NCBI RefSeq assembly: GCF_002786325.1
Contig: NZ_PGTB01000001.1
Span: forward strand, 62,001 to 126,000
Length of the DNA stretch: 64,000 bases
Reading direction: 5' to 3'
Source: Pseudooceanicola lipolyticus
GTDB lineage: Bacteria; Pseudomonadota; Alphaproteobacteria; Rhodobacterales; Rhodobacteraceae
Shown here: in pieces, positions 1-64,000 of the stretch
Numbering within the stretch: position 1 is the first letter of the stretch
Layout of the letters: every line of letters begins with the position of its first letter
The notes under the pieces: generated by a model
Told to the model about the DNA's origin: nothing
Seen by the model: the letters and a program-made list of their open reading frames with translations, nothing else
The model's database searches: none
Made by a program: the position numbers and the translations under genes

Positions 1-441
1 GCGCTCCTCATCCTCGCGCTTGATGCGGCATATCTGCAGCAGGCGCTACAGTTGCCATTGCCCTTCGCCAACGGTGAACCCGGCCCATCGCTGATGCCCC
101 TGGTGCTTGTTCTCACGCTTGGGATCGGGGCGCTTGGCGTTCTGGTGCAGGAATTGCGCGGGACTGCGACGCATGACGACGACGAGGATGCCGGTTTCAG
201 CCTGCGCACCATCGCGCTGATCGGGCTGACCTGCGGCTTTGTCTGGGCCTTCGAGCCGCTGGGATACTGGTACGCGACACTTTCCTACGCCTTCGGCGTG
301 GCGTGGCTGTTCGAACAGGAAAGGCTGGGGCCGGTGAAGGCCGTGCTGACCTCTGCGCTGATCGCGGTGGGCATTGCCGGTGCAGGGTGGCTGTTCTTTG
401 TCACTCTCTTCGATCTCTTCCTGCCCGAGGGGTATAATTGA
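1..441 (+). CDS. TctB-family small permease subunit of a tripartite tricarboxylate transporter (5' partial)
   Basis: The open frame runs in from the left edge, so the true start lies outside the window; 146 residues are visible. It is a small hydrophobic protein with about four membrane segments, the first already under way at base 1, followed by a short acidic loop rich in Asp and Glu at about residues 54-60. This size and layout, plus the TctA homologue that starts inside its stop codon (TGATG, 439-443), identify the small membrane subunit of a Tct-type secondary carboxylate transporter. The matching periplasmic TctC protein should lie just upstream, out of view. The family call depends largely on the TctA neighbour because TctB proteins are poorly conserved. 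Confidence 0.8.
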   Translation, partial: ALLILALDAAYLQQALQLPLPFANGEPGPSLMPLVLVLTLGIGALGVLVQELRGTATHDDDEDAGFSLRTIALIGLTCGFVWAFEPLGYWYATLSYAFGVAWLFEQERLGPVKAVLTSALIAVGIAGAGWLFFVTLFDLFLPEGYN

Positions 442-1928
442 TGTTCGCTGAACTGATGGGCGGTTTTGCCGCCCTCGCCAATCCGGAGACCTTTCTTTAC
501 CTGGTGGGCGGGTTTCTGATGGGGCTGGTCTTTGGCGCCATTCCCGGTTTGACCGCCACGCTGGCCATTGCGTTGCTCTTGCCCTTTACCTTCGCAATGG
601 AACTGACCAACGCGCTGGTGATGGTCATGGCCATCTTCATGTCGGGCATCTACGCGGGTTCCGTCACCGGCATCACGGTGAATATCCCCGGCGCGGCCTC
701 CGGCGCCATCACGACCCTGGAAGGCCATGCCCTCATGAAGCGCGGAGAGGGTGCCAAGGCGCTGAGCCTCGATGCGCTGGCCTCGTCGATCGGCGGCGTT
801 CTGGGGGCTGCGGTATTGATGTTCGTCGCCGTCCCGATGAGCCAATTCGCGCTGTTGTTTCATACGCCTGACAAGTTCGCGCTGGTCTTTATGGCGGTGG
901 TCACCGTGGTGATCGTCGCCAAGGGGTCTATCTGGAAAAGCCTTGTGACGGTATCATTGGGTCTGATGATATCGACGGTGGGCTTTGACAATATGGTGGC
1001 GCAGGGGCGGTTCGATTTCGGCAGCGCCAACCTGATCGAAGGGATCCAGCTTTTGCCCGCTGTCATCGGTCTTTTCGCGGTTTGCGAATTGCTGCTGCAG
1101 GGGGGGGCAAAGGCCCGCGCTGCCGCCGACACGCCCGCGTTCAAGGTCAAGCACAAGGATTTCTGGCCGGATTGGAAAAAGGTGCGCGAGATCGGTTTTC
1201 TGACCTATCTGAAAAGTTCGGTGATCGGGGTCATGATCGGGATGCTGCCCGGCGGCGGTGCGTCGATGGCTTCCTTCGTCGCCTATGCCGAGGCCAAGCG
1301 CGTCAGCAAGACACCTCAGAACTATGGCAATGGATCGCACGAGGGGCTGGCGGCGGCGGAATCGGCCAACAACGCCATGTGCGGCGGGGCTGTCGTGCCC
1401 CTGCTGACACTGGGCATTCCGGGGGATTCCGTCACCGCGATCATCTTCGGAGTGCTGCTGATCCACGGCCTGGTCCCGGGGCCGGGACTTTTGACCACCG
1501 AGATGGCAACCGTCGCGCCGATGTTCGCGGCCCTGATGGTGGCGGCGGTTTTCGTCTTTCTGTCAGTTCTCGTCTTCGGACCTTATTACATCTGGCTGGC
1601 GCGGATGAACCGGGGGGTGCTTTATGCCTTTATCGCGATGATCGCGATGGTGGGCACCTATGCCTCGACCTACTCGGTGTTCCAGATGTGGATGGCGCTG
1701 GCCATCGGCATATTCGGATGGTCGCTGCGGCTGATGTCTTATCCCCTCGTACCGCTGCTGATGGGCATCATCCTTGGTCCATATCTTGAGCTCTACATGC
1801 GGCGGTCATTGATCACGTCGAACGGCGACGTGATGACGTTTTTCAGCAGTCCGATCAGCATCGGCCTGTATGCCATGACGCTTCTGTTCATCTACTTCCT
1901 GCGGTTCAAGCCGCCCAAGGCGGCATGA
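441..1928 (+). CDS. TctA-family large permease subunit of a tripartite tricarboxylate transporter
   Basis: A 495-residue polytopic membrane protein, the normal TctA length. It shows the family's repeated glycine-rich signatures: GAIPGLTATLAIALLLPFT near residue 35, then SGIYAGSVTGITVNIPGAA near residue 70, and GMLPGGGASMASFVAY around residue 270 followed by the ESANNAMCGGAVVPLLTLGIPG segment. It forms the transport channel for a carboxylate delivered by a TctC binding protein. ATG at 441 overlaps the stop of the preceding TctB gene, indicating coupled translation. A TTG three bases earlier is also in frame but the ATG is the simpler choice. The substrate cannot be read from the sequence. Confidence 0.93.
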   Translation: MFAELMGGFAALANPETFLYLVGGFLMGLVFGAIPGLTATLAIALLLPFTFAMELTNALVMVMAIFMSGIYAGSVTGITVNIPGAASGAITTLEGHALMKRGEGAKALSLDALASSIGGVLGAAVLMFVAVPMSQFALLFHTPDKFALVFMAVVTVVIVAKGSIWKSLVTVSLGLMISTVGFDNMVAQGRFDFGSANLIEGIQLLPAVIGLFAVCELLLQGGAKARAAADTPAFKVKHKDFWPDWKKVREIGFLTYLKSSVIGVMIGMLPGGGASMASFVAYAEAKRVSKTPQNYGNGSHEGLAAAESANNAMCGGAVVPLLTLGIPGDSVTAIIFGVLLIHGLVPGPGLLTTEMATVAPMFAALMVAAVFVFLSVLVFGPYYIWLARMNRGVLYAFIAMIAMVGTYASTYSVFQMWMALAIGIFGWSLRLMSYPLVPLLMGIILGPYLELYMRRSLITSNGDVMTFFSSPISIGLYAMTLLFIYFLRFKPPKAA

Positions 1929-2198
1929 CCGGGGCCGGGGTTGTGCAAAGCGGGCGGCCACGACTGATCGCCAGCCCGGGCCCGAGCGTCTTCAGTCCGC
2001 GCGGCATGAACCACACTGTCAGGGCGATCAGTGTGGCACCATCCCGGCATCTTCCAATCCCGGCGCCCGGCGGTTCCGAGGGTTTCCTGGCCGATAGGGC
2101 CGCGGGCCAGTTCAGTATCACAGAGAACATGCCGACGATCGCAGCCACCGCCGGACGTCAAACCCTCCGCTTTCTCGACCCGTCTCAGGAGTGAAGCC

Positions 2199-2999
2199 AT
2201 GACAGAAAACCATATCGTCCATCACATCCCGGTCTGTCCTTTTTCCCAGCGGCTCGAAATCCTATTGGCCCTGCGCGGCCGGCAGGACGACGTCGAATTT
2301 CGCGTGGTCGACATCACCAAGCCACGCGATCCGGAGCTTCTCGCCAAGACGCGGGGCACCACCGCGCTACCGATTCTCGAAACACCGGACGGCCGCATCA
2401 TCAAGGAAAGCCTCGTCATCCTGCGCTATCTGGACGAAGTGATGGAAGGCGCGCCATTGCGCAGGACCGACCCGGCGGAGCATGCGATCGAATCGATGCT
2501 CATCACGCGGGAAGGGCAGTTCACGATGGCGGGTTATCTGTTCGTCATGAACCAAGAGCAAGAACGCCGCGATGCCTGTGCCGACAAGCTGTTGTCCATC
2601 TATCGCGACATGAACGACTTCCTGCTTGAACACAGCCCGGACGGGCCGTTCCTGTTCGACGGTTTTGGACTGGCCGAGACCGTCTTCACGCCGATGTTCA
2701 AACGCTTCTGGTTTCTCGATTACTACGAAGACTTTCAGCTACCGGATTCGCCCGAATACCACCGGGTCAGCGCCTGGCAGCATGCCTGCATGTCTCACGA
2801 GGCGACCGGGCAAGTGAGCCGGGAAGAGATCATCAAGCTCTACTACGACTACGCGCTCGGCGCAGGAAACGGTGCCCTTGTCGAGGGTCGATCGGTCTCG
2901 AGCTTCGCCTTCACGCCGCATTGGCAGGACAGGCCATGGCCCCCGCGCGAGAAATATGCCGGCACCGCAAGCGATGAGTCCCTAGGGCTCCTCGGCTGA
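2199..2999 (+). CDS. Glutathione S-transferase family protein
   Basis: This 266-residue protein begins with a thioredoxin-fold GST domain: PVCPFSQRLEILLAL at residues 11-25 carries the CPxS-type active-site turn, TTALPILETPDG near residue 55 supplies the cis-proline loop, and an ES pair near residue 69 fits the glutathione gamma-glutamyl site. The rest is a helical C-terminal domain. ATG at 2199 was chosen over upstream in-frame starts because AGGAG (2187-2191) precedes it at good spacing. It may be a detoxification enzyme or a glutathione-dependent isomerase or lyase for the carboxylate imported by the upstream Tct system; the link to that operon is only proximity (a 270-base gap without a supported gene). 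Confidence 0.8.
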   Translation: MTENHIVHHIPVCPFSQRLEILLALRGRQDDVEFRVVDITKPRDPELLAKTRGTTALPILETPDGRIIKESLVILRYLDEVMEGAPLRRTDPAEHAIESMLITREGQFTMAGYLFVMNQEQERRDACADKLLSIYRDMNDFLLEHSPDGPFLFDGFGLAETVFTPMFKRFWFLDYYEDFQLPDSPEYHRVSAWQHACMSHEATGQVSREEIIKLYYDYALGAGNGALVEGRSVSSFAFTPHWQDRPWPPREKYAGTASDESLGLLG

Positions 3000-3322
3000 C
3001 GACCCCGTGGCGCGTGTGTCGGTTCGGCCGGGCCGGATGCATTAGCCGTTGGGATGTCCGACAAATCGCTGTCTCGATCTGGCGGCGGTCTTTCTGAACC
3101 CTCGGATCGGACCAGAAGCCTTGGGGTTTTGCGCCATCAGCCGTGGCCGGCATGAACAGCCCAGGTTCCAGGTTCTGAAACGTTCCTCGTATTCGGGCTG
3201 AAGCAACCAGCGCAGGAGGGTCTTGCAGGTATGCGTCCGCGCCGCCGGATCGGCCACCGCCAGCAATCGACCCGATGTATCGACCGCAGTTGCCTCAGCC
3301 GTAGGCAGCCGCCCGCCCGGTG
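3000..3322. other. Intergenic stretch without a supported gene
   Basis: This 323-base gap lies between convergent genes (GST ahead on the plus strand, SDR on the minus strand). Short open frames exist on both strands, but none has a recognisable domain, a convincing ribosome-binding site or a conserved neighbour relationship. No clear hairpin followed by a T tract was seen. It may be decayed sequence, since it falls exactly where two catabolic blocks join. Confidence 0.4.
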
Positions 3323-4060
3323 TCAGGGCATGTAGCCGCCGCCGTTCACCCAAAGCACCTGCCCGGTCATAAAGCCGCTGTCGGGCCCGAGCAGAAAACG
3401 GATCGGGCCGGTGATGTCCGCCGGGTGTGCAATCCGGTCCAAAGGCGTCATCGCCTTGTAGGCTTCGAGGTTGACGATACTGTCCGCGTCCTCGGCAGAC
3501 CGTCCGGTGCCGCCCCGCAGAAAGGCCGTATCGACAAGGCCGGGCGCAACGGCATTGACCCGCAGCTTTGGTGCGAGCTCCAGCGCCAAGGTCTTTGTCA
3601 TGGCGATCACCGCGGCCTTTGAAGCCGAATAGGCGCCATAGCCGGGCCGCACATGTGAGGCGAGGCCGGAGGCGATCATGACCATGCTGCCCAGCTCGCC
3701 GGTGCCGGTCCCCTCAAGAAGCGGCGCCGCCGCGCGTGCCGCCAGAAAGGCGCCGCGCAGGTTGGCCGAGAGGATCTCGTCAAAGTAGCCGGGTTCCATT
3801 TCGGCGAGCGGGGTCAGCTCGGTATTGTAACCGGCCAGGTTCACGAACCCGTCGAGAGCGCCGCCCACTTTGGCAAAAGCGCGCGCGACCGAGGCTTCCT
3901 CGGTCACGTCGATCTCGATTCCCTCGGCAATGCCGTGCCTTTTAAGCGAGGCGGGCAGGTCGAGGATGAGCACGTCATCGCCGGCGGCAGAAAGTTCGGC
4001 GGCGAGAACCCGGCCGATCCCGCCGGCACCGCCAAGCAGCGCGATTCTGCGCCGGCTCAT
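3323..4060 (-). CDS. Short-chain dehydrogenase/reductase (SDR)
   Basis: This 245-residue protein is a classical SDR. The cofactor-binding glycine motif GGAGGIG lies at residues 10-16, an NLAG segment stands in for the usual NNAG near residue 93, and the catalytic Ser plus YSASK (Tyr-x-x-x-Lys) lie near residues 130-148. The C-terminus ends with the typical GGG turn. It should oxidise or reduce a hydroxyl/keto group using NAD(P). Its ATG overlaps the stop of the cysteine hydrolase gene by four bases, so it is the last gene of the 6344-to-3323 operon. The substrate is unknown but presumably belongs to the same route as the upstream lyase and isomerase. Confidence 0.88.
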   Translation of the reverse strand: MSRRRIALLGGAGGIGRVLAAELSAAGDDVLILDLPASLKRHGIAEGIEIDVTEEASVARAFAKVGGALDGFVNLAGYNTELTPLAEMEPGYFDEILSANLRGAFLAARAAAPLLEGTGTGELGSMVMIASGLASHVRPGYGAYSASKAAVIAMTKTLALELAPKLRVNAVAPGLVDTAFLRGGTGRSAEDADSIVNLEAYKAMTPLDRIAHPADITGPIRFLLGPDSGFMTGQVLWVNGGGYMP

Positions 4061-4707
4061 GCCGCTGCGCCCGTGTCGTTGAGGCTGGCGAGATAGGCCA
4101 GGATCTCGGCCTCCGAGACGACATCGGCATATTTGGCGTTCATGTCGAAGAGGTTCGCGTCATGCGGCCCTGCGTGGCGGTCGCCGCAAGCCTCGGCAAC
4201 GACGATGGTCTTGAATCCATGGGACATGGAGTCAACACAGCTTGCCCGCACGCAGCCCGATGTGGTGAGCCCGGTGAGGATGACGCTGTCATGCCCGGCT
4301 GCGGTCAGCGTGGAGGCCAGCGAGGTGCCGAAAAAGGCCGACGGATACTGCTTGGTCACGATCAGCTCGTCCTCGCGCGGCACTAGCCCCTCGACAAACC
4401 CGCCGCTCCGTTCGCCTTCCATGAAGGCCTTGAGCGGCAGAGCCTTCTCGAAGAAGCGCCCGCCATCCTTGCCGCCGAGGCCCTTCTGATAGGTCACCTC
4501 GGTCAGGATCACCGGCACGCCGGCGGCATGGGCGGCCTCGCGCACTCGGAGCGCCGAGGCCAGCGCATCGTCCACCCCGGCGTAAAGCACGTTGTCGGGG
4601 TCAAAATAGGCCTGGGCGAAGTCAATCAACACCAGCGCGGGGCGCTTGCCATAGCCGGACTTGTTGGAATAGGCCTTGGAATAGTTGGCTTGAAGATCGT
4701 CAGACAT
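4057..4707 (-). CDS. Isochorismatase-family cysteine hydrolase (N-carbamoylsarcosine amidase / maleamate amidase-like)
   Basis: A 216-residue cysteine hydrolase with the full triad of the family: Asp in LVLIDFAQAYFD near residue 30, Lys in VTKQYPSAFFGT near residue 120, and Cys in TTSGCVRASCVDS near residue 155. These enzymes hydrolyse amides such as N-carbamoylsarcosine, maleamate or nicotinamide. ATG at 4707 was chosen because a purine-rich GAGAGGG precedes it; a GTG at 4722 overlapping the previous stop is the alternative. The neighbouring maleate isomerase-like gene makes a maleamate amidase (NicF-like) role attractive, but this is inference from context. Confidence 0.85.
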   Translation of the reverse strand: MSDDLQANYSKAYSNKSGYGKRPALVLIDFAQAYFDPDNVLYAGVDDALASALRVREAAHAAGVPVILTEVTYQKGLGGKDGGRFFEKALPLKAFMEGERSGGFVEGLVPREDELIVTKQYPSAFFGTSLASTLTAAGHDSVILTGLTTSGCVRASCVDSMSHGFKTIVVAEACGDRHAGPHDANLFDMNAKYADVVSEAEILAYLASLNDTGAAA

Positions 4708-4718
4708 GGGTCGCCCTC

Positions 4719-5579
4719 TCACACTTGCGCGTATTTCTTCTCGAACTCCCAGACCGCCGGGAAGCCGACCAGATCGTTGAACTTGCCGAAGTCATAGAGG
4801 TCGATGGCATCGGTGGTTTCGCCATTGGCCTTGAGATCGGCATAGGCCTTCTGCAAGGCCGCGCCCATGGCAAGAAAGCCGAGGGCCGGGTGGATCCCGA
4901 TAGAGAATCCCAGCTCCTTCAGCCGGTCGGCCGAGAGCAGGGGCGTCCGGCCGCCGTTGACCATGTTGGCAAAGAGCGGTGCGTCGATCTCGTCGCAGAT
5001 CCGCTTCATCTCGTCCTCGCTCTCGGGGCTTTCGACAAAGACCACATCTGCGCCCGCCTTGGCAAAGGCCTTGCCGCGCTTGATCGCCTCATCGAGGCCA
5101 AGGCCGGTGCGGCTGTCGGTGCGGGCGATGATGAGAAAGTCATCGCTGCGGCGGGCATCCGCGGCCACCTCGATCTTGCGCAGCATGTCTTCCAGCGGCA
5201 CCACCCGGCGGTTGGGCGTGTGGCCACATTTTTTGGGAAATTCCTGATCTTCCATCTGTATCGCGCTCACACCGGCATCCTCGTAGCCGCGCACGGTATG
5301 GGCCACGTTGAGAAGCCCGCCATAACCGGTGTCGGCGTCGGCAATCACCGGGGTGGTGGTGCGCTCGCAGATTGTCGAAATCCGGCCCAGCATGTCGGAG
5401 TAGGTGGCCAACCCGGCATCGGGCAGCCCCAGCGCAGAGGCCACGGTGCCGTAGCCAGTGACATAGAGCGCCTTGAAGCCTTCACGGTCGGCCAGCAGGG
5501 CCGAGATCGCCTCGAAGACGCCGGGGGCCAGGATGAATTCGCCATTCTTGATTGCGGTGCGCAATGCGGGATCGGGCAT
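4719..5579 (-). CDS. Isocitrate lyase / PEP mutase-superfamily lyase
   Basis: This 286-residue protein has the phosphoenolpyruvate-mutase/isocitrate-lyase TIM barrel. ADADTGYGG near residue 85 provides metal-binding aspartates and the QMEDQEFPKKCGHTPNRR stretch near residue 115 contains the KKCGH active-site loop. The Cys of that loop is the general acid in C-C lyases (isocitrate, methylisocitrate, dimethylmalate), which argues for a lyase and against a phosphonate-forming mutase. AAGGA lies seven bases before the ATG. It sits between the cysteine hydrolase and the maleate isomerase-like gene in one operon. The 36432-37310 gene is a close paralogue with the same motifs. The exact substrate is undetermined. 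Confidence 0.87.
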   Translation of the reverse strand: MPDPALRTAIKNGEFILAPGVFEAISALLADREGFKALYVTGYGTVASALGLPDAGLATYSDMLGRISTICERTTTPVIADADTGYGGLLNVAHTVRGYEDAGVSAIQMEDQEFPKKCGHTPNRRVVPLEDMLRKIEVAADARRSDDFLIIARTDSRTGLGLDEAIKRGKAFAKAGADVVFVESPESEDEMKRICDEIDAPLFANMVNGGRTPLLSADRLKELGFSIGIHPALGFLAMGAALQKAYADLKANGETTDAIDLYDFGKFNDLVGFPAVWEFEKKYAQV

Positions 5580-5615
5580 GGTTTAGTCCTTTTCTGTCTT
5601 CGTATGTGGCCGCAT

Positions 5616-6344
5616 TCACGCGGCGAAAAGTTTACCGCCACCCGGCAGGTCGTCGGCCACACCGCAGGCACGCAGCATCGCCCAGAGCGTTGCGGTGTTG
5701 GACGAGATGACGGGCACCCCAAGCTCGGACTCGAGCTCTTCGATAAGCGGCAATGTGGGAAAATCCGTGCAGGCCAGCAGCAACGCATTGCTGCCCGGAG
5801 CGAAGGTTTCAAGCGCGTGCGCCTTTACTTCGGCAAGCGGCGTCTGCGCGATCCTGACATATTCGTGCGGGCCGCCCGCGCCAATCCCCAGCCCTGCAAT
5901 CGCGAGGGTCTCGATCCCGTGGGCCGCCAGAAATTCGACCTCGTGGTCGTTGGTGGCCTTTGCATAGGGCGTAGCAACCGAGATCCTCTCGGCCCCCAAC
6001 GCCCGCAGGGCGAGGATAAGGGCATGCGACGTGGTCAGCACCTTGAGCCCGGAAGCCTCGGAAGCGGCGTCGGGCATTTGCGCGGAGGGCGTTGTCATCG
6101 ATCCGGCCGTGCATGCGTATGCAATGGCGTCCGGCCGAACCTGCCCAAGCAGTTCGATCCCGGCCAGAAGGTCGGGCATCAGCGCCGGGTCGCCGGCGGG
6201 ATGAAGCTTCATCCGATGGCTGTGAAAGGTGACGCCCTCTGGCATCAGCCGCGTCCATTCTGCTTCGTTGACGCTATTGGTCGGCGGCACGATCAGCCCA
6301 AGGCGGGCGCGTTGCGAGTAGCTGGAGCTGGGACGGGGGGTCAT
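5616..6344 (-). CDS. Maleate isomerase / arylmalonate decarboxylase family protein (Asp/Glu racemase fold)
   Basis: A 242-residue member of the Asp/Glu racemase superfamily. The N-terminal RLGLIVPPTNSVNEAEW segment is the substrate-carboxylate loop of maleate cis-trans isomerases. Both catalytic cysteines are present: AYACTAGS near residue 80 and LLACTDFP near residue 190, consistent with a two-cysteine isomerase or racemase. ATG at 6344 was preferred to a more upstream start because AAGGA sits just before it and the homologous region begins there. It is the first gene of the operon, downstream of an 18-base palindrome. With the adjacent amidase it could complete a maleamate to maleate to fumarate sequence. 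Confidence 0.85.
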   Translation of the reverse strand: MTPRPSSSYSQRARLGLIVPPTNSVNEAEWTRLMPEGVTFHSHRMKLHPAGDPALMPDLLAGIELLGQVRPDAIAYACTAGSMTTPSAQMPDAASEASGLKVLTTSHALILALRALGAERISVATPYAKATNDHEVEFLAAHGIETLAIAGLGIGAGGPHEYVRIAQTPLAEVKAHALETFAPGSNALLLACTDFPTLPLIEELESELGVPVISSNTATLWAMLRACGVADDLPGGGKLFAA

Positions 6345-6372
6345 GTCGATCCTTGATTTAGCGCAGAAGTGG

Positions 6373-6390
6373 CAAATCGAATTCGATTTG
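6373..6390. promoter_or_regulatory. 18-base perfect palindrome, candidate operator
   Basis: CAAATCGAATTCGATTTG reads the same on both strands. It lies 28 bases upstream of the isomerase start at 6344 and about 190 bases before the divergent GntR gene. Its size and position fit an operator for the GntR/UTRA protein encoded next door; binding by that protein is inferred. Confidence 0.6.
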
Positions 6391-6577
6391 TCCATACCAA
6401 TTTTGGGCCGGCCGCGAAGATGTCACATTCGCCAATATAGGCAACAAAACGATGGATTGCTTGGATGTGCGGCATCCCGGCGCGGCCGGAGTCACAGGAA
6501 AGGGCTGGACATCTTTTGGTGAGGGCGACATTGGGGTCACGTTTGTACTCTCAATCGCCAGAAGATCGGGGTGAGAC

Positions 6578-7357
6578 ATGGGCAAAGGCAGCAAGGCGCT
6601 GAGACGAAAATCCGATCTGCCGCGCTATGCTCGGATACAGAGCGAGTTGCAGTCGCGCATTTCCGGCGGAACCTACCCCGTGGGTGCGTTGATGCCGACG
6701 GAGTTGGAACTGGCGGAGGAGTTCGACACCTCGCGCTTCACGGTGAGGGCCGCGTTGCAGAACCTCACCCAGGAGGGTTTTGTCGAACGACGGCAGGGCA
6801 TGGGCACCCGCGTGGTTTCGGCCAATCCGCAGGTTGGTTATTCGCAAAGCTTCGACAGTCTTCAGGCGCTGTTCCAGATCGCGATTGACACCTACATGGT
6901 GATCCTCGCAGATGCGCCCGTGGTGCTCGATGAGGCGCTTGCTCGCGTCATCGGGGGCGATGCCGGCAAGGTAGAGGCCGGCGAGCGCTGGATCCGGGTT
7001 GACGGCGTGCGTTGGACGGCTCCGGGCGGCCGGCCGCTGTGCTATATCCAGTGCTACGTGCCGGAGCGGTTTGCCGAGTTGGTGCCCGAGTTTGCCGAGC
7101 AGAACGGCCCGTTTTTCGACCTTCTGGAGCGCAAGTCCGGCGAAACGATCATGGAGGCCCAGCAGGAGATCCGCGCGGTGCCCATGCCTGCCGAGATGGC
7201 GCGCGCGATCGGTCTCAAGCCGGGGGCGCAGGCGTTGCAGCTTTCGCGGCGCTACATCACCGCGCGCGGCATATTGATCGCCTCTCTCAACTGGCATCCG
7301 GCCGAGCAGATGGTCTATCGCACCCGCGTGCGCCGCCGCGCGACGAAAGACGACTGA
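6578..7357 (+). CDS. GntR-family transcriptional regulator with UTRA (HutC-type) effector domain
   Basis: This 259-residue protein has an N-terminal winged helix (residues 12-80): RYARIQSELQSRISGGTYP, then LMPTELELAEEFDTSRFTVRAAL as helix-turn-helix, ending with the wing around ERRQGMGTRVV. The C-terminal part, residues 95-250, matches the length and pattern of a UTRA ligand-binding domain. It is divergently placed from the isomerase-lyase-amidase-SDR operon and so probably controls it in response to a pathway metabolite. It ends 11 bases before the convergent metallo-hydrolase gene. HutC-type members usually act as repressors released by their ligand; whether this one does is not visible. 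Confidence 0.88.
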   Translation: MGKGSKALRRKSDLPRYARIQSELQSRISGGTYPVGALMPTELELAEEFDTSRFTVRAALQNLTQEGFVERRQGMGTRVVSANPQVGYSQSFDSLQALFQIAIDTYMVILADAPVVLDEALARVIGGDAGKVEAGERWIRVDGVRWTAPGGRPLCYIQCYVPERFAELVPEFAEQNGPFFDLLERKSGETIMEAQQEIRAVPMPAEMARAIGLKPGAQALQLSRRYITARGILIASLNWHPAEQMVYRTRVRRRATKDD

Positions 7358-7368
7358 GCGCCTGCGCA

Positions 7369-8253
7369 TCACAGGTACTCCGGCCTGTAGCCCGAGGGCG
7401 ATCTGCTATCCTGCGCAATCGTCATGGCCATGCTGCCGCGCAGATGTGCGGGCAGCAGCAGGGTGCCACTCTCGGCAGCCTCGGAAAGCAGGGCCCTGCG
7501 CGTCGCCGCCGCCTGTTCCGCGTCATGGCAGAATGCGGTTGACCATTCGGGGCGGAACACATGCACCGGACTGTGCAGCGCGTCGCCGCAAAACCGCGCG
7601 TGGCCGGCGCTGCCGCCGTCCAGATCGAGCCCGATCTGCCCCGGCGAATGCCCGGCACAGGCGATGATGTTCAGCCCTTTCCCCAGCGAAAATCCCTCCG
7701 ATACCCGCTCGACAAGCCCTGCCTCCAGCAGCGGCTCGACCGAGTCGGCAAAGGCCCCGTGGTTATGTGTACCGGGCTGCGCGGCCTCCTCGGCCAGCCA
7801 ATGCGCCAGTTCGGCCTCGCCCACGAGGTAGCGCGCCCGCGGAAAGGTGGGCACCCAGCGGCCGTTTTCCAGCCGGGTGTTCCAGCCCACGTGATCCGCG
7901 TGAAGGTGGGTGCACATCACCACGTCCACCTCCTCGGGGGAAACGCCGGCCTGGGCCAGGCGCTCGAGATAGCCGGTGTCGCGCCGGTCGTGCCAGTCTG
8001 CGCGGCGCGGCCGCGGCTTGTGCTCGCCCACGCAACTGTCGATCAAGATCGTAAGACCGCCCACCCGGAGCAGAAAGGAATGGAGGCCAAGCAGCAGCGT
8101 GTTGGCCTCTAGGTCCACATGCAGCGGACAAAGGCTCGCCGCCTCGCTTTTTAACTCCGAAAGGTCACGCCCGGGCAGCAGCAGGGACGCGGGCAGCACG
8201 AAGGGGTCGAAGTCGGTGACCTTTTCGATGGTGGCGCGCCCCAGACTCAGCAT
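7369..8253 (-). CDS. MBL-fold (metallo-beta-lactamase superfamily) hydrolase
   Basis: This 294-residue protein has the zinc-binding signature THLHADHVGW near residue 110, with the further His in CAGHSPGQIG and the Asp in FCGDALHSP at the expected spacing for a dinuclear MBL enzyme. Members include lactonases and thioester hydrolases. The start at 8253 lies one base after the stop of the upstream SDR gene, so translation is probably coupled; longer in-frame extensions have no homologous character. It is the last gene of the 14264-to-7369 operon. A lactonase or ester-opening step following the monooxygenase and dehydrogenases is plausible but not shown. Confidence 0.86.
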   Translation of the reverse strand: MLSLGRATIEKVTDFDPFVLPASLLLPGRDLSELKSEAASLCPLHVDLEANTLLLGLHSFLLRVGGLTILIDSCVGEHKPRPRRADWHDRRDTGYLERLAQAGVSPEEVDVVMCTHLHADHVGWNTRLENGRWVPTFPRARYLVGEAELAHWLAEEAAQPGTHNHGAFADSVEPLLEAGLVERVSEGFSLGKGLNIIACAGHSPGQIGLDLDGGSAGHARFCGDALHSPVHVFRPEWSTAFCHDAEQAAATRRALLSEAAESGTLLLPAHLRGSMAMTIAQDSRSPSGYRPEYL

Positions 8254-8254
8254 G

Positions 8255-9085
8255 TCAGAGTATCCTCGGCATGTCGCCGTGGTCATCACGGGCACCCCGC
8301 GCGGCCTCGTCGGGCGGCAGGCTCTCGTCCCACAAACGTGCGATGAACCGCGCCCCGGTGACCCCGTTCGAGGCATCGGAACACAGCCACCCGATCCCGC
8401 GGCGCATGATGTCTGCGGGCAGCAGGTTGCCGTCCGCCCCCTTCTTGTTGGCGCTTGGCGGCAGCAGGTCGGTGTCGGCCGCGCCGCCGGGGAGATAGAC
8501 GTTCACATCCACGCCGCTGCCCTCCAGATCTTGCGCCCAGACGCGGGAGTAGGCTTCGAGAGCGGCCTTGGAAGGACCATATGGGGCATAGCCGCGGCGG
8601 ATCATCGTCTGTGCCGAGGTCGACACGTTGATGACCTTGCCAAAGCCACGTTCCACCATGCCCGGCACCGCCGCGCGGGCCATGAAGAAGGGGCCATTCA
8701 CATTGGCGCCGATGATGTCAGACCACGCAGCCGGCGAGGTCTCCCAGAACTTTGTCGGAGTGGTGTTGAAGTTCTCGGCCACCCGGCGCATGCCCAGGCC
8801 CGCGTTATTCACCAACACGTCGATCCGCCCGAAATGGGCTTCCGCCTCTGCCACAACTGCGGCGGCCTGACCCGCGCGGGCCACATCGGCGGTGAGGATC
8901 ATCGTGTCGGAGATCTCCTCGGCCAGGCTGTCGAGCGCTTCGGAGGGCTGCGAGCCTAGCAGCGCCAGCCTTGCGCCCGACCCCGCGAGCGCAAGCGCCA
9001 TCTCGCGGCCCAGACCGCGAGATGCGCCGGTGATCAGGATGACCCTGCCATTCAGAGAAGGGTGATGGCTCATGATGCTCTGCAT
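8255..9085 (-). CDS. Short-chain dehydrogenase/reductase (SDR)
   Basis: A 276-residue classical SDR with TGASRGLG near residue 19, VLVNNAGLGM near residue 90 and the catalytic Ser with YGPSK near residue 175. It ends with a PG-rich tail typical of the family. The start is either ATG 9085 (GGAA just upstream) or ATG 9073 four codons in; both give an intact fold. It lies 11 bases downstream of the aldehyde dehydrogenase and 1 base before the MBL hydrolase. Together these suggest oxidation of an alcohol to an aldehyde to an acid, or an equivalent step on a ring-cleavage product. Confidence 0.88.
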   Translation of the reverse strand: MQSIMSHHPSLNGRVILITGASRGLGREMALALAGSGARLALLGSQPSEALDSLAEEISDTMILTADVARAGQAAAVVAEAEAHFGRIDVLVNNAGLGMRRVAENFNTTPTKFWETSPAAWSDIIGANVNGPFFMARAAVPGMVERGFGKVINVSTSAQTMIRRGYAPYGPSKAALEAYSRVWAQDLEGSGVDVNVYLPGGAADTDLLPPSANKKGADGNLLPADIMRRGIGWLCSDASNGVTGARFIARLWDESLPPDEAARGARDDHGDMPRIL

Positions 9086-9096
9086 TTCCGCGCGGT

Positions 9097-10599
9097 TCAG
9101 TTGCCGGTACCCATGCGGGGCAGGGCAGGGCGTTCCAGCGCAATGATGGTGGATTTCATTTCGGTGAACATGGCCCGCGAGCCCTTGGCGCCCTCGCGAC
9201 CCAGGCCCGACTGACGGACGCCGCCGAACCCGGTGCGCAGGTCGCGCATGATCGGAGTGTTGACCAGCACGGTGCCGGTTGCCAACCGCCGCGACAGCCG
9301 CAGCGCGCGTTCCAGATCGGCAGTCCAGACATAGCCGACGAGCCCGAAGGCGCTGTCATTGGCGCGGGCAATTACCTCGTCTTCGTCGCTGAACGTCTGG
9401 ATCGTGGCGAAGGGGGCAAAGATCTCTTCCTGACAGATGGCCAGCGCGTTGCTGTTCGATTGCATCACGGTTGGCTCGATAAAGAAGCCGTCGCCCTCGA
9501 TCTGGCCGCCCCCCGCCAGCAGCGTTGCGCCCTGACCAAGGCCGCTTTCGACGTAGGAGGCCACGCGCGCCATCTGTGCGGCGTTGATCATCGGGCCGAT
9601 TTCCGTCGCCGGATCAAAGGGATCGCCGACGCGCAGCGCCTTTGTGCGGGTAGTGAATGCGGCGATGAACTCATCCGCGACCTGCTCATGGACAAACAGG
9701 CGCGAGCCCGCGAGGCACATTTGACCGTTATTCATGAACGAGCCCAGCATCGCGCCGTCCAGCGCCCGTTCGATATCCGCATCGGCAAAAACGATGGAGG
9801 GGGACTTGCCGCCCAGTTCCATGGCGCCGCCCTTGATCCCCTTGGCCAGCGCGCCAAGGATACGGGCGCCGGTTTCGGTGCCGCCGGTGAAAGAGACCAT
9901 GTCGATATCTGGATGCGCCGACAGCGCCTCGCCGGTCACATGTCCGCGCCCATTGACCAGGTTGATCACCCCGGGCGGCAGGATGCCCTTGGCGTCCATG
10001 ATCTCGAACAGCCGGGCGAGCGTCAGCGGCGTGATTTCCGAGGGTTTCACGACACAGGTGTTGCCGAAGGCCAGCGCCCCCGCCATTTTCATCGCGGTCA
10101 GCCCCAGCGGCATGTTCCATGGGCCGATGAGGGCGCAGACGCCAATCGGCTCATACGTAACCAGCGACATGTAGCCGGGTTCTTGCGTGAATACCTCGCC
10201 GCCGTCCTGATTGATGAATTCCGCAAAAAAGCGAAAGTTTTGCGCGGCGCGGGGAAGGTGGATGTTTTTGGTCTGGATGAAAGGGATGCCGGTGTTCAGC
10301 GTTTCCAGCGCGGCCAGTTCTTCGGCATGTTCCAGGATGGCGTCATGGATCGCGTGCAGCGCGCGCTGGCGGTCTGCGACGCTGGCCCCGGCCCAAGGAC
10401 CAGCCCGGAACGCGTCGCGGGCGGCGGCAACGGCGGCCCCAACCTCTGCGCCGTCGCTTTCGTGCAGCACCGCGACAGTGGTTCCGGTGGCCGGGTCGAT
10501 GACCGGAATCGCCTCGCCGGTCGGAGCGGCGAAAGCGCCGGCGGCATAGCCCGTGATCGTCTTGGGGTTCGACATAAGTTCGGAGCGAACGTTTTTCAT
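9097..10599 (-). CDS. NAD(P)-dependent aldehyde dehydrogenase
   Basis: This 500-residue protein is a full-length aldehyde dehydrogenase. GPWNMPLGLTAMKMAGALAFG near residue 145 is the cofactor-binding approach, FTGGTETG near residue 240 the nucleotide loop, MELGGKSPSIVF near residue 263 holds the catalytic Glu, and NNGQMCLAGSR near residue 297 the catalytic Cys. The ATG at 10599 overlaps the stop of the GntR gene by four bases; MSNPK eight codons later is an alternative. It oxidises an aldehyde or semialdehyde to the acid. The presence of a dedicated regulator directly upstream in the same operon fits a catabolic rather than housekeeping role. Confidence 0.92.
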   Translation of the reverse strand: MKNVRSELMSNPKTITGYAAGAFAAPTGEAIPVIDPATGTTVAVLHESDGAEVGAAVAAARDAFRAGPWAGASVADRQRALHAIHDAILEHAEELAALETLNTGIPFIQTKNIHLPRAAQNFRFFAEFINQDGGEVFTQEPGYMSLVTYEPIGVCALIGPWNMPLGLTAMKMAGALAFGNTCVVKPSEITPLTLARLFEIMDAKGILPPGVINLVNGRGHVTGEALSAHPDIDMVSFTGGTETGARILGALAKGIKGGAMELGGKSPSIVFADADIERALDGAMLGSFMNNGQMCLAGSRLFVHEQVADEFIAAFTTRTKALRVGDPFDPATEIGPMINAAQMARVASYVESGLGQGATLLAGGGQIEGDGFFIEPTVMQSNSNALAICQEEIFAPFATIQTFSDEDEVIARANDSAFGLVGYVWTADLERALRLSRRLATGTVLVNTPIMRDLRTGFGGVRQSGLGREGAKGSRAMFTEMKSTIIALERPALPRMGTGN

Positions 10600-11339
10600 T
10601 TTTCGTCTTTTTTGCGAGTGTTTTGCGGAAGTGGATTATTGGGTCTGGTCGACAAGATATGAGCCGACATGATCGCCTCGGCCGCCGTTGGGTTACGTGC
10701 CACCAGCGCGTCCAGAAGGTCGCGGTGCTGTCGGTTCGAGCGAGAGATGTTCACCCGCTGAGACCAGACGAATTGCTTGATCATTTCCAGCGGCATCGAG
10801 ATGGCGCGCGCCGACAGGTTGCGCATTTGCGGGGAGCGGGTGGCGTTGATAATCGCGGTGTGAAAATCGGTGTTCAACTCGGCAAAGCGGCGGATCACAT
10901 CCCGGTCCGTCCCGTCCTTCGGAGCAAGCGCATCGATTTCTTCGATGATCTGCGCGAGGCCCTGCAGTTCCGCATCGGTGATCCGCTCTGCCGCGACAAA
11001 GGCGGCGTAGCCTTCCAGGCGGGCGCGGATGTCGAAGATGATCGCTACCTCTTCGAACGGGAATTGCGCCACAAAGCTTGAGCGGCCCTCGTCATGAGCA
11101 AGCCCTTCGCCGACGATCCGCCTGAGCGCTTCGCGCACCGGTGTCCGGCTGGTGCCGGTCATCTGCGCGAGTGCTTCCTCGCGCAGATGGGTTCCGCCGG
11201 GTAAAAGACCGGACAGGATCGCCCGCCTGATGCCTTCATAAGCGCGGTCGGCGGGTCGTTCGATCCCGGCGCGGTCCAGTTCGTCGGCCAGGGCGGTTTC
11301 AGTCAGGGCGCTCTCCATCTGGGCTGGCTCTTCTGTCAT
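10596..11339 (-). CDS. GntR-family transcriptional regulator with FCD domain
   Basis: This 247-residue regulator carries a winged helix at about residues 25-90, including AYEGIRRAILSGLLPGG and TGTSRTPVREALRRIVGEG, and an all-helical FCD domain with metal-binding-type His residues (NTDFHTAI, the later HRDLLDA and a final AHI). ATG at 11339 overlaps the deacetylase stop by four bases. It lies inside the operon it probably controls. FCD regulators typically bind short TTGTNNACAA-like operators; matching TGTGTACAAA copies occur before the two divergent operons at 14264 and 14543, which makes them its likely targets. Confidence 0.88.
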   Translation of the reverse strand: MTEEPAQMESALTETALADELDRAGIERPADRAYEGIRRAILSGLLPGGTHLREEALAQMTGTSRTPVREALRRIVGEGLAHDEGRSSFVAQFPFEEVAIIFDIRARLEGYAAFVAAERITDAELQGLAQIIEEIDALAPKDGTDRDVIRRFAELNTDFHTAIINATRSPQMRNLSARAISMPLEMIKQFVWSQRVNISRSNRQHRDLLDALVARNPTAAEAIMSAHILSTRPNNPLPQNTRKKDEK

Positions 11340-12262
11340 GGGATGGGTGGATCTCCGCTGGGCTCGATATGCAGGGCGTGGTTGTCCAGATACCATTCCG
11401 CGATCTCTTCGCGTTTCGGGAACCAGACACCGTCATGGGCTTTGGCATAGCGGATGAAATCACGCAGCGCACGAATGCGGAAGGGCTGGCCGATGACATG
11501 CGGGTGCAGGCCGATATTCATCACCCGGCCTGACGTCGCGCTTTCCTGATACAGCCAGTCGAACTGTTCCTTGAACATGGAAAAGCCGGTGTCCACCGTC
11601 AGCCCCTGCCGCAGGAACGAGAAATCGTTGACCTCGGACGTGTAGGAGATCGAGACCATCGGCGCGCCGGAACGGGTTTTCACCAGATAGGGCTGGTCGT
11701 CGTTCAGCAGGTCGGTGACAAAGATCAGCCCTTCTTCGGCGAGGATGTCGATGGTGTTCAGCGTCGAGCGCAGCGAGGAAGACAGCCAGCCCTTGGGTTT
11801 CTTCCCGATGGTGTCTTCGTAGACATCGAGCGTGCGCTTGATCACGTCCCGCTCGGCTTTTTCGTCGAACATGTAATCGGTCAAAAGCTCGTCCTGCACA
11901 AAATTGTGCGGCACGATTTCCCAACCGCGTTCCAGCGCGGCGTCGATCACCGGGCGGCGTTTCAGCGCCATCTTGGCGTTCATCGTGCAGGAGGCCGGCA
12001 CGCCCTCGGCATCGAAGAGGTCGAACATGCGCCACACCCCCACCCGGTGGCCGTATTCCCGCCAGGTGAAATTGGGGTTGTCATAGACATTGCCGGGCAG
12101 GTTGCCGCCGACGATTCCGGGGCCGCCGGGGTAATAGGGCTTGTCGCTATCCTGAACCGGATCCCAGTATTCCAGATTGATCGTCAGGATCACCGCAAGC
12201 CGGTTGTCGTTCGGCCACTTGAGCGGCTTGCGGTCGGGCAGGGGAACAAAATCGTATTCCAT
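11336..12262 (-). CDS. Polysaccharide deacetylase-family hydrolase (PuuE/allantoinase-like)
   Basis: This 308-residue protein matches the NodB-fold deacetylases of the PuuE type, which act on C-N bonds of small metabolites rather than polysaccharide. Visible features are the strand LAVILTINLEYWDP near residue 25, the metal-site region EIVPHNFVQDELLTD near residue 120, and NIGLHPHVIGQPFRIRALRD near residue 265. It has no signal peptide, consistent with a cytoplasmic enzyme. It is followed by the GntR gene with a four-base overlap and preceded by the Asp/Glu racemase-fold gene. The likely job is hydrolysis of a cyclic amide or N-acyl group in the pathway fed by the Liv-type transporter at 14543. 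Confidence 0.82.
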   Translation of the reverse strand: MEYDFVPLPDRKPLKWPNDNRLAVILTINLEYWDPVQDSDKPYYPGGPGIVGGNLPGNVYDNPNFTWREYGHRVGVWRMFDLFDAEGVPASCTMNAKMALKRRPVIDAALERGWEIVPHNFVQDELLTDYMFDEKAERDVIKRTLDVYEDTIGKKPKGWLSSSLRSTLNTIDILAEEGLIFVTDLLNDDQPYLVKTRSGAPMVSISYTSEVNDFSFLRQGLTVDTGFSMFKEQFDWLYQESATSGRVMNIGLHPHVIGQPFRIRALRDFIRYAKAHDGVWFPKREEIAEWYLDNHALHIEPSGDPPIP

Positions 12263-12272
12263 CTCGCGCGCC

Positions 12273-13019
12273 CTAGTAATGCGACAGGAGCGAGCCGAAG
12301 CCCTGCACCTTGTCTTCGATGCCGTTCATCCTGAGCGCGTGCCAATAGGTCGCGGTGTTGATCGCGATCACCGGCTTGTCGAGCCAGAATTCCGCGATGC
12401 CGCCGACGCGGGCCATGGCCAGGTTGGTGCCGGCCTGAATGATTGCCTCGACCGAGGGATCATTGACCTCGTTGATCGCGTCGCGCAGGGTCTTTTCGGT
12501 TTCGTGGGCGATGAGCATCGGGCTTTTGCATTTCAGCCCCTTCACCTGCACCACCTCGTACCCGCAATCGGTGAAATAGCGTTCCACCTGCTGGTCGCCG
12601 ACCGGCATGTAGGGCGTGATCACCGCAATCTTCTTGATGTCGCCAAAGCACTTCAACGCGTTCATGCAGGCGTCCGAGCCCATGGCAACCGGCATCCCGG
12701 CGCGCTCCATGATCTCTGCCTGCAACTTGTCGGCGCGCTCCTTGCCGTCCCAGAAGGTTTCGGCGGACATGCCCATCACCATGGCGCCGGGCGAGCAGGT
12801 TTTCACTGCGTCGATCGCGTCCATCGTGGCAGCGCGGATGCCCATGACGAGATTGTTGAAGTCCTCATCGTTGTGCACCGGGGTGTCGGGGATGATGATC
12901 CGCGAGAAATGGTTGGTCACGCCCACCGGGCGCATGTCGTCGAACTCGGGTTGTACCGAGGTATTGGTGGACGGCGCGATGACGCCGAATTTCATGCGGT
13001 AGCCGAGGCTGTCGGTCAT
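12273..13019 (-). CDS. Maleate isomerase/arylmalonate decarboxylase-like protein lacking both catalytic cysteines
   Basis: This 248-residue protein has the same fold signatures as the 5616-6344 gene: FGVIAPSTNTSVQPEFDDM near residue 11 and the C-terminal INTATYWHAL region. At the two positions where its paralogue has ACTAGS and ACTD it reads GMSAET (near residue 89) and AGTNLA (near residue 192), so Met and Gly replace the cysteines. AGGAAAG lies before the ATG. A cysteine-free active site excludes the normal two-base isomerase or racemase mechanism; hydrolase, decarboxylase or non-catalytic roles are possible. It sits between the FAD monooxygenase and the deacetylase-like gene. Confidence 0.82.
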   Translation of the reverse strand: MTDSLGYRMKFGVIAPSTNTSVQPEFDDMRPVGVTNHFSRIIIPDTPVHNDEDFNNLVMGIRAATMDAIDAVKTCSPGAMVMGMSAETFWDGKERADKLQAEIMERAGMPVAMGSDACMNALKCFGDIKKIAVITPYMPVGDQQVERYFTDCGYEVVQVKGLKCKSPMLIAHETEKTLRDAINEVNDPSVEAIIQAGTNLAMARVGGIAEFWLDKPVIAINTATYWHALRMNGIEDKVQGFGSLLSHY

Positions 13020-13058
13020 CTTGATGTCTTTCCTGCTGGTCGTCGTTTCTGATTGGGC

Positions 13059-14264
13059 TCAGGCCACCTCTTCCAGATCCTTCAGGGACTGGAGCATCGA
13101 GGAACGCATGAGAAAGTCTTTGTGCCGGGCCGGATCGGCAACGATGGCGCGCAGTTCGTCGTGGTAACGCGCGCGCGCCTCGGGGTCGTTCTCGGCCATC
13201 ATTTTGCGATTGCGCATCGACTGCTCTTGCACCGTGTCGATACACACCTGCCGGCGCTGCCGCTCGTAGCGGTCGAGCGACGAAGGTTCTGCCTCTCCGC
13301 GCCAGACCGGAATCAGCTTCTCGACCAGGTTCACCGCGTCATGGATGCCGCCGTTCATGCCCATCCCGCCAAGCGGATTGTTGAGATGCGCGGCATCCCC
13401 GGCAAGAAAGGCGCGGCCCTTCACATATTCCTTGGCGACCCGCTGATGCACCCGGTAGGCGGTGGCGTGCACCACATCATAGGTGCCATCCTGATGGCAG
13501 AGCTTTTGCAGCCGCCGTTCCATCAGCGCCGGGTCCTTGATTTCCTCCTCGGTCATGCCCGGATCTGTGGGCAGCAGCACGCGCCAGAGAGAAGGGGTGC
13601 GCAGCAGCACGGCCCATTCATCGGGGTCGGTGAGATAGGCAATGGGCGCGAGATCGGGAATCGCCTTGCCGAAGTCGAACTCCGTGGACATCGACAGGAA
13701 GATTTCGGGGATGGTCAGCCCCTCGAACTCGATATCGAGCGACTTGCGCATGCGCGAATGCGCGCCATCGCAGGCGATGAGATAGCGCCCCTTGAGCAGC
13801 TCGGTGCTGCCATCGCTGCGTTCGGTCGTCAGCGTTACCTCATCCGCGTCCTGCGTGAGGGAGGTGCCGATGGCGCCATAGATCATCTCGACGCAATCGC
13901 TGGCGTCCAGCCGGCTCCGCAGCGCCTCGGTCAGCTTCCACTGTTCGCACTGGAGTCGGTAGGGGTGATTCGTCTCGCCCGACAGCAGGCCGAGGTCGAA
14001 ATGCGCGACGATTCCCTCGCTGCGGTCGCGGAACTGCCAGTGCGGGCAGACGAGTCCGCGGGCCACCAGCTGCTCCGAAATGCCGAAGCGGTCGAGCATG
14101 TCGAGCGTGGGTGGATGAAAGGTCGAGGCCCGTAAATCTTGGGGCAATTCATCGCTGCGCTCAATTATCGTTACAGGGATTCCCGCTTCCGCGAGGCTCG
14201 CTGCGGCAACCAGCCCAACCGGGCCTGCGCCTACGATGAGCACGCGCTCGTTTTTCTCACTCAT
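13059..14264 (-). CDS. FAD-dependent aromatic-type monooxygenase (PHBH family)
   Basis: A 401-residue flavoprotein with the three family fingerprints: the dinucleotide motif VLIVGAGPVGLVAAASL at the N-terminus, the middle DG motif in CDGAHSRMRK near residue 175, and the GD motif in LAGDAAHLNNPLGGMGMN near residue 290. Such enzymes hydroxylate aromatic or heteroaromatic rings using NAD(P)H and oxygen. ATG at 14264 follows a GAGAG ribosome-binding site; longer frames upstream cross the promoter region. It is the first gene of the operon running to 7369 and is divergent from a Liv-type ABC transporter, so it likely attacks the imported compound first. Confidence 0.87.
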   Translation of the reverse strand: MSEKNERVLIVGAGPVGLVAAASLAEAGIPVTIIERSDELPQDLRASTFHPPTLDMLDRFGISEQLVARGLVCPHWQFRDRSEGIVAHFDLGLLSGETNHPYRLQCEQWKLTEALRSRLDASDCVEMIYGAIGTSLTQDADEVTLTTERSDGSTELLKGRYLIACDGAHSRMRKSLDIEFEGLTIPEIFLSMSTEFDFGKAIPDLAPIAYLTDPDEWAVLLRTPSLWRVLLPTDPGMTEEEIKDPALMERRLQKLCHQDGTYDVVHATAYRVHQRVAKEYVKGRAFLAGDAAHLNNPLGGMGMNGGIHDAVNLVEKLIPVWRGEAEPSSLDRYERQRRQVCIDTVQEQSMRNRKMMAENDPEARARYHDELRAIVADPARHKDFLMRSSMLQSLKDLEEVA

Positions 14265-14315
14265 TTGGCTCTCGCCTCCTTCATCACGCTTGACAGCCAC
14301 GATGTCGCTTCTCAT

Positions 14316-14325
14316 TGTGTACAAA
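14316..14325. promoter_or_regulatory. Candidate FCD-type operator (copy 1)
   Basis: TGTGTACAAA, with palindromic core TGTACA, lies about 50 bases upstream of the FAD monooxygenase start. An identical 10-mer sits before the divergent transporter operon. This pairing and the FCD-GntR gene in the operon suggest an operator; binding is inferred. Confidence 0.5.
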
Positions 14326-14513
14326 AGGTTTGGACAAATCTTCAAGACAAAATCAAGACCGAGGGACAAATAATGGGTAAAGAAAGTTGGTAAGCGCTAG
14401 AAATATAAGAGTTAATCACTCTTTTAGGGGCGGTGAACGTCTGTACCGGTCTAGATTCGCGAGCCCGAGAGGGCATAAAATGGCTGCGCAACAAGTACTG
14501 TGTTTGCCTCAAA

Positions 14514-14523
14514 TGTGTACAAA
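14514..14523. promoter_or_regulatory. Candidate FCD-type operator (copy 2)
   Basis: A second exact TGTGTACAAA lies 20-29 bases before the start of the Liv-type permease gene, directly ahead of its ribosome-binding region, where repressor binding would block transcription start or early elongation. It is 198 bases from copy 1. Confidence 0.5.
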
Positions 14524-14542
14524 CTAGGAGAGGTCAGACCTG

Positions 14543-15460
14543 ATGCTTTTCCTGCAGCAGCTTGTGAACGCCCTGATGCTGGGCTCGGTCTACGTGACCG
14601 TTGCCGTGGCCTTCACCCTCACAATCGGCATCCTCAACTTTCTCAACTTCACCATTCCCACCCTCTTCATGCTCGCCGGCATGCTCGGCTGGGCGCTGTC
14701 CTCCTGGGGGCTTCCGTTCGGCCTTGGCGGTCCGATCCACTGGCTCCCGGCGATCATGTTGGGCATCCTCGCCGCGATCATCGTGTCCCTGATCGTCGAG
14801 CGGTTCACTTTCCGCTATCTCAAGACGAAATACGGAGACAGCACCGAGCACGCGATTCCGCTGGTCTCTTCACTCGGCTTCCTGCTGATCGTCGAAAACC
14901 TCGTCCGCATCGCCTATGGCACCGAAGGTCGCCGCTTCGAGGGGCCTGACGCCGACCTCACGCTTCATGTGGGCGGCATCTTGGTTCGTGTGCCGCAGCT
15001 GGTCTCGCTCCTTATCACCGTTCTGATCGTGCTTGGCCTCACCCAGCTGCTCAAGCGGTCGCGCATCGGCCGTGGTCTGCGGGCCATCGCCGAAAATCCC
15101 GACGCCGCGAATGTGCTCGGCGTTGATACCGCCAAGATCGTCCCGGTCGTCTTCATGCTGACCGGTGTGCTCTGCGGCCTCGCAGGCGCCCTCTTTGCCG
15201 TCAACTACGGCGAGGTGTCACCGATGATGGGTGAGGATGTTGGCGCGAAGGCCATCGCCGGCATGGTGATTGGCGGGCTTGGCTCGATCTGGGGGGCGGT
15301 TCTGGGTGGCCTCGTCGTGGGCTTCCTCGAGTTGATGACCGTGCATTTCATCGGCGCCGACACTGTGCAGGTCGTTGTTTGGGGCGCACTTCTGCTGATG
15401 CTTATCGTCAAGCCCAGCGGCCTGCTTGGACACAACTCCATCGGCAAGGGGAAGCTCTAA
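14543..15460 (+). CDS. Liv-type (branched-chain amino acid family) ABC transporter permease, LivH-like
   Basis: A 305-residue membrane protein with eight or so hydrophobic segments. It has LivH hallmarks: LTIGILNFLNFTIPTLFMLAG near residue 25, an RAIAENPDAANVLGVD cytoplasmic loop near residue 185 (the ATPase-coupling region), and GGLGSIWGAVLGGLVVGFLE near residue 235. It is the first gene of a five-gene operon permease-permease-ATPase-ATPase-binding protein. The family transports amino acids, short carboxylates, amides and aromatic acids, so the substrate must be inferred from neighbours, here an aromatic-type monooxygenase operon. Confidence 0.9.
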   Translation: MLFLQQLVNALMLGSVYVTVAVAFTLTIGILNFLNFTIPTLFMLAGMLGWALSSWGLPFGLGGPIHWLPAIMLGILAAIIVSLIVERFTFRYLKTKYGDSTEHAIPLVSSLGFLLIVENLVRIAYGTEGRRFEGPDADLTLHVGGILVRVPQLVSLLITVLIVLGLTQLLKRSRIGRGLRAIAENPDAANVLGVDTAKIVPVVFMLTGVLCGLAGALFAVNYGEVSPMMGEDVGAKAIAGMVIGGLGSIWGAVLGGLVVGFLELMTVHFIGADTVQVVVWGALLLMLIVKPSGLLGHNSIGKGKL

Positions 15461-15461
15461 G

Positions 15462-16388
15462 ATGTCTGGATATATGGCTGGGATCATCTCGATCCTCGCA
15501 ATCAACGTGATCTTCGCTTACGGAATCTTCCTTTCTGTCGCCTCCGGTCAGCTCAATCTTGGCGGGGCTGGCTTCCAGGCTTTGGGCGCTTACGCCGCCG
15601 CCATGATCTCGGCGAATTACGATCTCCCCCTTTTCGCGGCCATGCTCGCGGGCATGGTGATTGCGGGTCTGATCGGGGTGGCCCTTGCCTTCCCGATCCT
15701 GCGAACGAAGGGGGTCTATCTGGTGCTGGCAACCTTCGCTTTTGCCGAGGTCGTGGCAGGGGTGATCATCAACACCGAATTCCTCGGCGGTGCGATGGGG
15801 CTCTCGGTGCCGGGCTATGTCGACTGGCAGCCCCCGGCGATCGCCGCGGTCCTCGTGTGCCTCTTCGTCTTCTACCTCATGTCCACCCGCTTCGGTCTGG
15901 CCATGCGGGCGATCCACGATGATGAAGACGTGTCCGACCTCATGGGGGTTTCCATCCGCAACGTAAAGGTCGTAGCCTTCGGCGTCGGCGCGGCGCTGGC
16001 CGGGCTTTCCGGCGCCTTCTATGCCTTCAGCTTCGGCTTCGTCGAGGTGCAGAGCTTTAATGCGCTGGTGTCGATCTACGTGCTTCTCTACGTGCTGCTC
16101 GGGGGCACCCAAACGCCTTGGGGCCCGCTCGTCGGTGCCGCCTTCTTCACCCTATTGCCGGAACTGCTGCGCGAGCTTCTGCCCGCCATCACGCAGGGCG
16201 TCGCCAACATCTTCGGCGCCACGGCCGATGTTGCACCGCCGGACGAAAGCTGGCGCTTCGTGATCCTGGGTGTGCTTGCCGTCGTGATGATGGCTGTACG
16301 TCCCGAGGGCGTTGTGACCCGAACCATGGTGGAGCGTCTCCGCTTCCGCCGGAACCGGAACAAATCCCTTGAGGAGGTGGCACAATGA
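15462..16388 (+). CDS. Liv-type ABC transporter permease, LivM-like
   Basis: This 308-residue permease starts with ATG one base after the LivH stop. It contains the LivM pattern: YGIFLSVASGQLNLGGAGF near residue 20, FPILRTKGVYLVLATFAFAE near residue 80, the AIHDDEDVSDLMGV coupling loop near residue 160, and LLGGTQTPWGPLVGAAFF near residue 220. It pairs with the preceding gene to form the membrane channel. Its stop overlaps the next ATPase start by four bases. Length is normal, in contrast to the fused LivM of the second Liv-type cluster at 58270-60180. Confidence 0.9.
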   Translation: MSGYMAGIISILAINVIFAYGIFLSVASGQLNLGGAGFQALGAYAAAMISANYDLPLFAAMLAGMVIAGLIGVALAFPILRTKGVYLVLATFAFAEVVAGVIINTEFLGGAMGLSVPGYVDWQPPAIAAVLVCLFVFYLMSTRFGLAMRAIHDDEDVSDLMGVSIRNVKVVAFGVGAALAGLSGAFYAFSFGFVEVQSFNALVSIYVLLYVLLGGTQTPWGPLVGAAFFTLLPELLRELLPAITQGVANIFGATADVAPPDESWRFVILGVLAVVMMAVRPEGVVTRTMVERLRFRRNRNKSLEEVAQ

Positions 16389-17164
16389 CCGAGACCATCC
16401 TCAAACTGACCAACCTCTCCAAGGGTTTCGGCGGGGTCCAGGTGATCGACGATTGCAGCTTTGACGTGCCGCGCGGTGCCCGGATGGCGCTGATCGGCCC
16501 CAACGGCGCCGGCAAAACGACGATCTTCAATCTGATGTCGGGCGTCTACACGCCCGATACCGGGCGGGTCATCTTTGACGGGGAAGACATCACCGACATC
16601 CCCTCGCGTATGCGCGTGCGTCGCGGGATGGCCCGCAGCTTCCAGAACATCCGCCTGATGCCGCACCTCTCGGTGGTCGAGAACATCATGCTCGGCCAGC
16701 ACGCGCAGGTGGGCTCGCCGCTCGATATGGTCACCCCGCTGTTGAAGCGCTCGCGCTGGCGGCGGGAGGCCGAGGCGCTGCTGGCTGACATGGACATGGA
16801 GAGCTATCCCGGCGAGGTGGTGGCCACGTTGCCCTATGGCGTGCGCAAGAAGATCGAGGTGGTCCGGGCGCTGGCCTCGCGGCCCAAAATGCTCATGCTC
16901 GATGAGCCGGCCGCCGGCCTCAACCCCTCGGAAACGGCCGCTCTGCGCGACTTCCTGGTGCAGATTTCCGAAACCGGCGTGACCATCCTGATCGTCGAGC
17001 ATGATATGAGCCTTGTCCGCAGCCTTTGCGACCGGGCCGTGGTGCTCAACTTCGGGCGCCTCATCTATGACGGCTCCACCAAGGAAGTGCAGCACGATCC
17101 GCAGGTGCTCGAGGCCTATCTCGGTTCCCGCCATGCCGAAGCCAAGGGAGAAGTCCATGCTTGA
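16385..17164 (+). CDS. Liv-type ABC transporter ATP-binding protein, LivG-like
   Basis: A 259-residue ATPase with Walker A GPNGAGKTT near residue 38, Q-loop RSFQNIRLMPHLSVVENI near residue 85, a LivG-style degenerate signature LPYGVRKKIEVVRAL near residue 150, Walker B MLMLDEPAAGLNP near residue 172 and the switch His in IVEHDMSLV. LivG proteins commonly have Y/G variants of LSGGQ, so this is normal. It powers uptake together with the LivF-like partner, whose start codon overlaps its last eight bases. Confidence 0.92.
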   Translation: MTETILKLTNLSKGFGGVQVIDDCSFDVPRGARMALIGPNGAGKTTIFNLMSGVYTPDTGRVIFDGEDITDIPSRMRVRRGMARSFQNIRLMPHLSVVENIMLGQHAQVGSPLDMVTPLLKRSRWRREAEALLADMDMESYPGEVVATLPYGVRKKIEVVRALASRPKMLMLDEPAAGLNPSETAALRDFLVQISETGVTILIVEHDMSLVRSLCDRAVVLNFGRLIYDGSTKEVQHDPQVLEAYLGSRHAEAKGEVHA

Positions 17165-17876
17165 GGTCGAAACACTTGGCGTCACCTACGGGCGCACCCA
17201 GGCGGTCAAGGGCGTATCGCTCACCGTCGCGCCGGGCGAGATCGTCACGGTCCTGGGTGCCAACGGCGCGGGCAAGACCTCACTGTTGCGGGCGCTTCAG
17301 GGCGCGGTCAAGCCCGCTTCGGGCCGCATCACCTTCAACGGACGCGACCTCACGGGGCAGAGCCCCGCGGCACGGGTCAAGGAGGGCATGGTGCTCGTGC
17401 CGGAAGGCCGCCAGATCTTTGTTTCCATGTCGGTCCACGAGAACCTGCTGATGGGAGCATATCTGCGCCGCGACGACGCGGTCGTCGCGGAGATCGAGGC
17501 AATCTACGAGCGTTTTCCCAACCTCGCCGACCGCCGCAATGCGCAGGCCAGTTCGCTCTCCGGCGGGGAGCAGCAGATGCTCGCCATCGGGCGCGCTCTG
17601 GTCGCTCGGCCGCGCCTGATCATGCTCGACGAGCCCAGCCTCGGCTTGTCGCCGCTCTTCGTCGACAAGCTCTTCAGCTTGCTCGGCGAACTCAATCGCG
17701 ACGGCATCGGCATTCTGCTCGTGGAGCAGAACACCACCATGGCGCTCGAGATCGCACAGCGCGGTTACGTGCTCGAACTTGGCGCGGTGGCCATCGAAGG
17801 CACGGCCGCAGAGCTCTCGGCCGATGGCGCACTGACCGAGGCCTACCTCGGCGGCAGCGAAGCCGAGCCGGCCTGA
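17157..17876 (+). CDS. Liv-type ABC transporter ATP-binding protein, LivF-like
   Basis: This 239-residue ATPase has Walker A GANGAGKTS near residue 38, Q-loop followed by the family hallmark LVPEGRQIFVSMSVHENLLMG near residue 80, signature LSGGEQQMLAIGRAL near residue 135 and Walker B IMLDEPSLGLSP near residue 158. ATG 17157 was chosen because GGGAG precedes it and the homologous domain begins immediately; it overlaps the LivG stop. It completes the ATPase heterodimer of this transporter. Confidence 0.92.
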   Translation: MLEVETLGVTYGRTQAVKGVSLTVAPGEIVTVLGANGAGKTSLLRALQGAVKPASGRITFNGRDLTGQSPAARVKEGMVLVPEGRQIFVSMSVHENLLMGAYLRRDDAVVAEIEAIYERFPNLADRRNAQASSLSGGEQQMLAIGRALVARPRLIMLDEPSLGLSPLFVDKLFSLLGELNRDGIGILLVEQNTTMALEIAQRGYVLELGAVAIEGTAAELSADGALTEAYLGGSEAEPA

Positions 17877-17914
17877 CACAAACAATAAATTCATCTTCAC
17901 AGGGAGAACTGACC

Positions 17915-19099
17915 ATGCAACCAACCAAGACCCTCTTCGCTGCGGCTCTTGCGGCCACATTTGCCACCACCGCGCCGCTCGCGGCGCAGGATACCATCAA
18001 GATCGGCCACATCGGCGTGGCTTCGGGCTTTCTCAAAAGCTACGGCGAACCCTCCAACGTGGCGGTTGATATCGCCGTGGAGGAGATCAACGCCGCTGGC
18101 GGGATCAACGGCAAACCGATCGAGCTGATCCGCTATGATACCGGTTCCGATCCCAAGCAGGCTGCCGTCGCCGCACGTTCGTTGGGTCGTGACGACGAGG
18201 TCCTCGCCATCGCCGGCCCGTTCTCTTCGGGCGAAGCCTCGGTGGCGTTGAACGATGCCGACCGCCTCAAGATCCTGATGCTGCCCACGTCCTCCTCTGC
18301 CCCCGGCCTGACCGAGGGCCGCAAGTATGGCTGGCGGCTCACTGAAGACGAGCACAAGCAGTTCGGCCGCCTGCTCGCCGCGATGAAAGAAAAAGGCCTT
18401 CCGATGGCGACCGCCGAAATCGTCTATGTGTCCGACGAGGTCGTGGCCAACGCCGCCGGCACCAAGCTCTACCCCGAGCTTCTGAGCGCGGCGGGCGTCG
18501 AGGTCGGCGATCCGATCCCGGTGCAGTGGAAGACCTTCGACATGTCGGCACAGGTTGCCAACATCGTGCAGTCCAATCCGGATATCGTGGCCGTGGCCGC
18601 GCTGCCTGAATCCGCCTCCAAGTTGATCGCCGAACTCGACCGGCAAGGCTATGAGGGCCGGGTGATCGGTTCGCAGATCTTCTCCGATCCCAACGTTGTC
18701 GAACTCTTCGGCCCCGAGGGTGACGGCACGCTCGTGGTCGCAGGTTTCTGGAAGGGCCGTACCGAGCAGGCGTCCAACTTCAACGAGAAGTTCGTGGCCC
18801 TCGCCAATGAGCGCGGCATCCACAAGCTCGGCGCCCACCACTCCGACGCGCAGGCCTATGATACGATCTACCTGATCAAGCAGCTGATGGAGGCCGCAGG
18901 CACCACCGGTGACCCGGCGAAGCTGGAAGAAGAGCGCCAGGCCATCGCCGATCAGATGGAAGGGGTGATTTTCTCGGGCATCCTCGGTGACAACATCTGC
19001 TTTGACGGCCACGATGCCGAGCTGCCGGGCTACATCATCGAGATCACCGGCGGCGAATGGACCAAGTTCGCAGAGGCACCGGCCGACGCCTGCGAATAA
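17915..19099 (+). CDS. Periplasmic binding protein of the Liv-type ABC transporter
   Basis: A 394-residue type I periplasmic binding protein. The N-terminus is a Sec signal peptide, hydrophobic at residues 7-22 and probably cleaved after Ala near residue 24. Mature sequence begins IKIGHIGVASGFLKSYGEP, the pattern of LivJ-like receptors, with the NAAGGINGKPIELI element near residue 60. GGGAG lies before the ATG. It is the last gene of the operon; a strong stem-loop follows its stop. It defines the specificity of the system, but ligand residues cannot be read reliably here. Confidence 0.9.
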   Translation: MQPTKTLFAAALAATFATTAPLAAQDTIKIGHIGVASGFLKSYGEPSNVAVDIAVEEINAAGGINGKPIELIRYDTGSDPKQAAVAARSLGRDDEVLAIAGPFSSGEASVALNDADRLKILMLPTSSSAPGLTEGRKYGWRLTEDEHKQFGRLLAAMKEKGLPMATAEIVYVSDEVVANAAGTKLYPELLSAAGVEVGDPIPVQWKTFDMSAQVANIVQSNPDIVAVAALPESASKLIAELDRQGYEGRVIGSQIFSDPNVVELFGPEGDGTLVVAGFWKGRTEQASNFNEKFVALANERGIHKLGAHHSDAQAYDTIYLIKQLMEAAGTTGDPAKLEEERQAIADQMEGVIFSGILGDNICFDGHDAELPGYIIEITGGEWTKFAEAPADACE

Positions 19100-19109
19100 C
19101 CCGCTCCGC

Positions 19110-19134
19110 GGCCTCGCCCTGTCAGGGCGAGGCC
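19110..19134 (+). other. Intercistronic stem-loop after the binding-protein gene
   Basis: GGCCTCGCCCT and AGGGCGAGGCC form a perfect 11-base-pair stem with a three-base loop. No T tract follows, so it is more likely a 3' stabilising or attenuating structure between the Liv-type binding protein and the TRAP permease than a complete terminator. Confidence 0.6.
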
Positions 19135-19191
19135 GTCACGAAAGGCGCCGGGCGGCTCAGGCGGCCCGGCGCAAACACCGAAAGCGAGACC

Positions 19192-21132
19192 ATGGCCCTG
19201 AACACCCTTCGCAACATCTTTTCCCCGCTTGCCGCCGTGCTGGCCTTTCTGGTTCCGGTCGTGGCGGTGATCTGGGTGCTGTCGATCCCGCAACGCATGG
19301 GCTTTCTGATCTACCCCGAGCAGGTCGCGGCGCTGCTGCTGGGGGCTGCGCTCTGCGTGGTCTTTGGCCGCGCGGTCGCAAAGGCCAGTGGCCCACTGGC
19401 ATGGTTGGACGCCGCCCTGTCTCTCCTGGCGCTCGGCCTGGGGCTCTGGGTCTTCGTCCGCTTCCCCACACTGACCGAAGGCAGCCACCTCCACCCGACC
19501 GAAGCCTATTGGCTGGGAGTCATTGTCACCCTTCTCGTGCTCGAAGGTTTGCGCCGCGTCGTTGGCTGGACGCTGGTCGTCATCACCGCCGCGATGTTTG
19601 CCTATGCGCTGTGGGGCAACCTCGTGCCCGGTCCCCTGCGCGGCCGCGGCCAGCCGCTGGAAGACGTGATGCGCTTCATCGGCACCGACAGCGCTGCGAC
19701 ATGGGGTGCCGCCTTGCAGATCGCGGCCTTCGTCGTGGTCATCTTCGTGCTCTTCGGCGGCCTGCTTTTGGCCGTGGGTGGCGGCGATTTCTTTACCCAG
19801 CTGGCCACCCGCGTCGCCGGGCGCGGCCCGGGCAACACCGCCAAGGTGGCGGTTGTGGCCTCTGGCCTCTTCGGATCGATTTCCGGCAGCGCCGTCTCGA
19901 ACGTCATGTCCACCGGGGTGATGACCATCCCGATGATGCGCCGCTCCGGCTTTCGCGACGATCAGGCCGGCGCGATCGAGGCCGTTGCCTCCACCGGCGG
20001 CCAGCTTGCCCCGCCGGTTATGGGGGCCGCCGCCTTCCTGATGGCGGAACTCCTGCAAATGCCCTACGGCGACATCCTGCTCGCCGCGATCCTTCCCGCC
20101 GCGCTCTACTACCTCTCGCTCTATTTCCAGATCGACTTTATCGCCCGCCGTGACGGCCATGCCGAGGCCGACTGGATCGAAAAGATGGGCCTGCGCACGG
20201 TGCTGACCAAGGGCTGGCTCCCCCTCGGGGCCTTCGTGGTCCTGCTCGGTGCCATCTTCGCCTGGGACATGCGCGCCGAGGTGGCGGCCATTTGGGCGCT
20301 CGGCCTGATCGTCGGTGTCGCCCTGGCCCTCTGGGCCGTCCGCCGCGCAAGCGGCAGCGCCTCCGGGACGGGCCCCGCCCTGTCACCGAAGGAAGTGGCG
20401 GCAACAATCTGCAAGACCGGCAGCCAGGTGTGCGACGTGCTGCTGATCTGCGCCGCCGCCGGCATGATCATCGGCCTGCTGGCCACCACCGGTCTTGGCT
20501 TTTCGCTGTCGCTCTTCCTCATCCAGTTCGGTGGCTCCAACCTCTTCGGCCTTCTGCTGATCACCGGCTTGGTCGGCATCGTCCTCGGTCTCGGCCTGCC
20601 CACCACCGGTGTCTATCTGCTGCTTGCCACCATGGCCGCGCCTGCACTGGTGCAACTCGGCATCCCGGCGCTCGCCGCGCATATGTTCGTCTTCTACTAC
20701 GGGATGCTGTCGATGATCACGCCGCCCATCGCGATGGCCGCCTTTGCCGCCGCGTCGATCTCGGGCGCGCCGCAGCTGAAAACCGGGGTCCAGGCGTTCA
20801 AGTTCGGCTGGATCGCCTATTTCCTGCCCTTCCTTTTCATCTACAAGCCGGGCCTTCTGATGGCCGGCCCATGGTGGGAGATCACCTATGTCTTCGCCAG
20901 CGCCCTGATCGCGCTGATCCTCGTTTCGGCCGCGATCATCGGCCATGGCCTGACCCACCTTGCGCCGCCGGTCCGTGCGCTCGCCCTTGTCACCGGCGTG
21001 CTGATCATCGCCCCCCTGCGCCAGTTCGGTCCGCCGGTTCTGGAATTCGGCATCAGCTTTGCCGGTCTGGTGATGATCGTCGCCTATGTCGTGCTCCTCC
21101 GTGGCAGCCAGCGCGCGATGGCGAAGGGCTGA
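19192..21132 (+). CDS. TRAP transporter fused permease (4TM/12TM, TAXI-type)
   Basis: A 646-residue polytopic protein combining the small DctQ-like and large DctM-like membrane subunits, the form used with TAXI binding proteins. The DctM part shows FGSISGSAVSNVMSTGVMT near residue 230, ASTGGQLAPPVMGAAAFLM near residue 270 and LGLGLPTTGVYLLLATMAAP near residue 465. It is a sodium- or proton-driven importer of organic acids. ATG 19192 follows AGCGAGACC; longer in-frame starts overlap the Liv-type binding-protein gene. It is convergent with the TAXI gene at 21247-22212, its obvious partner. Confidence 0.93.
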   Translation: MALNTLRNIFSPLAAVLAFLVPVVAVIWVLSIPQRMGFLIYPEQVAALLLGAALCVVFGRAVAKASGPLAWLDAALSLLALGLGLWVFVRFPTLTEGSHLHPTEAYWLGVIVTLLVLEGLRRVVGWTLVVITAAMFAYALWGNLVPGPLRGRGQPLEDVMRFIGTDSAATWGAALQIAAFVVVIFVLFGGLLLAVGGGDFFTQLATRVAGRGPGNTAKVAVVASGLFGSISGSAVSNVMSTGVMTIPMMRRSGFRDDQAGAIEAVASTGGQLAPPVMGAAAFLMAELLQMPYGDILLAAILPAALYYLSLYFQIDFIARRDGHAEADWIEKMGLRTVLTKGWLPLGAFVVLLGAIFAWDMRAEVAAIWALGLIVGVALALWAVRRASGSASGTGPALSPKEVAATICKTGSQVCDVLLICAAAGMIIGLLATTGLGFSLSLFLIQFGGSNLFGLLLITGLVGIVLGLGLPTTGVYLLLATMAAPALVQLGIPALAAHMFVFYYGMLSMITPPIAMAAFAAASISGAPQLKTGVQAFKFGWIAYFLPFLFIYKPGLLMAGPWWEITYVFASALIALILVSAAIIGHGLTHLAPPVRALALVTGVLIIAPLRQFGPPVLEFGISFAGLVMIVAYVVLLRGSQRAMAKG

Positions 21133-21158
21133 TTTTCCCACCCGACAACCCAACAAAA

Positions 21159-21185
21159 AAGCCGGGCTTCGTGCCCGGCTTTCTC
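21159..21185 (+). terminator. Rho-independent terminator of the TRAP permease gene
   Basis: GCCGGGC and GCCCGGC (21161-21167, 21173-21179) form a perfect stem, extended by flanking A and T residues, with a TTCGT loop and a following pyrimidine-rich TTTCTC run. It lies 26 bases after the TRAP permease stop. Confidence 0.85.
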
Positions 21186-21200
21186 ATTTTCGACCTGCTG

Positions 21201-21228
21201 AAAAAAAGACCGGGCGCGGAACGCCCGG
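21201..21228 (-). terminator. Rho-independent terminator of the TAXI gene
   Basis: CCGGGCG and CGCCCGG (21210-21216, 21222-21228) form a seven-base-pair stem. On the minus strand the stem is followed, after two bases, by seven consecutive T residues (A tract at 21201-21207). It lies just downstream of the TAXI stop at 21247. Confidence 0.85.
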
Positions 21229-21246
21229 CCAGTCTCAGGAAGAAGT

Positions 21247-22212
21247 TCAGTCAATCAGGCCCTTTTCCTTAAAAAAGGCAGTTGCGCCGGGATGGTAGGG
21301 AATGTCGGCTTTCTTGCCCATGCCGGCCGGGTCGAAGGTTTCCCAAAGCGGCGAGGTGCCCTTCAGGAAATCGACACCTTCGTACATCGCGGAAACCACC
21401 TTGGTGATCTGCTCGTCGGGCACATTGGCATTGGCGAAGAGCAGGTAGTCGTAGGCAATCACCGCGGTCGCTTCGTCGAGTCCGGGGATCTCTTCCGAGG
21501 CCTCGATCGGCGCGATGTAAGAGCCGGGCAGGAAGGATTGCAGTTCTTCCAGCTTGTCTTCGGGGATGGGCAGGAACTGGATATCCCCCAGTGCCGCTTC
21601 GAGGTCAAAGGTTGCCTGCGAACCGACAGCCGCAATGCTCACATCGATCCGGCCATCCTTGAAGGCTTCGTATTGCTGCGGAAAGTTCGCAATCGGCACC
21701 GAGGTGACGTCATCATAAGTCAGCCCGCCAGCGGCCAGCGCCGCCTGCACCACGAAATCGCCCAGCGAATTCTCGGGATAGCGCGGCACCTTGTGCCCCT
21801 TGATGTCGGCATAGCTTTTGATGTCGCTGCTTTCCGGCGCAACGAGTGCCGCGTTGAACGGCATCATCGTGGCGACGAGACGCAGGTTTTTCGCCGGTTC
21901 GGTCGACATGCCGGTTCCGGTCATCGCGTAATAGGTCTGCGGGTAATTGGCGATTCCAAGCTCGACCTTGCCCTGATCCAGCAGCACGATGTACTGCGAG
22001 GTGTTGGCGCTGATCTGCGGGATCACCTGAAGATCGCTGTTCATCGAAATCACCTGCGCAAGCGCGGTGCCGATCTGCCCGGTAGCGCCCCCCTGGGTCG
22101 TTCCGATGCCGAGCGTCTGTGCGCTGGCAGCGGTGCCGAGCGGCAGGAGTGCCGCCGTGGCAAGGAGCCTGGCGGCGAGGCGGAATTTACGTTCGGGCGA
22201 GTGGTGAGTCAT
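21247..22212 (-). CDS. TAXI-family TRAP transporter solute-binding protein
   Basis: A 321-residue periplasmic receptor with a Sec signal peptide (basic start, hydrophobic residues 12-28, AxA site before QTLGIG). The mature start LGIGTTQGGATGQIGTALAQ and the ANTSQYIVLLDQGKVELGIAN segment near residue 70 are characteristic of the TAXI family. It delivers substrate to the fused TRAP permease encoded convergently. Its promoter carries a LacI-type operator, so unlike its permease it appears tied to the regulon of the 31224-32264 repressor. Known TAXI ligands include glutamate-like and other carboxylates; this one is undefined. Confidence 0.9.
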   Translation of the reverse strand: MTHHSPERKFRLAARLLATAALLPLGTAASAQTLGIGTTQGGATGQIGTALAQVISMNSDLQVIPQISANTSQYIVLLDQGKVELGIANYPQTYYAMTGTGMSTEPAKNLRLVATMMPFNAALVAPESSDIKSYADIKGHKVPRYPENSLGDFVVQAALAAGGLTYDDVTSVPIANFPQQYEAFKDGRIDVSIAAVGSQATFDLEAALGDIQFLPIPEDKLEELQSFLPGSYIAPIEASEEIPGLDEATAVIAYDYLLFANANVPDEQITKVVSAMYEGVDFLKGTSPLWETFDPAGMGKKADIPYHPGATAFFKEKGLID

Positions 22213-22253
22213 GCTGTCCTTTCTGCCCTCTGGCGAGGGGTCCCTGTCAGTTT

Positions 22254-22296
22254 ATGTATGCGTATTCAGGATAGCAGACCTGCCGCCTCATGTCAT
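22254..22296 (-). promoter_or_regulatory. Promoter and LacI-type operator of the TAXI gene
   Basis: On the minus strand ATGACA (22291-22296) and TATCCT (22268-22273) are spaced by 17 bases as -35 and -10 elements. Directly after lies an operator-like 16-mer at 22254-22269 that matches 13 of 16 positions of TTGAATGCGTATTCAA, the element found at 27228 and 32329. This puts a repressor at the transcription start. Confidence 0.55.
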
Positions 22297-22422
22297 GGAT
22301 TATTGCAGTTGTCCGCACATCGAAAAAAGTTCGGTAAATAACTAATATTAAACATAAAAAATCGATGCCTAATAAGCGGCATTTTTACAAAATCAGCTGT
22401 TGGCAGATCGGTGATTCTGATA

Positions 22423-22434
22423 TTGTCCATACAA
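22423..22434. promoter_or_regulatory. Operator-like element upstream of the ThDP enzyme gene
   Basis: TTGTCCATACAA has TTGT/ACAA inverted arms typical of FCD-GntR sites and lies 22 bases before the ATG. Ten bases of it (TTGTCCATAC) recur at 6388-6397 before the maleate isomerase-like operon. Confidence 0.35.
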
Positions 22435-22456
22435 ATATTCAGCCAAGGATTCCCCC

Positions 22457-24163
22457 ATGTCGAACGCACCCGCCGCCCGCTCGAAAATTGCCGCCGAAGC
22501 CTGGCTCGAGGCTCTGACGGAGGGGGGCGTGGATGCACTTTACGCGGTGGCCGGCACCGACTTTCCGTCTATCATCGAGGCGTATGAACGAAGGCCGGAA
22601 ACCGCGATTGACCTGCCGCGTCCTTACACGGTGCCGCATGAAAACCTCGCGGTGTCCATGGCCCACGGAGATGCTCTGCGCAGCGGCAAGGCACAGGCGG
22701 CGATGGTTCACGTGAGTGTCGGAACGGCCAACATGGTGTGTGGTGCGCTCAACGCGGCACGAGATGCTGTGCCCGTTTTGCTCGCCGCCGGGCGCACTCC
22801 GCTGACCGAAGAAGGCGAGCCGGGTACAAGGTCGCGCTTCATCCACTGGGCGCAGGAGATGTTCGACCAGGGCGGGATGCTGCGGGAAGCGGTGAAGTGG
22901 GATTACGAATTGCGCTCGGCCGATCAGGTCGAGGACGTGGCCATTCGGGCGCTCGACATCGCCGAGGCCCCGCCGCCCGGCCCGGTCTACCTGTCGCTGC
23001 CCCGTGAACTGCTGGCCCGCGAGGTCCGTGCCGACCGTCCAAAGCGTAGCCGAAGCCGGGTGGTCGAAGGCGCGCCGGACGGAAACGCAATCGATCGCCT
23101 CGCCGGGGCCATCCGCGCCGCGGAATACCCGGTCATCGTGACCAGCAACGCCGGCCGCGAGCCGGGTGGTTGCGCGGCGCTGACCGCCCTGGCCGAGGCC
23201 TGGGCCTTGCCGGTCGTGCAGTTCAACGCCCGCTCGGTCAATCTGCCGTTCGAACACGACATGGCAATCGGCTTTGATACCAAAGACTTGCTGCGCGGGG
23301 CCGATCTCATCCTTTCTGTGGCCTGTGACGTGCCCTGGGTCCCGCATGTGACCAGCCCGCGCCCCACCGCACCGCTCTGGGAGATCGACCGCGATCCACT
23401 TTTTGTAAACTATCCGTTGCGTTCCTTCGGTGCTTCGGAAAGCATCGTCGCTTCGCCTGCCATGGCCCTCGCGGCCCTGGCTGCTGCATTGGGCGCACCT
23501 GCGGAGGATGCGGTGCGCCGGGTGGAAATGCGGCGTGCCAAAGTGGCCGAACTGCGGGCAAGGCGCCTCAGCCGCGAGAGCCTGGATCGTTCCCGCTTCA
23601 CCGCCGAGGTGGCCTCTGCCGTACTGGCCGAACGCCTGCCGCAACAGGCTGTAATCGTGAACGAATATTCCTTCCGGACCGACCTCGCGACGTTCTCGGA
23701 GCCGGGTCAGTTCTATGGCTTTACCCCGGCCGGCGGCCTCGGCTTCGGGTTCGGGGCGGCGCTGGGTGTGGCGGCAGCCGACAAGCGCGCGGGCGTGTCC
23801 GACCGCCCGGTCGTGGCCATGCTGGGTGATGGAGCCTATATGTTCAACAACCCGGTTGCCTGCCACTGGGCCTCAGCGGCGCATGGTCTGCCCATGGTTA
23901 CGGTTGTCTTCAACAACCGCCGTTGGGGTGCGGTGCGCAACTCGACGCTGGCGATGTATCCTCAGGGCGCGGCGGCGGCGGGCGACGGCATGTTCCTCGC
24001 CGATCTGTCGCCCGCGCCCGATTACGCCGCCATCTGCCGGGCGCATGGTGGCGTCGGAGAGGCGGTGACAAATGCCGAAGCCCTTCCTGCCGTCATTGAC
24101 CGTGCCCTGACGGCGGTGGCCGGCGGCCAACAGGCGCTGATCGACCTCCAGATCGAAAACTGA
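22457..24163 (+). CDS. Thiamine diphosphate-dependent enzyme of the acetolactate synthase-like family
   Basis: A 568-residue three-domain ThDP enzyme. The pyrimidine-binding N-terminal domain carries the activating Glu in YTVPHENLAVSMAHGDAL near residue 63; the C-terminal domain has the pyrophosphate-magnesium motif MLGDGAYMFNNPVACHWAS near residue 455 followed by VVFNNRRWGAVRNSTL. Such enzymes decarboxylate 2-oxo acids or ligate aldehydes. AAGGA lies eight bases before the ATG. It stands alone between the TAXI gene and a convergent dehydrogenase. A TTGTCCATACAA element lies just upstream. Whether it is a decarboxylase, synthase or lyase is not clear. Confidence 0.87.
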   Translation: MSNAPAARSKIAAEAWLEALTEGGVDALYAVAGTDFPSIIEAYERRPETAIDLPRPYTVPHENLAVSMAHGDALRSGKAQAAMVHVSVGTANMVCGALNAARDAVPVLLAAGRTPLTEEGEPGTRSRFIHWAQEMFDQGGMLREAVKWDYELRSADQVEDVAIRALDIAEAPPPGPVYLSLPRELLAREVRADRPKRSRSRVVEGAPDGNAIDRLAGAIRAAEYPVIVTSNAGREPGGCAALTALAEAWALPVVQFNARSVNLPFEHDMAIGFDTKDLLRGADLILSVACDVPWVPHVTSPRPTAPLWEIDRDPLFVNYPLRSFGASESIVASPAMALAALAAALGAPAEDAVRRVEMRRAKVAELRARRLSRESLDRSRFTAEVASAVLAERLPQQAVIVNEYSFRTDLATFSEPGQFYGFTPAGGLGFGFGAALGVAAADKRAGVSDRPVVAMLGDGAYMFNNPVACHWASAAHGLPMVTVVFNNRRWGAVRNSTLAMYPQGAAAAGDGMFLADLSPAPDYAAICRAHGGVGEAVTNAEALPAVIDRALTAVAGGQQALIDLQIEN

Positions 24164-24169
24164 ACCAAG

Positions 24170-24198
24170 CCCCGGGCCCGGATCACCGGCGCCCGGGG
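24170..24198. terminator. Possible bidirectional stem-loop between convergent genes
   Basis: CCCCGGGC (24170-24177) and GCCCGGGG (24191-24198) can pair across a 13-base loop; the right arm overlaps the end of the dehydrogenase gene. There is no T tract, so termination is uncertain. Confidence 0.35.
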
Positions 24199-25133
24199 GC
24201 CTTGTCGCTGTCCTGCAAGGCGCGGGTCTTGAGAATGCGCCCGTCACGCCAGGCCTGCGCCTGCGGAATGGTCTCGACCGGTTGCTGCGCCGCCATCCTG
24301 TCATGGATTTCGCCTGCCAGTTCGGCGGGCCAGTCATAGGCGGTCTTCGCCTCGCGCCCCATGGTCTTCATCATGCCGCCAAGCTGGTCGACAAATCCCT
24401 GAAACCCTTCGCGGGCGTTGAGATGCGCGGTCATGAAAGGCCCGATCGAGGCCCATCGCAGGGCCAAGCCCGAGGTCAGCACCCGGTCGATATCTTCGGG
24501 TGAACAATAGCCTTCGCCCACCAGATGCATCGCCTCTGCTACCAGCGTGTATTGCAACCGATTCAGCAGAAAGCCCTCGATTTCCCGGTTCAGCACCACC
24601 GGCTCCATCCCCGCGGCCTCGAAGAAGCCGCGCGCCTTGGCGATAGTGCCCTCCGTGGTCTCGCCCGTGCCGCAAAGCTCCACCAGCGGAATATGCGAGG
24701 GCGGGTTGACCGGGTGGGCCACCAGAGCGCGCCCAGGGTTGGGCACATCGCGCAAGAACTGCGAACCGGGCAGGGCAGAGGTGGAGGACATCAGCAGCGC
24801 ATCTTCCGGCACGGCGGCGCCGATTTCGGCAAAGAGCGCCCGCTTTATCCCAAGATCTTCGCGCACGCTTTCCTGCACCGCTTCTACGCCATCGACCGCT
24901 TCGGCAAGCGTTTCGGAGGGCGTGATCCGGGCCAGAATGGACTCGACACTCTCGCCCGTCGGGCGCGCTGCGGCGAGGTCTGCCAGTGTCCGGCCAATGC
25001 GGGGCAGGGCGAAGTCCTCGACCGTGCCCGGCATCGCATCGAAGAGCCGCACCTGGTATCCTGCGCGGGCATACACCGCCGCCCAGGCGCTGCCGACGGT
25101 GCCGGTGCCGATACAGGCGACGGCGCGGGTCAT
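24183..25133 (-). CDS. 3-hydroxyacyl-CoA dehydrogenase-like NAD-dependent dehydrogenase (gulonate/carnitine dehydrogenase type)
   Basis: This 316-residue protein has an N-terminal Rossmann motif, ACIGTGTVGSAWAAVYARAG, and the 3-hydroxyacyl-CoA dehydrogenase layout: SSTSALPGSQFLRDV near residue 115, AHPVNPPSHIPLVELCG near residue 137 with the catalytic His-Pro, and the helical C-domain starting at RLQYTLVAEAMHLVGEG. Stand-alone members of this size (lambda-crystallin type) oxidise free hydroxy acids such as gulonate or carnitine. Its start overlaps the LeuD-like stop by four bases, so it acts in the same route as the LeuCD-like dehydratase and probably oxidises the hydroxy acid that the dehydratase makes or uses. 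Confidence 0.87.
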   Translation of the reverse strand: MTRAVACIGTGTVGSAWAAVYARAGYQVRLFDAMPGTVEDFALPRIGRTLADLAAARPTGESVESILARITPSETLAEAVDGVEAVQESVREDLGIKRALFAEIGAAVPEDALLMSSTSALPGSQFLRDVPNPGRALVAHPVNPPSHIPLVELCGTGETTEGTIAKARGFFEAAGMEPVVLNREIEGFLLNRLQYTLVAEAMHLVGEGYCSPEDIDRVLTSGLALRWASIGPFMTAHLNAREGFQGFVDQLGGMMKTMGREAKTAYDWPAELAGEIHDRMAAQQPVETIPQAQAWRDGRILKTRALQDSDKAPGRR

Positions 25134-25747
25134 GCGCCCGATCCGGTGAGTGTGGCCAACCGCTCGCGGCTCAGTTCAAGCCAGCGCGGACGGGCCTTCT
25201 CGAAGGCGGCGATCTCCTCGGAATGGTCTTCCAGGACAAGCCCGATGTCATCCAACCCCTCAAGCAGCATCCGCTTGCGGTGCGCATCCAGATCAAAGCC
25301 GATCACAGCGCCCGAAGGCAGGCGGATTTCCTGTGCCGCCACGTCGATCTCGATCTCCTCACCGGCCTTGGCAGCGGCTTCCACCGGTGCGATCTCTTCG
25401 GCTGTCAACCGGATTGGCAGCACCCCGCTTTTGAAGCAGTTCGAAAAGAAAATCTCGCCAAAGCTCCGGCCAATGACGCAGCGCACGCCCAGATCAGCGA
25501 GGCACCACACGGCCTGCTCGCGCGACGAGCCGGTGCCGAAATTCTCGCCGACCACCAGCACCGAAGCGCCTTTCCAAGGCGCGCTATCGAGCGGAAAATC
25601 GGCACTCCGCCAATCGGCAAACGCATGTTTGCCGAGGCCCACGCGGTCCATCAGCAACAGGAAGCGGGCGGGAAAGATGATGTCGGTGTCGATCGCATTC
25701 TGCAGGATCGGGGCGACCTTGCTGCGCAGTGTTTTAAGCGGTTCCAT
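25130..25747 (-). CDS. leuD: 3-isopropylmalate dehydratase small subunit-like protein
   Basis: This 205-residue protein is an aconitase-superfamily swivel subunit: NAIDTDIIFPARFLL near residue 18, then NFGTGSSREQAVWCLADLG near residue 72 with the conserved Gly-Ser-Ser-Arg substrate loop. ATG 25747 overlaps the stop of the large-subunit gene (TGATG), showing strict coupling. It completes the hydro-lyase active site. Because the operon also holds a hydroxy-acid dehydrogenase and lies beside a hydantoinase and LacI regulon, the pair may be a catabolic LeuCD relative (for example citraconate- or dimethylmalate-type) instead of the leucine enzyme. Confidence 0.88.
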   Translation of the reverse strand: MEPLKTLRSKVAPILQNAIDTDIIFPARFLLLMDRVGLGKHAFADWRSADFPLDSAPWKGASVLVVGENFGTGSSREQAVWCLADLGVRCVIGRSFGEIFFSNCFKSGVLPIRLTAEEIAPVEAAAKAGEEIEIDVAAQEIRLPSGAVIGFDLDAHRKRMLLEGLDDIGLVLEDHSEEIAAFEKARPRWLELSRERLATLTGSGA

Positions 25748-27150
25748 CACAGGAGATCCCTTACATCGGTCAGGCGTCCGGTCACGGCGGCGGCGGCGGC
25801 CATCTGGGGAGAAACCAGATGCGTGCGCCCGCCCGTGCCCTGGCGGCCTTCGAAGTTGCGGTTTGAAGTGGAGGCACAGCGTTGCCCGGCCTCGAGCGTG
25901 TCGCCGTTCATGCCAACGCACATCGAGCAGCCCGCCTCCCGCCACTCGAAGCCGGCGGCGAGGAACACCTCGTGCAGGCCCTCGGCCTCGGCGGCCGCGC
26001 GCACGGCGGCCGAGCCGGGCACGGCAATGGCGGCCACGGTGCCGGCAACATGCCGCCCCTTCAGCACTGCCGCGGCCGCGCGCAGATCTTCCAGCCGCCC
26101 GTTGGTGCAGGAGCCGATGAACACGCGATCCACCGGGATATCCGCCAGTTTCTGACCCGGGGTCAGCCCCATATAGGCAAGGCTTTTGCGAATGCGCTCG
26201 GCCCGATTCGGATCGGCGATGGTGTCGGGGTCCGGCACCTCGCCCGTCACCGCGCCGGTCTGCTCGGGCGTGGTGCCCCAGGAGACCTGCGGCGCAAGCA
26301 CCGAGGTGTCGAAGGTGATTTCCTTGTCAAAGACGGCATCCGCGTCAGAGGGCAGGGTCCGCCAAACCGCCATCGCCTCGTCCCAGTCGGCCCCTTCCGG
26401 CGCAAGCGGCCGGCCCTTGAGATAGCTGAACGTGGTTTCATCCGGCGCCACCATGCCGACCCGGCTGCCGGCCTCGATCGCCATGTTGCAAAGGGTCATT
26501 CGCGCTTCCATCGACAGGGCGCGCGTGGTGTCCCCGGCGAACTCGATTGCATACCCCACGCCGCCACCTGTGCCGATCTCCGAGATCAGGGCGAGAATCA
26601 CATCCTTGACGGTCACCCCCGCAGGCAACCCCCCGGTCAGATTGACCCGCATGGATTTCTGCTTTGTCTGTCGCAGGCACTGGGTGGCAAAAACCGCGCC
26701 GCATTCCGACGCCCCGATGCCGAAGGCGAGGCAGCCAAAGGCACCGTGAGTCGATGTGTGGCTGTCGCCGCAGACCAGAACCGACCCTGGCAGGGTAAAG
26801 CCGGTCTCAGGCCCGATCACATGAACGATTCCGTGCCGGTCGCCGTCGAGCGCGACATAGGGCACGTCATACTTGGCAACATTTTCCTTAAGGCGCGCCA
26901 CCTGTTTGCGGGCCAACTCGCTTTTGATCGTCGCGCCCCTGTCTTTGGTGGGCACCGCGTGGTCTGCCACGGCAAGTTGAAGTTCGGGGCGCCGCATCGG
27001 CAGCCCCGTCTTGTCGAGATAGGCAAAGGACTGCGGTGTAGAGACCTCGTGCACGAGGTGGCGGTCCATGTAGACAAGCGCCTCGCCGCCTCCGAAATCA
27101 TGCACTGTGTGGCTGTCCCAGATCTTCTCGTAAAGCGTCTTTCCCGGCAT
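25747..27150 (-). CDS. leuC: 3-isopropylmalate dehydratase large subunit-like protein
   Basis: A 467-residue aconitase-family subunit. Substrate/Fe-S residues lie in VCGDSHTSTHGAFG near residue 128, the first cluster Cys in FIGSCTNGRLEDLR near residue 345 and the other two in CSMCVGMNGD near residue 408. It catalyses reversible hydration/dehydration of a 2- or 3-hydroxy diacid with LeuD. ATG 27150 starts the conserved MPGKTLYEKIWDSH region; longer in-frame starts extend into the operator at 27228-27243 and were rejected. Its promoter has its -35 box within that operator. Confidence 0.9.
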   Translation of the reverse strand: MPGKTLYEKIWDSHTVHDFGGGEALVYMDRHLVHEVSTPQSFAYLDKTGLPMRRPELQLAVADHAVPTKDRGATIKSELARKQVARLKENVAKYDVPYVALDGDRHGIVHVIGPETGFTLPGSVLVCGDSHTSTHGAFGCLAFGIGASECGAVFATQCLRQTKQKSMRVNLTGGLPAGVTVKDVILALISEIGTGGGVGYAIEFAGDTTRALSMEARMTLCNMAIEAGSRVGMVAPDETTFSYLKGRPLAPEGADWDEAMAVWRTLPSDADAVFDKEITFDTSVLAPQVSWGTTPEQTGAVTGEVPDPDTIADPNRAERIRKSLAYMGLTPGQKLADIPVDRVFIGSCTNGRLEDLRAAAAVLKGRHVAGTVAAIAVPGSAAVRAAAEAEGLHEVFLAAGFEWREAGCSMCVGMNGDTLEAGQRCASTSNRNFEGRQGTGGRTHLVSPQMAAAAAVTGRLTDVRDLL

Positions 27151-27214
27151 TCTCGCCCGTTCCTCCAGAAGTGGGGCGCGGCGGCCCCCAGAATTTTCTC
27201 TTGAACTGTGTGCG

Positions 27215-27243
27215 ATGTTAGGCTCTGTTGAATACGCATTCAA
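27215..27243 (-). promoter_or_regulatory. Promoter of the leuCD-like operon with embedded LacI-type operator
   Basis: The 16-mer TTGAATACGCATTCAA at 27228-27243 has perfect six-base inverted arms. On the minus strand TTGAAT (27238-27243) and TAACAT (27215-27220), 17 bases apart, make a promoter whose -35 lies inside the operator. On the plus strand TTGAAC at 27201 and a weak TCTGTT abut the operator for the hydantoinase genes. One repressor could thus control both directions. Confidence 0.6.
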
Positions 27244-27320
27244 GCGGTAAAGCTCGGGCCAGACTCAGCCCGGTGTTCAGGGCCGCACACGGTACAATGA
27301 CCTTAGACAGGGAGAGTTGC

Positions 27321-29381
27321 ATGAGGTTGGGAGTCGACGTTGGCGGAACCTTCACGGACCTGCTGCTGCATGACGATGCAGCCCAAAAGACCTACCGGGC
27401 AAAAACGCCCTCCACACCCGAAGACCAGTCGATCGGGGTTGCAGAGGGCGTGCGGCTCATCTGCGAGAAGGCGGGGGTGAAGCCCGAGGATATCTCGCTG
27501 GTTTTGCACGGCACGACCGTTGCCACCAATGCGGTGCTCGAGGGCAAGGGCTCCCGCGTGGGCCTGCTCACCACCGCCGGGTTCGAGCATGTTCTGCATC
27601 TTGCCAAGTCCTGGACCCCCGGTCCGCTGTTTGGCTGGATCGTGATGGACAAGCCCGATCCGCTGGCCGCGCTCAAGGACACCCGGGGCATTCCCGAACG
27701 GATGGACGCCCGCGGCAACGTGGTGACGCCGCTGGATGAGGAGGCTGCAACGGCGCTCATCAAGGATCTCTGCGGCTCCGGTATCGAGGCCCTCACCATC
27801 TCGCTGATGCACTCTTACGCCAACCCGGCCCACGAGCAGCGCCTGCGCGAGATCGTGCTGGCGCACTTCCCCGAGATGCATGTCTCGCTTTCCTCCGACA
27901 TCTTGCCCGAGTTCCGCGAGTATGACCGCGCGATCACCACGGTGATGAACGACTATGTCCGCCCGATCATGACCCGCTACCTCAGCCGGATCGAGCGGCG
28001 TCTCGATGAGGCAGGGGTCAAGAGCCGGCTGCATATCGTGCGGTCCGACGGCGGTCTGATGAGCGCCGAAGCAGCGGCACAGCGTCCGGTTCACACCGTG
28101 CTCTCCGGCCCGGCGGGTGGGGTGACGGCCACCGCCATGGTGGCCCGCCGCACCGGTCTTAAAAAGCTTCTGGCATTCGACATGGGCGGCACCTCCACCG
28201 ATGTGTCGGTCATTCTCGACGGCGAGGCCACGATCACGCGCTCGACCGATGTGGGGTATTTCCCTGCCAAGGTGCCGACACTGGATGTGCGCTCCGTGGG
28301 CGCAGGCGGCGGCTCGATCGCTGAGATTTCCGAACTGACCAACTCGCTCCGCGTCGGACCGCGTTCGGCTGGTGCCATGCCCGGCCCCGTGGCCTATGGC
28401 CGTGGCGGCACCGAGCCCACGGTTTCCGATGCCAACGTGGTGCTGGGCTATCTCCCGCCGAAACTGCTGGGCGGTGACATGAGCCTCGACCTCGAAGGCG
28501 CCCGCGAGGCCGTCGACAAGGTCGGTCAGCCACTAGAGCTTTCGCCGGAGGCCGCGGCGCAGGGCATTCTCGACATTGCAAACGAGGTGATGCTTGGCGC
28601 GCTGCGCGTCATTACCGTTCAGCGCGGCCTCGACCCGCGCGACTTCGGCATCGTGGCCTTTGGCGGCGCCGGGCCGCTCCATGCCAACGCGATGGCGCAG
28701 GTGCTGGGCTGTTACCCGGTGGTCGTGCCGCACAATCCCGGCGTGCTCTCGGCACTGGGCTTCCTCGAAGCCGAGTTCAAGAACGAGATGGTCCGCACCC
28801 TGATTGGTTCCGTCGCCGGTATGAACGATGCGGCCCTCTTCGATCACTTCGCCACTCTGCGCCAGAAGGCCGTGACTTGGCTTGACGAGGAAAAGGTCGA
28901 AGAGGCCGATCGTGGCCTGACCTACACCGTCGATCTGCGCTACGAGCAGCAGGGCTTCGAGGTGTCGATCAACGTGCCCGCCGAGGTGGTCGAAAAGGCC
29001 TCCGGTCTTGAAACGGTTCTGGATGATTTCCACACAACCCACGAGCGCCTCTATGGTGTGCGCTTCGACCTGCCGATCGAGCTGGTCGCCCTGCGGGTCG
29101 TGGCCACCGGCGCCACGCCCCCGGTCGAGGAGGCCGCACCTGCCGAGGGCACGACCGACATCGCCGAGGCCACCATGGAGGTCCGCAAGGGCTACTTTGG
29201 CGGCGCCTGGGTCGATACCCCGCATGTTGACCGCGAAATGCTCGCTGCCGGTGCCCGGGTCGAAGGCCCGGCGATCATCCGCCAGTACGATACCACGACC
29301 GTTCTCCTGCCCGATCACTACGCCGAGGTTCATCCCACCGGCAACCTGCTGATCTGGCCCACCGAGAAGAAGGGAGCCTGA
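27321..29381 (+). CDS. Hydantoinase A/oxoprolinase-family subunit (HyuA-like)
   Basis: This 686-residue protein has the ASKHA-type ATP-binding start RLGVDVGGTFTDLLLHD, the HGTTVATNAVLEGKG segment near residue 75, GPAGGVTATAMVARRTG near residue 262, the LLAFDMGGTSTDVSVI element near residue 285 and a C-terminal oxoprolinase-like domain. The family hydrolyses N-methylhydantoin or 5-oxoproline, or carboxylates acetone-like ketones, using ATP. GGGAGAG precedes ATG 27321; an earlier in-frame start at 27228 lies on the operator and was rejected. It is followed three bases later by its B subunit and preceded by the LacI-type operator. Confidence 0.92.
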   Translation: MRLGVDVGGTFTDLLLHDDAAQKTYRAKTPSTPEDQSIGVAEGVRLICEKAGVKPEDISLVLHGTTVATNAVLEGKGSRVGLLTTAGFEHVLHLAKSWTPGPLFGWIVMDKPDPLAALKDTRGIPERMDARGNVVTPLDEEAATALIKDLCGSGIEALTISLMHSYANPAHEQRLREIVLAHFPEMHVSLSSDILPEFREYDRAITTVMNDYVRPIMTRYLSRIERRLDEAGVKSRLHIVRSDGGLMSAEAAAQRPVHTVLSGPAGGVTATAMVARRTGLKKLLAFDMGGTSTDVSVILDGEATITRSTDVGYFPAKVPTLDVRSVGAGGGSIAEISELTNSLRVGPRSAGAMPGPVAYGRGGTEPTVSDANVVLGYLPPKLLGGDMSLDLEGAREAVDKVGQPLELSPEAAAQGILDIANEVMLGALRVITVQRGLDPRDFGIVAFGGAGPLHANAMAQVLGCYPVVVPHNPGVLSALGFLEAEFKNEMVRTLIGSVAGMNDAALFDHFATLRQKAVTWLDEEKVEEADRGLTYTVDLRYEQQGFEVSINVPAEVVEKASGLETVLDDFHTTHERLYGVRFDLPIELVALRVVATGATPPVEEAAPAEGTTDIAEATMEVRKGYFGGAWVDTPHVDREMLAAGARVEGPAIIRQYDTTTVLLPDHYAEVHPTGNLLIWPTEKKGA

Positions 29382-29384
29382 ACC

Positions 29385-31160
29385 ATGAGCAAGAAAGTCG
29401 ATCCCATCGTTCTCGACCTGATCGAGAACGCCCTGTTGAACGCCCGCTTCGAGATGGACAGCGTGGTGGTGCGCGTTGCCCTTTCGCCGGTAATTCGCGA
29501 GCAGCACGACGAGTTCCCGATGATCTGCGACCCGGCGGGCCGGATGATTGTCGGCCAGTTCGGCTCGTACATCCCGGCCATCGTCGAGGAATATGGCAGC
29601 GATATCCACGAGGGTGACATCTTCGTCTGGAACGACCCTTACGCCTGCAAAGGCTCGATCTCGCACAACAATGACTGGTGCGTGATGATGCCGATCTTTC
29701 ACGAGGGCGTGCATGTGGGCTTCTCCTCGATCTTTGGCCACATGGTCGACGTGGGCGGCAAGGTGCCGGGCTCCATGCCGTCGGATGCGCGCACGATCTG
29801 GGAAGAGGGGCTGCGCGTGCCCCCGGTCAAGATCTACGAAAAGGGCGTGCTCAACGAGGGCGTGCTCAAGGTCATGCTCAACAACACCCGCACCCCCGAC
29901 ATGAACCGCGCCGACCTGATGGCGCTGGTGGCGGGGTGCCGGACGGCGGCGCAACGGGTGCGTGAAACCTGCGATCGCTTCGGGCGCGAAACCTATCTCG
30001 ATGCCTGCGGCCTGCTGCTCGACCGGACCCGCGAGGCGATGCGCGTGCTGATCAACCAGTACATCCCTGAGGAGCCGGTGAGCTTTACCGACTACGTGGA
30101 TGACGACGGCGTCGGCAACGGCCCCTTCAAGATGAAGCTGTCGATCTACCGCCGCGGGGATACCGCGGTGTTCGACTGGACCGGAACCGATGACCAGGCC
30201 GAAGGTCCGATCAACTTCCACATCCACGAAGGGCTCTGCAAACTGTTCTTCGGGGTCTACATGATCATGGCCTTCGATCCGAAGATCATGTTCAACGAGG
30301 GGTTCTACGACCTCTTCGAGATCGTGCTGCCCGAAGGTTCTCTGCTGAACCCCAAGTTCCCGGCAGCGCTGTCGAACCGGCTCAACACCCACACCCGCTT
30401 CTTCGACTGTCAGGCAGGAGCGCTCGGCCAGCGCGCACCGCACCTGTCGATGGCGGCGGGCTACGGCACCAGCCCGCATTTCATCTTCACCGGGCAGGAC
30501 AGCAACGGAAAGTATTTCCAGCTGATGGAACTGCTCTTCGGCGGCGTGCCGGGCCGGCCGCGCGGCGACGGGCTTGACGGTCACGCCTGGTGGCCGCTCT
30601 TCTCTGCCACCCCGATCGAATACATCGAAAACTACTATCCGGTGATCGTCGACAGCTATCGTCCGGTGAAGGACGCCGGCGGTGCGGGGCTGCACCGGGG
30701 TGGGGCAGGGATCGAAAAGACCTACCGCGTGCTCGAGGCCGGCTCGATCTCGATCCACGACGACCGCGAAGTTGTGCCGCCTTGGGGCATCAACGGCGGC
30801 CTGCATGGCGGCACATCCAGCAAATGGATCATCCGTGCAGGCTCGGAAGAACGCGAGCGCATTCCCTCCAAGCTCGACAACCTCAAGGTCGAGCCGGGCG
30901 ACCGCATCGTCTTCATCACTGCCGGCTCCGGTGGCTGGGGCGATCCGCTCGACCGTCCGGCGGAGAAGGTTCTGGCCGATGTGCAGAACGATCTCGTCTC
31001 GCGCCAGAAGGCCGAGGAGGATTACGGCGTGATCATCTCCGAAACCCATGTGCTCGATACCTCGGCCACGGCCAGGCTGCGGGAGAAGATGAAAGCCGAG
31101 CGCGGCGCGCCCTCCGACTTCGACTTCGGCTTCATCCCCGGCGTCCACGCCGCAGAGTAG
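29385..31160 (+). CDS. Hydantoinase B/oxoprolinase-family subunit (HyuB-like)
   Basis: A 591-residue protein matching HyuB: DPIVLDLIENALLNARFEM at residues 5-23, SPVIREQHDEFPMICDPAG near residue 40, NDPYACKGSISHNNDW near residue 83 (metal-ligand region), and FGGVPGRPRGDGLDG near residue 385. It forms the active complex with HyuA. AAGGGAG sits 11 bases before the ATG. The strand ends in a TTCG-loop hairpin shared with the convergent LacI gene. No hydantoin racemase or carbamoylase lies next door, so the natural substrate may not be a hydantoin. Confidence 0.92.
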   Translation: MSKKVDPIVLDLIENALLNARFEMDSVVVRVALSPVIREQHDEFPMICDPAGRMIVGQFGSYIPAIVEEYGSDIHEGDIFVWNDPYACKGSISHNNDWCVMMPIFHEGVHVGFSSIFGHMVDVGGKVPGSMPSDARTIWEEGLRVPPVKIYEKGVLNEGVLKVMLNNTRTPDMNRADLMALVAGCRTAAQRVRETCDRFGRETYLDACGLLLDRTREAMRVLINQYIPEEPVSFTDYVDDDGVGNGPFKMKLSIYRRGDTAVFDWTGTDDQAEGPINFHIHEGLCKLFFGVYMIMAFDPKIMFNEGFYDLFEIVLPEGSLLNPKFPAALSNRLNTHTRFFDCQAGALGQRAPHLSMAAGYGTSPHFIFTGQDSNGKYFQLMELLFGGVPGRPRGDGLDGHAWWPLFSATPIEYIENYYPVIVDSYRPVKDAGGAGLHRGGAGIEKTYRVLEAGSISIHDDREVVPPWGINGGLHGGTSSKWIIRAGSEERERIPSKLDNLKVEPGDRIVFITAGSGGWGDPLDRPAEKVLADVQNDLVSRQKAEEDYGVIISETHVLDTSATARLREKMKAERGAPSDFDFGFIPGVHAAE

Positions 31161-31185
31161 CCTTGTTTTCCACTCACGGAACTCA

Positions 31186-31207
31186 GGCGTCGCCTTCGGG
31201 CGGCGCC
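31186..31207. terminator. Bidirectional hairpin between hydantoinase B and lacI-type genes
   Basis: GGCGTCGCC (31186-31194), a TTCG tetraloop and GGCGGCGCC (31199-31207) form a nine-pair stem with one T-G wobble. On the plus strand ATTTCT follows. Position between two convergent genes supports a shared terminator. Confidence 0.65.
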
Positions 31208-31223
31208 ATTTCTGTCAGGCAAA

Positions 31224-32264
31224 TCAGTCCTCTCGAGACTGGATCGTGACGCCCGGAATCATGTCACCCTGGATCACCCGGAGTGCGGCGGGTGCGCCCT
31301 CGTCGGATTTCGCGGCGTCGAGCAGTTCAAGCGTTTCGGTCACCATCCGCTCGATCGGCTGGCGGACGGTGGCAAGATGGTAGGGCTCGCGCTGAGCTTC
31401 GCGGATCCCGTCGAAACCGGCGAGCATGATGTCATCGGGGATCTTCTTGCCGAAATGGCCGCGCAACGCATCCGCGCAGCCAATCGCCATGATGTCATTG
31501 ACGCCGAAGATCGCGTCAGGCCAGTCCGCCAATGGTTTGTCGAAACGCGAGACCGTGGCGCGATAGGCACCAGCATAGCTCGACTGACCGTCGATCTCCT
31601 CAACCTGTGCACCCTTCAGTTTCTTCAGCGCATCCCTGAAGCCCTGAACCCGCGCCATACTGGTCGAGCCTGCGGGATCGCCGCGCAAAACAAGAAATTT
31701 GCGTGCTCCGGCGGCGTGCATCCGCCGCGCCAGGGCGGCGGCGCCCCCCTCGTTGTCGCACAGCACCGAGGGCAGATTGGCGTCCGGCACGCGCCGGTTG
31801 TACATGATCACCGGGATTCCGAGCCCCTCGGACAGCTTGACCATGCTCGATGTCACCGTCGCAGATGTCACCACGACTCCGTCTACCGGGTATCGAAGCG
31901 CCTGCATCATCACGTCATCGCTGTTCTGGTCTTCCTGTACCGTGAAGGCCAGAACCTGCCGCCCAGTGCGCTGAATTTGCTCGACAAAGCACTGAAGGCT
32001 TTCGGAATAGAAGGGGTTGTTCAGGTTGCCGCTGATCACCGCGACGATCTTTGAAGAACTGCGCGACAGGCTGGAGGCGAAGACATTGGGCACATAGCCG
32101 AGCTCTCGGGCGGCGGCGAGAATACGGTCGCGTTTTTCCTTTGTGATCGGCGCACCCGGATTGAAGGCGCGCGACACCGCCGGCTGCGATACGCCAGCGA
32201 GCTTCGCCACATCGTAGGACGTCACGCGTGCCTTTTTGCCTTTTTGACCGTTGCTTTCTGACAT
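31224..32264 (-). CDS. LacI-family transcriptional regulator
   Basis: A 346-residue regulator with the classical LacI headpiece: TSYDVAKLAGVSQPAVSRAF near residue 15 is the helix-turn-helix, followed by the hinge-region RILAAARELGYVPN. The rest is a periplasmic-binding-protein-like effector domain starting at IVAVISGNLNNPFYSE, as usual for sugar sensors. ATG 32264 follows GGAG. It is divergent from the sugar-type ABC transporter, and operators of the same sequence occur before three separate transcription units, so it probably represses transporter, hydantoinase, LeuCD-like and TAXI genes together until the sugar-like inducer arrives. Confidence 0.92.
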   Translation of the reverse strand: MSESNGQKGKKARVTSYDVAKLAGVSQPAVSRAFNPGAPITKEKRDRILAAARELGYVPNVFASSLSRSSSKIVAVISGNLNNPFYSESLQCFVEQIQRTGRQVLAFTVQEDQNSDDVMMQALRYPVDGVVVTSATVTSSMVKLSEGLGIPVIMYNRRVPDANLPSVLCDNEGGAAALARRMHAAGARKFLVLRGDPAGSTSMARVQGFRDALKKLKGAQVEEIDGQSSYAGAYRATVSRFDKPLADWPDAIFGVNDIMAIGCADALRGHFGKKIPDDIMLAGFDGIREAQREPYHLATVRQPIERMVTETLELLDAAKSDEGAPAALRVIQGDMIPGVTIQSRED

Positions 32265-32299
32265 TCGCGCTCCGCCGCTGAACAATCAAGACTGGATCA

Positions 32300-32344
32300 T
32301 TGACAGGTTAGGAGCGAAACGCAAAGATGTGAATGCGTATTCAA
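32300..32344 (+). promoter_or_regulatory. Promoter and LacI-type operator of the sugar-type ABC transporter
   Basis: A consensus TTGACA at 32300-32305 is followed, 17 bases later, by a weak AAAGAT -10 (32323-32328). The 16-mer GTGAATGCGTATTCAA at 32329-32344 directly follows and matches 15 of 16 bases of the inverted copy of the 27228 operator. Confidence 0.65.
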
Positions 32345-32394
32345 TGACCCGGGCGAGTCGACAGAAAACACGCCGGGCACAACGGAGGTACCAA

Positions 32395-33507
32395 ATGAAG
32401 ATCAACAAGACTCTCGGCATGCTCGCGGCTCTCGCCGCCCTCGGTGCGCCCGCTGCACTGCACGCGCAAGACAGCGAAGCGATGGCGCGCGCCAAGGAAA
32501 AGCTGTCGGCCTACACGGCCAAGCCCGAATTCGTGGCCCCCGGCGAGCCCTTCGATATCCGCCAGTGCGCGGCGGGCAAGAAGATGCTGTCGATTCCCAA
32601 CAACTCCTCCAACCCCTTCCTCAAGGGCATCATCGACCGGATGAAGGTTGTCGGCGAAGAAATCGGCCTCGAAGTTGTCGAATGGGAAAACCAGGGCCAG
32701 CCCAGCCAGTGGGTTCAGGGCTTCGACTATGCCATCCGGGATGGTTTTGACGTGATCGACCTGATCTCCGGCATCTCGCCCGACACCGTCGAGCCCCAGA
32801 TCACCGCCGCCAACGAGGCCGGTATCAAGGTGATGACTTCGCATTTCTACGATCCCTCCTTCGAACCCAACCCGCTGCTGTCCAGCTCGCTTCCCATCGG
32901 CTTCAACGAGATTGGCCGCATTCTGGCGAATTGGACCGCCGTCAATACCGACGGAAAGGGCAAGATCGCGGTAATCGTCTCGCGCGAGGTGCCGCCGACC
33001 ATTCCGCTGATGGACGGGTTCACCGAAGAACTGGCCGCGAACTGCCCCGACTGCGAGATCGTGACCGAGATCAACGTGGGCGTGGCCGAATGGGGCACCA
33101 AGATTCAACCCTCCGTGCAATCGGCGCTTCAGGCCAATCCTGAAATCGACGTCGTGATCCCGATCTACGACTCGATGAGCCAGTTCGTCGTGCCCGCCCT
33201 GCGCCTCACCGGCACGCTCGGTCAGGTAAAGGTCGCGACCTTCAACGGCACGCCCTTTGTGCTCGACTTCATCCAACAGGGCGCCGTGTCGATGGATATC
33301 GGCGAAAGCCTCGACTGGATCGCCTATGCCACGGTTGACGGGCACATGCGTGATCTCTGCGGCCTCGAAGTGCCGGCCAAGCTCGAAGTGCCCTTCTACA
33401 TCTTCGACGAAAGCAACGCGGCCGATGCTGGCACCCCCGCCAAGTTCGATACCGGCTATGGCGATGCCTACATCGCCGGCTTCCGCGGGCTCTGGGGCCT
33501 GGAATAA
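32395..33507 (+). CDS. Sugar-type ABC transporter substrate-binding protein
   Basis: A 370-residue periplasmic receptor with a Sec signal peptide (MKINKT start, hydrophobic residues 8-20, cleavage near ALHAQD). After an extra N-terminal stretch of about 45 residues, the fold begins KKMLSIPNNSSNPFLKGIIDRM, the typical type I binding-protein opening of ribose/xylose-like receptors. GGAGG at 32384 sets the start. It is the first gene of the transporter operon and would bind a sugar, polyol or related compound. The 45-residue extension and a Cys at about residue 58 differ from classical RbsB proteins. Confidence 0.88.
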   Translation: MKINKTLGMLAALAALGAPAALHAQDSEAMARAKEKLSAYTAKPEFVAPGEPFDIRQCAAGKKMLSIPNNSSNPFLKGIIDRMKVVGEEIGLEVVEWENQGQPSQWVQGFDYAIRDGFDVIDLISGISPDTVEPQITAANEAGIKVMTSHFYDPSFEPNPLLSSSLPIGFNEIGRILANWTAVNTDGKGKIAVIVSREVPPTIPLMDGFTEELAANCPDCEIVTEINVGVAEWGTKIQPSVQSALQANPEIDVVIPIYDSMSQFVVPALRLTGTLGQVKVATFNGTPFVLDFIQQGAVSMDIGESLDWIAYATVDGHMRDLCGLEVPAKLEVPFYIFDESNAADAGTPAKFDTGYGDAYIAGFRGLWGLE

Positions 33508-33512
33508 CTCCC

Positions 33513-35120
33513 GTGCAAAGCCTCGTACAAACCCCCGCATCCTCGCGGGCCGGCGCCTCCCCAACAGGGGGGGCGCCTACCATCAGCCTCACCGGAATCT
33601 CCAAGACCTTCCGGGCGACCCGCGCGCTCGATGACGTGTCGCTGGAGGTGCGCCCGGGCGAGGTCCACGGATTGCTGGGCACCAACGGCTCGGGCAAATC
33701 AACCCTGATCAAGATACTTGCCGGTTACCACGCCCCCGATCCCGGCGGGCGGCTGCTGTTCAACGGCGAAGAGGTCTCGCTGCCGCTCGCGGCCTCCGAT
33801 TTCCGCCGCCTTGGCATGAGTTTCGTGCATCAGAACCTTGGGCTCTTGCCCTCGCTTACCGTGCTCGAAAACCTGCGCCTCAAGCAGATCGCCGTCGAAC
33901 CGCATCTGCGCATCAACTGGCGCGCCGAGAAGGCGGCAGCCCAGGCCGTGCTGGATCGCTATGGCCTCGATATCGAACAGTGGCGCCGCGTGGACGAGCT
34001 GGACGCCGTCAACCGCGCCTTGCTGGCCATCGTCCGGGCCTTCGAGGAAATCCGCGAAACCTGCGAGGCCACGGGCAAGCCCGGCCTCGTTCTGCTGGAT
34101 GAACCCACGCCGTTTCTGCCCGAGGAGGGGGTCAAACGCCTCTTCGTACTGATGCGCGAGATCGCCGACAGCGGCTCTTCGGTCATGTTCATCTCCCATG
34201 ATATCGACGAGGTGATGGAGATCACCGACCGCGCCACCATCCTTCGCGATGGCCGGGTGTCAGGCAGTGTCGAAACAAAGTCGGCGACCCATGGCGAGAT
34301 GATCGAGCTTATCATTGGTCGCTCGCTCGCCGCGCTCTCCGATACCGGCCCCGAACTGCGCAGCTTCGCGCCCGGCGCCCGGTTCGAAGGGCTTGCCGGC
34401 CCCGGTCTGCCGCCCTGCGACATCGAGGTGGGCGAGGGCGAAATCGTCGGCCTTACCGGCCTCATCGGTTCGGGCTACGACCGTGTGCCCTATCTCGCCT
34501 TCGGGGCCACCCCTGCCGAAGCGGGCAGCCTGACGCTTGGCGATAGCCGCCACCCGCTGCGCGGCATGACGCCCGCAAGGGCGATCAACGAGGGCCTCGC
34601 GCTCTTGCCCGGCGACCGCGACGCCAAAAGCGGCGTGCCGACGCTGTCAATCGCCGACAACATGCTTCTGCCCGATATCTCTGACTGGTTCCGGGGCCTG
34701 CGCCTGCGCAACGGCGCCATGCGGAAAGAGGCCAGGCGGCTCGGCGAGGTTTACGAGGTGCGCCCCAACGACCCCGACCGCCCGCTTGCTTCGCTGTCGG
34801 GCGGCAATGCCCAGAAGGTGCTGATCGCCCGCTGGATGAAGCGCAAACCCAAGCTGCTCATGCTCGACGAGCCGACACAGGGGGTCGATGTGGGCACCCG
34901 CGCCCGCATCTTCGACGCCCTCAAGGCAGAGGCGGCCGAGGGCATGTCGGTACTTTGCGCCAGTTCCGATGCCGAACAGCTCGCCCATATCTGCGACCGC
35001 GTGCTTGTCTTCGCCCGCGGTCGGGTCGTGCGCGAATTGCGCGGGCCGGAGGTGACCAAGGACCATATCACGCAGGCCTGCTACGCCTCGCTCGAAACAC
35101 AAGACCGGAGCCAAAAATGA
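33513..35120 (+). CDS. Sugar-type ABC transporter ATPase, two fused ATP-binding domains (RbsA/MglA-like)
   Basis: A 535-residue tandem ATPase, starting at GTG 33513 five bases after the binding-protein stop. Domain 1 has an intact Walker A GTNGSGKSTLIK near residue 55 and Walker B VLLDEPTPFLP, but its signature is replaced by DELDAVNRALLAIVRAF. Domain 2 lacks Walker A (GLIGSGYDRVP) but has a good LSGGNAQKVLIARWM and LLMLDEPTQGVD. Domain 1 Walker A with the domain 2 signature therefore leaves one consensus ATP site, a known pattern in this family. It drives the permease encoded next. Confidence 0.9.
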   Translation: MQSLVQTPASSRAGASPTGGAPTISLTGISKTFRATRALDDVSLEVRPGEVHGLLGTNGSGKSTLIKILAGYHAPDPGGRLLFNGEEVSLPLAASDFRRLGMSFVHQNLGLLPSLTVLENLRLKQIAVEPHLRINWRAEKAAAQAVLDRYGLDIEQWRRVDELDAVNRALLAIVRAFEEIRETCEATGKPGLVLLDEPTPFLPEEGVKRLFVLMREIADSGSSVMFISHDIDEVMEITDRATILRDGRVSGSVETKSATHGEMIELIIGRSLAALSDTGPELRSFAPGARFEGLAGPGLPPCDIEVGEGEIVGLTGLIGSGYDRVPYLAFGATPAEAGSLTLGDSRHPLRGMTPARAINEGLALLPGDRDAKSGVPTLSIADNMLLPDISDWFRGLRLRNGAMRKEARRLGEVYEVRPNDPDRPLASLSGGNAQKVLIARWMKRKPKLLMLDEPTQGVDVGTRARIFDALKAEAAEGMSVLCASSDAEQLAHICDRVLVFARGRVVRELRGPEVTKDHITQACYASLETQDRSQK

Positions 35121-36124
35121 CAGACGCACCAAGCGCCGCCTATGACGAGGAGCGCGCCCGCATCCGGGCCCGCCGCCTCCACCTGTTCGAACGTTACGCT
35201 CTGCTGCTGGTCTGGGCGCTGCTGATCCTCGGGTTCAGCCTGGCCTTGCCCAATTCCTTCCCGCGCTGGGGCAATTTCTCCATCCTCTTCGCCTCCTACG
35301 CGCCCGCCGCCCTGCTGGCCCTCGCCATCATCATCCCACTTACATCGGGCGATTACGACCTCTCGGTTGGTGCGGTGATGACCCTTTCGTCCTGCATGAT
35401 CGCGGTGCTGAACGCCTGGATGGGCCTGCCCATCCTGCTGTGCCTGCTGCTCTCGGTGCTTGCGGGTGTCGCTGTCGGCCTCTTCCACGCCTTCTTCATC
35501 GTCTATGTCCGCATTCCGTCACTGGTGGTCACGCTCGGCTCAACCTCGCTGATCTCCGGCATCGTGCAGTGGTTCACCAACTCCTCCACCATCGGCGGCA
35601 TCGACAACGCGCTGATCATGTCGGTGGTGGGCGGGCGTCTGTTCGGGGTGCCCTATGCCTTCTACTACGCCTTCGCGGCGGTGGTGGTGCTCTGGTACAT
35701 CTTCGATTTCACCCCGCTCGGCCGCCGACTGCTCTTTGTCGGCCGCGGGCGCGAGGTGGCGCGGCTGAACGGCATCGCGGTCGAGAAAGTGCGCGTAGGG
35801 GCGCTGGTCGCCTCGTCTGTCGTGGCCTCCTGCGCGGGTATTCTCTATGCGGGCGTGCTCGGCTCGGCCGATCCCTATTCGGGCCTCAACTACCTGTTGC
35901 CGGCTTTCGCCGCCGCCTTTCTCGGCTCCACCACGATCATGCCGGGGCGCTTCAACCCTTGGGGCGCCATGGTGGCCGTCTATTTCCTCGGGACCGGCAT
36001 CACCGGGCTGACGATGCTGGGCATCCCGCTCTGGGTCACCAACGTGTTCAACGGTGGCGCTCTCATTCTGGCGGTTGCGATCTCGCAGTTCACCCGTGGC
36101 CGTGAGGCCCCCGATATCGGCTAA
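35117..36124 (+). CDS. Sugar-type ABC transporter permease (RbsC-like)
   Basis: This 335-residue membrane protein has the RbsC layout of about ten hydrophobic segments. Diagnostic stretches are LTSGDYDLSVGAVMTLSSCM near residue 78, the RIPSLVVTLGSTSLISGIV segment near residue 134, and FLGSTTIMPGRFNPWGAMVAV near residue 272. ATG 35117 overlaps the ATPase stop by four bases. The single permease gene implies a homodimer. The operon ends here with a clear terminator. Together the three genes are a complete high-affinity importer. Confidence 0.92.
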   Translation: MTDAPSAAYDEERARIRARRLHLFERYALLLVWALLILGFSLALPNSFPRWGNFSILFASYAPAALLALAIIIPLTSGDYDLSVGAVMTLSSCMIAVLNAWMGLPILLCLLLSVLAGVAVGLFHAFFIVYVRIPSLVVTLGSTSLISGIVQWFTNSSTIGGIDNALIMSVVGGRLFGVPYAFYYAFAAVVVLWYIFDFTPLGRRLLFVGRGREVARLNGIAVEKVRVGALVASSVVASCAGILYAGVLGSADPYSGLNYLLPAFAAAFLGSTTIMPGRFNPWGAMVAVYFLGTGITGLTMLGIPLWVTNVFNGGALILAVAISQFTRGREAPDIG

Positions 36125-36431
36125 AACCGCCGCTTGCCGCATATCGCGCCGGGGCAACTGTCCCGGCGCTTTTACATCCAAACCCGCATTCAGGGAGGCA
36201 TGAATGCCTCTCACCTATCTCTAGCGCGGCGAGTCAGGCGACCTGCGCCGCTGCGATCACGCCAAGGTTCGGCTCGGTCATGCCGAACAGTGCATCGCGA
36301 GGGTCCGGCGCCATCGCGGCCAGAACCTGCCCAACGGCGGCGCGGCGGAATAGGCAAACAAGAAGCGCCGGGGGGAGGACCCGGCCCTTGCTGTATGCGC
36401 CGCTTGATCCGCGAGGCAGGGGCGCTGCGCG
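36125..36431. other. Convergent intergenic stretch with terminator and possible gene remnant
   Basis: Besides the terminator, this 307-base gap holds an inverted repeat GAGGCAT/ATGCCTC (36195-36210). On the minus strand an open frame ending at a TGA near 36234 reads MAPDPRDALFGMTEPN followed by LGVIAAAQVA, with coding-like base use but no start or ribosome-binding site. It may be the tail of a deleted gene once downstream of the lyase gene; I do not recognise the family. Confidence 0.35.
36146..36173 (+). terminator. Rho-independent terminator of the sugar-type ABC operon
   Basis: GCGCCGGG (36146-36153) and CCCGGCGC (36162-36169) form a perfect eight-base-pair stem with an eight-base loop, followed by TTTT. 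It lies 22 bases after the permease stop. Confidence 0.88.
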
Positions 36432-37310
36432 TTATTCGGCAGCCTGAGGCACGTCGCTCCATTTCTGCTCGAACTCCCAGATCTCGGAGAAGCCGATCAG
36501 AGAGTTGAACTCCTGAAAGTCGAACAGTGGCACATCAGGCGACAGCGACGTGCCGGTCGCCTTCAGCGTCTCCAGTGCGTTTTCGACCGCAGCGGCGGCA
36601 GCAAGGCCGGTGAGGGCGGGGAAGATGGCGAGGTTGTAGCCGATCTCCTCAAGCTTTTTCGCCGGCAGGATCGGCGTGCGCCCGCCATCGGCCATATTCG
36701 CCATCATCGGCGCGTCGATCCGCGCACAGGCCTCGCGCATCTCTTCCTCGGTGTCGAGCGCCTCGAGAAAGACGATATCGGCCCCCGCATCCCGGTAGCG
36801 CTGCCCGCGCTCCACCGAGGCCTCGAATCCTTCCATCGCCTTCGCGTCGGTCCGGGCGATGATCATGGTGTCGGCACCGTCGCGGGCATCGCAGGCCACC
36901 TTGATCTTCTGCATCATCTCCTCGGCCGGGATCACCTGCTTGTAAGGCGTGTGGCCGCATTTCTTCGGAAAGCGCTGATCTTCCATCTGGATCGCCGTGG
37001 CCCCGGCGGCCACATAGCCGCGCACCGTATGCGCCACGTTGAGCAACCCGCCAAAGCCGGTATCGGCATCTGCGATAACCGCTGCGTTGCAAGTGCGCGA
37101 CAGCGTCTGAAGGCGGCGCAGCATCTCGGTATAGGTGGTGATCCCCGCGTCGGGCAGACCTTCCACCGAAGCGGTGCCCCAGTAGCCCGAAGAGTACACG
37201 AAATCAAAGCCGACCTTGTTGGCGACAACGGCCGAGATCATGTCGTGAATGCCGGGTGCCGTCACGAACTGTCCTGCTTCGAGTGCGGCGCGGAGGCTTG
37301 GTTTGCTCAT
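36432..37310 (-). CDS. Isocitrate lyase / PEP mutase-superfamily lyase (second copy)
   Basis: A 292-residue relative of the 4719-5579 protein, sharing ADADTGFGGLLNVAHTVRGY near residue 85 and QMEDQRFPKKCGHTPYKQ near residue 115 with the lyase-type KKCGH loop. It should cleave or form a C-C bond of a 2-hydroxy diacid such as a methylisocitrate- or dimethylmalate-like compound. Its ATG overlaps the GntR stop by four bases. The two-gene operon is divergent from TctC-TctB-TctA, so it probably acts on a di- or tricarboxylate imported by that transporter. Confidence 0.87.
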   Translation of the reverse strand: MSKPSLRAALEAGQFVTAPGIHDMISAVVANKVGFDFVYSSGYWGTASVEGLPDAGITTYTEMLRRLQTLSRTCNAAVIADADTGFGGLLNVAHTVRGYVAAGATAIQMEDQRFPKKCGHTPYKQVIPAEEMMQKIKVACDARDGADTMIIARTDAKAMEGFEASVERGQRYRDAGADIVFLEALDTEEEMREACARIDAPMMANMADGGRTPILPAKKLEEIGYNLAIFPALTGLAAAAAVENALETLKATGTSLSPDVPLFDFQEFNSLIGFSEIWEFEQKWSDVPQAAE

Positions 37311-38074
37311 CTATCGTTGTCCTTCAGTGAAACGTCATTGGAACTGTCGCGCCCGGCCTTGCCGTGCGGGGCGGGCTCGTGTGGGTCGGGGGCATCGTGC
37401 GTGCCCTTGAAGATCCGCGTGGTGGCAAGCACATGGGCGCGCATCACGGCGCCGGCCCAGGCGGCCTCGCCGGCTCCGATGGCCTTTACCAACTGGCGGT
37501 GATCCGAAAGTGAGCGCTCCACATCCTCCTGCTCGAACAGCCGGTAGGAGCGCACCAGAAAGCCCAGGTCCATCAGGTTCAGCGCGATCTCCTCAAGCCG
37601 CTGGTTGCCCGACAGCCGCAGGATGCGCGCGTGGAAGTCGCGGTTCATCTCGGAGTATCCCGCCACGTCGCGCAGCGGCGCGCCCGCGGCCTGCTCCATC
37701 CGGCGGGCGAGGGCGTCCAGCTCCTCCACGTCCCGCGCCGTGGCATTCCGTGCCGCCCGTGCGGCGGCTTCCGATTCGATGATCGCCCGAGTCTCGAACA
37801 CGTCGCGGGCGTCCTGTGCCGACCATCCCTTGACCAGTGCACCGGCGTGGGGCGACAGCGTGACAAACCCTTCCGATGCAAGCCGCCGCAGCGCCTCGCG
37901 CACCGGGGTACGGGACACCTTGAGCGCGTCGGCCAAGGCTCCCTCGGTCAACCGTTCGCCAACGCTGTATTGCCCGCCGGCAATATCGTCGCGCAGGGTT
38001 TCGTAGACACGCAATGAGGCGGTCTTGCGGCCTCGGGGCGCGCCACGCGTGGTCTTTTCGTCAGCGAGTTTCAT
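37307..38074 (-). CDS. GntR-family transcriptional regulator with FCD domain
   Basis: This 255-residue regulator has a winged helix at about residues 18-85 (VYETLRDDIAGGQYSVGERL, then LKVSRTPVREALRRLASEGF) and a helical FCD domain with the usual metal-site pattern (MNRDFHARIL, SDHRQLVKAI, then the final RAHV). ATG 38074 lies six bases after GGAGGA; an ATG two codons earlier sits too close to it. It precedes the lyase gene and is divergent from the Tct operon. Two ATTGTATGCAAT sites in between are its likely operators. Confidence 0.9.
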   Translation of the reverse strand: MKLADEKTTRGAPRGRKTASLRVYETLRDDIAGGQYSVGERLTEGALADALKVSRTPVREALRRLASEGFVTLSPHAGALVKGWSAQDARDVFETRAIIESEAAARAARNATARDVEELDALARRMEQAAGAPLRDVAGYSEMNRDFHARILRLSGNQRLEEIALNLMDLGFLVRSYRLFEQEDVERSLSDHRQLVKAIGAGEAAWAGAVMRAHVLATTRIFKGTHDAPDPHEPAPHGKAGRDSSNDVSLKDNDR

Positions 38075-38136
38075 ACCCATTCCTCCAATCGCCGCAGCTT
38101 GGCACGGCGATTGCCGAAAATTAAGCCATCTCTTAG

Positions 38137-38148
38137 ATTGTATGCAAT
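38137..38148. promoter_or_regulatory. GntR/FCD operator copy 1
   Basis: ATTGTATGCAAT, with ATTG/CAAT inverted arms. On the minus strand its TACAAT end is a good -10 element for the regulator-lyase operon (weak -35 TTTCTA 17 bases upstream), so binding would give autorepression. Confidence 0.65.
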
Positions 38149-38181
38149 ATCGGGGCAACTAGAAATAAATAGCGCAGGTTC

Positions 38182-38209
38182 TTGACGAATTGTATGCAAT
38201 AAATAATGT
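38182..38209 (+). promoter_or_regulatory. Promoter of the Tct operon with GntR/FCD operator copy 2
   Basis: TTGACG (38182-38187) and TAATGT (38204-38209) are spaced by 16 bases. The second exact ATTGTATGCAAT (38189-38200) fills the spacer. Copies 1 and 2 are 52 bases apart, close to five helical turns, placing them on the same face of the DNA. Confidence 0.7.
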
Positions 38210-38280
38210 TGCCGCCACTCGACAGCAGGGTGCATCGATTGCGCCCTGCCAAGACGAACGCACCTTTGGGAGGAACAGGA

Positions 38281-39270
38281 ATGACTTTTTCGCTTGGCCG
38301 CAGGGCCCTTATTGCCGCGTTTGCGGTGCTCGGCTTCTCCGCCACCGGACTCGCTGCCCAGGATGGTTATTTGCCGGGCCGGCTCGAAATCATCGTGCCC
38401 TTCAACCCCGGCGGTTCCGCCGACCGGCTGGCCCGCTCGATCGGCCAGTTCCTGCCCGAAGAACTGGGCGTTCCGGTCACCGTCACCAACCGCCCCGGTG
38501 GCAGCGGCGCACTTGGCCACACCTATTTCCTGCAACAGCCCGATGACGGTTCGGTTGCGCTGGTGACCCCGGTGAACCCCTACCTCATCTCCAACATCCT
38601 GCGCGGCCAGGGCATGCTGGACTGGGACAAGTTCCACTTTGTGAACGGCCAGTGGCAGGACTACTACGTTCTGCTGGTGAACAAGGACCAGCCGTTCCAG
38701 ACCGCGGGCGAGCTGATCCAGTTCATCAAAGACAACCCGGGCGAGGCGACCTCGGCCATCATCAACGGCGACGGTGCCCACCTGGCACAGGTCATCATGC
38801 TGGAAAAGCTGGGCCTCGCCCCCGATGCGATCAACTTCATCAGCTACGATGGCGGCGCCCCCATGCGCACCGCGCTGGCCGGCAATCAGGTGACCTTCTC
38901 GTTGATCGCCGCACTGGGCTCCTCGGTCATCGCCGATGACGTGCGTCCGCTTGCCGTGATCAAGGCCGAGCCCGATGAGCTGTGGGATGCACCCAACATC
39001 AATGACGTGCTTGCCGAATTCGACACCGAGATCCCTCTGATCTCTGCCGACCTGCGCAGCTTCGTGGTGCACAAGAGTTTCGCCGAGAACCACCCCGAGA
39101 CCTACGAGGCGCTCGTCTCGGCCTACCAGCGGATGCTGGAGCGCGACGACTACAGGGCCTTCATCACAGAGGGCCAGATTGGCGGCGACTGGATGGGCCC
39201 CGAGGCCACGACCGCCTCGCTCGAAGAGAGCTTCGCGGCATACTCCCAGTACATCGACGCGCTGGAGTGA
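38281..39270 (+). CDS. TctC-family periplasmic substrate-binding protein
   Basis: A 329-residue receptor with a Sec signal peptide (basic GRR near residue 7, hydrophobic core to residue 24, cleavage near LAAQ). Mature sequence shows the TctC start LEIIVPFNPGGSADRLARSI and TVTNRPGGSGALGHTYF near residue 78. GGGAGGA precedes ATG 38281. Members bind di- or tricarboxylates with the GGSAD-type loop. It is first in the operon TctC-TctB-TctA-dehydrogenase, whose promoter overlaps an operator of the divergent GntR regulator. Confidence 0.92.
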   Translation: MTFSLGRRALIAAFAVLGFSATGLAAQDGYLPGRLEIIVPFNPGGSADRLARSIGQFLPEELGVPVTVTNRPGGSGALGHTYFLQQPDDGSVALVTPVNPYLISNILRGQGMLDWDKFHFVNGQWQDYYVLLVNKDQPFQTAGELIQFIKDNPGEATSAIINGDGAHLAQVIMLEKLGLAPDAINFISYDGGAPMRTALAGNQVTFSLIAALGSSVIADDVRPLAVIKAEPDELWDAPNINDVLAEFDTEIPLISADLRSFVVHKSFAENHPETYEALVSAYQRMLERDDYRAFITEGQIGGDWMGPEATTASLEESFAAYSQYIDALE

Positions 39271-39382
39271 TCTCCATCACCGGGAGAGCGGCATCTTCAG
39301 CACAGCTCTCCCGACCCTGCGCGCCCCGGTCCGCCCCTGTGCGTTCCGGGGCGCCAGGCAGACCGGAGGAGGAGAGACAGAT

Positions 39383-39901
39383 ATGCGCCAAGTGATGACG
39401 CACCTGAGCGGAACGGCCGGGCACCTTTTGCTGCTCGCAGGTTTCGCCGCCTACGCCCTATGGTATGCGCTCGACGCCTGGGCCGCGCAGGCCAAAACCC
39501 AGAACATGCTTTTGATTGGCCCCGCCGCGTTGCTCGCCGGCGTGGTGATCACGCTGCTTTTCGCCAAGGAAGTCCAGCGCTGGCGCGCGGGCGAACCCAC
39601 CGAAACGGCCGAAGACGCGCCGGACCTCGAACCAGCCGCCGCCGATACCGGTGATGACACCCGCACCTTTCGCGAGGCCTGGGGCACCCCGCTTTCGGCG
39701 GCGCTGCTGGGGGTCTACGTCATCGCCCTGCCGATCGTCGGCTTCGATGTCGCGACCGTGGTCTACATTGCCCTCTGCATGATGCTCCAGGGCGCCCGCG
39801 ACTGGCGCATCATCCTGGGCTTTTCCCTCGTGGCCGGGCTGCTCCCGGTCTGGGCGATCGAGAAGATGCTCTCGGTCCCCGTTCCAACCCTCTTTCTCTG
39901 A
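39383..39901 (+). CDS. TctB-family small permease subunit
   Basis: A 172-residue membrane protein with about four hydrophobic segments: residues 10-28, 37-53, 103-125 and 132-155, separated by an acidic loop around residues 70-90. ATG 39383 follows GGAGGAGAG; longer in-frame upstream starts lack family character. It is placed between TctC and TctA as in other Tct operons. Confidence 0.85.
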   Translation: MRQVMTHLSGTAGHLLLLAGFAAYALWYALDAWAAQAKTQNMLLIGPAALLAGVVITLLFAKEVQRWRAGEPTETAEDAPDLEPAAADTGDDTRTFREAWGTPLSAALLGVYVIALPIVGFDVATVVYIALCMMLQGARDWRIILGFSLVAGLLPVWAIEKMLSVPVPTLFL

Positions 39902-39913
39902 GCCGAGGCTGAC

Positions 39914-41428
39914 ATGATCGACCTAGCCGCCGCCAGCGACGCCATCGCGCTCCTTGCCGGAAACCCCATGGCCTGGGTGGTGGTGCCCATCGGCCTGCTG
40001 ATCGGGCTTGCCTTCGGTGTCCTGCCGGGCCTGTCGGTGCCCATCGCCATGGCCGTGTTCCTGCCGTTCACCCTCTACATGGATTTCCTCTCGGCCATCC
40101 TCTTCCTCACGGCCATCTTCACCGGCGGTGGCTTTGGTGGCTCGGTGCCCGCGATCCTGATGAACGTGCCCGGCACGACGGCCGCGATCGCAACCTGCTT
40201 CGATGGCTACCCCATGGCGCGGCAAGGCCGCCATAACGAGGCACTCGGCCTCGCGCTCGCCGCCTCCACGGTGGGCACGATCATCGGCTACACGCTGCTC
40301 TTCGTCCTGCTCGAGCCGATCTCGCGGCTGGTGCTGAAACTCGGCGCTCCCGAACTCTTCCTCGTTGCCGTGGCGGGCCTTTTCCTAATTGCGGCGCTTT
40401 CCGGCAAGTTCTTCTGGCGCGGCGTGCTTGCCGGTGCGCTGGGGCTGATGCTGGGCACCATGGGCATGAGCTCTTCGGGCGTCATGCGTGGCACCATGGG
40501 TTCGATGTACATGCTCGACGGCATCGAAGTGACCGCCGCAATCATCGGCCTCTTCGCCGCATCGGAGATCTTCGCGCTGGTGAAGAGCGATTACATAGTG
40601 GCAGATGCCTCGGCCCGCGAGGTCAAGCTGTCGCGCATCGCCAAGGGTTTTACCGGCGCGTTCAAGCACTGGTATCTTATGGTCCGAGGCGGGCTGATCG
40701 GCGCGGGCGTCGGCTCGGTGCCAGGCGTTGGCTCTACCGTGGCCAACCTCGTCAGCTATTCCTTTGCCCGGACCGGCTCGAAGACGAAAGACAGCTTCGG
40801 CAGGGGCAACCCCGAGGGCGTCATCGCCGCCGAATCCGCCAACTCATCCTCCGAGGGCGGCTCCATGGTGGCGCTGCTGGCACTGGGCATCCCCGGTGGC
40901 GCCGGCACCGCGATCATGCTGGGTGCTTTTGCCATGCACAATGTCACCGGCGGCCCCCGCTTCGTCTCCGACAACAAAGAGATCGTCTACGCCATCATCG
41001 GCGGCAACCTCGTGCAGGCGATCCTTCTGGCTGGCATGGGCCTGCTTTTTCTGCGCGTCGCCGTAACCATTGTGAAGGTACCGCTGCGCTACCTGTTGCC
41101 GGTCATCACCGTGCTGACCGTGCTCGGTTCCTACGCCCTGTCGCAAAATATGGTCGGCCCGATCACCCTGGCTGGCGGCGCCATCCTCGGCCTCATCATG
41201 AAGCACTTCAACTACCCGGTCGTCGCCATGGTGATCGGGATTCTGCTGGGCCGCATGATGGAGGGCAACCTGCTGCGCACCTGGCAGCTGGGCCGCGGAG
41301 ATCTGACAATCTTCTTCGAACGCCCGATCTCGCTCGGACTTCTCATCGCGCTCTGCCTCGTGGCGATCCTGCCCTTCGTGATGAAACGGGTGAGCACCCG
41401 GCTCGAGCAGCAACGGAGGCAGGCATGA
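39914..41428 (+). CDS. TctA-family large permease subunit
   Basis: A 504-residue polytopic permease with the TctA signatures GVLPGLSVPIAMAVFLPFTL near residue 37, FTGGGFGGSVPAILMNVPG near residue 70, GSVPGVGSTVANLVSYSFA near residue 268 and AAESANSSSEGGSMVALLA near residue 303. It lies 12 bases after TctB. Divergence from the 441-1928 copy is clear in the ESANSSSEGG segment (ESANNAMCGG there), pointing to different substrates. The next frame begins within its stop codon. Confidence 0.93.
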   Translation: MIDLAAASDAIALLAGNPMAWVVVPIGLLIGLAFGVLPGLSVPIAMAVFLPFTLYMDFLSAILFLTAIFTGGGFGGSVPAILMNVPGTTAAIATCFDGYPMARQGRHNEALGLALAASTVGTIIGYTLLFVLLEPISRLVLKLGAPELFLVAVAGLFLIAALSGKFFWRGVLAGALGLMLGTMGMSSSGVMRGTMGSMYMLDGIEVTAAIIGLFAASEIFALVKSDYIVADASAREVKLSRIAKGFTGAFKHWYLMVRGGLIGAGVGSVPGVGSTVANLVSYSFARTGSKTKDSFGRGNPEGVIAAESANSSSEGGSMVALLALGIPGGAGTAIMLGAFAMHNVTGGPRFVSDNKEIVYAIIGGNLVQAILLAGMGLLFLRVAVTIVKVPLRYLLPVITVLTVLGSYALSQNMVGPITLAGGAILGLIMKHFNYPVVAMVIGILLGRMMEGNLLRTWQLGRGDLTIFFERPISLGLLIALCLVAILPFVMKRVSTRLEQQRRQA

Positions 41429-41724
41429 CCCAGCATTTCCGTCGCGACGGAATGCGCGCGCCGGTGGCCGGCGCGGACAGCGGGATTAGCCGCGCCGTCG
41501 CCGAGGGCTTCGCCGGGGCAGGGGGCCCAGTCTTTGGTCCAGCCCGGTCCGCACCCCAGATGGAGGAAACCGCCGAGGTGATCCGCATTGCCGGCGGCAA
41601 GGCCCGGGCCCTGCCACTCGATGTCACCGACACCGCTGCCTGCCATGCCGCGCTGGACGCGCGCCCGGTCTTCCTGAAGTCCGGCTTCGCCCTTATGGTC
41701 GGCGGCGGCTGGACAGCCGCCTGA
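41425..41724 (+). pseudogene. Short-chain dehydrogenase pseudogene with internal deletion
   Basis: The 99-residue frame begins, by a four-base overlap with tctA-like stop, with a decayed Rossmann start (AGADSGISRAVAEGFAGAGG in place of TGAxxGIG) and DVTD near residue 66. It then jumps at about residue 75 to the SDR C-terminus (LKSGFALMVGGGWTAA). The NNAG motif and the Ser-Tyr-Lys catalytic core, some 150 residues, are absent. It cannot be an active dehydrogenase; an in-frame internal deletion fits best. Confidence 0.75.
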
Positions 41725-41768
41725 CCGCTAGTGCCCGCACCCTCAATCGCAGAACGGAGCTCCGTATC

Positions 41769-42935
41769 ATGACCCTCGCTTCCCAGCCCTTCTCCTTCGA
41801 CACGCCCGGATCCATGCTCGTCGAGTGGGGCGGCGCGGCGCGGATCGGGGCGCTCCTGCGCGGCTGGTTCACCCAGCGCAACCTGCTGATTGTGACCGAC
41901 CGCTTCCTGCACGAGAACGGCCTGCTTGGCCCCTCCCTAGACTCGCTCAAGGCCGAAGGCTTCGCGGTGACCGTCTTCGACAGCGTCGTGGCCGACCCGC
42001 CGGAACATGTCCTGATGGCCTGCATCGAGCAGGGCAAGGCCGCGGGTGCCGACATCGTGCTTGGGCTGGGTGGCGGCTCGTCGATGGATATCGCCAAGCT
42101 CGCGGCCGTGATGCTGGTGTCCGAGCAGCCGCTGGCCGAGCTTTACGGCATCGGCAAGGTGCAGGGCGGTCGGGTTCCGCTGGTGCAGGTGCCCACCACC
42201 GCCGGCACGGGATCCGAGGTGACCAACATCACCATCCTCACCACCGGCGAAACCACCAAGATGGGGATCGTCGCGCCGCAGCTCTACGCCGACCGCGTGC
42301 TGTTGGATGCCGAACTGACCGTGGGCCTGCCCCGCACGCAGACCGCCGCCACCGGGATCGACGCGATGGTCCATGCCATCGAGGCCTTCACCAGCCGCCA
42401 CCGCAAGAACCCGCTTTCCGATCTCTTCGCCCGCGAGGCCCTGCGCCTCATGGCCGCCAACCTGCTACCCGCCTGCGAAGACGGCACGAACCACGCCGCG
42501 CGCGAGGCCATGCTGCTGGGATCCAACCTCGCGGGGCAGGCGTTTTCCAACAGCCCGGTGGCCGCCGTTCACGCATTGGCATACCCGCTCGGCGGGCACT
42601 ACCATTTGCCACATGGGCTCACCAACGCCCTTATGCTCGGCCCGGTGCTGCGCTTCAACATGGCCGCTGCGGCCCCGCTCTATGCCGAACTGGCCGATGT
42701 GGTGCTCGGCCCGTCCGAGACCGGTGTGCAGGCGCGTTCCGCAGATTTCGTGGCCTTCATGCAGGACCTGATGGACCGTTCCGGCGCACCGCTTCGGCTG
42801 CGCGACGTCGACGTGCCCGAAGCCGACCTGCCAATGCTCGCCAGTGATGCCATGCTGCAATCGCGACTTCTGGTGAACAACCCGATCGATGTCACCGAGG
42901 CCGACGCTCTCGAACTTTACCGGGCCGCCTATTGA
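41769..42935 (+). CDS. Iron-containing alcohol dehydrogenase family protein (maleylacetate reductase-like)
   Basis: A 388-residue dehydrogenase with the NAD-binding GLGGGSSMDIAKLAAV near residue 100, PTTAGTGSEVTN near residue 143 and metal ligands in TGIDAMVHAIEAF near residue 198 and AAVHALAYPLGGHYHLPHG near residue 262. It interconverts an alcohol and aldehyde or reduces an unsaturated keto acid. It ends the Tct operon, directly after the SDR pseudogene, and so probably handles the imported carboxylate or a product of the divergent lyase. The exact class, alcohol dehydrogenase or maleylacetate reductase, is open. Confidence 0.88.
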   Translation: MTLASQPFSFDTPGSMLVEWGGAARIGALLRGWFTQRNLLIVTDRFLHENGLLGPSLDSLKAEGFAVTVFDSVVADPPEHVLMACIEQGKAAGADIVLGLGGGSSMDIAKLAAVMLVSEQPLAELYGIGKVQGGRVPLVQVPTTAGTGSEVTNITILTTGETTKMGIVAPQLYADRVLLDAELTVGLPRTQTAATGIDAMVHAIEAFTSRHRKNPLSDLFAREALRLMAANLLPACEDGTNHAAREAMLLGSNLAGQAFSNSPVAAVHALAYPLGGHYHLPHGLTNALMLGPVLRFNMAAAAPLYAELADVVLGPSETGVQARSADFVAFMQDLMDRSGAPLRLRDVDVPEADLPMLASDAMLQSRLLVNNPIDVTEADALELYRAAY

Positions 42936-42974
42936 ACCGCCCGGGCTTGCCCGGAGAGCGTTCCCTTCAACGCG

Positions 42975-43199
42975 TTACGCGAGTTTGTCCATCGCGGCGA
43001 CTTGTTTAGAGAGTCGCCTCTCGGCCTCGGTGGAACTGAGGAGACCGTCCTGATTGTGCCAATCGACCCGGTGCATGGTTTTCCGTTCGAGATCCCGCAT
43101 CGTTTACCAGGGCCCGAGCTGCTTGAAGACCTCGGGCTTGAACCGAACGATCACGCTTTTGCCTCGCTGAAAGCGTGCCTTTGGCTCGATATGCGGCGG
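42975..43199 (-). pseudogene. IS3-family transposase C-terminal remnant
   Basis: The minus-strand frame ending with TAA at 42975 reads RFKPEVFKQLGPW, then an in-frame stop, then TMRDLERKTMHRVDWHNQDG and a tail ending in QVAAMDKLA. This is the C-terminal end of an IS3 OrfB integrase (normally FKxEVIKQLGPW, then WVDWYN). The stop codon and lost catalytic Glu region show it is dead. Confidence 0.65.
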
Positions 43200-43273
43200 C
43201 TGATCAGGCTCATGGTGGAGGGGGACCGTGGCCGCAGTGCGGCCGCGTAAGTCCCCGGAACGGTGCCGCAGCA

Positions 43274-43429
43274 ATGCCTGGGAGGGAACCGGAGCCGCAA
43301 ACCAGCAAGAAGCATCCCGAGCACAGGAATTACCCGTCCCGTCTCAAGAGGGTGTTCATAGTCCGACCGACCCGGGTCTGGCGTAGCGACATCAGCTATA
43401 TCCGGCTGCGCCGGGGCTTCCTGAGCTTG
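43274..43429 (+). pseudogene. IS3-family transposase catalytic-domain fragment
   Basis: A plus-strand stretch reads QTSKKHPEHRNYPSRLKR and then VRPTRVWRSDISYIRLRRGF, the part of IS3 OrfB that leads into the first catalytic Asp (W-x-x-D-I-x-Y-I). Nothing of the rest of the enzyme follows in any frame. It is in the opposite orientation to the fragment at 42975-43199. Confidence 0.7.
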
Positions 43430-43542
43430 GACCGGCGGCAAACCGGTCGAACATTCGGGACCACCTCTGCCGAGATCCGCCCGCGCTTGTCTTCAGCACG
43501 ATCAGGCGGATCTACAGCCAGGTTTTGCCGCTATTGTAGAGG

Positions 43543-44991
43543 TCAGGAAGCCCGGCGAAGCCGGACTTTGAGATGCTTGGGCTGCAGAAACGTATCGAGT
43601 CCTTCCGGCCCCAGTTCGCGCCCGAAACCCGACATTTTCCAGCCTCCGAAAGGCGCCATGAGATCGCTTGTATCGTTCACGTTGACCCCGATTGCGCCAA
43701 ACTCCATCTGCTCGGCCAACGACCAAACCCGATCCAGATCGGGGCCGTAGATATAGGCCGCAAGGCCATAATCAAGGCTGTTTGCGATCTTCAGCATCTC
43801 CGTGTCCGACGCGAAGCTTGCAATTCCGATGACGGGGCCGAAGGTTTCTTCGCTCATCGGAAGGCTGTCGAGTGGCGCGTTCGCGATCACCGTCGGGCGA
43901 TAGAACAGGCCGTCGTCCAAGCCGCTTCCAGTGGCGCGGCCGCCCCCAGCGATCACGCTGCCGCCCTTGGCGACCGCGTCCGACACATGCCGGTCCATCC
44001 GTGCAACAACTCCAGCGTTCTGCACCGGGCCATAAGCGATGGACGGGTCTAGCCCGTCACCGAGCACGGTTTCATCTGCGAGGCTCGCGAGAATGCTGGC
44101 AAATTCATCTGCAACCTTTTCGGCCACCAGAACGCGGTTCACGGTGATGCAGATCTGGCCCATGTTGGAATATCCGCGGCGGTGCGCGGCACGGGCGGCC
44201 TCTTCAAGATCGGCGTCTTCCATGACGACGAAAGGCGCATGGCCGCCGAGTTCGAGACAAAGGCGCTTCATGTTCACCGAGGCGGCGCGCATGATCGCCT
44301 GACCGGCAGGGACCGAGGCCGTGGCCGACAGGGCACGGATGCCGCGATGGGTCGACAGCGCCTCGCCTGCGATTTGACCGAGGCCAGGGATGTCGGCGAT
44401 GGAACCGGCAGGGAATCCGGCCTCGTGCAGGCAATCGACGAGCATGGCGATCGCGAGCGGAGTTTCATGCGGCGACTTCACTATGATCGGGCACCCGGTC
44501 GCGAGCGCCGGGCCGATTTTCCAGCAGTAGAGATCGATGGGATAGTTCCACGGCACGATCGCCGCCACGACTCCGATCGGGTGATAGGTGACGAGGTTGC
44601 GGATGTTCGGCGCCGACGCGGGGCGGATCGACCCGCCCACACGCACCCCTTCCTCGGCGTAGTAGCGCAGCACTTCGCAGCCGAAGAGGATCTCTTTCAT
44701 GTTATCGGCGACGGGCTTGCCCTGTTCGAGGGTCAGAAGCCGGGCCATGTCGTCGGCCCGCTCCTCGATCAGACGTGCGGCGCTGTGCAGCATATCGGCG
44801 CGGGTGCGCGCGGGCAGGGCGGCAAAGGCAGGCGCCACCTTTTGTGCGACGTCGACGCAGCGGTCCACGATGGCGGCATTCGCCAGCAGTGTCGAGCCCA
44901 CCGGCGTGCCGTTCGCCGGGTTCGTTATGTCGAAGCGGTCCAGCCCGGAGGGATGTTCCCACTGACCATTGATGAAGAAACCACGATCCAT
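43543..44991 (-). CDS. NAD(P)-dependent aldehyde dehydrogenase (succinate-semialdehyde dehydrogenase-like)
   Basis: A 482-residue aldehyde dehydrogenase with VPWNYPIDLYCWKIGPALATG near residue 142, CLELGGHAPFVVMED near residue 246 with the catalytic Glu, and SNMGQICITVNRVLV near residue 278 with the catalytic Cys. It starts one base after the SIS gene and is the last gene of the ten-gene operon. In a nucleoside or sugar route it would oxidise an aldehyde released from the sugar part; the substrate is unknown. Confidence 0.9.
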   Translation of the reverse strand: MDRGFFINGQWEHPSGLDRFDITNPANGTPVGSTLLANAAIVDRCVDVAQKVAPAFAALPARTRADMLHSAARLIEERADDMARLLTLEQGKPVADNMKEILFGCEVLRYYAEEGVRVGGSIRPASAPNIRNLVTYHPIGVVAAIVPWNYPIDLYCWKIGPALATGCPIIVKSPHETPLAIAMLVDCLHEAGFPAGSIADIPGLGQIAGEALSTHRGIRALSATASVPAGQAIMRAASVNMKRLCLELGGHAPFVVMEDADLEEAARAAHRRGYSNMGQICITVNRVLVAEKVADEFASILASLADETVLGDGLDPSIAYGPVQNAGVVARMDRHVSDAVAKGGSVIAGGGRATGSGLDDGLFYRPTVIANAPLDSLPMSEETFGPVIGIASFASDTEMLKIANSLDYGLAAYIYGPDLDRVWSLAEQMEFGAIGVNVNDTSDLMAPFGGWKMSGFGRELGPEGLDTFLQPKHLKVRLRRAS

Positions 44992-44992
44992 G

Positions 44993-45760
44993 TCAGCGCG
45001 CCTTCAGACGGCGCCACAGTTCGGCGTAGTTCTTGTCATTGTGGGCGTTGGCCTTGGCCTTCTCCATCGTGTTTGGGCTGACCATGATGTAGGGGTCGCG
45101 ACCTGTTTGCGCGACAAGCTCGGCAGTGGTCGAATTGATCGCGTGGCCGATCGCGATGGCCACCGATGTGGAGGTCGCGCCGGTGCGTCCCGCGACGCCC
45201 TCGATCTCGATGCCCGCATCACCCAGAGGCACGCCGGTGTCGATGGTCACATCCGCAATTTCATAAAGCCGCTTACCGCTCGAATGACGAGAGACAACCG
45301 CGGAGGAATGCGGAATTGAAGTCACGGCGATGACCTTCATGCCCTTTTCTTTCGCCGCGATGGCGATATCCAGCGTCACGGCGTTCATGCCGGAATGCGA
45401 GAACATGATGATCGCGTCACCGGGGTCGGTCTGATGGCTGTCGAAGATCGCGTTGCCATAGCCTTCCTGCGCGTGGATGAAACGGTACTGGCGTGCACCC
45501 GCGTCACCCAGCACTCGGTGGAACGAGATCATCGAGCTCTCCACGATCGGGCGAAAACCGGTGACGGTGCCGGTGCGAGGATACATCTCCATCGCGGCGA
45601 AGGATCCGTGGCCGGTGCCGAACGTGAAGACGAGCTTGTCGCTCAGGATGGCCTCGGCACAGACGTTTGCCGCGTTTTCAATGGCGTCGGTCTGGCTGTC
45701 CATGACGGTGGTCAGGCGGTCCAAGACCGTCTGGAGATAGCGCTTGGGCATGTCGCTCAT
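44993..45760 (-). CDS. SIS-domain protein (putative phosphosugar isomerase)
   Basis: This 255-residue protein has a single SIS fold: LVFTFGTGHGSFAAMEMYPRTG near residue 43, then the phosphosugar-binding IIMFSHSGMNAVTLDIAIAAKEKG near residue 117 and VIAVTSIPHSS. It belongs with the small group of stand-alone SIS proteins whose substrates are mostly unknown. GAGGGAC lies before the ATG. Between a nucleoside phosphorylase and an aldehyde dehydrogenase it could isomerise the pentose phosphate released from a nucleoside, but this is inference. Confidence 0.83.
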   Translation of the reverse strand: MSDMPKRYLQTVLDRLTTVMDSQTDAIENAANVCAEAILSDKLVFTFGTGHGSFAAMEMYPRTGTVTGFRPIVESSMISFHRVLGDAGARQYRFIHAQEGYGNAIFDSHQTDPGDAIIMFSHSGMNAVTLDIAIAAKEKGMKVIAVTSIPHSSAVVSRHSSGKRLYEIADVTIDTGVPLGDAGIEIEGVAGRTGATSTSVAIAIGHAINSTTAELVAQTGRDPYIMVSPNTMEKAKANAHNDKNYAELWRRLKAR

Positions 45761-45783
45761 TGTTCTTGTCCCTCTATCATGTG

Positions 45784-46518
45784 TCAGTGCGTGATCGCGT
45801 CCAGAGCGATCCGGAATAGTTGTCTTTCACCGCTTTCGAGCGCCTCGGCTCCAAGCTTTTCCTGGCTCAACGCGTCGACGGTGCCATAGCAGAGCGTCGC
45901 GACCGACAAGCTGAGATCCTGTCCAGCGGCGAGCAGCGCCGAGGTTTCCATGTCGACGGCCAGCACGCCGCGCTGCGCCATGGAACGCCGCATCCGGTCG
46001 GCGCGGTCGTTGCCTTTGGCGTCGATGCCGAACATGTCGCGGTAGAAGGCGTCATAGGTCGCGTAGAGCCCCGTGTAGGGGGTTTCGCCCGCTGCAGTCG
46101 CGGCCTCGGACAGGCGTGCCGCGAGCGCCGGGTCGGCTGCGACCGTTTCGCCGTTGGGTACGCCATAAGCGGGCGAGGTGCCGTCGAACCCGATCGCGGC
46201 TTCCGACACGAGGAATGCGCCGCCGGTGGCCGGCGGGAAAAACATCGCCGTGCCGATGCGCACGAAACGCGCGATCCCGAGGTCCGCGAATTCGTGCAGC
46301 AGGATGGTCGCGATCGGAGCGCCCATGCCGAAGGCGGCGATGCTCACTTTCTTTCCATTCCAGCGGCCCGTAACGGTTTTCAGGCCGCGCTTGACCGGAA
46401 GGAAAACGGGGTCGGTCAGCATCGCACCGATCCGTTCCACCCGGTCCGGATCGCCGACCAGAATGGCGCTGTCGCCAAGATCATCGGCGCAATGTCCTGC
46501 GTACCAGGCTTTTTTCAC
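45784..46518 (-). CDS. Nucleoside phosphorylase (uridine/purine phosphorylase family)
   Basis: A 244-residue member of the NP-I family: ILVGDPDRVERIGAML near residue 20, the phosphate-site SIAAFGMGAPIATILLHEF near residue 60, RIGTAMFFPP near residue 87 and VLAVDMETSALLAAG near residue 190, where the Met-Glu pair contacts ribose. GTG 46518 is the start: it overlaps the kinase stop (GTGA) and AGGAG lies before it. A much longer in-frame extension upstream only overprints the kinase gene. It should split a nucleoside into base and pentose-1-phosphate. Confidence 0.9.
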   Translation of the reverse strand: MKKAWYAGHCADDLGDSAILVGDPDRVERIGAMLTDPVFLPVKRGLKTVTGRWNGKKVSIAAFGMGAPIATILLHEFADLGIARFVRIGTAMFFPPATGGAFLVSEAAIGFDGTSPAYGVPNGETVAADPALAARLSEAATAAGETPYTGLYATYDAFYRDMFGIDAKGNDRADRMRRSMAQRGVLAVDMETSALLAAGQDLSLSVATLCYGTVDALSQEKLGAEALESGERQLFRIALDAITH

Positions 46519-47351
46519 TGTTCTTGTCTCCTCTTGCGTTCCGACAGCAGGGTTGCCGCCGCCGCGATACCTGCGCGCGCAGCAGCCACCGGGTCTGCCC
46601 CGGCCATTTCGGCGGCGATGAAGCCGCCGGCGAATGTGTCCCCCGCACCCGTGGTGTCGGCGATGTCGATTGGCGTGACGGCAATTTCGGTTTTTTCGTC
46701 GCCCTGCGTGACGCATACGCAATCGGGTCCGCGGGTCTCCACCAGCACCGCGTCGTTCGCGCCGATCAGGGGGCGCTCGGACCGCGCGTGAAAAATCACA
46801 TCGGCACGGGCCGAGAGACGCGCGCGGATTGCGTCGGGGAAGGCGTCGGTGTCGTTCTTGACCGCCCAGTAGAGGCGTGCATCGCGCGGGCAGAGGCTGA
46901 CGATCTCGTCCATGAGTTGCGGCGGTCCGACCGAGATGCACAGATGCGAGGCGCTGGCGATCAGGTCTTTCTGCGCGTCCATCAGCACCTCGCCCCGGTC
47001 GAGCGCGGGATCGTAAAGGCACATGCAGGAGCCGTCCGCCTGATATACCATGAGCGCCGTGGGCGAACGGGGGCTGTCGACCAGGCCTATGCCTTCGGTG
47101 CCGATGCCCTGCGCATCGATCTTGCCGACAAAACCCTGACCTTCGGCGCCGGTGCCCACCCACATGACGGGGCTGGCCGCCTGCCCGGACCGCACCACCG
47201 CGCCGGCGATATAGGTCGGGCAGCCGCCGGCGCGGGGCCATGCACCGGCATCGCGGTCGGCGATCAGCGTGGTGCGATCGCCCTGCGCCTGACCGTCGAG
47301 GCGGACCGCGAAGTCGAGACTCGCGTAGCCGGTGACAACCAGACGGCTCAT
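46515..47351 (-). CDS. PfkB-family carbohydrate/nucleoside kinase
   Basis: A 278-residue ribokinase-like protein. It begins RLVVTGYASLDFAVRL, has the GGCPTYIAGAVVRSG substrate segment near residue 42 and the C-terminal ATP/anion-hole signature DTTGAGDTFAGGFIAAEM near residue 232 with the catalytic Asp. It should phosphorylate a sugar or nucleoside. Four-base overlaps on both sides (cysteine hydrolase before, phosphorylase after) show that these three enzymes are made together. Confidence 0.9.
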   Translation of the reverse strand: MSRLVVTGYASLDFAVRLDGQAQGDRTTLIADRDAGAWPRAGGCPTYIAGAVVRSGQAASPVMWVGTGAEGQGFVGKIDAQGIGTEGIGLVDSPRSPTALMVYQADGSCMCLYDPALDRGEVLMDAQKDLIASASHLCISVGPPQLMDEIVSLCPRDARLYWAVKNDTDAFPDAIRARLSARADVIFHARSERPLIGANDAVLVETRGPDCVCVTQGDEKTEIAVTPIDIADTTGAGDTFAGGFIAAEMAGADPVAAARAGIAAAATLLSERKRRQEQ

Positions 47352-47905
47352 GCCAGAAGGCCCTTTGCAGTGTCGAGATCCACGACCTTGCCGATATAGC
47401 GTTCCACATCTTCCAGCGACGCCTCGCTGAGATGCGGGCGGTTCGAATTCACCGCTTCTCGAACCACGTTGACCTCGAACCCGTTGCCGAAGGCGTCGGT
47501 TGCGGTGGCGCGGACGCAGACGTTGGTTTTCACCCCGCCGATCACCACCCGTTCGATCCCCTGTTCAAAAAGGAACAGCGCGAGGTCGGTCGCAAAGAAC
47601 GCCGAATAGCGCCGCTTGGTGATCTGGATTTCGTTGGGGCGGTTGGCAGGGCCGAAGCCCTCGAAGAACGCGGCGTTAAACCCGCCGGTCACGCAATGCA
47701 CCGGCAGGCGCGGCTGTTCGAAATCTGCAAATCCTTCGCGGTGGCGGTCGCAGACGTGGACGATTATGGCCCCGCTGGCGACCGCAGCTTCGAGCAGTTC
47801 CAGACAGGGCGCGACGACCTCGGGCGCGGCCGGATAGAAGTTTTCACCATCGGGATGCAGGAAAGAATTTTGCATGTCGACGAGGATGAGAGCGGTCTGT
47901 GTCAT
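47348..47905 (-). CDS. Isochorismatase-family cysteine hydrolase
   Basis: A 185-residue amidase-type hydrolase with the complete triad: Asp in LILVDMQNSFLHP at residue 10, Lys in QITKRRYSAFF near residue 95 and Cys in GVKTNVCVRATATDA near residue 130. Nicotinamidase and ureidoacrylate amidohydrolase belong to this family. ATG 47905 overlaps the permease stop by four bases and follows GAGGAC; a longer frame upstream only overprints the permease. In this operon it could hydrolyse an amide in the base part of an imported nucleoside. Confidence 0.87.
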   Translation of the reverse strand: MTQTALILVDMQNSFLHPDGENFYPAAPEVVAPCLELLEAAVASGAIIVHVCDRHREGFADFEQPRLPVHCVTGGFNAAFFEGFGPANRPNEIQITKRRYSAFFATDLALFLFEQGIERVVIGGVKTNVCVRATATDAFGNGFEVNVVREAVNSNRPHLSEASLEDVERYIGKVVDLDTAKGLLA

Positions 47906-48789
47906 TGCGTCCTCTTCAGGCTGCGGAGCTGTGTGATGACGAGGGCGACGAGCACCATGAGATAGGGCAGCGCGCCGATCAGGCGCGGGGGCAGGCCGAC
48001 GGTCTGCATGCGGATCTGGGCCGCGTCGAGCAGGCCGAACAGGAGACAGGCGGCGGCGGTCTGCCACGGGCGGTCGCGACCAAAGTAAAAGGCGGCGAGG
48101 GCGATGAATCCACGACCCGCCGTGAGGCCCTCGTTGAAGATACCGATCGACGCCAGTGCCAGTTGGGCGCCCGCGATGCCCGCGAAGAACCCGGCAAAGG
48201 CGGTCGCTGCTTCCTGCACCAGTTTCGGATTCAGACCAACGGAACGCACCACGGACGAGGCGTTGCCAGTCGCCCTGATCCACAATCCAAAGCGGGTCGC
48301 GCCGAGGAAGAATGGCAGGACTGCGATCGACCCGACCGCGAAGAGGGTCAGCGGGTCCAGATCAGCTAGCATCGGGCCGACCAGTGGGACCGCGACGATG
48401 CTCTCCGGCAACACGTTGGGCAGAAGCGCCACATCGGGAAGCCGCAGAGTGCCCGACGACCCGTAGGCGATGGACATGATGAAGCCGATGGCCCCGGCAG
48501 CGAGCACGTTCAAGCCCAGACCGGCAATGATCATGTTGGCCCCGAGCCGCGTGATTGACAGGGAAAAGGCGTATCCGATGACCATGCCGACGAGCGCGGC
48601 GCTCACGGTGGCGACGAGCCAACTGCCGGTCGCCGAGGACACCAGGACCGCAACAAACGCGCCGATGAGCATCTTGCCTTCGAGGGCGATGTTCACGATG
48701 CCGGCCTGGCGGTTCACCAGGCCGCCGATGGCGGCGAGGAGGATCGGGGTGGTCAGGATGAAGCCGGCGGCGAGGACTTGTTCGATCAT
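47902..48789 (-). CDS. BMP-type nucleoside ABC transporter permease (second subunit)
   Basis: A 295-residue permease of the BMP-associated family (NupQ/YufQ type). The TPILLAAIGGLVNRQAGIVNIALEGKMLIGAF stretch near residue 14 (opening TPILLAAIGGLVNRQ) is diagnostic, and the SVGLNPKLVQEAATAFAG coupling loop occurs near residue 183. About nine hydrophobic segments are visible. Its start overlaps the previous permease stop by four bases. It forms a heterodimer with the 48786-49814 product. Confidence 0.9.
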   Translation of the reverse strand: MIEQVLAAGFILTTPILLAAIGGLVNRQAGIVNIALEGKMLIGAFVAVLVSSATGSWLVATVSAALVGMVIGYAFSLSITRLGANMIIAGLGLNVLAAGAIGFIMSIAYGSSGTLRLPDVALLPNVLPESIVAVPLVGPMLADLDPLTLFAVGSIAVLPFFLGATRFGLWIRATGNASSVVRSVGLNPKLVQEAATAFAGFFAGIAGAQLALASIGIFNEGLTAGRGFIALAAFYFGRDRPWQTAAACLLFGLLDAAQIRMQTVGLPPRLIGALPYLMVLVALVITQLRSLKRTQ

Positions 48790-49814
48790 GCCCTGGCCCT
48801 CCGGCGGATGGTGATGCGGCCAAGTTCGACGACCGCGAATATCATGACGATGCCTTGAATGATGTTCACGAGATCGAGCGGAATGTTGGAAAACAACTGG
48901 ATCGTGGTGCCGGCCGAGGCGAGCGCACCGAAGAGGATCGCGCCGAACAGGATACCAATCGGCGTGTTACGGCCCAGAAGCGCCACCGCCATTCCGGTGA
49001 AGCCGTAGCCGGCCGAAAACCCGTCGGTGAAGCGATGCAACTGGCCCAGCCCGTGAGCGGCACCGCCAAGGCCCGCAACCACGCCTGACAGCACCATCGC
49101 GAGGATGATGGTCTGCGGGACGGAGACGCCCACGGCGCGGGCGAAGCGTTTGTTCAGACCGACCCATGCGCCTTCGAGTCCAGCCGGAGTACGGCGCACC
49201 CAAAAGGCATAGGCGACGAGCACCACCAGGCCGATCAGGAAACCGCTGTGCAGGGTCGCGGGGGGCATGAGACGCGACAGTTCGGCGGCGTCGTGCACGC
49301 GGGGGGTGACATTGTTGCCGGACTGTTCGGAGAGGAACGCCCCGTTCACGAGATATCCGGTGATCGCCACGGCGATGAAGTTGAGCATCAGGGTCGAGAC
49401 GACTTCATCGACGTCGAGCTTCGCCAGCAGCCAGCCGGGCACAAAGAGCCACGCAGCCCCGAAGACGGCGGCGATGGCGAGACAGATCGGGATCAGAGCC
49501 CATCCGAGACCGGCGGGCAGCGAGAACCCCGCGACCACGGCCGCGAGCCCCGCGATCAAGAACGCGCCGTCGACGCCAACGTTGAACACGCCGGCGCGGA
49601 AACAGATTGCCGTGCCGACCGCCGTGAACAGAAGCGGTGTCGCCGCCGAAAGCGTCGAGGCGAAGCGGCGGTCAGAGCCGAAGGCCTCGGTGGCCATCAA
49701 CGCGAAAGTGTCGATGGGGTTTTCCCCGATCACCAGGAGCACCAGAGCGCTCACCACCAGTGCGATCAGCACCGGCACGGCGAATCCGAAGCCGCGTTCG
49801 AACCAGTTCGTCAT
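48786..49814 (-). CDS. BMP-type nucleoside ABC transporter permease (first subunit)
   Basis: This 342-residue permease (NupP/YufP type) has TLSAATPLLFTAVGTAICFR near residue 54, FNVGVDGAFLIAGLAAV near residue 77, the long loop VVSTLMLNFIAVAITGYLVNG near residue 137, and FSAGYGFTGMAVALLGRNTP near residue 270. It follows the ATPase gene with a four-base overlap. Known relatives import purine or pyrimidine nucleosides and related ligands. Confidence 0.9.
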   Translation of the reverse strand: MTNWFERGFGFAVPVLIALVVSALVLLVIGENPIDTFALMATEAFGSDRRFASTLSAATPLLFTAVGTAICFRAGVFNVGVDGAFLIAGLAAVVAGFSLPAGLGWALIPICLAIAAVFGAAWLFVPGWLLAKLDVDEVVSTLMLNFIAVAITGYLVNGAFLSEQSGNNVTPRVHDAAELSRLMPPATLHSGFLIGLVVLVAYAFWVRRTPAGLEGAWVGLNKRFARAVGVSVPQTIILAMVLSGVVAGLGGAAHGLGQLHRFTDGFSAGYGFTGMAVALLGRNTPIGILFGAILFGALASAGTTIQLFSNIPLDLVNIIQGIVMIFAVVELGRITIRRRARA

Positions 49815-51337
49815 GCGCCCGCCCCCTCCATGACCATGAGACGCCCGATCTCGCGCCGGTCCGCGTCCGCGCCCAATGCGCCGACGATGCGGCCTTCGGC
49901 CATCACCAGGATGCGGTCGGACAGAAGTTGCAACTCGTCGAGTTCTTCGGAGACGAGCAGGACGGCCCCGCCCGCTTCGCGGAAGTCGCGCAGGATACCG
50001 TGGATCGCGGCGATCCCGTTCAGATCCACGCCTCGCGTCGGCTGCGAGACGAGAAGCAGGGGCGGGGAGCCTGCGACCTCGCGGGCGAATACCACCCGCT
50101 GCTGATTGCCGCCCGACAGGCTGCCGACCGGATCGCGCAGGGTGCCGAAACGCACGGCGAGCCGCTCGAGCCGGTCCTGTGCGATGCGCCTAACCGCGCT
50201 GCGGGCGAGCCAGAGCCCATTCGAGATCGGTGATTGCCGATGCGATCCGGCAATTGTGTTTTCCTCGATGCTACCCAGTATCGACAGGCCTTCGTGGCGA
50301 CGGTCCGCGCTGATATATCCGATCCCGGCGCGGCGGCGGCGTTCGGCGCCCATGCCGGAAATGTCGAGGCCGGCCAGTGTCACCGAACCTTTGGCGCGGC
50401 GCAGACCGAACAAGGCCTCCATCAGTTCAACCTGACCGTTGCCCGCCACCCCCGCGAGGCCGACGATTTCGCCGGCATGGACGGTGAGGCCGATGTCGTG
50501 CAAGGGGTGGGATTTCTCGACCGAGGGTGCCGAAAGGTTCGCGACCGTCAGCACCGGCGCGCCAGGGGTGCCGCGCGTCATGTCGTCGATGACCGGGTTT
50601 TCACCGTCCACGATATGCGAGGCGATTTCGGTGCCGTTGGAGTCCGCGACGTTGGAGGCGAAAACCACTTCACCGCGCCGGATCACGGTGACCTTGTCGG
50701 CCAGCGCGGTGACCTCGCGGATCTTGTGGCTGATGAAGAGAATGGTGGTGCCGCTGTCACGGATATGGCGCAGAAGATTGAAGAGTTCGTTGACCTGCTG
50801 AGGGGCCAGAACCGCGGTTGGCTCGTCGAGGATCAGAATGCGGGTGCCGCGCCGTAGGAGGCGGATTATTTCTACGAATTGCTGGATGTGGACCGGAGCG
50901 CTTCCGGCCCGGCGATGCCAGTCGACGTCGATGCCGATGCGGTTGGCCAGTTCGTGGCCCTGCGCCTCGGCCGCGGCCCAGTCGATCTTGGCGAGAGCGC
51001 CGCGCCCGACCGCTACGGGTTCGTCGCCGAGGACCAGGTTTTCCAGAAGGCTCAGGTCCGGTGCGAGCATGAATTCCTGATGGACCATGCCGATCCCCTG
51101 CGCCAGCGCTTCGGCCGGACCGGAGAAGGACACGGGCATATCCATCACCGTGATTTGCCCACGGTCGGGCCGTTCGATGCCCTGCAGCACGCGCATGAGT
51201 GTCGATTTCCCGGCTCCGTTTTCCCCCACGATGGCGTGGATTTCGCCGGGGGCGACGGAAAGCGAGATGCCGCGGTTGGCCTGAACCGGACCGTAGCTTT
51301 TCCAGATGTCGGTGGCGCCGAGTGCGATGGCGGTCAT
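49811..51337 (-). CDS. BMP-type nucleoside ABC transporter ATPase, two fused domains
   Basis: A 508-residue tandem ATPase (NupO/YufO type). Domain 1 has Walker A GENGAGKSTLM near residue 38 and Walker B ILILDEPTAVLAP but a signature altered to VHIQQFVEIIRLL. Domain 2 lacks a Walker A lysine (GVAGNGQVELM) and has SLSGGNQQRVVFAREV and a family-typical LLVSQPTRGVDL. As in relatives, one complete ATP site is formed. It follows the binding-protein gene after an 88-base gap containing a stem-loop. Confidence 0.92.
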   Translation of the reverse strand: MTAIALGATDIWKSYGPVQANRGISLSVAPGEIHAIVGENGAGKSTLMRVLQGIERPDRGQITVMDMPVSFSGPAEALAQGIGMVHQEFMLAPDLSLLENLVLGDEPVAVGRGALAKIDWAAAEAQGHELANRIGIDVDWHRRAGSAPVHIQQFVEIIRLLRRGTRILILDEPTAVLAPQQVNELFNLLRHIRDSGTTILFISHKIREVTALADKVTVIRRGEVVFASNVADSNGTEIASHIVDGENPVIDDMTRGTPGAPVLTVANLSAPSVEKSHPLHDIGLTVHAGEIVGLAGVAGNGQVELMEALFGLRRAKGSVTLAGLDISGMGAERRRRAGIGYISADRRHEGLSILGSIEENTIAGSHRQSPISNGLWLARSAVRRIAQDRLERLAVRFGTLRDPVGSLSGGNQQRVVFAREVAGSPPLLLVSQPTRGVDLNGIAAIHGILRDFREAGGAVLLVSEELDELQLLSDRILVMAEGRIVGALGADADRREIGRLMVMEGAGA

Positions 51338-51368
51338 AGCAGGCTCACAGCATAGCTAACTGGTGCGG

Positions 51369-51388
51369 TGGGCCGCTCATGCGGCCCA
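51369..51388 (-). other. Intercistronic stem-loop after the BMP binding-protein gene
   Basis: TGGGCCGC and GCGGCCCA form a perfect eight-base-pair stem with a TCAT loop, in the 88-base gap between the binding-protein and ATPase genes. There is no T tract on the coding side, so it probably protects or attenuates the message, raising the binding-protein dose. Confidence 0.55.
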
Positions 51389-51425
51389 TCGCGGGTGCGA
51401 GTGGTTCGATCTGAAACAGAGAGAG

Positions 51426-52448
51426 TTACTGGTAAAAGTCCGGATAGCCCTGGGCGGACACGTCCCAGACGTCGATGTCACCTGCAATGATCCCCGCCTT
51501 GGCGGCTTCGACGGCCTCCATGTACTCGGCAGGAACGATCTCTTTCGTATATTGCATGTCGGTTAGGCCGACACCGTTTTCGGTCAGTCCGAACACCAGC
51601 GTCTGACCGCCAGGGTAGCTGTCGTTCGCATAGTGTTCGACAAGCTGCTGGGTCGCCACATCGACGCGCTTGACCATCGAGGTCAGCACATGACCCGGAG
51701 CCAGGCCGTCCTGATTTGTGTCGACGCCGATGGCATAATGGCCGGTGGCTTCGGCCGCAGCGATGACGCCAAGGCCGGTGCCGCCCGCCACATGATAGAT
51801 AATGTCGGCGCCACTTTCGAACATGGCTTTGGCCATCTGTTCGCCTTTGGTCGGATCACCGAAGGTCTCGGCATAGCCGACCTTTACCTCGATATCGGGA
51901 TTCACCGATTGCGCGCCCTGAATAAAGCCCACGACGAATTTGTCGATACCGGGGCTTTTGATTGCGGGAATAACACCAAGGATCGGTTCGGGGTTGATGC
52001 CCTCGACGCCTTCTGTGGTAGTCATCTGCGCGGCGAGAACACCCGCCAGGTAGGACCCCTGATGCTCGCCGAACAGGACCGAGGCGATGTTGTCGCCTGC
52101 ACGGGTCTGGTTAAAGATCGCCCATTTGGTATTCGGGTAATCTGGCGCCAGGCTCTCCATCCCTTCGCCGTGGGCGTATTCGAGGCTCATGACCAGACCG
52201 AAACCGGCGTCGGCGGCACGGCGCATGATTTCTTCGCCCTGGGCCACAACGTCGTTTGACTCAATGGCGCGGCCTTCGAGGCCGGTGGCAGCAATGCCGG
52301 CTTCAAAGCCCGCGTTCGCGGTGTCGTTCCAGGCCCCGTCCCCCAGGCCGCCCTGTGCAACTACCAATGCCGCCGGCGCGTCGGCGGCAAAGCCGGTGCC
52401 GGCGACCAGGGACATCGCGATGCCGCCAAGAATCCTGCTAAGTGTCAT
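51426..52448 (-). CDS. BMP-family nucleoside-type substrate-binding protein
   Basis: A 340-residue periplasmic receptor with a Sec signal peptide (hydrophobic residues 4-20, cleavage near GFAADA). Mature sequence LVVAQGGLGDGAWNDTANAGF near residue 28 is the BMP/PnrA hallmark, with SLEYAHGEGMESLAPDYPN near residue 87 and IIYHVAGGTGLGVIAAAEA near residue 210. It lacks a lipobox Cys, so it is soluble periplasmic. AGGAG inside the end of the regulator gene drives its start. Relatives bind nucleosides such as inosine or guanosine. Confidence 0.92.
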   Translation of the reverse strand: MTLSRILGGIAMSLVAGTGFAADAPAALVVAQGGLGDGAWNDTANAGFEAGIAATGLEGRAIESNDVVAQGEEIMRRAADAGFGLVMSLEYAHGEGMESLAPDYPNTKWAIFNQTRAGDNIASVLFGEHQGSYLAGVLAAQMTTTEGVEGINPEPILGVIPAIKSPGIDKFVVGFIQGAQSVNPDIEVKVGYAETFGDPTKGEQMAKAMFESGADIIYHVAGGTGLGVIAAAEATGHYAIGVDTNQDGLAPGHVLTSMVKRVDVATQQLVEHYANDSYPGGQTLVFGLTENGVGLTDMQYTKEIVPAEYMEAVEAAKAGIIAGDIDVWDVSAQGYPDFYQ

Positions 52449-52449
52449 G

Positions 52450-53268
52450 TCAATTCTCCTGTTGGATGTGGTTTATTGGTCGGCCGCGAGCGATCTGAAG
52501 CCGGTGCGGCGCTTCGTGCGTCTCAATTCGGAAAAGGTCCAAATTGTAGGTGTAGTAATCGGCGTGATAGACGGCCTCGGTGGCCTCGATGAGCCGGCCT
52601 TCCTGATCGGAGCTCTGCCGGATCACCACCATAAGCGCCGCCGGAAGTTGCAGGTGGAGCGCCTCGGCCTGTTCGGCGGTGGCCAGTCTGGCCGAGACAT
52701 GTTCCGCGCCGCGGTGAATGGTGATCCCTTCGGCTTCAAAAGCAGCGTATAGCGAAGCTTCGCCCTTCAGAAGTTGTCCAAGGTTTTCCGCGGACAATCT
52801 GGCGACCACGTCGCATGGGATGAACGAGCGGTGAATGGTCACCGGAACGTGGTCAAAATACCTGAGCCGGGCAAGCAGCATGGCAGGCTCATGAACCCCG
52901 AAAGCGCGCGCCTCGCCGACGTCCGCGCTGCCGTAAGACAGCACCTTTTGGCCGGCCGAGTGACCTTGGGCATTCAGTGTTTCGGTGTAGGACATCAGCC
53001 TTGAAGAACGGCGATGCAGGGTCGGCATCGAAACGAAACTTCCTGACCCCTGCCGCTTGGTGACAAGACCCTCTCCAACCAGAGTGTCGATCGCTTTTAC
53101 AACCGTACCCCGGCTCATCCCGAATTTTGTGGACAGTTCCGCTTCGGTCGGCAGCTGGGCGCCCGGCGCATAAGTGCCACCGACGATCTCCTGACGCAGC
53201 AGGTCTGCGAGGACGCGATAGCGTGGCTGAGTGTCTGGGGAATCAGGCCTTCTCATGGCATCCAACAT
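52450..53268 (-). CDS. GntR-family transcriptional regulator with UTRA (HutC-type) domain
   Basis: About 272 residues. A winged helix (RYRVLADLLRQEIVGGTYAP, then LPTEAELSTKFGMSRGTVVKAI, with the wing at KRQGSGSFVS) is followed by a UTRA ligand domain containing IHRSFIPCDVVARL. ATG 53268 is given as start; ATG 53256 is also possible. A TTG at 53292 would begin within a perfect palindrome that covers the transcription start and was rejected. It is the first gene of the BMP operon, so it very likely represses itself and the nine genes behind it. Confidence 0.88.
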   Translation of the reverse strand: MLDAMRRPDSPDTQPRYRVLADLLRQEIVGGTYAPGAQLPTEAELSTKFGMSRGTVVKAIDTLVGEGLVTKRQGSGSFVSMPTLHRRSSRLMSYTETLNAQGHSAGQKVLSYGSADVGEARAFGVHEPAMLLARLRYFDHVPVTIHRSFIPCDVVARLSAENLGQLLKGEASLYAAFEAEGITIHRGAEHVSARLATAEQAEALHLQLPAALMVVIRQSSDQEGRLIEATEAVYHADYYTYNLDLFRIETHEAPHRLQIARGRPINHIQQEN

Positions 53269-53280
53269 CGGCTCAAATAT

Positions 53281-53325
53281 TTGACTAGTCAAGTTATCAT
53301 ACTGGTCGATTTGATATGATCAAAT
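53281..53325 (-). promoter_or_regulatory. Promoter of the BMP operon with two palindromic operators
   Basis: On the minus strand TTGATC (53318-53323) and TATGAT (53296-53301) are spaced by 16 bases. A 7-3-7 inverted repeat ATTTGAT-ATG-ATCAAAT (53309-53325) covers the -35 box and a perfect 12-base palindrome TTGACTAGTCAA (53281-53292) covers the expected transcription start. Both are likely sites for the GntR/UTRA protein encoded immediately downstream. Confidence 0.65.
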
Positions 53326-53555
53326 GCTCAGGGCGTTAAGAACTGAAGTGCCAAAGCGGGTTGCCGCCGGGGTCTTCCCGCTGGTGATCGGGGGCAGTGC
53401 TGCGGCGATTGCCTATTTCGTCGCGGGAAGGTGCGTCTGGTCGCGACCTGCGCGGCCTGACAGCGGATCGCCCCTTTCGACGACGAGGCCTGATGCGAAG
53501 ACCCACGCCGAAGGTTAATGTGGTCGGACCTGCCAACACTTTCACGAGGGCGAGA

Positions 53556-54212
53556 ATGACCGAACAGCCGCGAGCCGACACGCATCGCTCAACTGCACCG
53601 CGCAAATACGCCCCATCCGCCAAACGCGCGGCCCGCACCTCGGAAGCGCGCGACCGCATTCGGCGCGCTGCGTGGCACGCCTTCTCCTCGCAAGGCTTGG
53701 ACGCCGCCTCGATTGCCGGGATCGTGCGGGAGAGCGGCGTCTCGACCGGCAGCTTCTACAACCATTTCGGGTCCAAGGAGGCGCTGTTCGAGGTGTTTCT
53801 CGAGGAGCTTGCCGAAGAGGTCCGCGCCTTGACCGCGCGCGCACGGTCCAAGGCAGACGACCTAGAGACGATGCTGCGCATCTCGTTCGAGGCGTTGCTT
53901 GAGCACATCGTCTCGATCGAAGGCGCACGCGGCTTTATCGAACGCAACCAGCATCACGTGCGCGCCTCGCTCCACCAGTTCGACGCAATGGAACGGATGC
54001 TCGAGGACCTGCGGCGTGACGTGGCGCGGGGAGCGGGCCGTTCATTATCGGCGCAGGAACTCGATCTCGTTGCCCGGATGATCTTTGCGATGGGCCTCGA
54101 AACCATCCTGCAACTGGACGAGCGCCCGGGGCCCTCCAGTTCCGAGGCTGCGGCCCTGATGACCGCGATGATCGTGCGCGGCGTCGGCGGTTTGGGACTT
54201 GAAAAAACTTGA
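53556..54212 (+). CDS. TetR-family transcriptional regulator
   Basis: A 218-residue regulator. The helix-turn-helix lies at about residues 28-75: RIRRAAWHAFSSQGLDAASI, then VRESGVSTGSFYNHFGSKEALF, the family signature. The C-terminal helical domain is unremarkable. ATG 53556 follows GAGGG; longer frames run into the divergent promoter. It precedes and probably represses the aldehyde dehydrogenase-SDR pair at 54290-56522. It carries a basic 27-residue N-terminal extension rich in Arg, Lys and Ala. Confidence 0.9.
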   Translation: MTEQPRADTHRSTAPRKYAPSAKRAARTSEARDRIRRAAWHAFSSQGLDAASIAGIVRESGVSTGSFYNHFGSKEALFEVFLEELAEEVRALTARARSKADDLETMLRISFEALLEHIVSIEGARGFIERNQHHVRASLHQFDAMERMLEDLRRDVARGAGRSLSAQELDLVARMIFAMGLETILQLDERPGPSSSEAAALMTAMIVRGVGGLGLEKT

Positions 54213-54289
54213 GAGGTCTATCAAATTTGCTTGACCGGCGTGTCCCGTTCAAGGAAGGCGCCGCCATGACTTGATGGGGAGCAACACTC

Positions 54290-55663
54290 ATGGAGAACAC
54301 CCTGGACCGCATGCGCGCGGCGGTTTTGGCCGAGCGCATTCCTGACGCCAACGTTCGGCGGCGGCGCTTGGACGCGCTACGTCGGATGGTGAAGGAGAAC
54401 CGGGGCGAGATCGCGCGCGCGATTGATGCGGATTTCGGCGGTCGGCCCGGACAGGAGACCGAGCTCCTCGAGGTTGTCCCTCTGCTGGGTGCGATCCGGC
54501 ATGCCGGGACCCATGTGGCTCGCTGGATGCGCGATGAGCGGCGCGCGCCGTCGCTCGCGTTCCGGGGCGGACGCGCCTGGGTGCGCCACGAGCCGCTGGG
54601 CGTTGTCGGCGTCGTCTCGCCCTGGAACTTCCCGCTCTATCTCTGCCTCGGCCCGCTGGTGGATGCGCTCGCTGCCGGCAACCGCGCGATGATCAAACCC
54701 TCGGAGCTGACGCCGCGCTTTTCCGAACTGCTTGCCGAGCTTGTCGGCAAGACGTTCGAGCCGGAGGAAGTCGCGGTGATCACGGGCGATGTCGATGTGG
54801 CGCGCGCCTTCACCGCGCTGCCCTTCGATCACCTGGTGTTCACCGGCTCCACCGCCGTGGGGCGCCAGGTCATGCGCGCGGCGGCCGAGAACCTGACGCC
54901 GGTGACGCTGGAACTTGGCGGCAAATCGCCCGCCATCGTGACCAATGGGTATCCCCTGGACGCGGCCGCGCGGGCGATCGCGCAGGGCAAGTTCCTGAAC
55001 GCAGGGCAGATCTGCATCGCGCCCGATTACGCGCTCGTGCCGGCCGGGCAGGAAGAGGCGCTGGCCCGCGCCGTGCTCGCGGCCGCAGAGGCAAGCTATC
55101 CGGCCGCTTCTGCCGCGCGCGACTATGCCAGCGTCATCACCGCGCGGCATCGCACCCGGTTGGAGGACGCCATCGCCGAGGCCGAAGAGGCTGGCGCGCG
55201 CGTCCTGCGCGCCCAAGGCGAATGGGGCGGGCGGATGCCGCCGACCGTGGTGCTGGGAGCGCCCGAACAGGGCGTGCTGATGACCGAGGAGATCTTCGGC
55301 CCCGTGCTCCCCATCGTTCCCTACGGCGATCTCGGCGACGCGCTGGCGATCGTGAACCGCCGCGATCGACCGCTCGCGCTCTATGCCTTCGCGAAGGATC
55401 GGACCACGCAGAGGCGCATTCTCGACGGCGCCATTTCGGGCGGTGTGACGCTCAATGGCACGATCACGCATATCGCCCAGGAGAACCTCCCCTTCGGTGG
55501 TGTCGGCGCGAGCGGCATGGGCGCCTATCACGGGCGCGATGGCTTCCGGCGTCTGAGCCATGCGCGCGCGGTCTTCCGCCCCGGGCCGATCGATGCTTTC
55601 GCCCTGTTGCGCCCCCCTTTCGGGCGGTTCGCCGAGTTTGCCATCCGCATGTTTGGGCGCTGA
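54290..55663 (+). CDS. Aldehyde dehydrogenase (coniferyl-aldehyde dehydrogenase-like)
   Basis: This 457-residue protein is the short, class-3-like type that lacks the long N-terminal region of the other two aldehyde dehydrogenases here. VSPWNFPLYLCLGPLVDALAAG near residue 106, FTGSTAVGRQVM near residue 183, LELGGKSPAIVTNG near residue 205 and NAGQICIAPDYALVP near residue 238 supply cofactor contacts and the Glu and Cys catalytic residues. GGGGAG lies before the ATG. It forms a pair with the SDR gene 10 bases downstream and may detoxify or degrade a hydrophobic aldehyde. Confidence 0.9.
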   Translation: MENTLDRMRAAVLAERIPDANVRRRRLDALRRMVKENRGEIARAIDADFGGRPGQETELLEVVPLLGAIRHAGTHVARWMRDERRAPSLAFRGGRAWVRHEPLGVVGVVSPWNFPLYLCLGPLVDALAAGNRAMIKPSELTPRFSELLAELVGKTFEPEEVAVITGDVDVARAFTALPFDHLVFTGSTAVGRQVMRAAAENLTPVTLELGGKSPAIVTNGYPLDAAARAIAQGKFLNAGQICIAPDYALVPAGQEEALARAVLAAAEASYPAASAARDYASVITARHRTRLEDAIAEAEEAGARVLRAQGEWGGRMPPTVVLGAPEQGVLMTEEIFGPVLPIVPYGDLGDALAIVNRRDRPLALYAFAKDRTTQRRILDGAISGGVTLNGTITHIAQENLPFGGVGASGMGAYHGRDGFRRLSHARAVFRPGPIDAFALLRPPFGRFAEFAIRMFGR

Positions 55664-55673
55664 GGAGACGGTC

Positions 55674-56522
55674 ATGACAAAGATCGTAGGATGCACGGCG
55701 CTGATCACCGGAGGTGCCTCGGGCATCGGGCTCTTGATGGGGCGGATGCTGCTTGAGCGCGGCGCGGAGCGCCTGATCGTCTGGGACGCGAGCGCGGCCA
55801 ATATCGAAGCCGCGCGAGCTGTCTTGAGCCCCTTGGGATCGGTCACCTTCGAGCGCATGGACGTGTCGGATACCGATGCCGTTCTCGCTGCCCCAGAGCG
55901 CTTGGAAACCGCGGGAGCGGCAATCGACCTGTTGTTCAACAATGCCGGGATCGTCGTTGGAAAACCGTTCCTCGATCACCAACACGCGGATATCGACCGC
56001 ACGCTGGCGATCAACGCGGGCGCGTTGATGCATCTGACGCGCGCGCTTCTCCCCGGCATGGTGGCGCGCGGCGGCGGCCACATCGTCAATATCGCCTCGG
56101 CGGCGGCGCTCGTCTCGAACCCGAACATGAGCGTCTACGCCGCCAGCAAATGGGCGGTGACCGGCTGGTCGGATTCCCTGCGGCAGGAGATGGAACGCAG
56201 CAGCACCGGGGTGCGCGTCACCACGGTGCTGCCCTACTACATCCACACCGGCATGTTCGATGGGGTGCGCTCGCGCCTCATCCCGATCCTCCAGCCCGAG
56301 GATGTCGCCCGCCGCATCCTGCGCGCCGTCGAGCGCGACGCGGTCTTCCTGCACATGCCGGCCATCGTACGCCTGCTGCCGCTGCTGCGCGGGCTCTTGC
56401 CGACGCGGGCGCTGGACTTCGTCCTAAACCGCATCTTCGGCGTGGCCAGCAGCATGGACGCGTTCAAGGGGCGGACAGACACGGAGGAAGATACGCTTGA
56501 CGCCAATAGCGGGCGGCGATGA
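55674..56522 (+). CDS. Short-chain dehydrogenase/reductase (SDR)
   Basis: A 282-residue classical SDR with TALITGGASGIG at residues 8-19, LLFNNAGIVVG near residue 87, and the catalytic Ser and YAASK near residue 155. The C-terminal 60 residues are partly hydrophobic (IVRLLPLLRGLLPTRALDF), as in SDRs that act on lipophilic alcohols. GAGGAG precedes ATG 55674. It and the preceding aldehyde dehydrogenase would take an alcohol to an acid under TetR control. Confidence 0.88.
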   Translation: MTKIVGCTALITGGASGIGLLMGRMLLERGAERLIVWDASAANIEAARAVLSPLGSVTFERMDVSDTDAVLAAPERLETAGAAIDLLFNNAGIVVGKPFLDHQHADIDRTLAINAGALMHLTRALLPGMVARGGGHIVNIASAAALVSNPNMSVYAASKWAVTGWSDSLRQEMERSSTGVRVTTVLPYYIHTGMFDGVRSRLIPILQPEDVARRILRAVERDAVFLHMPAIVRLLPLLRGLLPTRALDFVLNRIFGVASSMDAFKGRTDTEEDTLDANSGRR

Positions 56523-56757
56523 GGGGTCTCACACGCGCTGCAACAGGCGGTCTCGGTGTGGTCTTGGCGGGGGCCATCATGCCCCAGATCGCCCGGGTGT
56601 GGATCGTGGCGGGGTGCCCCAGGGTGGAACTCGCCGCTACGAACCCGATGCGAGCTCTGCAACAACGCTGGGGAAGTGGCGTTTTTTCAGCAGGAGGGCA
56701 GGACAGAACCCAGCGGGCCGATGGACCTGAAACACGCCTCTCCGGCATGGGGTGTGG

Positions 56758-58143
56758 TCAGGGCAGGGCATGGACCCGGGCCTTTACGGTCGCGATATCG
56801 TTGGCGATCACGTCGGGCACGCTGCGGACCGGGCGGGGGCTAAAGGGAGCCTGTCCCGGACCGGGGCAGAAGCCCAGGACCTCGGTGACGGTCTCGTTGA
56901 ATTTCACCGGATGCGCGGTCGAGAGCACCACTTGCGGTGCGCGCTCCGGCGATAGCCGTGCGGCGGCCTCCAGCGCGACGGCGGTGTGCGGATCGGCGAC
57001 ATATTGCGTCGCCGCATGGCTGCGGGCGATCCTGTCTCGGCAGGCGGGCTGGCTGACTGCGGAAGCCCGAAACGCGCGCTGGAACCGGCTGAGTGCCGGC
57101 GCGGGAAGGGCAAACCCACCGTGCTGCTCCAAATCCGCCATCAGCCGGCGCAGCGCTGCCGCGTCATGGTCCAGAAGCTCGAACAAGAGCCGCTCGAAAT
57201 TCGACGCGACCTGGATGTCCATGGCCGGTGTGATCGTCGGTTTCAACGCCTTCGGCACATAGGAGCCGGTGGTATGGGCGCGGGCGAGAATATCATTTTC
57301 ATTTGTGGCAATCGTCAACCCGGCGATCGGGGCGCCCATCTGCCGCGCCACGTGGCCGGCATAGATGTCGCCGAAATTGCCGCTGGGGATCACGAAATTG
57401 ACGCCACTGTCAGGAAGGCCCAGCGCCAGGCAGGTGGTGAAATAGTAAACTGCCTGGGCCACGATCCGCCCCCAGTTGATTGAGTTCACCGCAGAGAGCG
57501 ACACCGCATCGCGAAAAGTGTCGTCCGCGAACAGCCCTTTGACGATCCGCTGACAGTCGTCAAAACTACCGCTCACCGCCGCCACATGGGTGTTGTCGCC
57601 GCACAGCCCCAGCATCTGATCTTGCTGAAACGGTGAAACGCCACCCTCGGGAAACAGGAACAGCACCTTGATACCGGCACGCCCGGCAAAGGCTTTGAGC
57701 GCGGCGCCGCCGGTATCGCCGGATGTGGCGCCGACGATGGTCATCTGTCGCCCCTCCTCGGCCAGAAAATGCGCCATCAGAGGCGCAATCGCCTGCATGG
57801 CGAAATCCTTGAATGCCAGGGTGGGGCCGTGGAACAGTTCAAGAACCCACTGCTTCGGACCGGTCTGGACCAGCGGCGCCACGGCGGGGTGCCCGAAATC
57901 GTCATAAGCCCGCCCCAAAAGCGCGCGCAGCCGCTCGGGTGAGATGCAGTCGCCGGCAAAGCGGCGGAAGACCTCGAAGGCCACATCCGGATATGCGGCC
58001 CCACGCAGCGCGGAGAGTTCGGCGGCAGAGAATTGCGGCCACTCGGTGGGAAGGTAAAGTCCGCCATCGGGCGCCAGTCCCGTCAGGATCGCGGATTTGA
58101 AATCGACGGCGGGCGCCTGCCCACGGGTAGAGATATACTGCAT
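56758..58143 (-). CDS. thrC: Threonine synthase
   Basis: A 461-residue PLP enzyme converting O-phospho-L-homoserine to L-threonine. The start MQYISTRGQAPAVDFKSAIL, the TGLAPDGGLYLPTEWP segment, the PLP lysine at residue 112 in GPTLAFKDFAMQ, the phosphate loop GATSGDTGGAALKAFAG near residue 138 and INWGRIVAQAVYYF near residue 230 are all canonical, and length is normal. It sits alone, antiparallel to the SDR and behind the second Liv-type operon's end (127-base gap), away from other threonine genes. It may be the cell's only copy or a second one. Confidence 0.95.
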   Translation of the reverse strand: MQYISTRGQAPAVDFKSAILTGLAPDGGLYLPTEWPQFSAAELSALRGAAYPDVAFEVFRRFAGDCISPERLRALLGRAYDDFGHPAVAPLVQTGPKQWVLELFHGPTLAFKDFAMQAIAPLMAHFLAEEGRQMTIVGATSGDTGGAALKAFAGRAGIKVLFLFPEGGVSPFQQDQMLGLCGDNTHVAAVSGSFDDCQRIVKGLFADDTFRDAVSLSAVNSINWGRIVAQAVYYFTTCLALGLPDSGVNFVIPSGNFGDIYAGHVARQMGAPIAGLTIATNENDILARAHTTGSYVPKALKPTITPAMDIQVASNFERLLFELLDHDAAALRRLMADLEQHGGFALPAPALSRFQRAFRASAVSQPACRDRIARSHAATQYVADPHTAVALEAAARLSPERAPQVVLSTAHPVKFNETVTEVLGFCPGPGQAPFSPRPVRSVPDVIANDIATVKARVHALP

Positions 58144-58269
58144 GTCGGGCCTCGGGCTTTCTTTTGAGTGCGCGCGCCTGGGTCCGGGACGGGGCGAAGC
58201 GGGGCGGAGGCGGGAGCAGGTTGAAGGGCAGGGGCCTTCGAGATGGCAGCCCTGCCGATGCGGGATTCT

Positions 58270-60180
58270 TCAGGCTCGGGCGGTCCCGACGGCGGCGGGC
58301 GTGGTCGAGGCGCTGTGCCAGCCCTCGGTATGGCGCAGGAAGGAGAAATAGCTCAGGTCGAAGGCATCCGTCCGGTTGAAGAAGGGCGCATGCTTGCCGT
58401 CCTGGATATCCTGCGGCGCCCCCTTCCAGAGGTTGCCGTAATTCAGTCCCGCAACATAGGCGTGGTTCAGGAAGGGATCATCGTTGCCGTTGAGAATGGC
58501 GGTGGGAATCCGGCCTTCGGCGAGCACCCGCATCTGCCGCGGCCAGTCGACGATGGCCAGCTTGGTCATCATGTAGGCGCGTGCCCGCCCATCAGTACGA
58601 CGTACCGCGCGATGCAGGAAGGCGCTTGCCTCGGAGAGCGGCGCCGTGGCGTGCTGTCCGTAGGACCGGGCCTCCTGACGCGAGAAGTACTGCTTGGCGG
58701 TCAGCACCATATGCGCGGTGGGCACATAGGCGCGGCCCATGTCATCGGGTACCACGGTGAGTGGCGGCGTGCCGCAGATCGCCAGCGAGGTCACCTCGAC
58801 ACGGTCCCGCGCCGCCAGTTCCAGAGCCACATAGCCCCCCAGCGACCAACCAAAGACATGCACCTGCCGGACACCGCAGTCTGACAGGACCTGTTCCGCG
58901 ATCTCGGCATAGGCATTGACGTTATAGGCGGCCTCGGGATCGGCATTATCCGACACCCCGTGCCCCGGCAGATCAAAGGCGATCACCCGGTAGCGGTCGG
59001 CAAAGCTGCGGAACTGCTTGTGAAAGGCCTCCTTGCAGGCAGAGTTGCCGTGCAGCATCAGCAGCGCAGGTTTGTCGGTGCCGCCGGCAGGGGCGGTGTC
59101 GGCCACCGCGATTTTGCCGAAGCGGGTCTGCAGCATTCGCTCCTGCGCGCCGGTCATCGCCTCGCGGGTGGCCTTGCCGCGGTGGCGCTGCAGCCGTGCC
59201 AGGGACTGGCTGCGCAGCCCGTCAGCGAGTTCGCGCAGCTGTTGCAGCGCCGCCCAGAGCCCGCCGGGATAGAAGACCACGACCAGAATGATGGCCAGCG
59301 CGACGATGATGTTCTGCCATGGTCCGAATCCGGCCAGCCATTCCGACAGGAAAGCGATGGCGAACGCGCCGATCAACGGCCCCCAGATGGTGCCGGTCCC
59401 CCCCACCAACAGCATCGACAGCACCAGGGTCAGGAAACCTATGCCGAAGGCGTCGGGCGATGCGACGCGCAGATAGGCGCCGTAGAAGGCTCCGGCAATG
59501 CCGGTGAACAGGGCACTGGCAGCCAGCGTCAGGGCGCGGGTCCTTGCCTCGGACACGCCGCGGGCGATGGCGTAATACTTGTTGTCCCGTAACGCCATGA
59601 TCGCCCGGCCCAGTCGTGATCGGGTCAACAGGTAGAGAAAGGCGATGTTGAGGAACAAAAGCCCCAGCCCGACATAGTAGTAGCCGATGCGCCCGTCATT
59701 GGAGAGCCGGTAGTCGCCGATTTTAAGCGTCGGCAGGGTGACCATGCCCGAGGTGCCGCCTGTGACATCCGACCAGGAGATCACGACCAGATAGATCAAC
59801 TGGCTGAGCGCGATGGTCACCAGGATCACGTATATCCCATCGAGCCTGAGCACCGGTAGCGCGATCAACAGTGCCACGATGGTCGCCGTCCCGCCGCCCG
59901 CCAGAATGGCAAGCCAGGGCGAAACGCCCAACGTCTTGGCAAGGATCGCATAGGTGTAAATGCCCACCGCGAACAGGGCGACATGGCCGAAATTGAACAG
60001 CCCGGCATAGCCCAGCGACAGATCCCAGTTCGTCGCCACGATGGCGAAGACGAAGGCCAGGATCATCAGGTGGCGAAAATAGGTTGCCTCGAAGATCAGC
60101 GGATAGACCAGCAGCGCGCCTGCCGCGAGGATCAGCGGGAACAGCCCCTGGGTCTTGTGAAGGGGAGGGTCGTAGCGCAT
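58270..60180 (-). CDS. Liv-type ABC permease (LivM-like) fused to an alpha/beta hydrolase
   Basis: A 636-residue two-domain protein. Residues 1 to about 310 are a complete LivM permease: GYAGLFNFGHVALFAVGIYTY near residue 58, LPVLRLDGIYVILVTIALSQ near residue 109, the ALRDNKYYAIARGVSEARTR coupling loop near residue 196 and GGTGTIWGPLIGAF near residue 260. A basic linker (about 311-350) leads to an alpha/beta hydrolase with oxyanion region LLMLHGNSACKE (375), nucleophile elbow GWSLGG (Ser 446), Asp in LNGNDDPF (567) and His in DGKHAPFF (597). No stop or frameshift separates the parts. ATG 60180 overlaps the LivH stop (TGATG). The Arg/Lys-rich linker suggests the hydrolase is cytoplasmic, ready to act on the incoming solute. 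Confidence 0.93.
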   Translation of the reverse strand: MRYDPPLHKTQGLFPLILAAGALLVYPLIFEATYFRHLMILAFVFAIVATNWDLSLGYAGLFNFGHVALFAVGIYTYAILAKTLGVSPWLAILAGGGTATIVALLIALPVLRLDGIYVILVTIALSQLIYLVVISWSDVTGGTSGMVTLPTLKIGDYRLSNDGRIGYYYVGLGLLFLNIAFLYLLTRSRLGRAIMALRDNKYYAIARGVSEARTRALTLAASALFTGIAGAFYGAYLRVASPDAFGIGFLTLVLSMLLVGGTGTIWGPLIGAFAIAFLSEWLAGFGPWQNIIVALAIILVVVFYPGGLWAALQQLRELADGLRSQSLARLQRHRGKATREAMTGAQERMLQTRFGKIAVADTAPAGGTDKPALLMLHGNSACKEAFHKQFRSFADRYRVIAFDLPGHGVSDNADPEAAYNVNAYAEIAEQVLSDCGVRQVHVFGWSLGGYVALELAARDRVEVTSLAICGTPPLTVVPDDMGRAYVPTAHMVLTAKQYFSRQEARSYGQHATAPLSEASAFLHRAVRRTDGRARAYMMTKLAIVDWPRQMRVLAEGRIPTAILNGNDDPFLNHAYVAGLNYGNLWKGAPQDIQDGKHAPFFNRTDAFDLSYFSFLRHTEGWHSASTTPAAVGTARA

Positions 60181-61067
60181 CACAGGGTCCTCTGATATTT
60201 GCCGAATAGACCCTCGGGCTTGAACAGAAGCACGACGATCATGGTGAAGAACAGTACCGCCGGCGCCCAGTAGAGGCCGACGAAATAGACCGAGAAGGCC
60301 TCGATCTGGCCGATTATCAATGCCGCGTAGATCGGCGAGGAAAAGCGCGCTACGCCACCGAAGATCACCACGATCAACGCTTTCATCAGCGGTTCGGATC
60401 CCATCGAGGGGCTCATGAAGCGGAGGGTCCCGACAAAGACTCCGGCCAGCCCGGCGGTCAGCGCGGCGATACCGAAGACAATCGAGAAATAGAGCGGCAC
60501 GTTCAGCCCCAGAAGCGCGGCGGCATCCTGGTTCTGGGCTACAGCGCGCATCGATCGGCCGGGCCTGGAATAGCGCAGGAACATTCCCACACAGAGCAGG
60601 ATCGCCAGTACCAGAGCCATTAACAACAGTTCGGAATTCCTCAACGACAGGGCGCCGAACTCGACTGCGCCATCGGCGAGGGAGGGGATCTGCTTGGACC
60701 GTGCCCCCCAGATCAGCTGCAGACCGTTTTCCAGGATCACCGCCCCGGCCAGCGTGCTGATGACCGAGATCAGGACAATGTCCTGGCGCCGTTCAAAGGG
60801 TTTGACCAGCAGGAAATGCAGCAGCGCGCCGATGGCGAACATCACCACGGAGCTGAGCAGAATGGCGGGGACCATCGGCAGTCCCCAGGCATCGGTGGAA
60901 GAGAACTGCCAGGCCAGATAGGCGCCGAGCGCGATGAAGGCCCCGTGGGCAAAGTTGAAGATGCCAAGCGTGGTCCAGACCAGAGACAGGCCGGTTGCCA
61001 TCAGCGCATAGAGCGCGCCCAGAACCAGGCCGGACTTGACGATATCAATCAGAATGGCCGTATCCAT
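60180..61067 (-). CDS. Liv-type ABC transporter permease, LivH-like
   Basis: A 295-residue permease with the LivH marks TGLSLVWTTLGIFNFAHGAFIALG near residue 29 (core GIFNFAHGAFIALG), the MRAVAQNQDAAALLGLN coupling loop near residue 180, and VIFGGVARFSSPIYAALIIG near residue 240. ATG 61067 overlaps the stop of the upstream ATPase (TGATG); a longer frame upstream overprints that gene. It forms the transport channel with the LivM-hydrolase fusion. Confidence 0.9.
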   Translation of the reverse strand: MDTAILIDIVKSGLVLGALYALMATGLSLVWTTLGIFNFAHGAFIALGAYLAWQFSSTDAWGLPMVPAILLSSVVMFAIGALLHFLLVKPFERRQDIVLISVISTLAGAVILENGLQLIWGARSKQIPSLADGAVEFGALSLRNSELLLMALVLAILLCVGMFLRYSRPGRSMRAVAQNQDAAALLGLNVPLYFSIVFGIAALTAGLAGVFVGTLRFMSPSMGSEPLMKALIVVIFGGVARFSSPIYAALIIGQIEAFSVYFVGLYWAPAVLFFTMIVVLLFKPEGLFGKYQRTL

Positions 61068-61846
61068 CAGTGTGCCTCTCCAAAAAGCATCTCCATCAGG
61101 GTTTGATGGTCGGGCATCTCCTCTTTCTCCATCCGGCCCGAGAAACGTCCGTGGTCGAAGAGGTAGAGGGTGTCGATGATCTGTTCGAGAAAGGCGACAT
61201 CCTGGTCGATCAGCACGATCGGAAGTCCCAGTTTGCGGACGCTGAGGATCGCGTCGCACAGCTCTTGCCGGACTTTCGGAGACAAACCCAGCGTCGGTTC
61301 GTCAAGGATCAGGAGTTTCGGTGCGGCCATCAAGCCCGCCGCCATCGAGACCATCTGTCGTTCGCCCCCCGACAGAAAGCGGATCTTGTGGCTGCCACGC
61401 TCGTGCAACCGGGGGAACAACGCGTGGACCTCCGGCAGCGACCAGCCCTTGCGGCCGTGCGCGGCGGTGGTGGCGATTGACAGGGTCTCGTCCACCGTCA
61501 ATTCTGGAAACAGCAGGTTGCCCTGCTGCACATGGATCAGACCGGCGCGGGCAACGGCCTTGGGATCGATCCGGCGCCGGGTCACGGCGTCGTAGTTGAA
61601 ATTACGCCAGCGGCGGCTGCCCCGTTCGCCTTCGCGGTTCATGCGTTGTCCCGAAAAGAAGATATCCCCGGCCCAGGGGTCGATCAGCCCGGACAGTGTT
61701 TTCAGGAATGTTGTCTTGCCATGGCCGTTGGGGCCGAAGATGCCGATGCTTTCGCCCTCGGCGATCTGCAGGCTGATGTCCGAGAAGATCTGTGTGGTGT
61801 CATAGCCACCCGACAGCCCGCGCACATCAAGAATATAGTCACTCAT
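61067..61846 (-). CDS. Liv-type ABC transporter ATP-binding protein, LivF-like
   Basis: A 259-residue ATPase with Walker A FGPNGHGKTTFLK near residue 37, LIHVQQGNLLFPELTVDETL near residue 103 at the Q-loop, signature FLSGGERQMVSMAAGLM near residue 158 and Walker B LLILDEPTLGLSP near residue 178. It is about 20 residues longer than the 17157-17876 counterpart because of an Arg-rich insert (NREGERGSRRWRNFNYD) after Walker A. Its start overlaps the LivG-like gene by eight bases. Confidence 0.9.
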   Translation of the reverse strand: MSDYILDVRGLSGGYDTTQIFSDISLQIAEGESIGIFGPNGHGKTTFLKTLSGLIDPWAGDIFFSGQRMNREGERGSRRWRNFNYDAVTRRRIDPKAVARAGLIHVQQGNLLFPELTVDETLSIATTAAHGRKGWSLPEVHALFPRLHERGSHKIRFLSGGERQMVSMAAGLMAAPKLLILDEPTLGLSPKVRQELCDAILSVRKLGLPIVLIDQDVAFLEQIIDTLYLFDHGRFSGRMEKEEMPDHQTLMEMLFGEAH

Positions 61847-62576
61847 GGGCCACCCCCAGATAGGCTTCGATCACGATGGGGTCGCGGGTCACCGTGATCG
61901 GGTCGCCCTTGCCGATCATCACGCCCTGGTCTAGCACCAGCAATTGATCCGAAACCTCCATCAGCAAGCCCAGAACATGCTCGATCAGGACCACGGTCAT
62001 GCCGTTGTCGCGCACTCTAAGGATAATCTGCTTCATCCGCTCGATCTCCGGCCCGGTGAGCGAGGAGGCGGGTTCGTCTAGCAGCAGCACCTTGGGCTGA
62101 AGCGCCAGCGCCGAGGCGATCATCAACTGCTTGCGGTAGAAGATCGGCAGGCTGCCGGCAGGCGAATTGTGCATGTTGGCGGGAAATCCGACCAGGTTCA
62201 GCGCCTCTTCCGCGCGTTCGATCTGTTCGGCGAAAGGGGCGTTGGGCAGGTGGCTTTCCACCGCGACCACAACGTTGTCGATCGCCGACAGCGAGGCGAA
62301 GACGTTTTCACGCTGAAAGGTGCGAGCGATGCCGGCAAGGGCGATCCGATGGGCGGAAAGCCCCATGATCGACTTGCCGTTAAGCCGCACCTCGCCTTTG
62401 GTCGGGCCGAAGGGCACCTTGGTCATGACGTTGAACAAGGTGGATTTGCCGCTGCCGTTGGGTCCGGCAATGCCGAATATTTGCTGTGGCAGGACGTCGA
62501 AGCTCACATCGTTGACGGCTTTGAGCCCGCCGAAATGTTTCGCCACGCCGCGGACGGACAAGATGGGGTCAACCAT
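61839..62576 (-). CDS. Liv-type ABC transporter ATP-binding protein, LivG-like
   Basis: A 245-residue ATPase with GGLKAVNDVSF near residue 16, Walker A AGPNGSGKSTLFN near residue 38, Q-loop IARTFQRENVFASLSAIDN near residue 83, a degenerate signature around LPIFYRKQLMIASALAL near residue 147 and Walker B VLLLDEPASSLTGPE near residue 163. The switch His is in VLIEHVLGLLME. It is the first enzyme-type gene after the binding protein, from which it is separated by 99 bases holding a weak CCGCCGC/GCGGCGG stem (62604-62634). Confidence 0.9.
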   Translation of the reverse strand: MVDPILSVRGVAKHFGGLKAVNDVSFDVLPQQIFGIAGPNGSGKSTLFNVMTKVPFGPTKGEVRLNGKSIMGLSAHRIALAGIARTFQRENVFASLSAIDNVVVAVESHLPNAPFAEQIERAEEALNLVGFPANMHNSPAGSLPIFYRKQLMIASALALQPKVLLLDEPASSLTGPEIERMKQIILRVRDNGMTVVLIEHVLGLLMEVSDQLLVLDQGVMIGKGDPITVTRDPIVIEAYLGVAHE

Positions 62577-62675
62577 GCGTTGGCTCCGGAAAAAGGGGCC
62601 TCTCCGCCGCGGCCGGTCACCGCATTTGCGGCGGGAAAGAGCCGGGGGCAGAGAGGCAGTAGGGGAGTGTGGCGG

Positions 62676-63908
62676 TTATTTCTTCAGCCAGGGCGGCGTC
62701 CGGAAATCCGCGTCCGCATAGTCATTCGGAGCGATCATGTTACGTTTGCCGTCCCAGATCTGCCAAAAGGTGGTGGGCGATCGGTCATCGCCCTGGGTGG
62801 CGACATGGGTGGCCTGGTCGAATTCCAGGATGCCGGATGCAACCTCTTTCCTGGTCTGGCCGATGGCCGTGCCGATGGCATCGTGATCGGTGGGATCTCC
62901 AACCGCGCGCAGGGCGTCGAAATAGATATTTGCCTCTTCGTACAACCCGACGCCATAGGCGCCAGATTCGATGCCGTAGCGTTCCTTGTATTCGGCCATG
63001 AGCCTCTGACCACGCGGCCATTTCGAGGTGTTGAGCGGGGCGGAGATCAGGTTGTAGAGCACGCCGGTCGAGGCTTCGCCAGTCAACGTCAGGAATTCGG
63101 GGACCGAGGGGGCGTATTGCAGAAACACCAGGCTGTCGGTCGGCTGTTCAAGGAACTGTTTCATGAACAGAGCCGAGTTGCCGGGGATATAATCCGTGTT
63201 GACGACCAGATCAGGGTTGGTTTCCTTCACCTTGGTGAGAATCACGGTCCAGTCGCTGACCGCGCCAAACGGGACGAGTTCGTCGACAACCACGTTCCAG
63301 CCACCTTCCGCAAAGCTTTTCTTCATGCCTTCGGAGATGGTCTTGGAGTAGGGGTTGTCGGAAGAGATGATCGCGACGGTCTTGTCATCGACGGTGATCT
63401 TGCCGCCGGCGGCCAGTCCGTCGACCATCGGCAGCAGATCGGTTTCATAGCCTTCGAAGCTGGCGGTATAGGACCAGCAGCAATTGTAGTATTCCGGGTC
63501 TTGCGACACGATCCCGGCGAACGCGGGCGAGGGACCTGCCGCGATATAGGGCATGTTCTCCTCGGCCATCAGGTCGACCTCGAACATCGACAAGCTGGCG
63601 TAGCCGGTCAGGATGACCTCGACCCCGTCGGTGCCCAGAAGACGTTCCACCGCGCTCGACACGTTGGCGGCGGAGTGGTCCTTAACATCGGCCACTTCCA
63701 GTTCAAAGGTGTACCCGGCGACGCCGCCGTTGGCGTTGGCTTCCTCGATCGCCCATTTGGCGCCGCGCACATATTCCTCGCCGTCCGAGGCGGTGGCCCC
63801 GGTCAGGGGGGCGAGGACCCCGATCTTGACCACATCGGCCAGGGCCGTGCTGCCCATCAGGGCAGCGGCAAGGCTGAGCGCCAGCGCTGTTTTATTGTGC
63901 TTTGTCAT
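62676..63908 (-). CDS. Periplasmic binding protein of the second Liv-type ABC transporter
   Basis: A 410-residue type I binding protein with a Sec signal peptide (MTKHNK start, hydrophobic residues 7-20, cleavage near ALADVV). Mature VVKIGVLAPLTGATASDGEE and AIEEANANGGVAGYTFELEV are typical of LivJ/amide-binding receptors. ATG 63908 follows GGAGG at ideal spacing. It opens the operon whose last gene carries a fused hydrolase, so its ligand is probably an ester or amide that the hydrolase cleaves. A Cys-Cys pair in YNCCWSY near residue 150 is unusual for the family. Confidence 0.9.
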   Translation of the reverse strand: MTKHNKTALALSLAAALMGSTALADVVKIGVLAPLTGATASDGEEYVRGAKWAIEEANANGGVAGYTFELEVADVKDHSAANVSSAVERLLGTDGVEVILTGYASLSMFEVDLMAEENMPYIAAGPSPAFAGIVSQDPEYYNCCWSYTASFEGYETDLLPMVDGLAAGGKITVDDKTVAIISSDNPYSKTISEGMKKSFAEGGWNVVVDELVPFGAVSDWTVILTKVKETNPDLVVNTDYIPGNSALFMKQFLEQPTDSLVFLQYAPSVPEFLTLTGEASTGVLYNLISAPLNTSKWPRGQRLMAEYKERYGIESGAYGVGLYEEANIYFDALRAVGDPTDHDAIGTAIGQTRKEVASGILEFDQATHVATQGDDRSPTTFWQIWDGKRNMIAPNDYADADFRTPPWLKK

Positions 63909-64000
63909 GATGACCTCCTGTTGTTCAGGCCAGACTGACAGAGCAAGAGGTGGGCTGTGTACTGGCAAATCTTGCAAAAAGAGCACCGTTTCGGCAGGAT

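Follow-up and report, generated by a model that had tools for sequence, protein, structure and literature searches.

Why should the permease of an ABC importer carry a hydrolase in the same polypeptide, and which solute would such a protein take in and cleave? This question was raised by a 64,000-nucleotide stretch (hereafter the window; C111:62001-126000 of a 5.2 Mb draft genome in 439 contigs) of Pseudooceanicola lipolyticus, in which a LivM permease and an alpha/beta hydrolase appeared to be encoded by one gene. We analyzed this gene, its operon and its relatives in other genomes, and compared them with known systems.

The fused gene and its operon

The minus-strand frame at 58270-60183 was open throughout and encoded a LivM permease and a complete alpha/beta hydrolase in one polypeptide. 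The single uninterrupted frame of the original prediction was thus found intact, and no stop separated the two domains in any fused locus. The ATG at 60180 is the probable start (636 aa) and overlaps the stop of the LivH gene in GTGATG. When numbered from the GTG, the Pfam domains were BPD_transp_2 at residues 39-301 (E 7.9e-40) and Abhydrolase_1 at residues 372-603 (E 1.5e-23). The linker between them was basic, as had been proposed, with 8 K/R and 4 D/E in residues 305-348. A complete catalytic triad had also been claimed, and in ATG numbering it consists of Ser446, Asp568 (the second Asp of GNDDPF) and His597, which aligned with Ser102, Glu219 and His248 of AidH. The features discussed below are as follows.

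56758..58143, minus strand: threonine synthase (ThrC), the genome's second copy, TIGR00260 E 6.5e-77, 126 bp after the fused gene
58270..60180, minus strand: fused gene, LivM permease plus AidH-like alpha/beta hydrolase, assigned from frame, Pfam and alignment to AidH
Fused protein, minus strand: LivM at residues ~1-304, basic linker at 305-348, AidH-like hydrolase at ~345-636, which contains the triad
60180..61067, minus strand: LivH permease, BPD_transp_2 E 3.8e-33; its ATG at 61067 overlaps the LivF stop
61067..61846, minus strand: LivF ATPase, ABC_tran; nearest NCBIfam models UrtE/LivF
61839..62576, minus strand: LivG ATPase, ABC_tran; nearest NCBIfam model LivG
62676..63908, minus strand: periplasmic binding protein (SBP), 410 aa, Peripla_BP_6 E 3.4e-43; nearest solved chain 3h5l
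63961..63978, minus strand: operator-like box TTTGCAAGATTTGCCAGT in the interval between the SBP gene, whose start is 52 bp away, and a divergent LuxR gene

The genes were ordered SBP, LivG, LivF, LivH and fused LivM, which confirmed the earlier view that the fused gene closes a complete importer operon: one binding protein, two PF02653 permeases and two ATPases make up a full LIV-type set. None of the NCBIfam LivM, LivH, LivF and LivG models scored above its own cut-off for the operon proteins, and the Pfam scan found no kinase among them. LIV-type binding proteins usually have amino acids as ligands. An attempt to read the solute from the kinship of the binding protein was dropped, since 3h5l bears only a putative name.

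In the model of the fused protein, a coupling-type helix (residues 189-206; loop net charge +4) was followed by four long helices and then by the basic linker (net +4). With this layout, the hydrolase would sit in the cytoplasm. Topology had been suggested as a check, and the cytoplasmic side was indeed predicted for the C-terminus, although weakly (mean pLDDT of the fused model 64, with stretches of the last membrane helices below 50). The hydrolase domain modeled alone had a mean pLDDT of 69 and a poor cap region (pLDDT <50). In a fold search with the fused model, hydrolases took all places and no permease was matched, so that this search was uninformative on the permease.

Distribution of the fusion and related loci

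The fusion is real and conserved. With the window counted, it was found at 18 separate loci (the others being L029-L041, L045, L071, L072 and L098), a result that rules out an assembly artefact or a missed stop. The search for the same domain architecture, which had been proposed earlier, therefore showed it to be kept across genera together with the operon, and the possibility that homologues are always encoded as two genes was not borne out. Seventeen of the fused loci were complete, and L033 leaves its contig after residue ~606. The 18 loci do not represent 18 independent events, as some are near-identical (L030/L031; L037/L038/L039). Thirteen loci, whose relatives were 52-90% identical across nearly the full length, came from a pattern scan of genome contigs. 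Within the same family, the full fusion occurred in 4 of 198 genomes (the own genome, G138, G092 and G147), the copies in G138 and G092 being apparent repeats of loci already named. Searches with the hydrolase domain (E <= 1e-40) in samples of the class (385 genomes) and of the phylum (398 genomes) gave matches in 14 and 11 genomes, respectively, the own genome included in both; fused besides it in these samples were G231 (L071), G198 (L072) and G635 (L098), and the hydrolase matches L094, L095 and L096 were left out of the locus comparison. Only 4 of 72,556 plasmid records matched at E 1e-40, none covering more than 80% of the query. Thus, the fusion is rare and patchy in distribution.

In the hydrolase tree, the 18 fused domains formed a single clade (100/100), and one fusion event is the simplest explanation, with the permease tree leaving L098 unresolved. 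A long frame in L045 was considered as a triple LivH-LivM-hydrolase fusion and rejected, since its extra upstream residues are unlike LivH and the frame crosses the LivH region. The fused operon L071 (G231) fell near Ruegeria copies, yet belongs to another family, and its 2.8 Mb genome had no LuxR or LuxI match; this operon was possibly transferred and then stripped of its receptor gene.

Related loci without the fusion were also informative. L100 and L101 carried a related importer (SBP 60-62% and LivM 50-54% identical to those of the window) and, divergent from it, a separate hydrolase gene whose product was 70% and 67% identical to AidH, respectively. The functional link between importer and hydrolase is thus not drawn from the fusion alone, and orthologues of a proven AHL lactonase adjoin this importer lineage. 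In 16 loci with stand-alone AidH-like genes, no related LIV operon was found in the flanks, some of these contigs being only 3-6 kb long; in L102, two distant binding-protein matches (25% identity) lay some kilobases from the stand-alone hydrolase gene.

Several other arrangements were observed. A stand-alone AidH-like gene in L104 (8739-10226) adjoined a LuxR gene (Autoind_bind and GerE), with no related importer in the 17 kb searched. Another, in L080 (5522-7533), lay beside a gene for an M20 amidohydrolase that shares 42% identity with the one near L030. Genes for an ArgE/DapE-type M20 deacylase occurred near four non-fused importers (L047:12647-13966, L100:14644-15960, L101:2229-3545 and L110:3944-5248), with 55-77% mutual identity among those compared; at a guess, this enzyme could remove an acyl chain. 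Upstream of the fused, LuxR-less operon L098, M20, Amidohydro_2, Aminotran_4 and AstE/AspA-type genes were present (L107:1226-5722, G635), and the solute of this operon may be different. In L046 (8380-10549, G018), LivM and AidH-like genes were separate with a 4-base overlap; this locus was rejected as a split operon and counted as a remnant, since LivH was found in part only and neither a binding-protein gene nor an ATPase gene was located.

The hydrolase, the LuxR-type receptor gene and threonine synthase

Both by sequence and by fold, the nearest solved relative of the fused hydrolase was AidH of Ochrobactrum sp. T63. For the hydrolase of the operon, AidH was the best match and the similarity to proline iminopeptidase models was weak (the scan for such a peptidase covered some of the flanking genes). 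The fused hydrolases share with AidH the alpha/beta-hydrolase fold, the Ser-His-acid triad, Asn33, Trp101, Leu103 and Phe221. The position of AidH Tyr160 was Tyr in the window protein and in 14 of the 18 fused domains overall, and Phe in L033, L041, L071 and L098. In contrast, AidH is a separate protein, identity to it was 34-40%, the acid of the triad was Asp instead of Glu219 in all 18 fused domains, and all 18 had Tyr at both the His106 and Phe138 positions, which were kept in 19 of 19 non-fused relatives. These two tyrosines (window:58273-59148 and the other 17 domains; 0/19 non-fused) set the fused clade apart and offer a clue to its substrate. AidH itself is a proven N-acyl-homoserine-lactone (AHL) lactonase (PDB 4g5x, 4g8b and 4g9e), and the accessible part of its description gives 0-10% of activity left for Y160G and full activity (97-100%) for F138G, with no mutant of His106 among those described (PMC3532132). 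Since two tunnel residues differ in every fused copy and lactonase activity is predicted by kinship, we named the enzyme AidH-like rather than an AHL lactonase; it may act on AHLs.

A LuxR-type gene starts at ~64007 (L042:7-768), about 7 bases past the end of the window and divergent from the SBP gene. Its product matched Autoind_bind (E 8.5e-22) and GerE, with QscR and LasR as nearest solved chains, and Rhizobium-type LuxR proteins were 30-32% identical to it. By tblastn, a divergent LuxR-type gene was located beside 16 of the 18 fused operons. It was absent from the searched flanks of L071 and L098 (the genome of L071 had no Autoind_bind match at all), and was not found in the flanks of five related non-fused importers (L046, L047, L100, L101 and L110). 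Both domains were detected in all six proteins scanned (L029, L036, L037, L042, L045 and L072), and the remaining 10 genes were assigned by similarity to these six. Trp75, Tyr79, Asp88, Pro89, Trp103, Gly131, Glu197, Leu201 and Gly207 were invariant in all 16 aligned proteins; we take these to be the nine conserved positions (ligand pocket and DNA-binding) of AHL-responsive LuxR proteins. The Trp that marks PipR and OryR at the pocket Tyr was absent, this residue being Tyr79 in 16/16. An AHL would be a plausible ligand by residue conservation, and it should be noted that some LuxR proteins with all pocket residues, such as CarR and MalR, are described as responding without AHL in the accessible part of one source (PMC4981722). 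The own genome contained 3 Autoind_bind and 59 BPD_transp_2 matches, and on the contigs of its other two LuxR genes the closest permease match was ~5 and ~11 kb away from them.

The original prediction left the substrate as an ester, amide or lactone, as the AidH kinship and the LuxR gene beyond the window were unseen there. The hydrolase proved intact, and these two features would narrow the choice to an AHL-type lactone.

Between the LuxR and SBP genes, an imperfect inverted repeat was found in 15 of the 16 fused loci having LuxR, as TTTGCAAGATYTGCCAGT in eight and AGCAAACCTTTGCAATT in seven (0-2 mismatches each); it resembles lux boxes. At up to 3 mismatches, no match was seen in L045, L071 and L098. 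The window site was the only exact copy of the 18-base box in the own genome. A genome-wide regulon was considered and rejected, as 6 sites with up to 3 mismatches were found in the own genome versus 4 for the reversed control; a 2-mismatch site lay inside a stretch of coding-type frames. Copies of the second box with 3 mismatches occurred once in the control locus L047 and once further in L035.

A same-strand ThrC gene followed the fused gene in five of the 18 loci (the window, L029, L030, L031 and L045) and was not alongside in the other 13, two of whose contigs end near the fused gene. Above the TIGR00260 cut-off, two ThrC genes, one of them local, were counted in each of four genomes (those of the window, L029, L030 and L031); the ThrC of L030 and L031 were roughly equally close to the canonical and window copies, and their status as extra copies comes from genome counts. 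Only the local gene was detected in the host of L045 (73% complete). Among 12 other fused-locus hosts, 11 had one ThrC and 1 had none, the L035 host being outside this count. A scan of the interval between the fused gene and ThrC gave a single terminator-like site, on the plus strand, with no such site on the minus strand. ThrC acts on phosphohomoserine. The local extra ThrC fits the use of AHL-derived homoserine and is possibly part of the pathway; this is its weakest step, because ThrC needs the phosphorylated form, no kinase or deacylase gene was found in the operon, and most fused loci have no ThrC alongside.

LuxI was detected above the cut-off in the own genome, G138, G092, G147 and the hosts of L030, L031, L033, L034 and L041, and marginally in that of L040. 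No LuxI was found for L035-L039 (5 of 11 hosts), G198, G231 and G635; several of the assemblies are drafts or come from metagenomes. A receptor in a host that lacks LuxI could hear only the signals of others. A LuxI-family gene of the own genome (L084:6004-6507, G000:C422; Autoind_synth E 5e-17) lay at the end of a different LIV-type operon (~6573-9824), in convergent orientation. In G092 (C30:184236-193630), a LuxR-LuxI pair and the LuxR gene beside the fused operon were ~8 kb apart.

Possible functions and known systems

The surroundings of the fusion point to quorum signals over general nutrients, and the locus is probably a LuxR-controlled system for the uptake and destruction of a quorum signal, either an AHL or a close analogue. 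The divergent receptor would sense AHL, own or foreign, and activate the importer operon via the lux-box-like site. The binding protein would capture the AHL or analogue, and LivHM/LivFG would pump it inward. The AidH-type enzyme, tethered to the predicted cytoplasmic end of LivM, would open the lactone as it emerges, giving a charged N-acyl-homoserine that should lose signaling. In some hosts, the homoserine part might be salvaged by deacylation and the extra threonine synthase. Gene content, conservation, the families of enzyme and receptor, their active-site and pocket residues and the box were read from the sequences. From these we infer the substrate, its transport, the activation of the operon, the passage of solute from pore to enzyme, the salvage, and the coupling of uptake to cleavage by which, in the original prediction, the solute would be trapped.

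Several observations speak against an AHL: LuxR is missing beside L071 and L098, two tunnel residues differ in all 18 fused domains, Phe replaces Tyr160 in four, identity to AidH is low, LIV-type ligands are of another kind, and amino-acid-type genes lie beside L098. In addition, AHL entry into cells is said to require no transporter, and the AHL-independent receptors mentioned above have intact pockets (PMC4981722, accessible part). The tunnel signature and L098 would also suit a LuxR solo that senses a non-AHL lactone, ester or amide from the host or environment, which the importer takes in and the hydrolase degrades, closing a feedback loop. Such a loop is described for PipR, which works with an ABC importer and with peptidases, but this receptor ignores AHLs and has Trp at the pocket Tyr that is kept in every receptor aligned here (PMC4981722, accessible part); the enzyme was also closest to AidH and not to proline iminopeptidase. 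We consider this explanation unlikely. The two LuxR-less loci, the M20 deacylase near four related importers and membership in the LIV family would equally be expected if the importer simply supplied a nutrient, either a lactone or an N-acyl amino acid, whose catabolism the hydrolase begins, and if LuxR were a general regulator. The intact pocket of an AHL-receptor-family LuxR beside 16 of 18 loci and the AidH orthologues beside L100 and L101 make this explanation less probable still. Finally, the permease might merely tether the enzyme to the membrane, with AHLs diffusing in and the importer moving another solute. Unaided AHL entry (PMC4981722, accessible part) and the 16 AidH-like genes that stand alone, some on contigs of 3-6 kb, would fit; however, the same importer lineage recurs in all 18 fused loci and in both divergent pairs, and we regard this explanation as very improbable.

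The uptake-and-destruction reading can be extended to a dedicated, active, LuxR-controlled AHL importer that has the lactonase attached to its channel subunit and would destroy the signal at the pore exit, turn homoserine into threonine via the extra ThrC, form the AHL counterpart of the Lsr system, and serve LuxI-less hosts for eavesdropping on and silencing neighbors. This fuller version is tentative and falls a little short of an even chance. AHLs are usually regarded as freely diffusing, so that entry is not a controlled step. If the uptake-and-destruction reading is true, cells would regulate import as one element of quorum sensing and quorum quenching, the clearing of dilute signals by an intracellular enzyme would be explained, and AidH-type lactonases might natively work with a transporter. 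These bacteria would then take up and destroy, and perhaps eat, the chemical messages of their neighbors, and their genes would be ready material for studies in Alphaproteobacteria on eavesdropping, on the recycling of signals and on AHLs as food.

The original prediction held that no described system is built this way, and among the matches listed for the open-access literature we found neither an ABC (inner-membrane) importer of AHLs nor a LivM-hydrolase fusion. The Lsr system combines ABC uptake with chemical inactivation of the quorum signal AI-2, as would the present operon, but it handles another signal, uses the kinase LsrK instead of a hydrolase, and is governed by LsrR instead of a LuxR protein. 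QsdH of Pseudoalteromonas byunsanensis also joins an AHL lactonase and a membrane transporter in one polypeptide; however, its lactonase part is of the GDSL type, its transporter part is an RND efflux pump, and the enzyme is predicted to lie in a periplasmic loop of the latter, with no importer or LuxR reported in the accessible part of the source (PMC3466314), whereas BPD_transp_2 and Abhydrolase_1 are joined here. The qsd operon of Rhodococcus erythropolis, in which AHLs induce their own catabolism, resembles our loci in that the genes for regulator and lactonase are divergent, but involves the TetR-type repressor QsdR, the lactonase QsdA and the acyl-CoA ligase QsdC, and the accessible part of the source describes no importer (PMC6262395). 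FadL of Sinorhizobium fredii mediates the uptake of long-chain AHLs through a protein, yet it is an outer-membrane channel, with no ATPase and no lactonase in the available account (PMC9938287). The nearest working parallel is PipR of Pseudomonas sp. GM79, a LuxR-family regulator that likewise adjoins an ABC importer and the hydrolases of the imported signal, the peptidases AapA and PipA. Its genes are separate, its importer is of the peptide type, and its OryR-type receptor, with Trp for the conserved ligand-site Tyr, is blind to AHLs as far as the accessible part describes it (PMC4981722), whereas the operon of the window joins a LIV-type permease and an AidH-like hydrolase in one gene.
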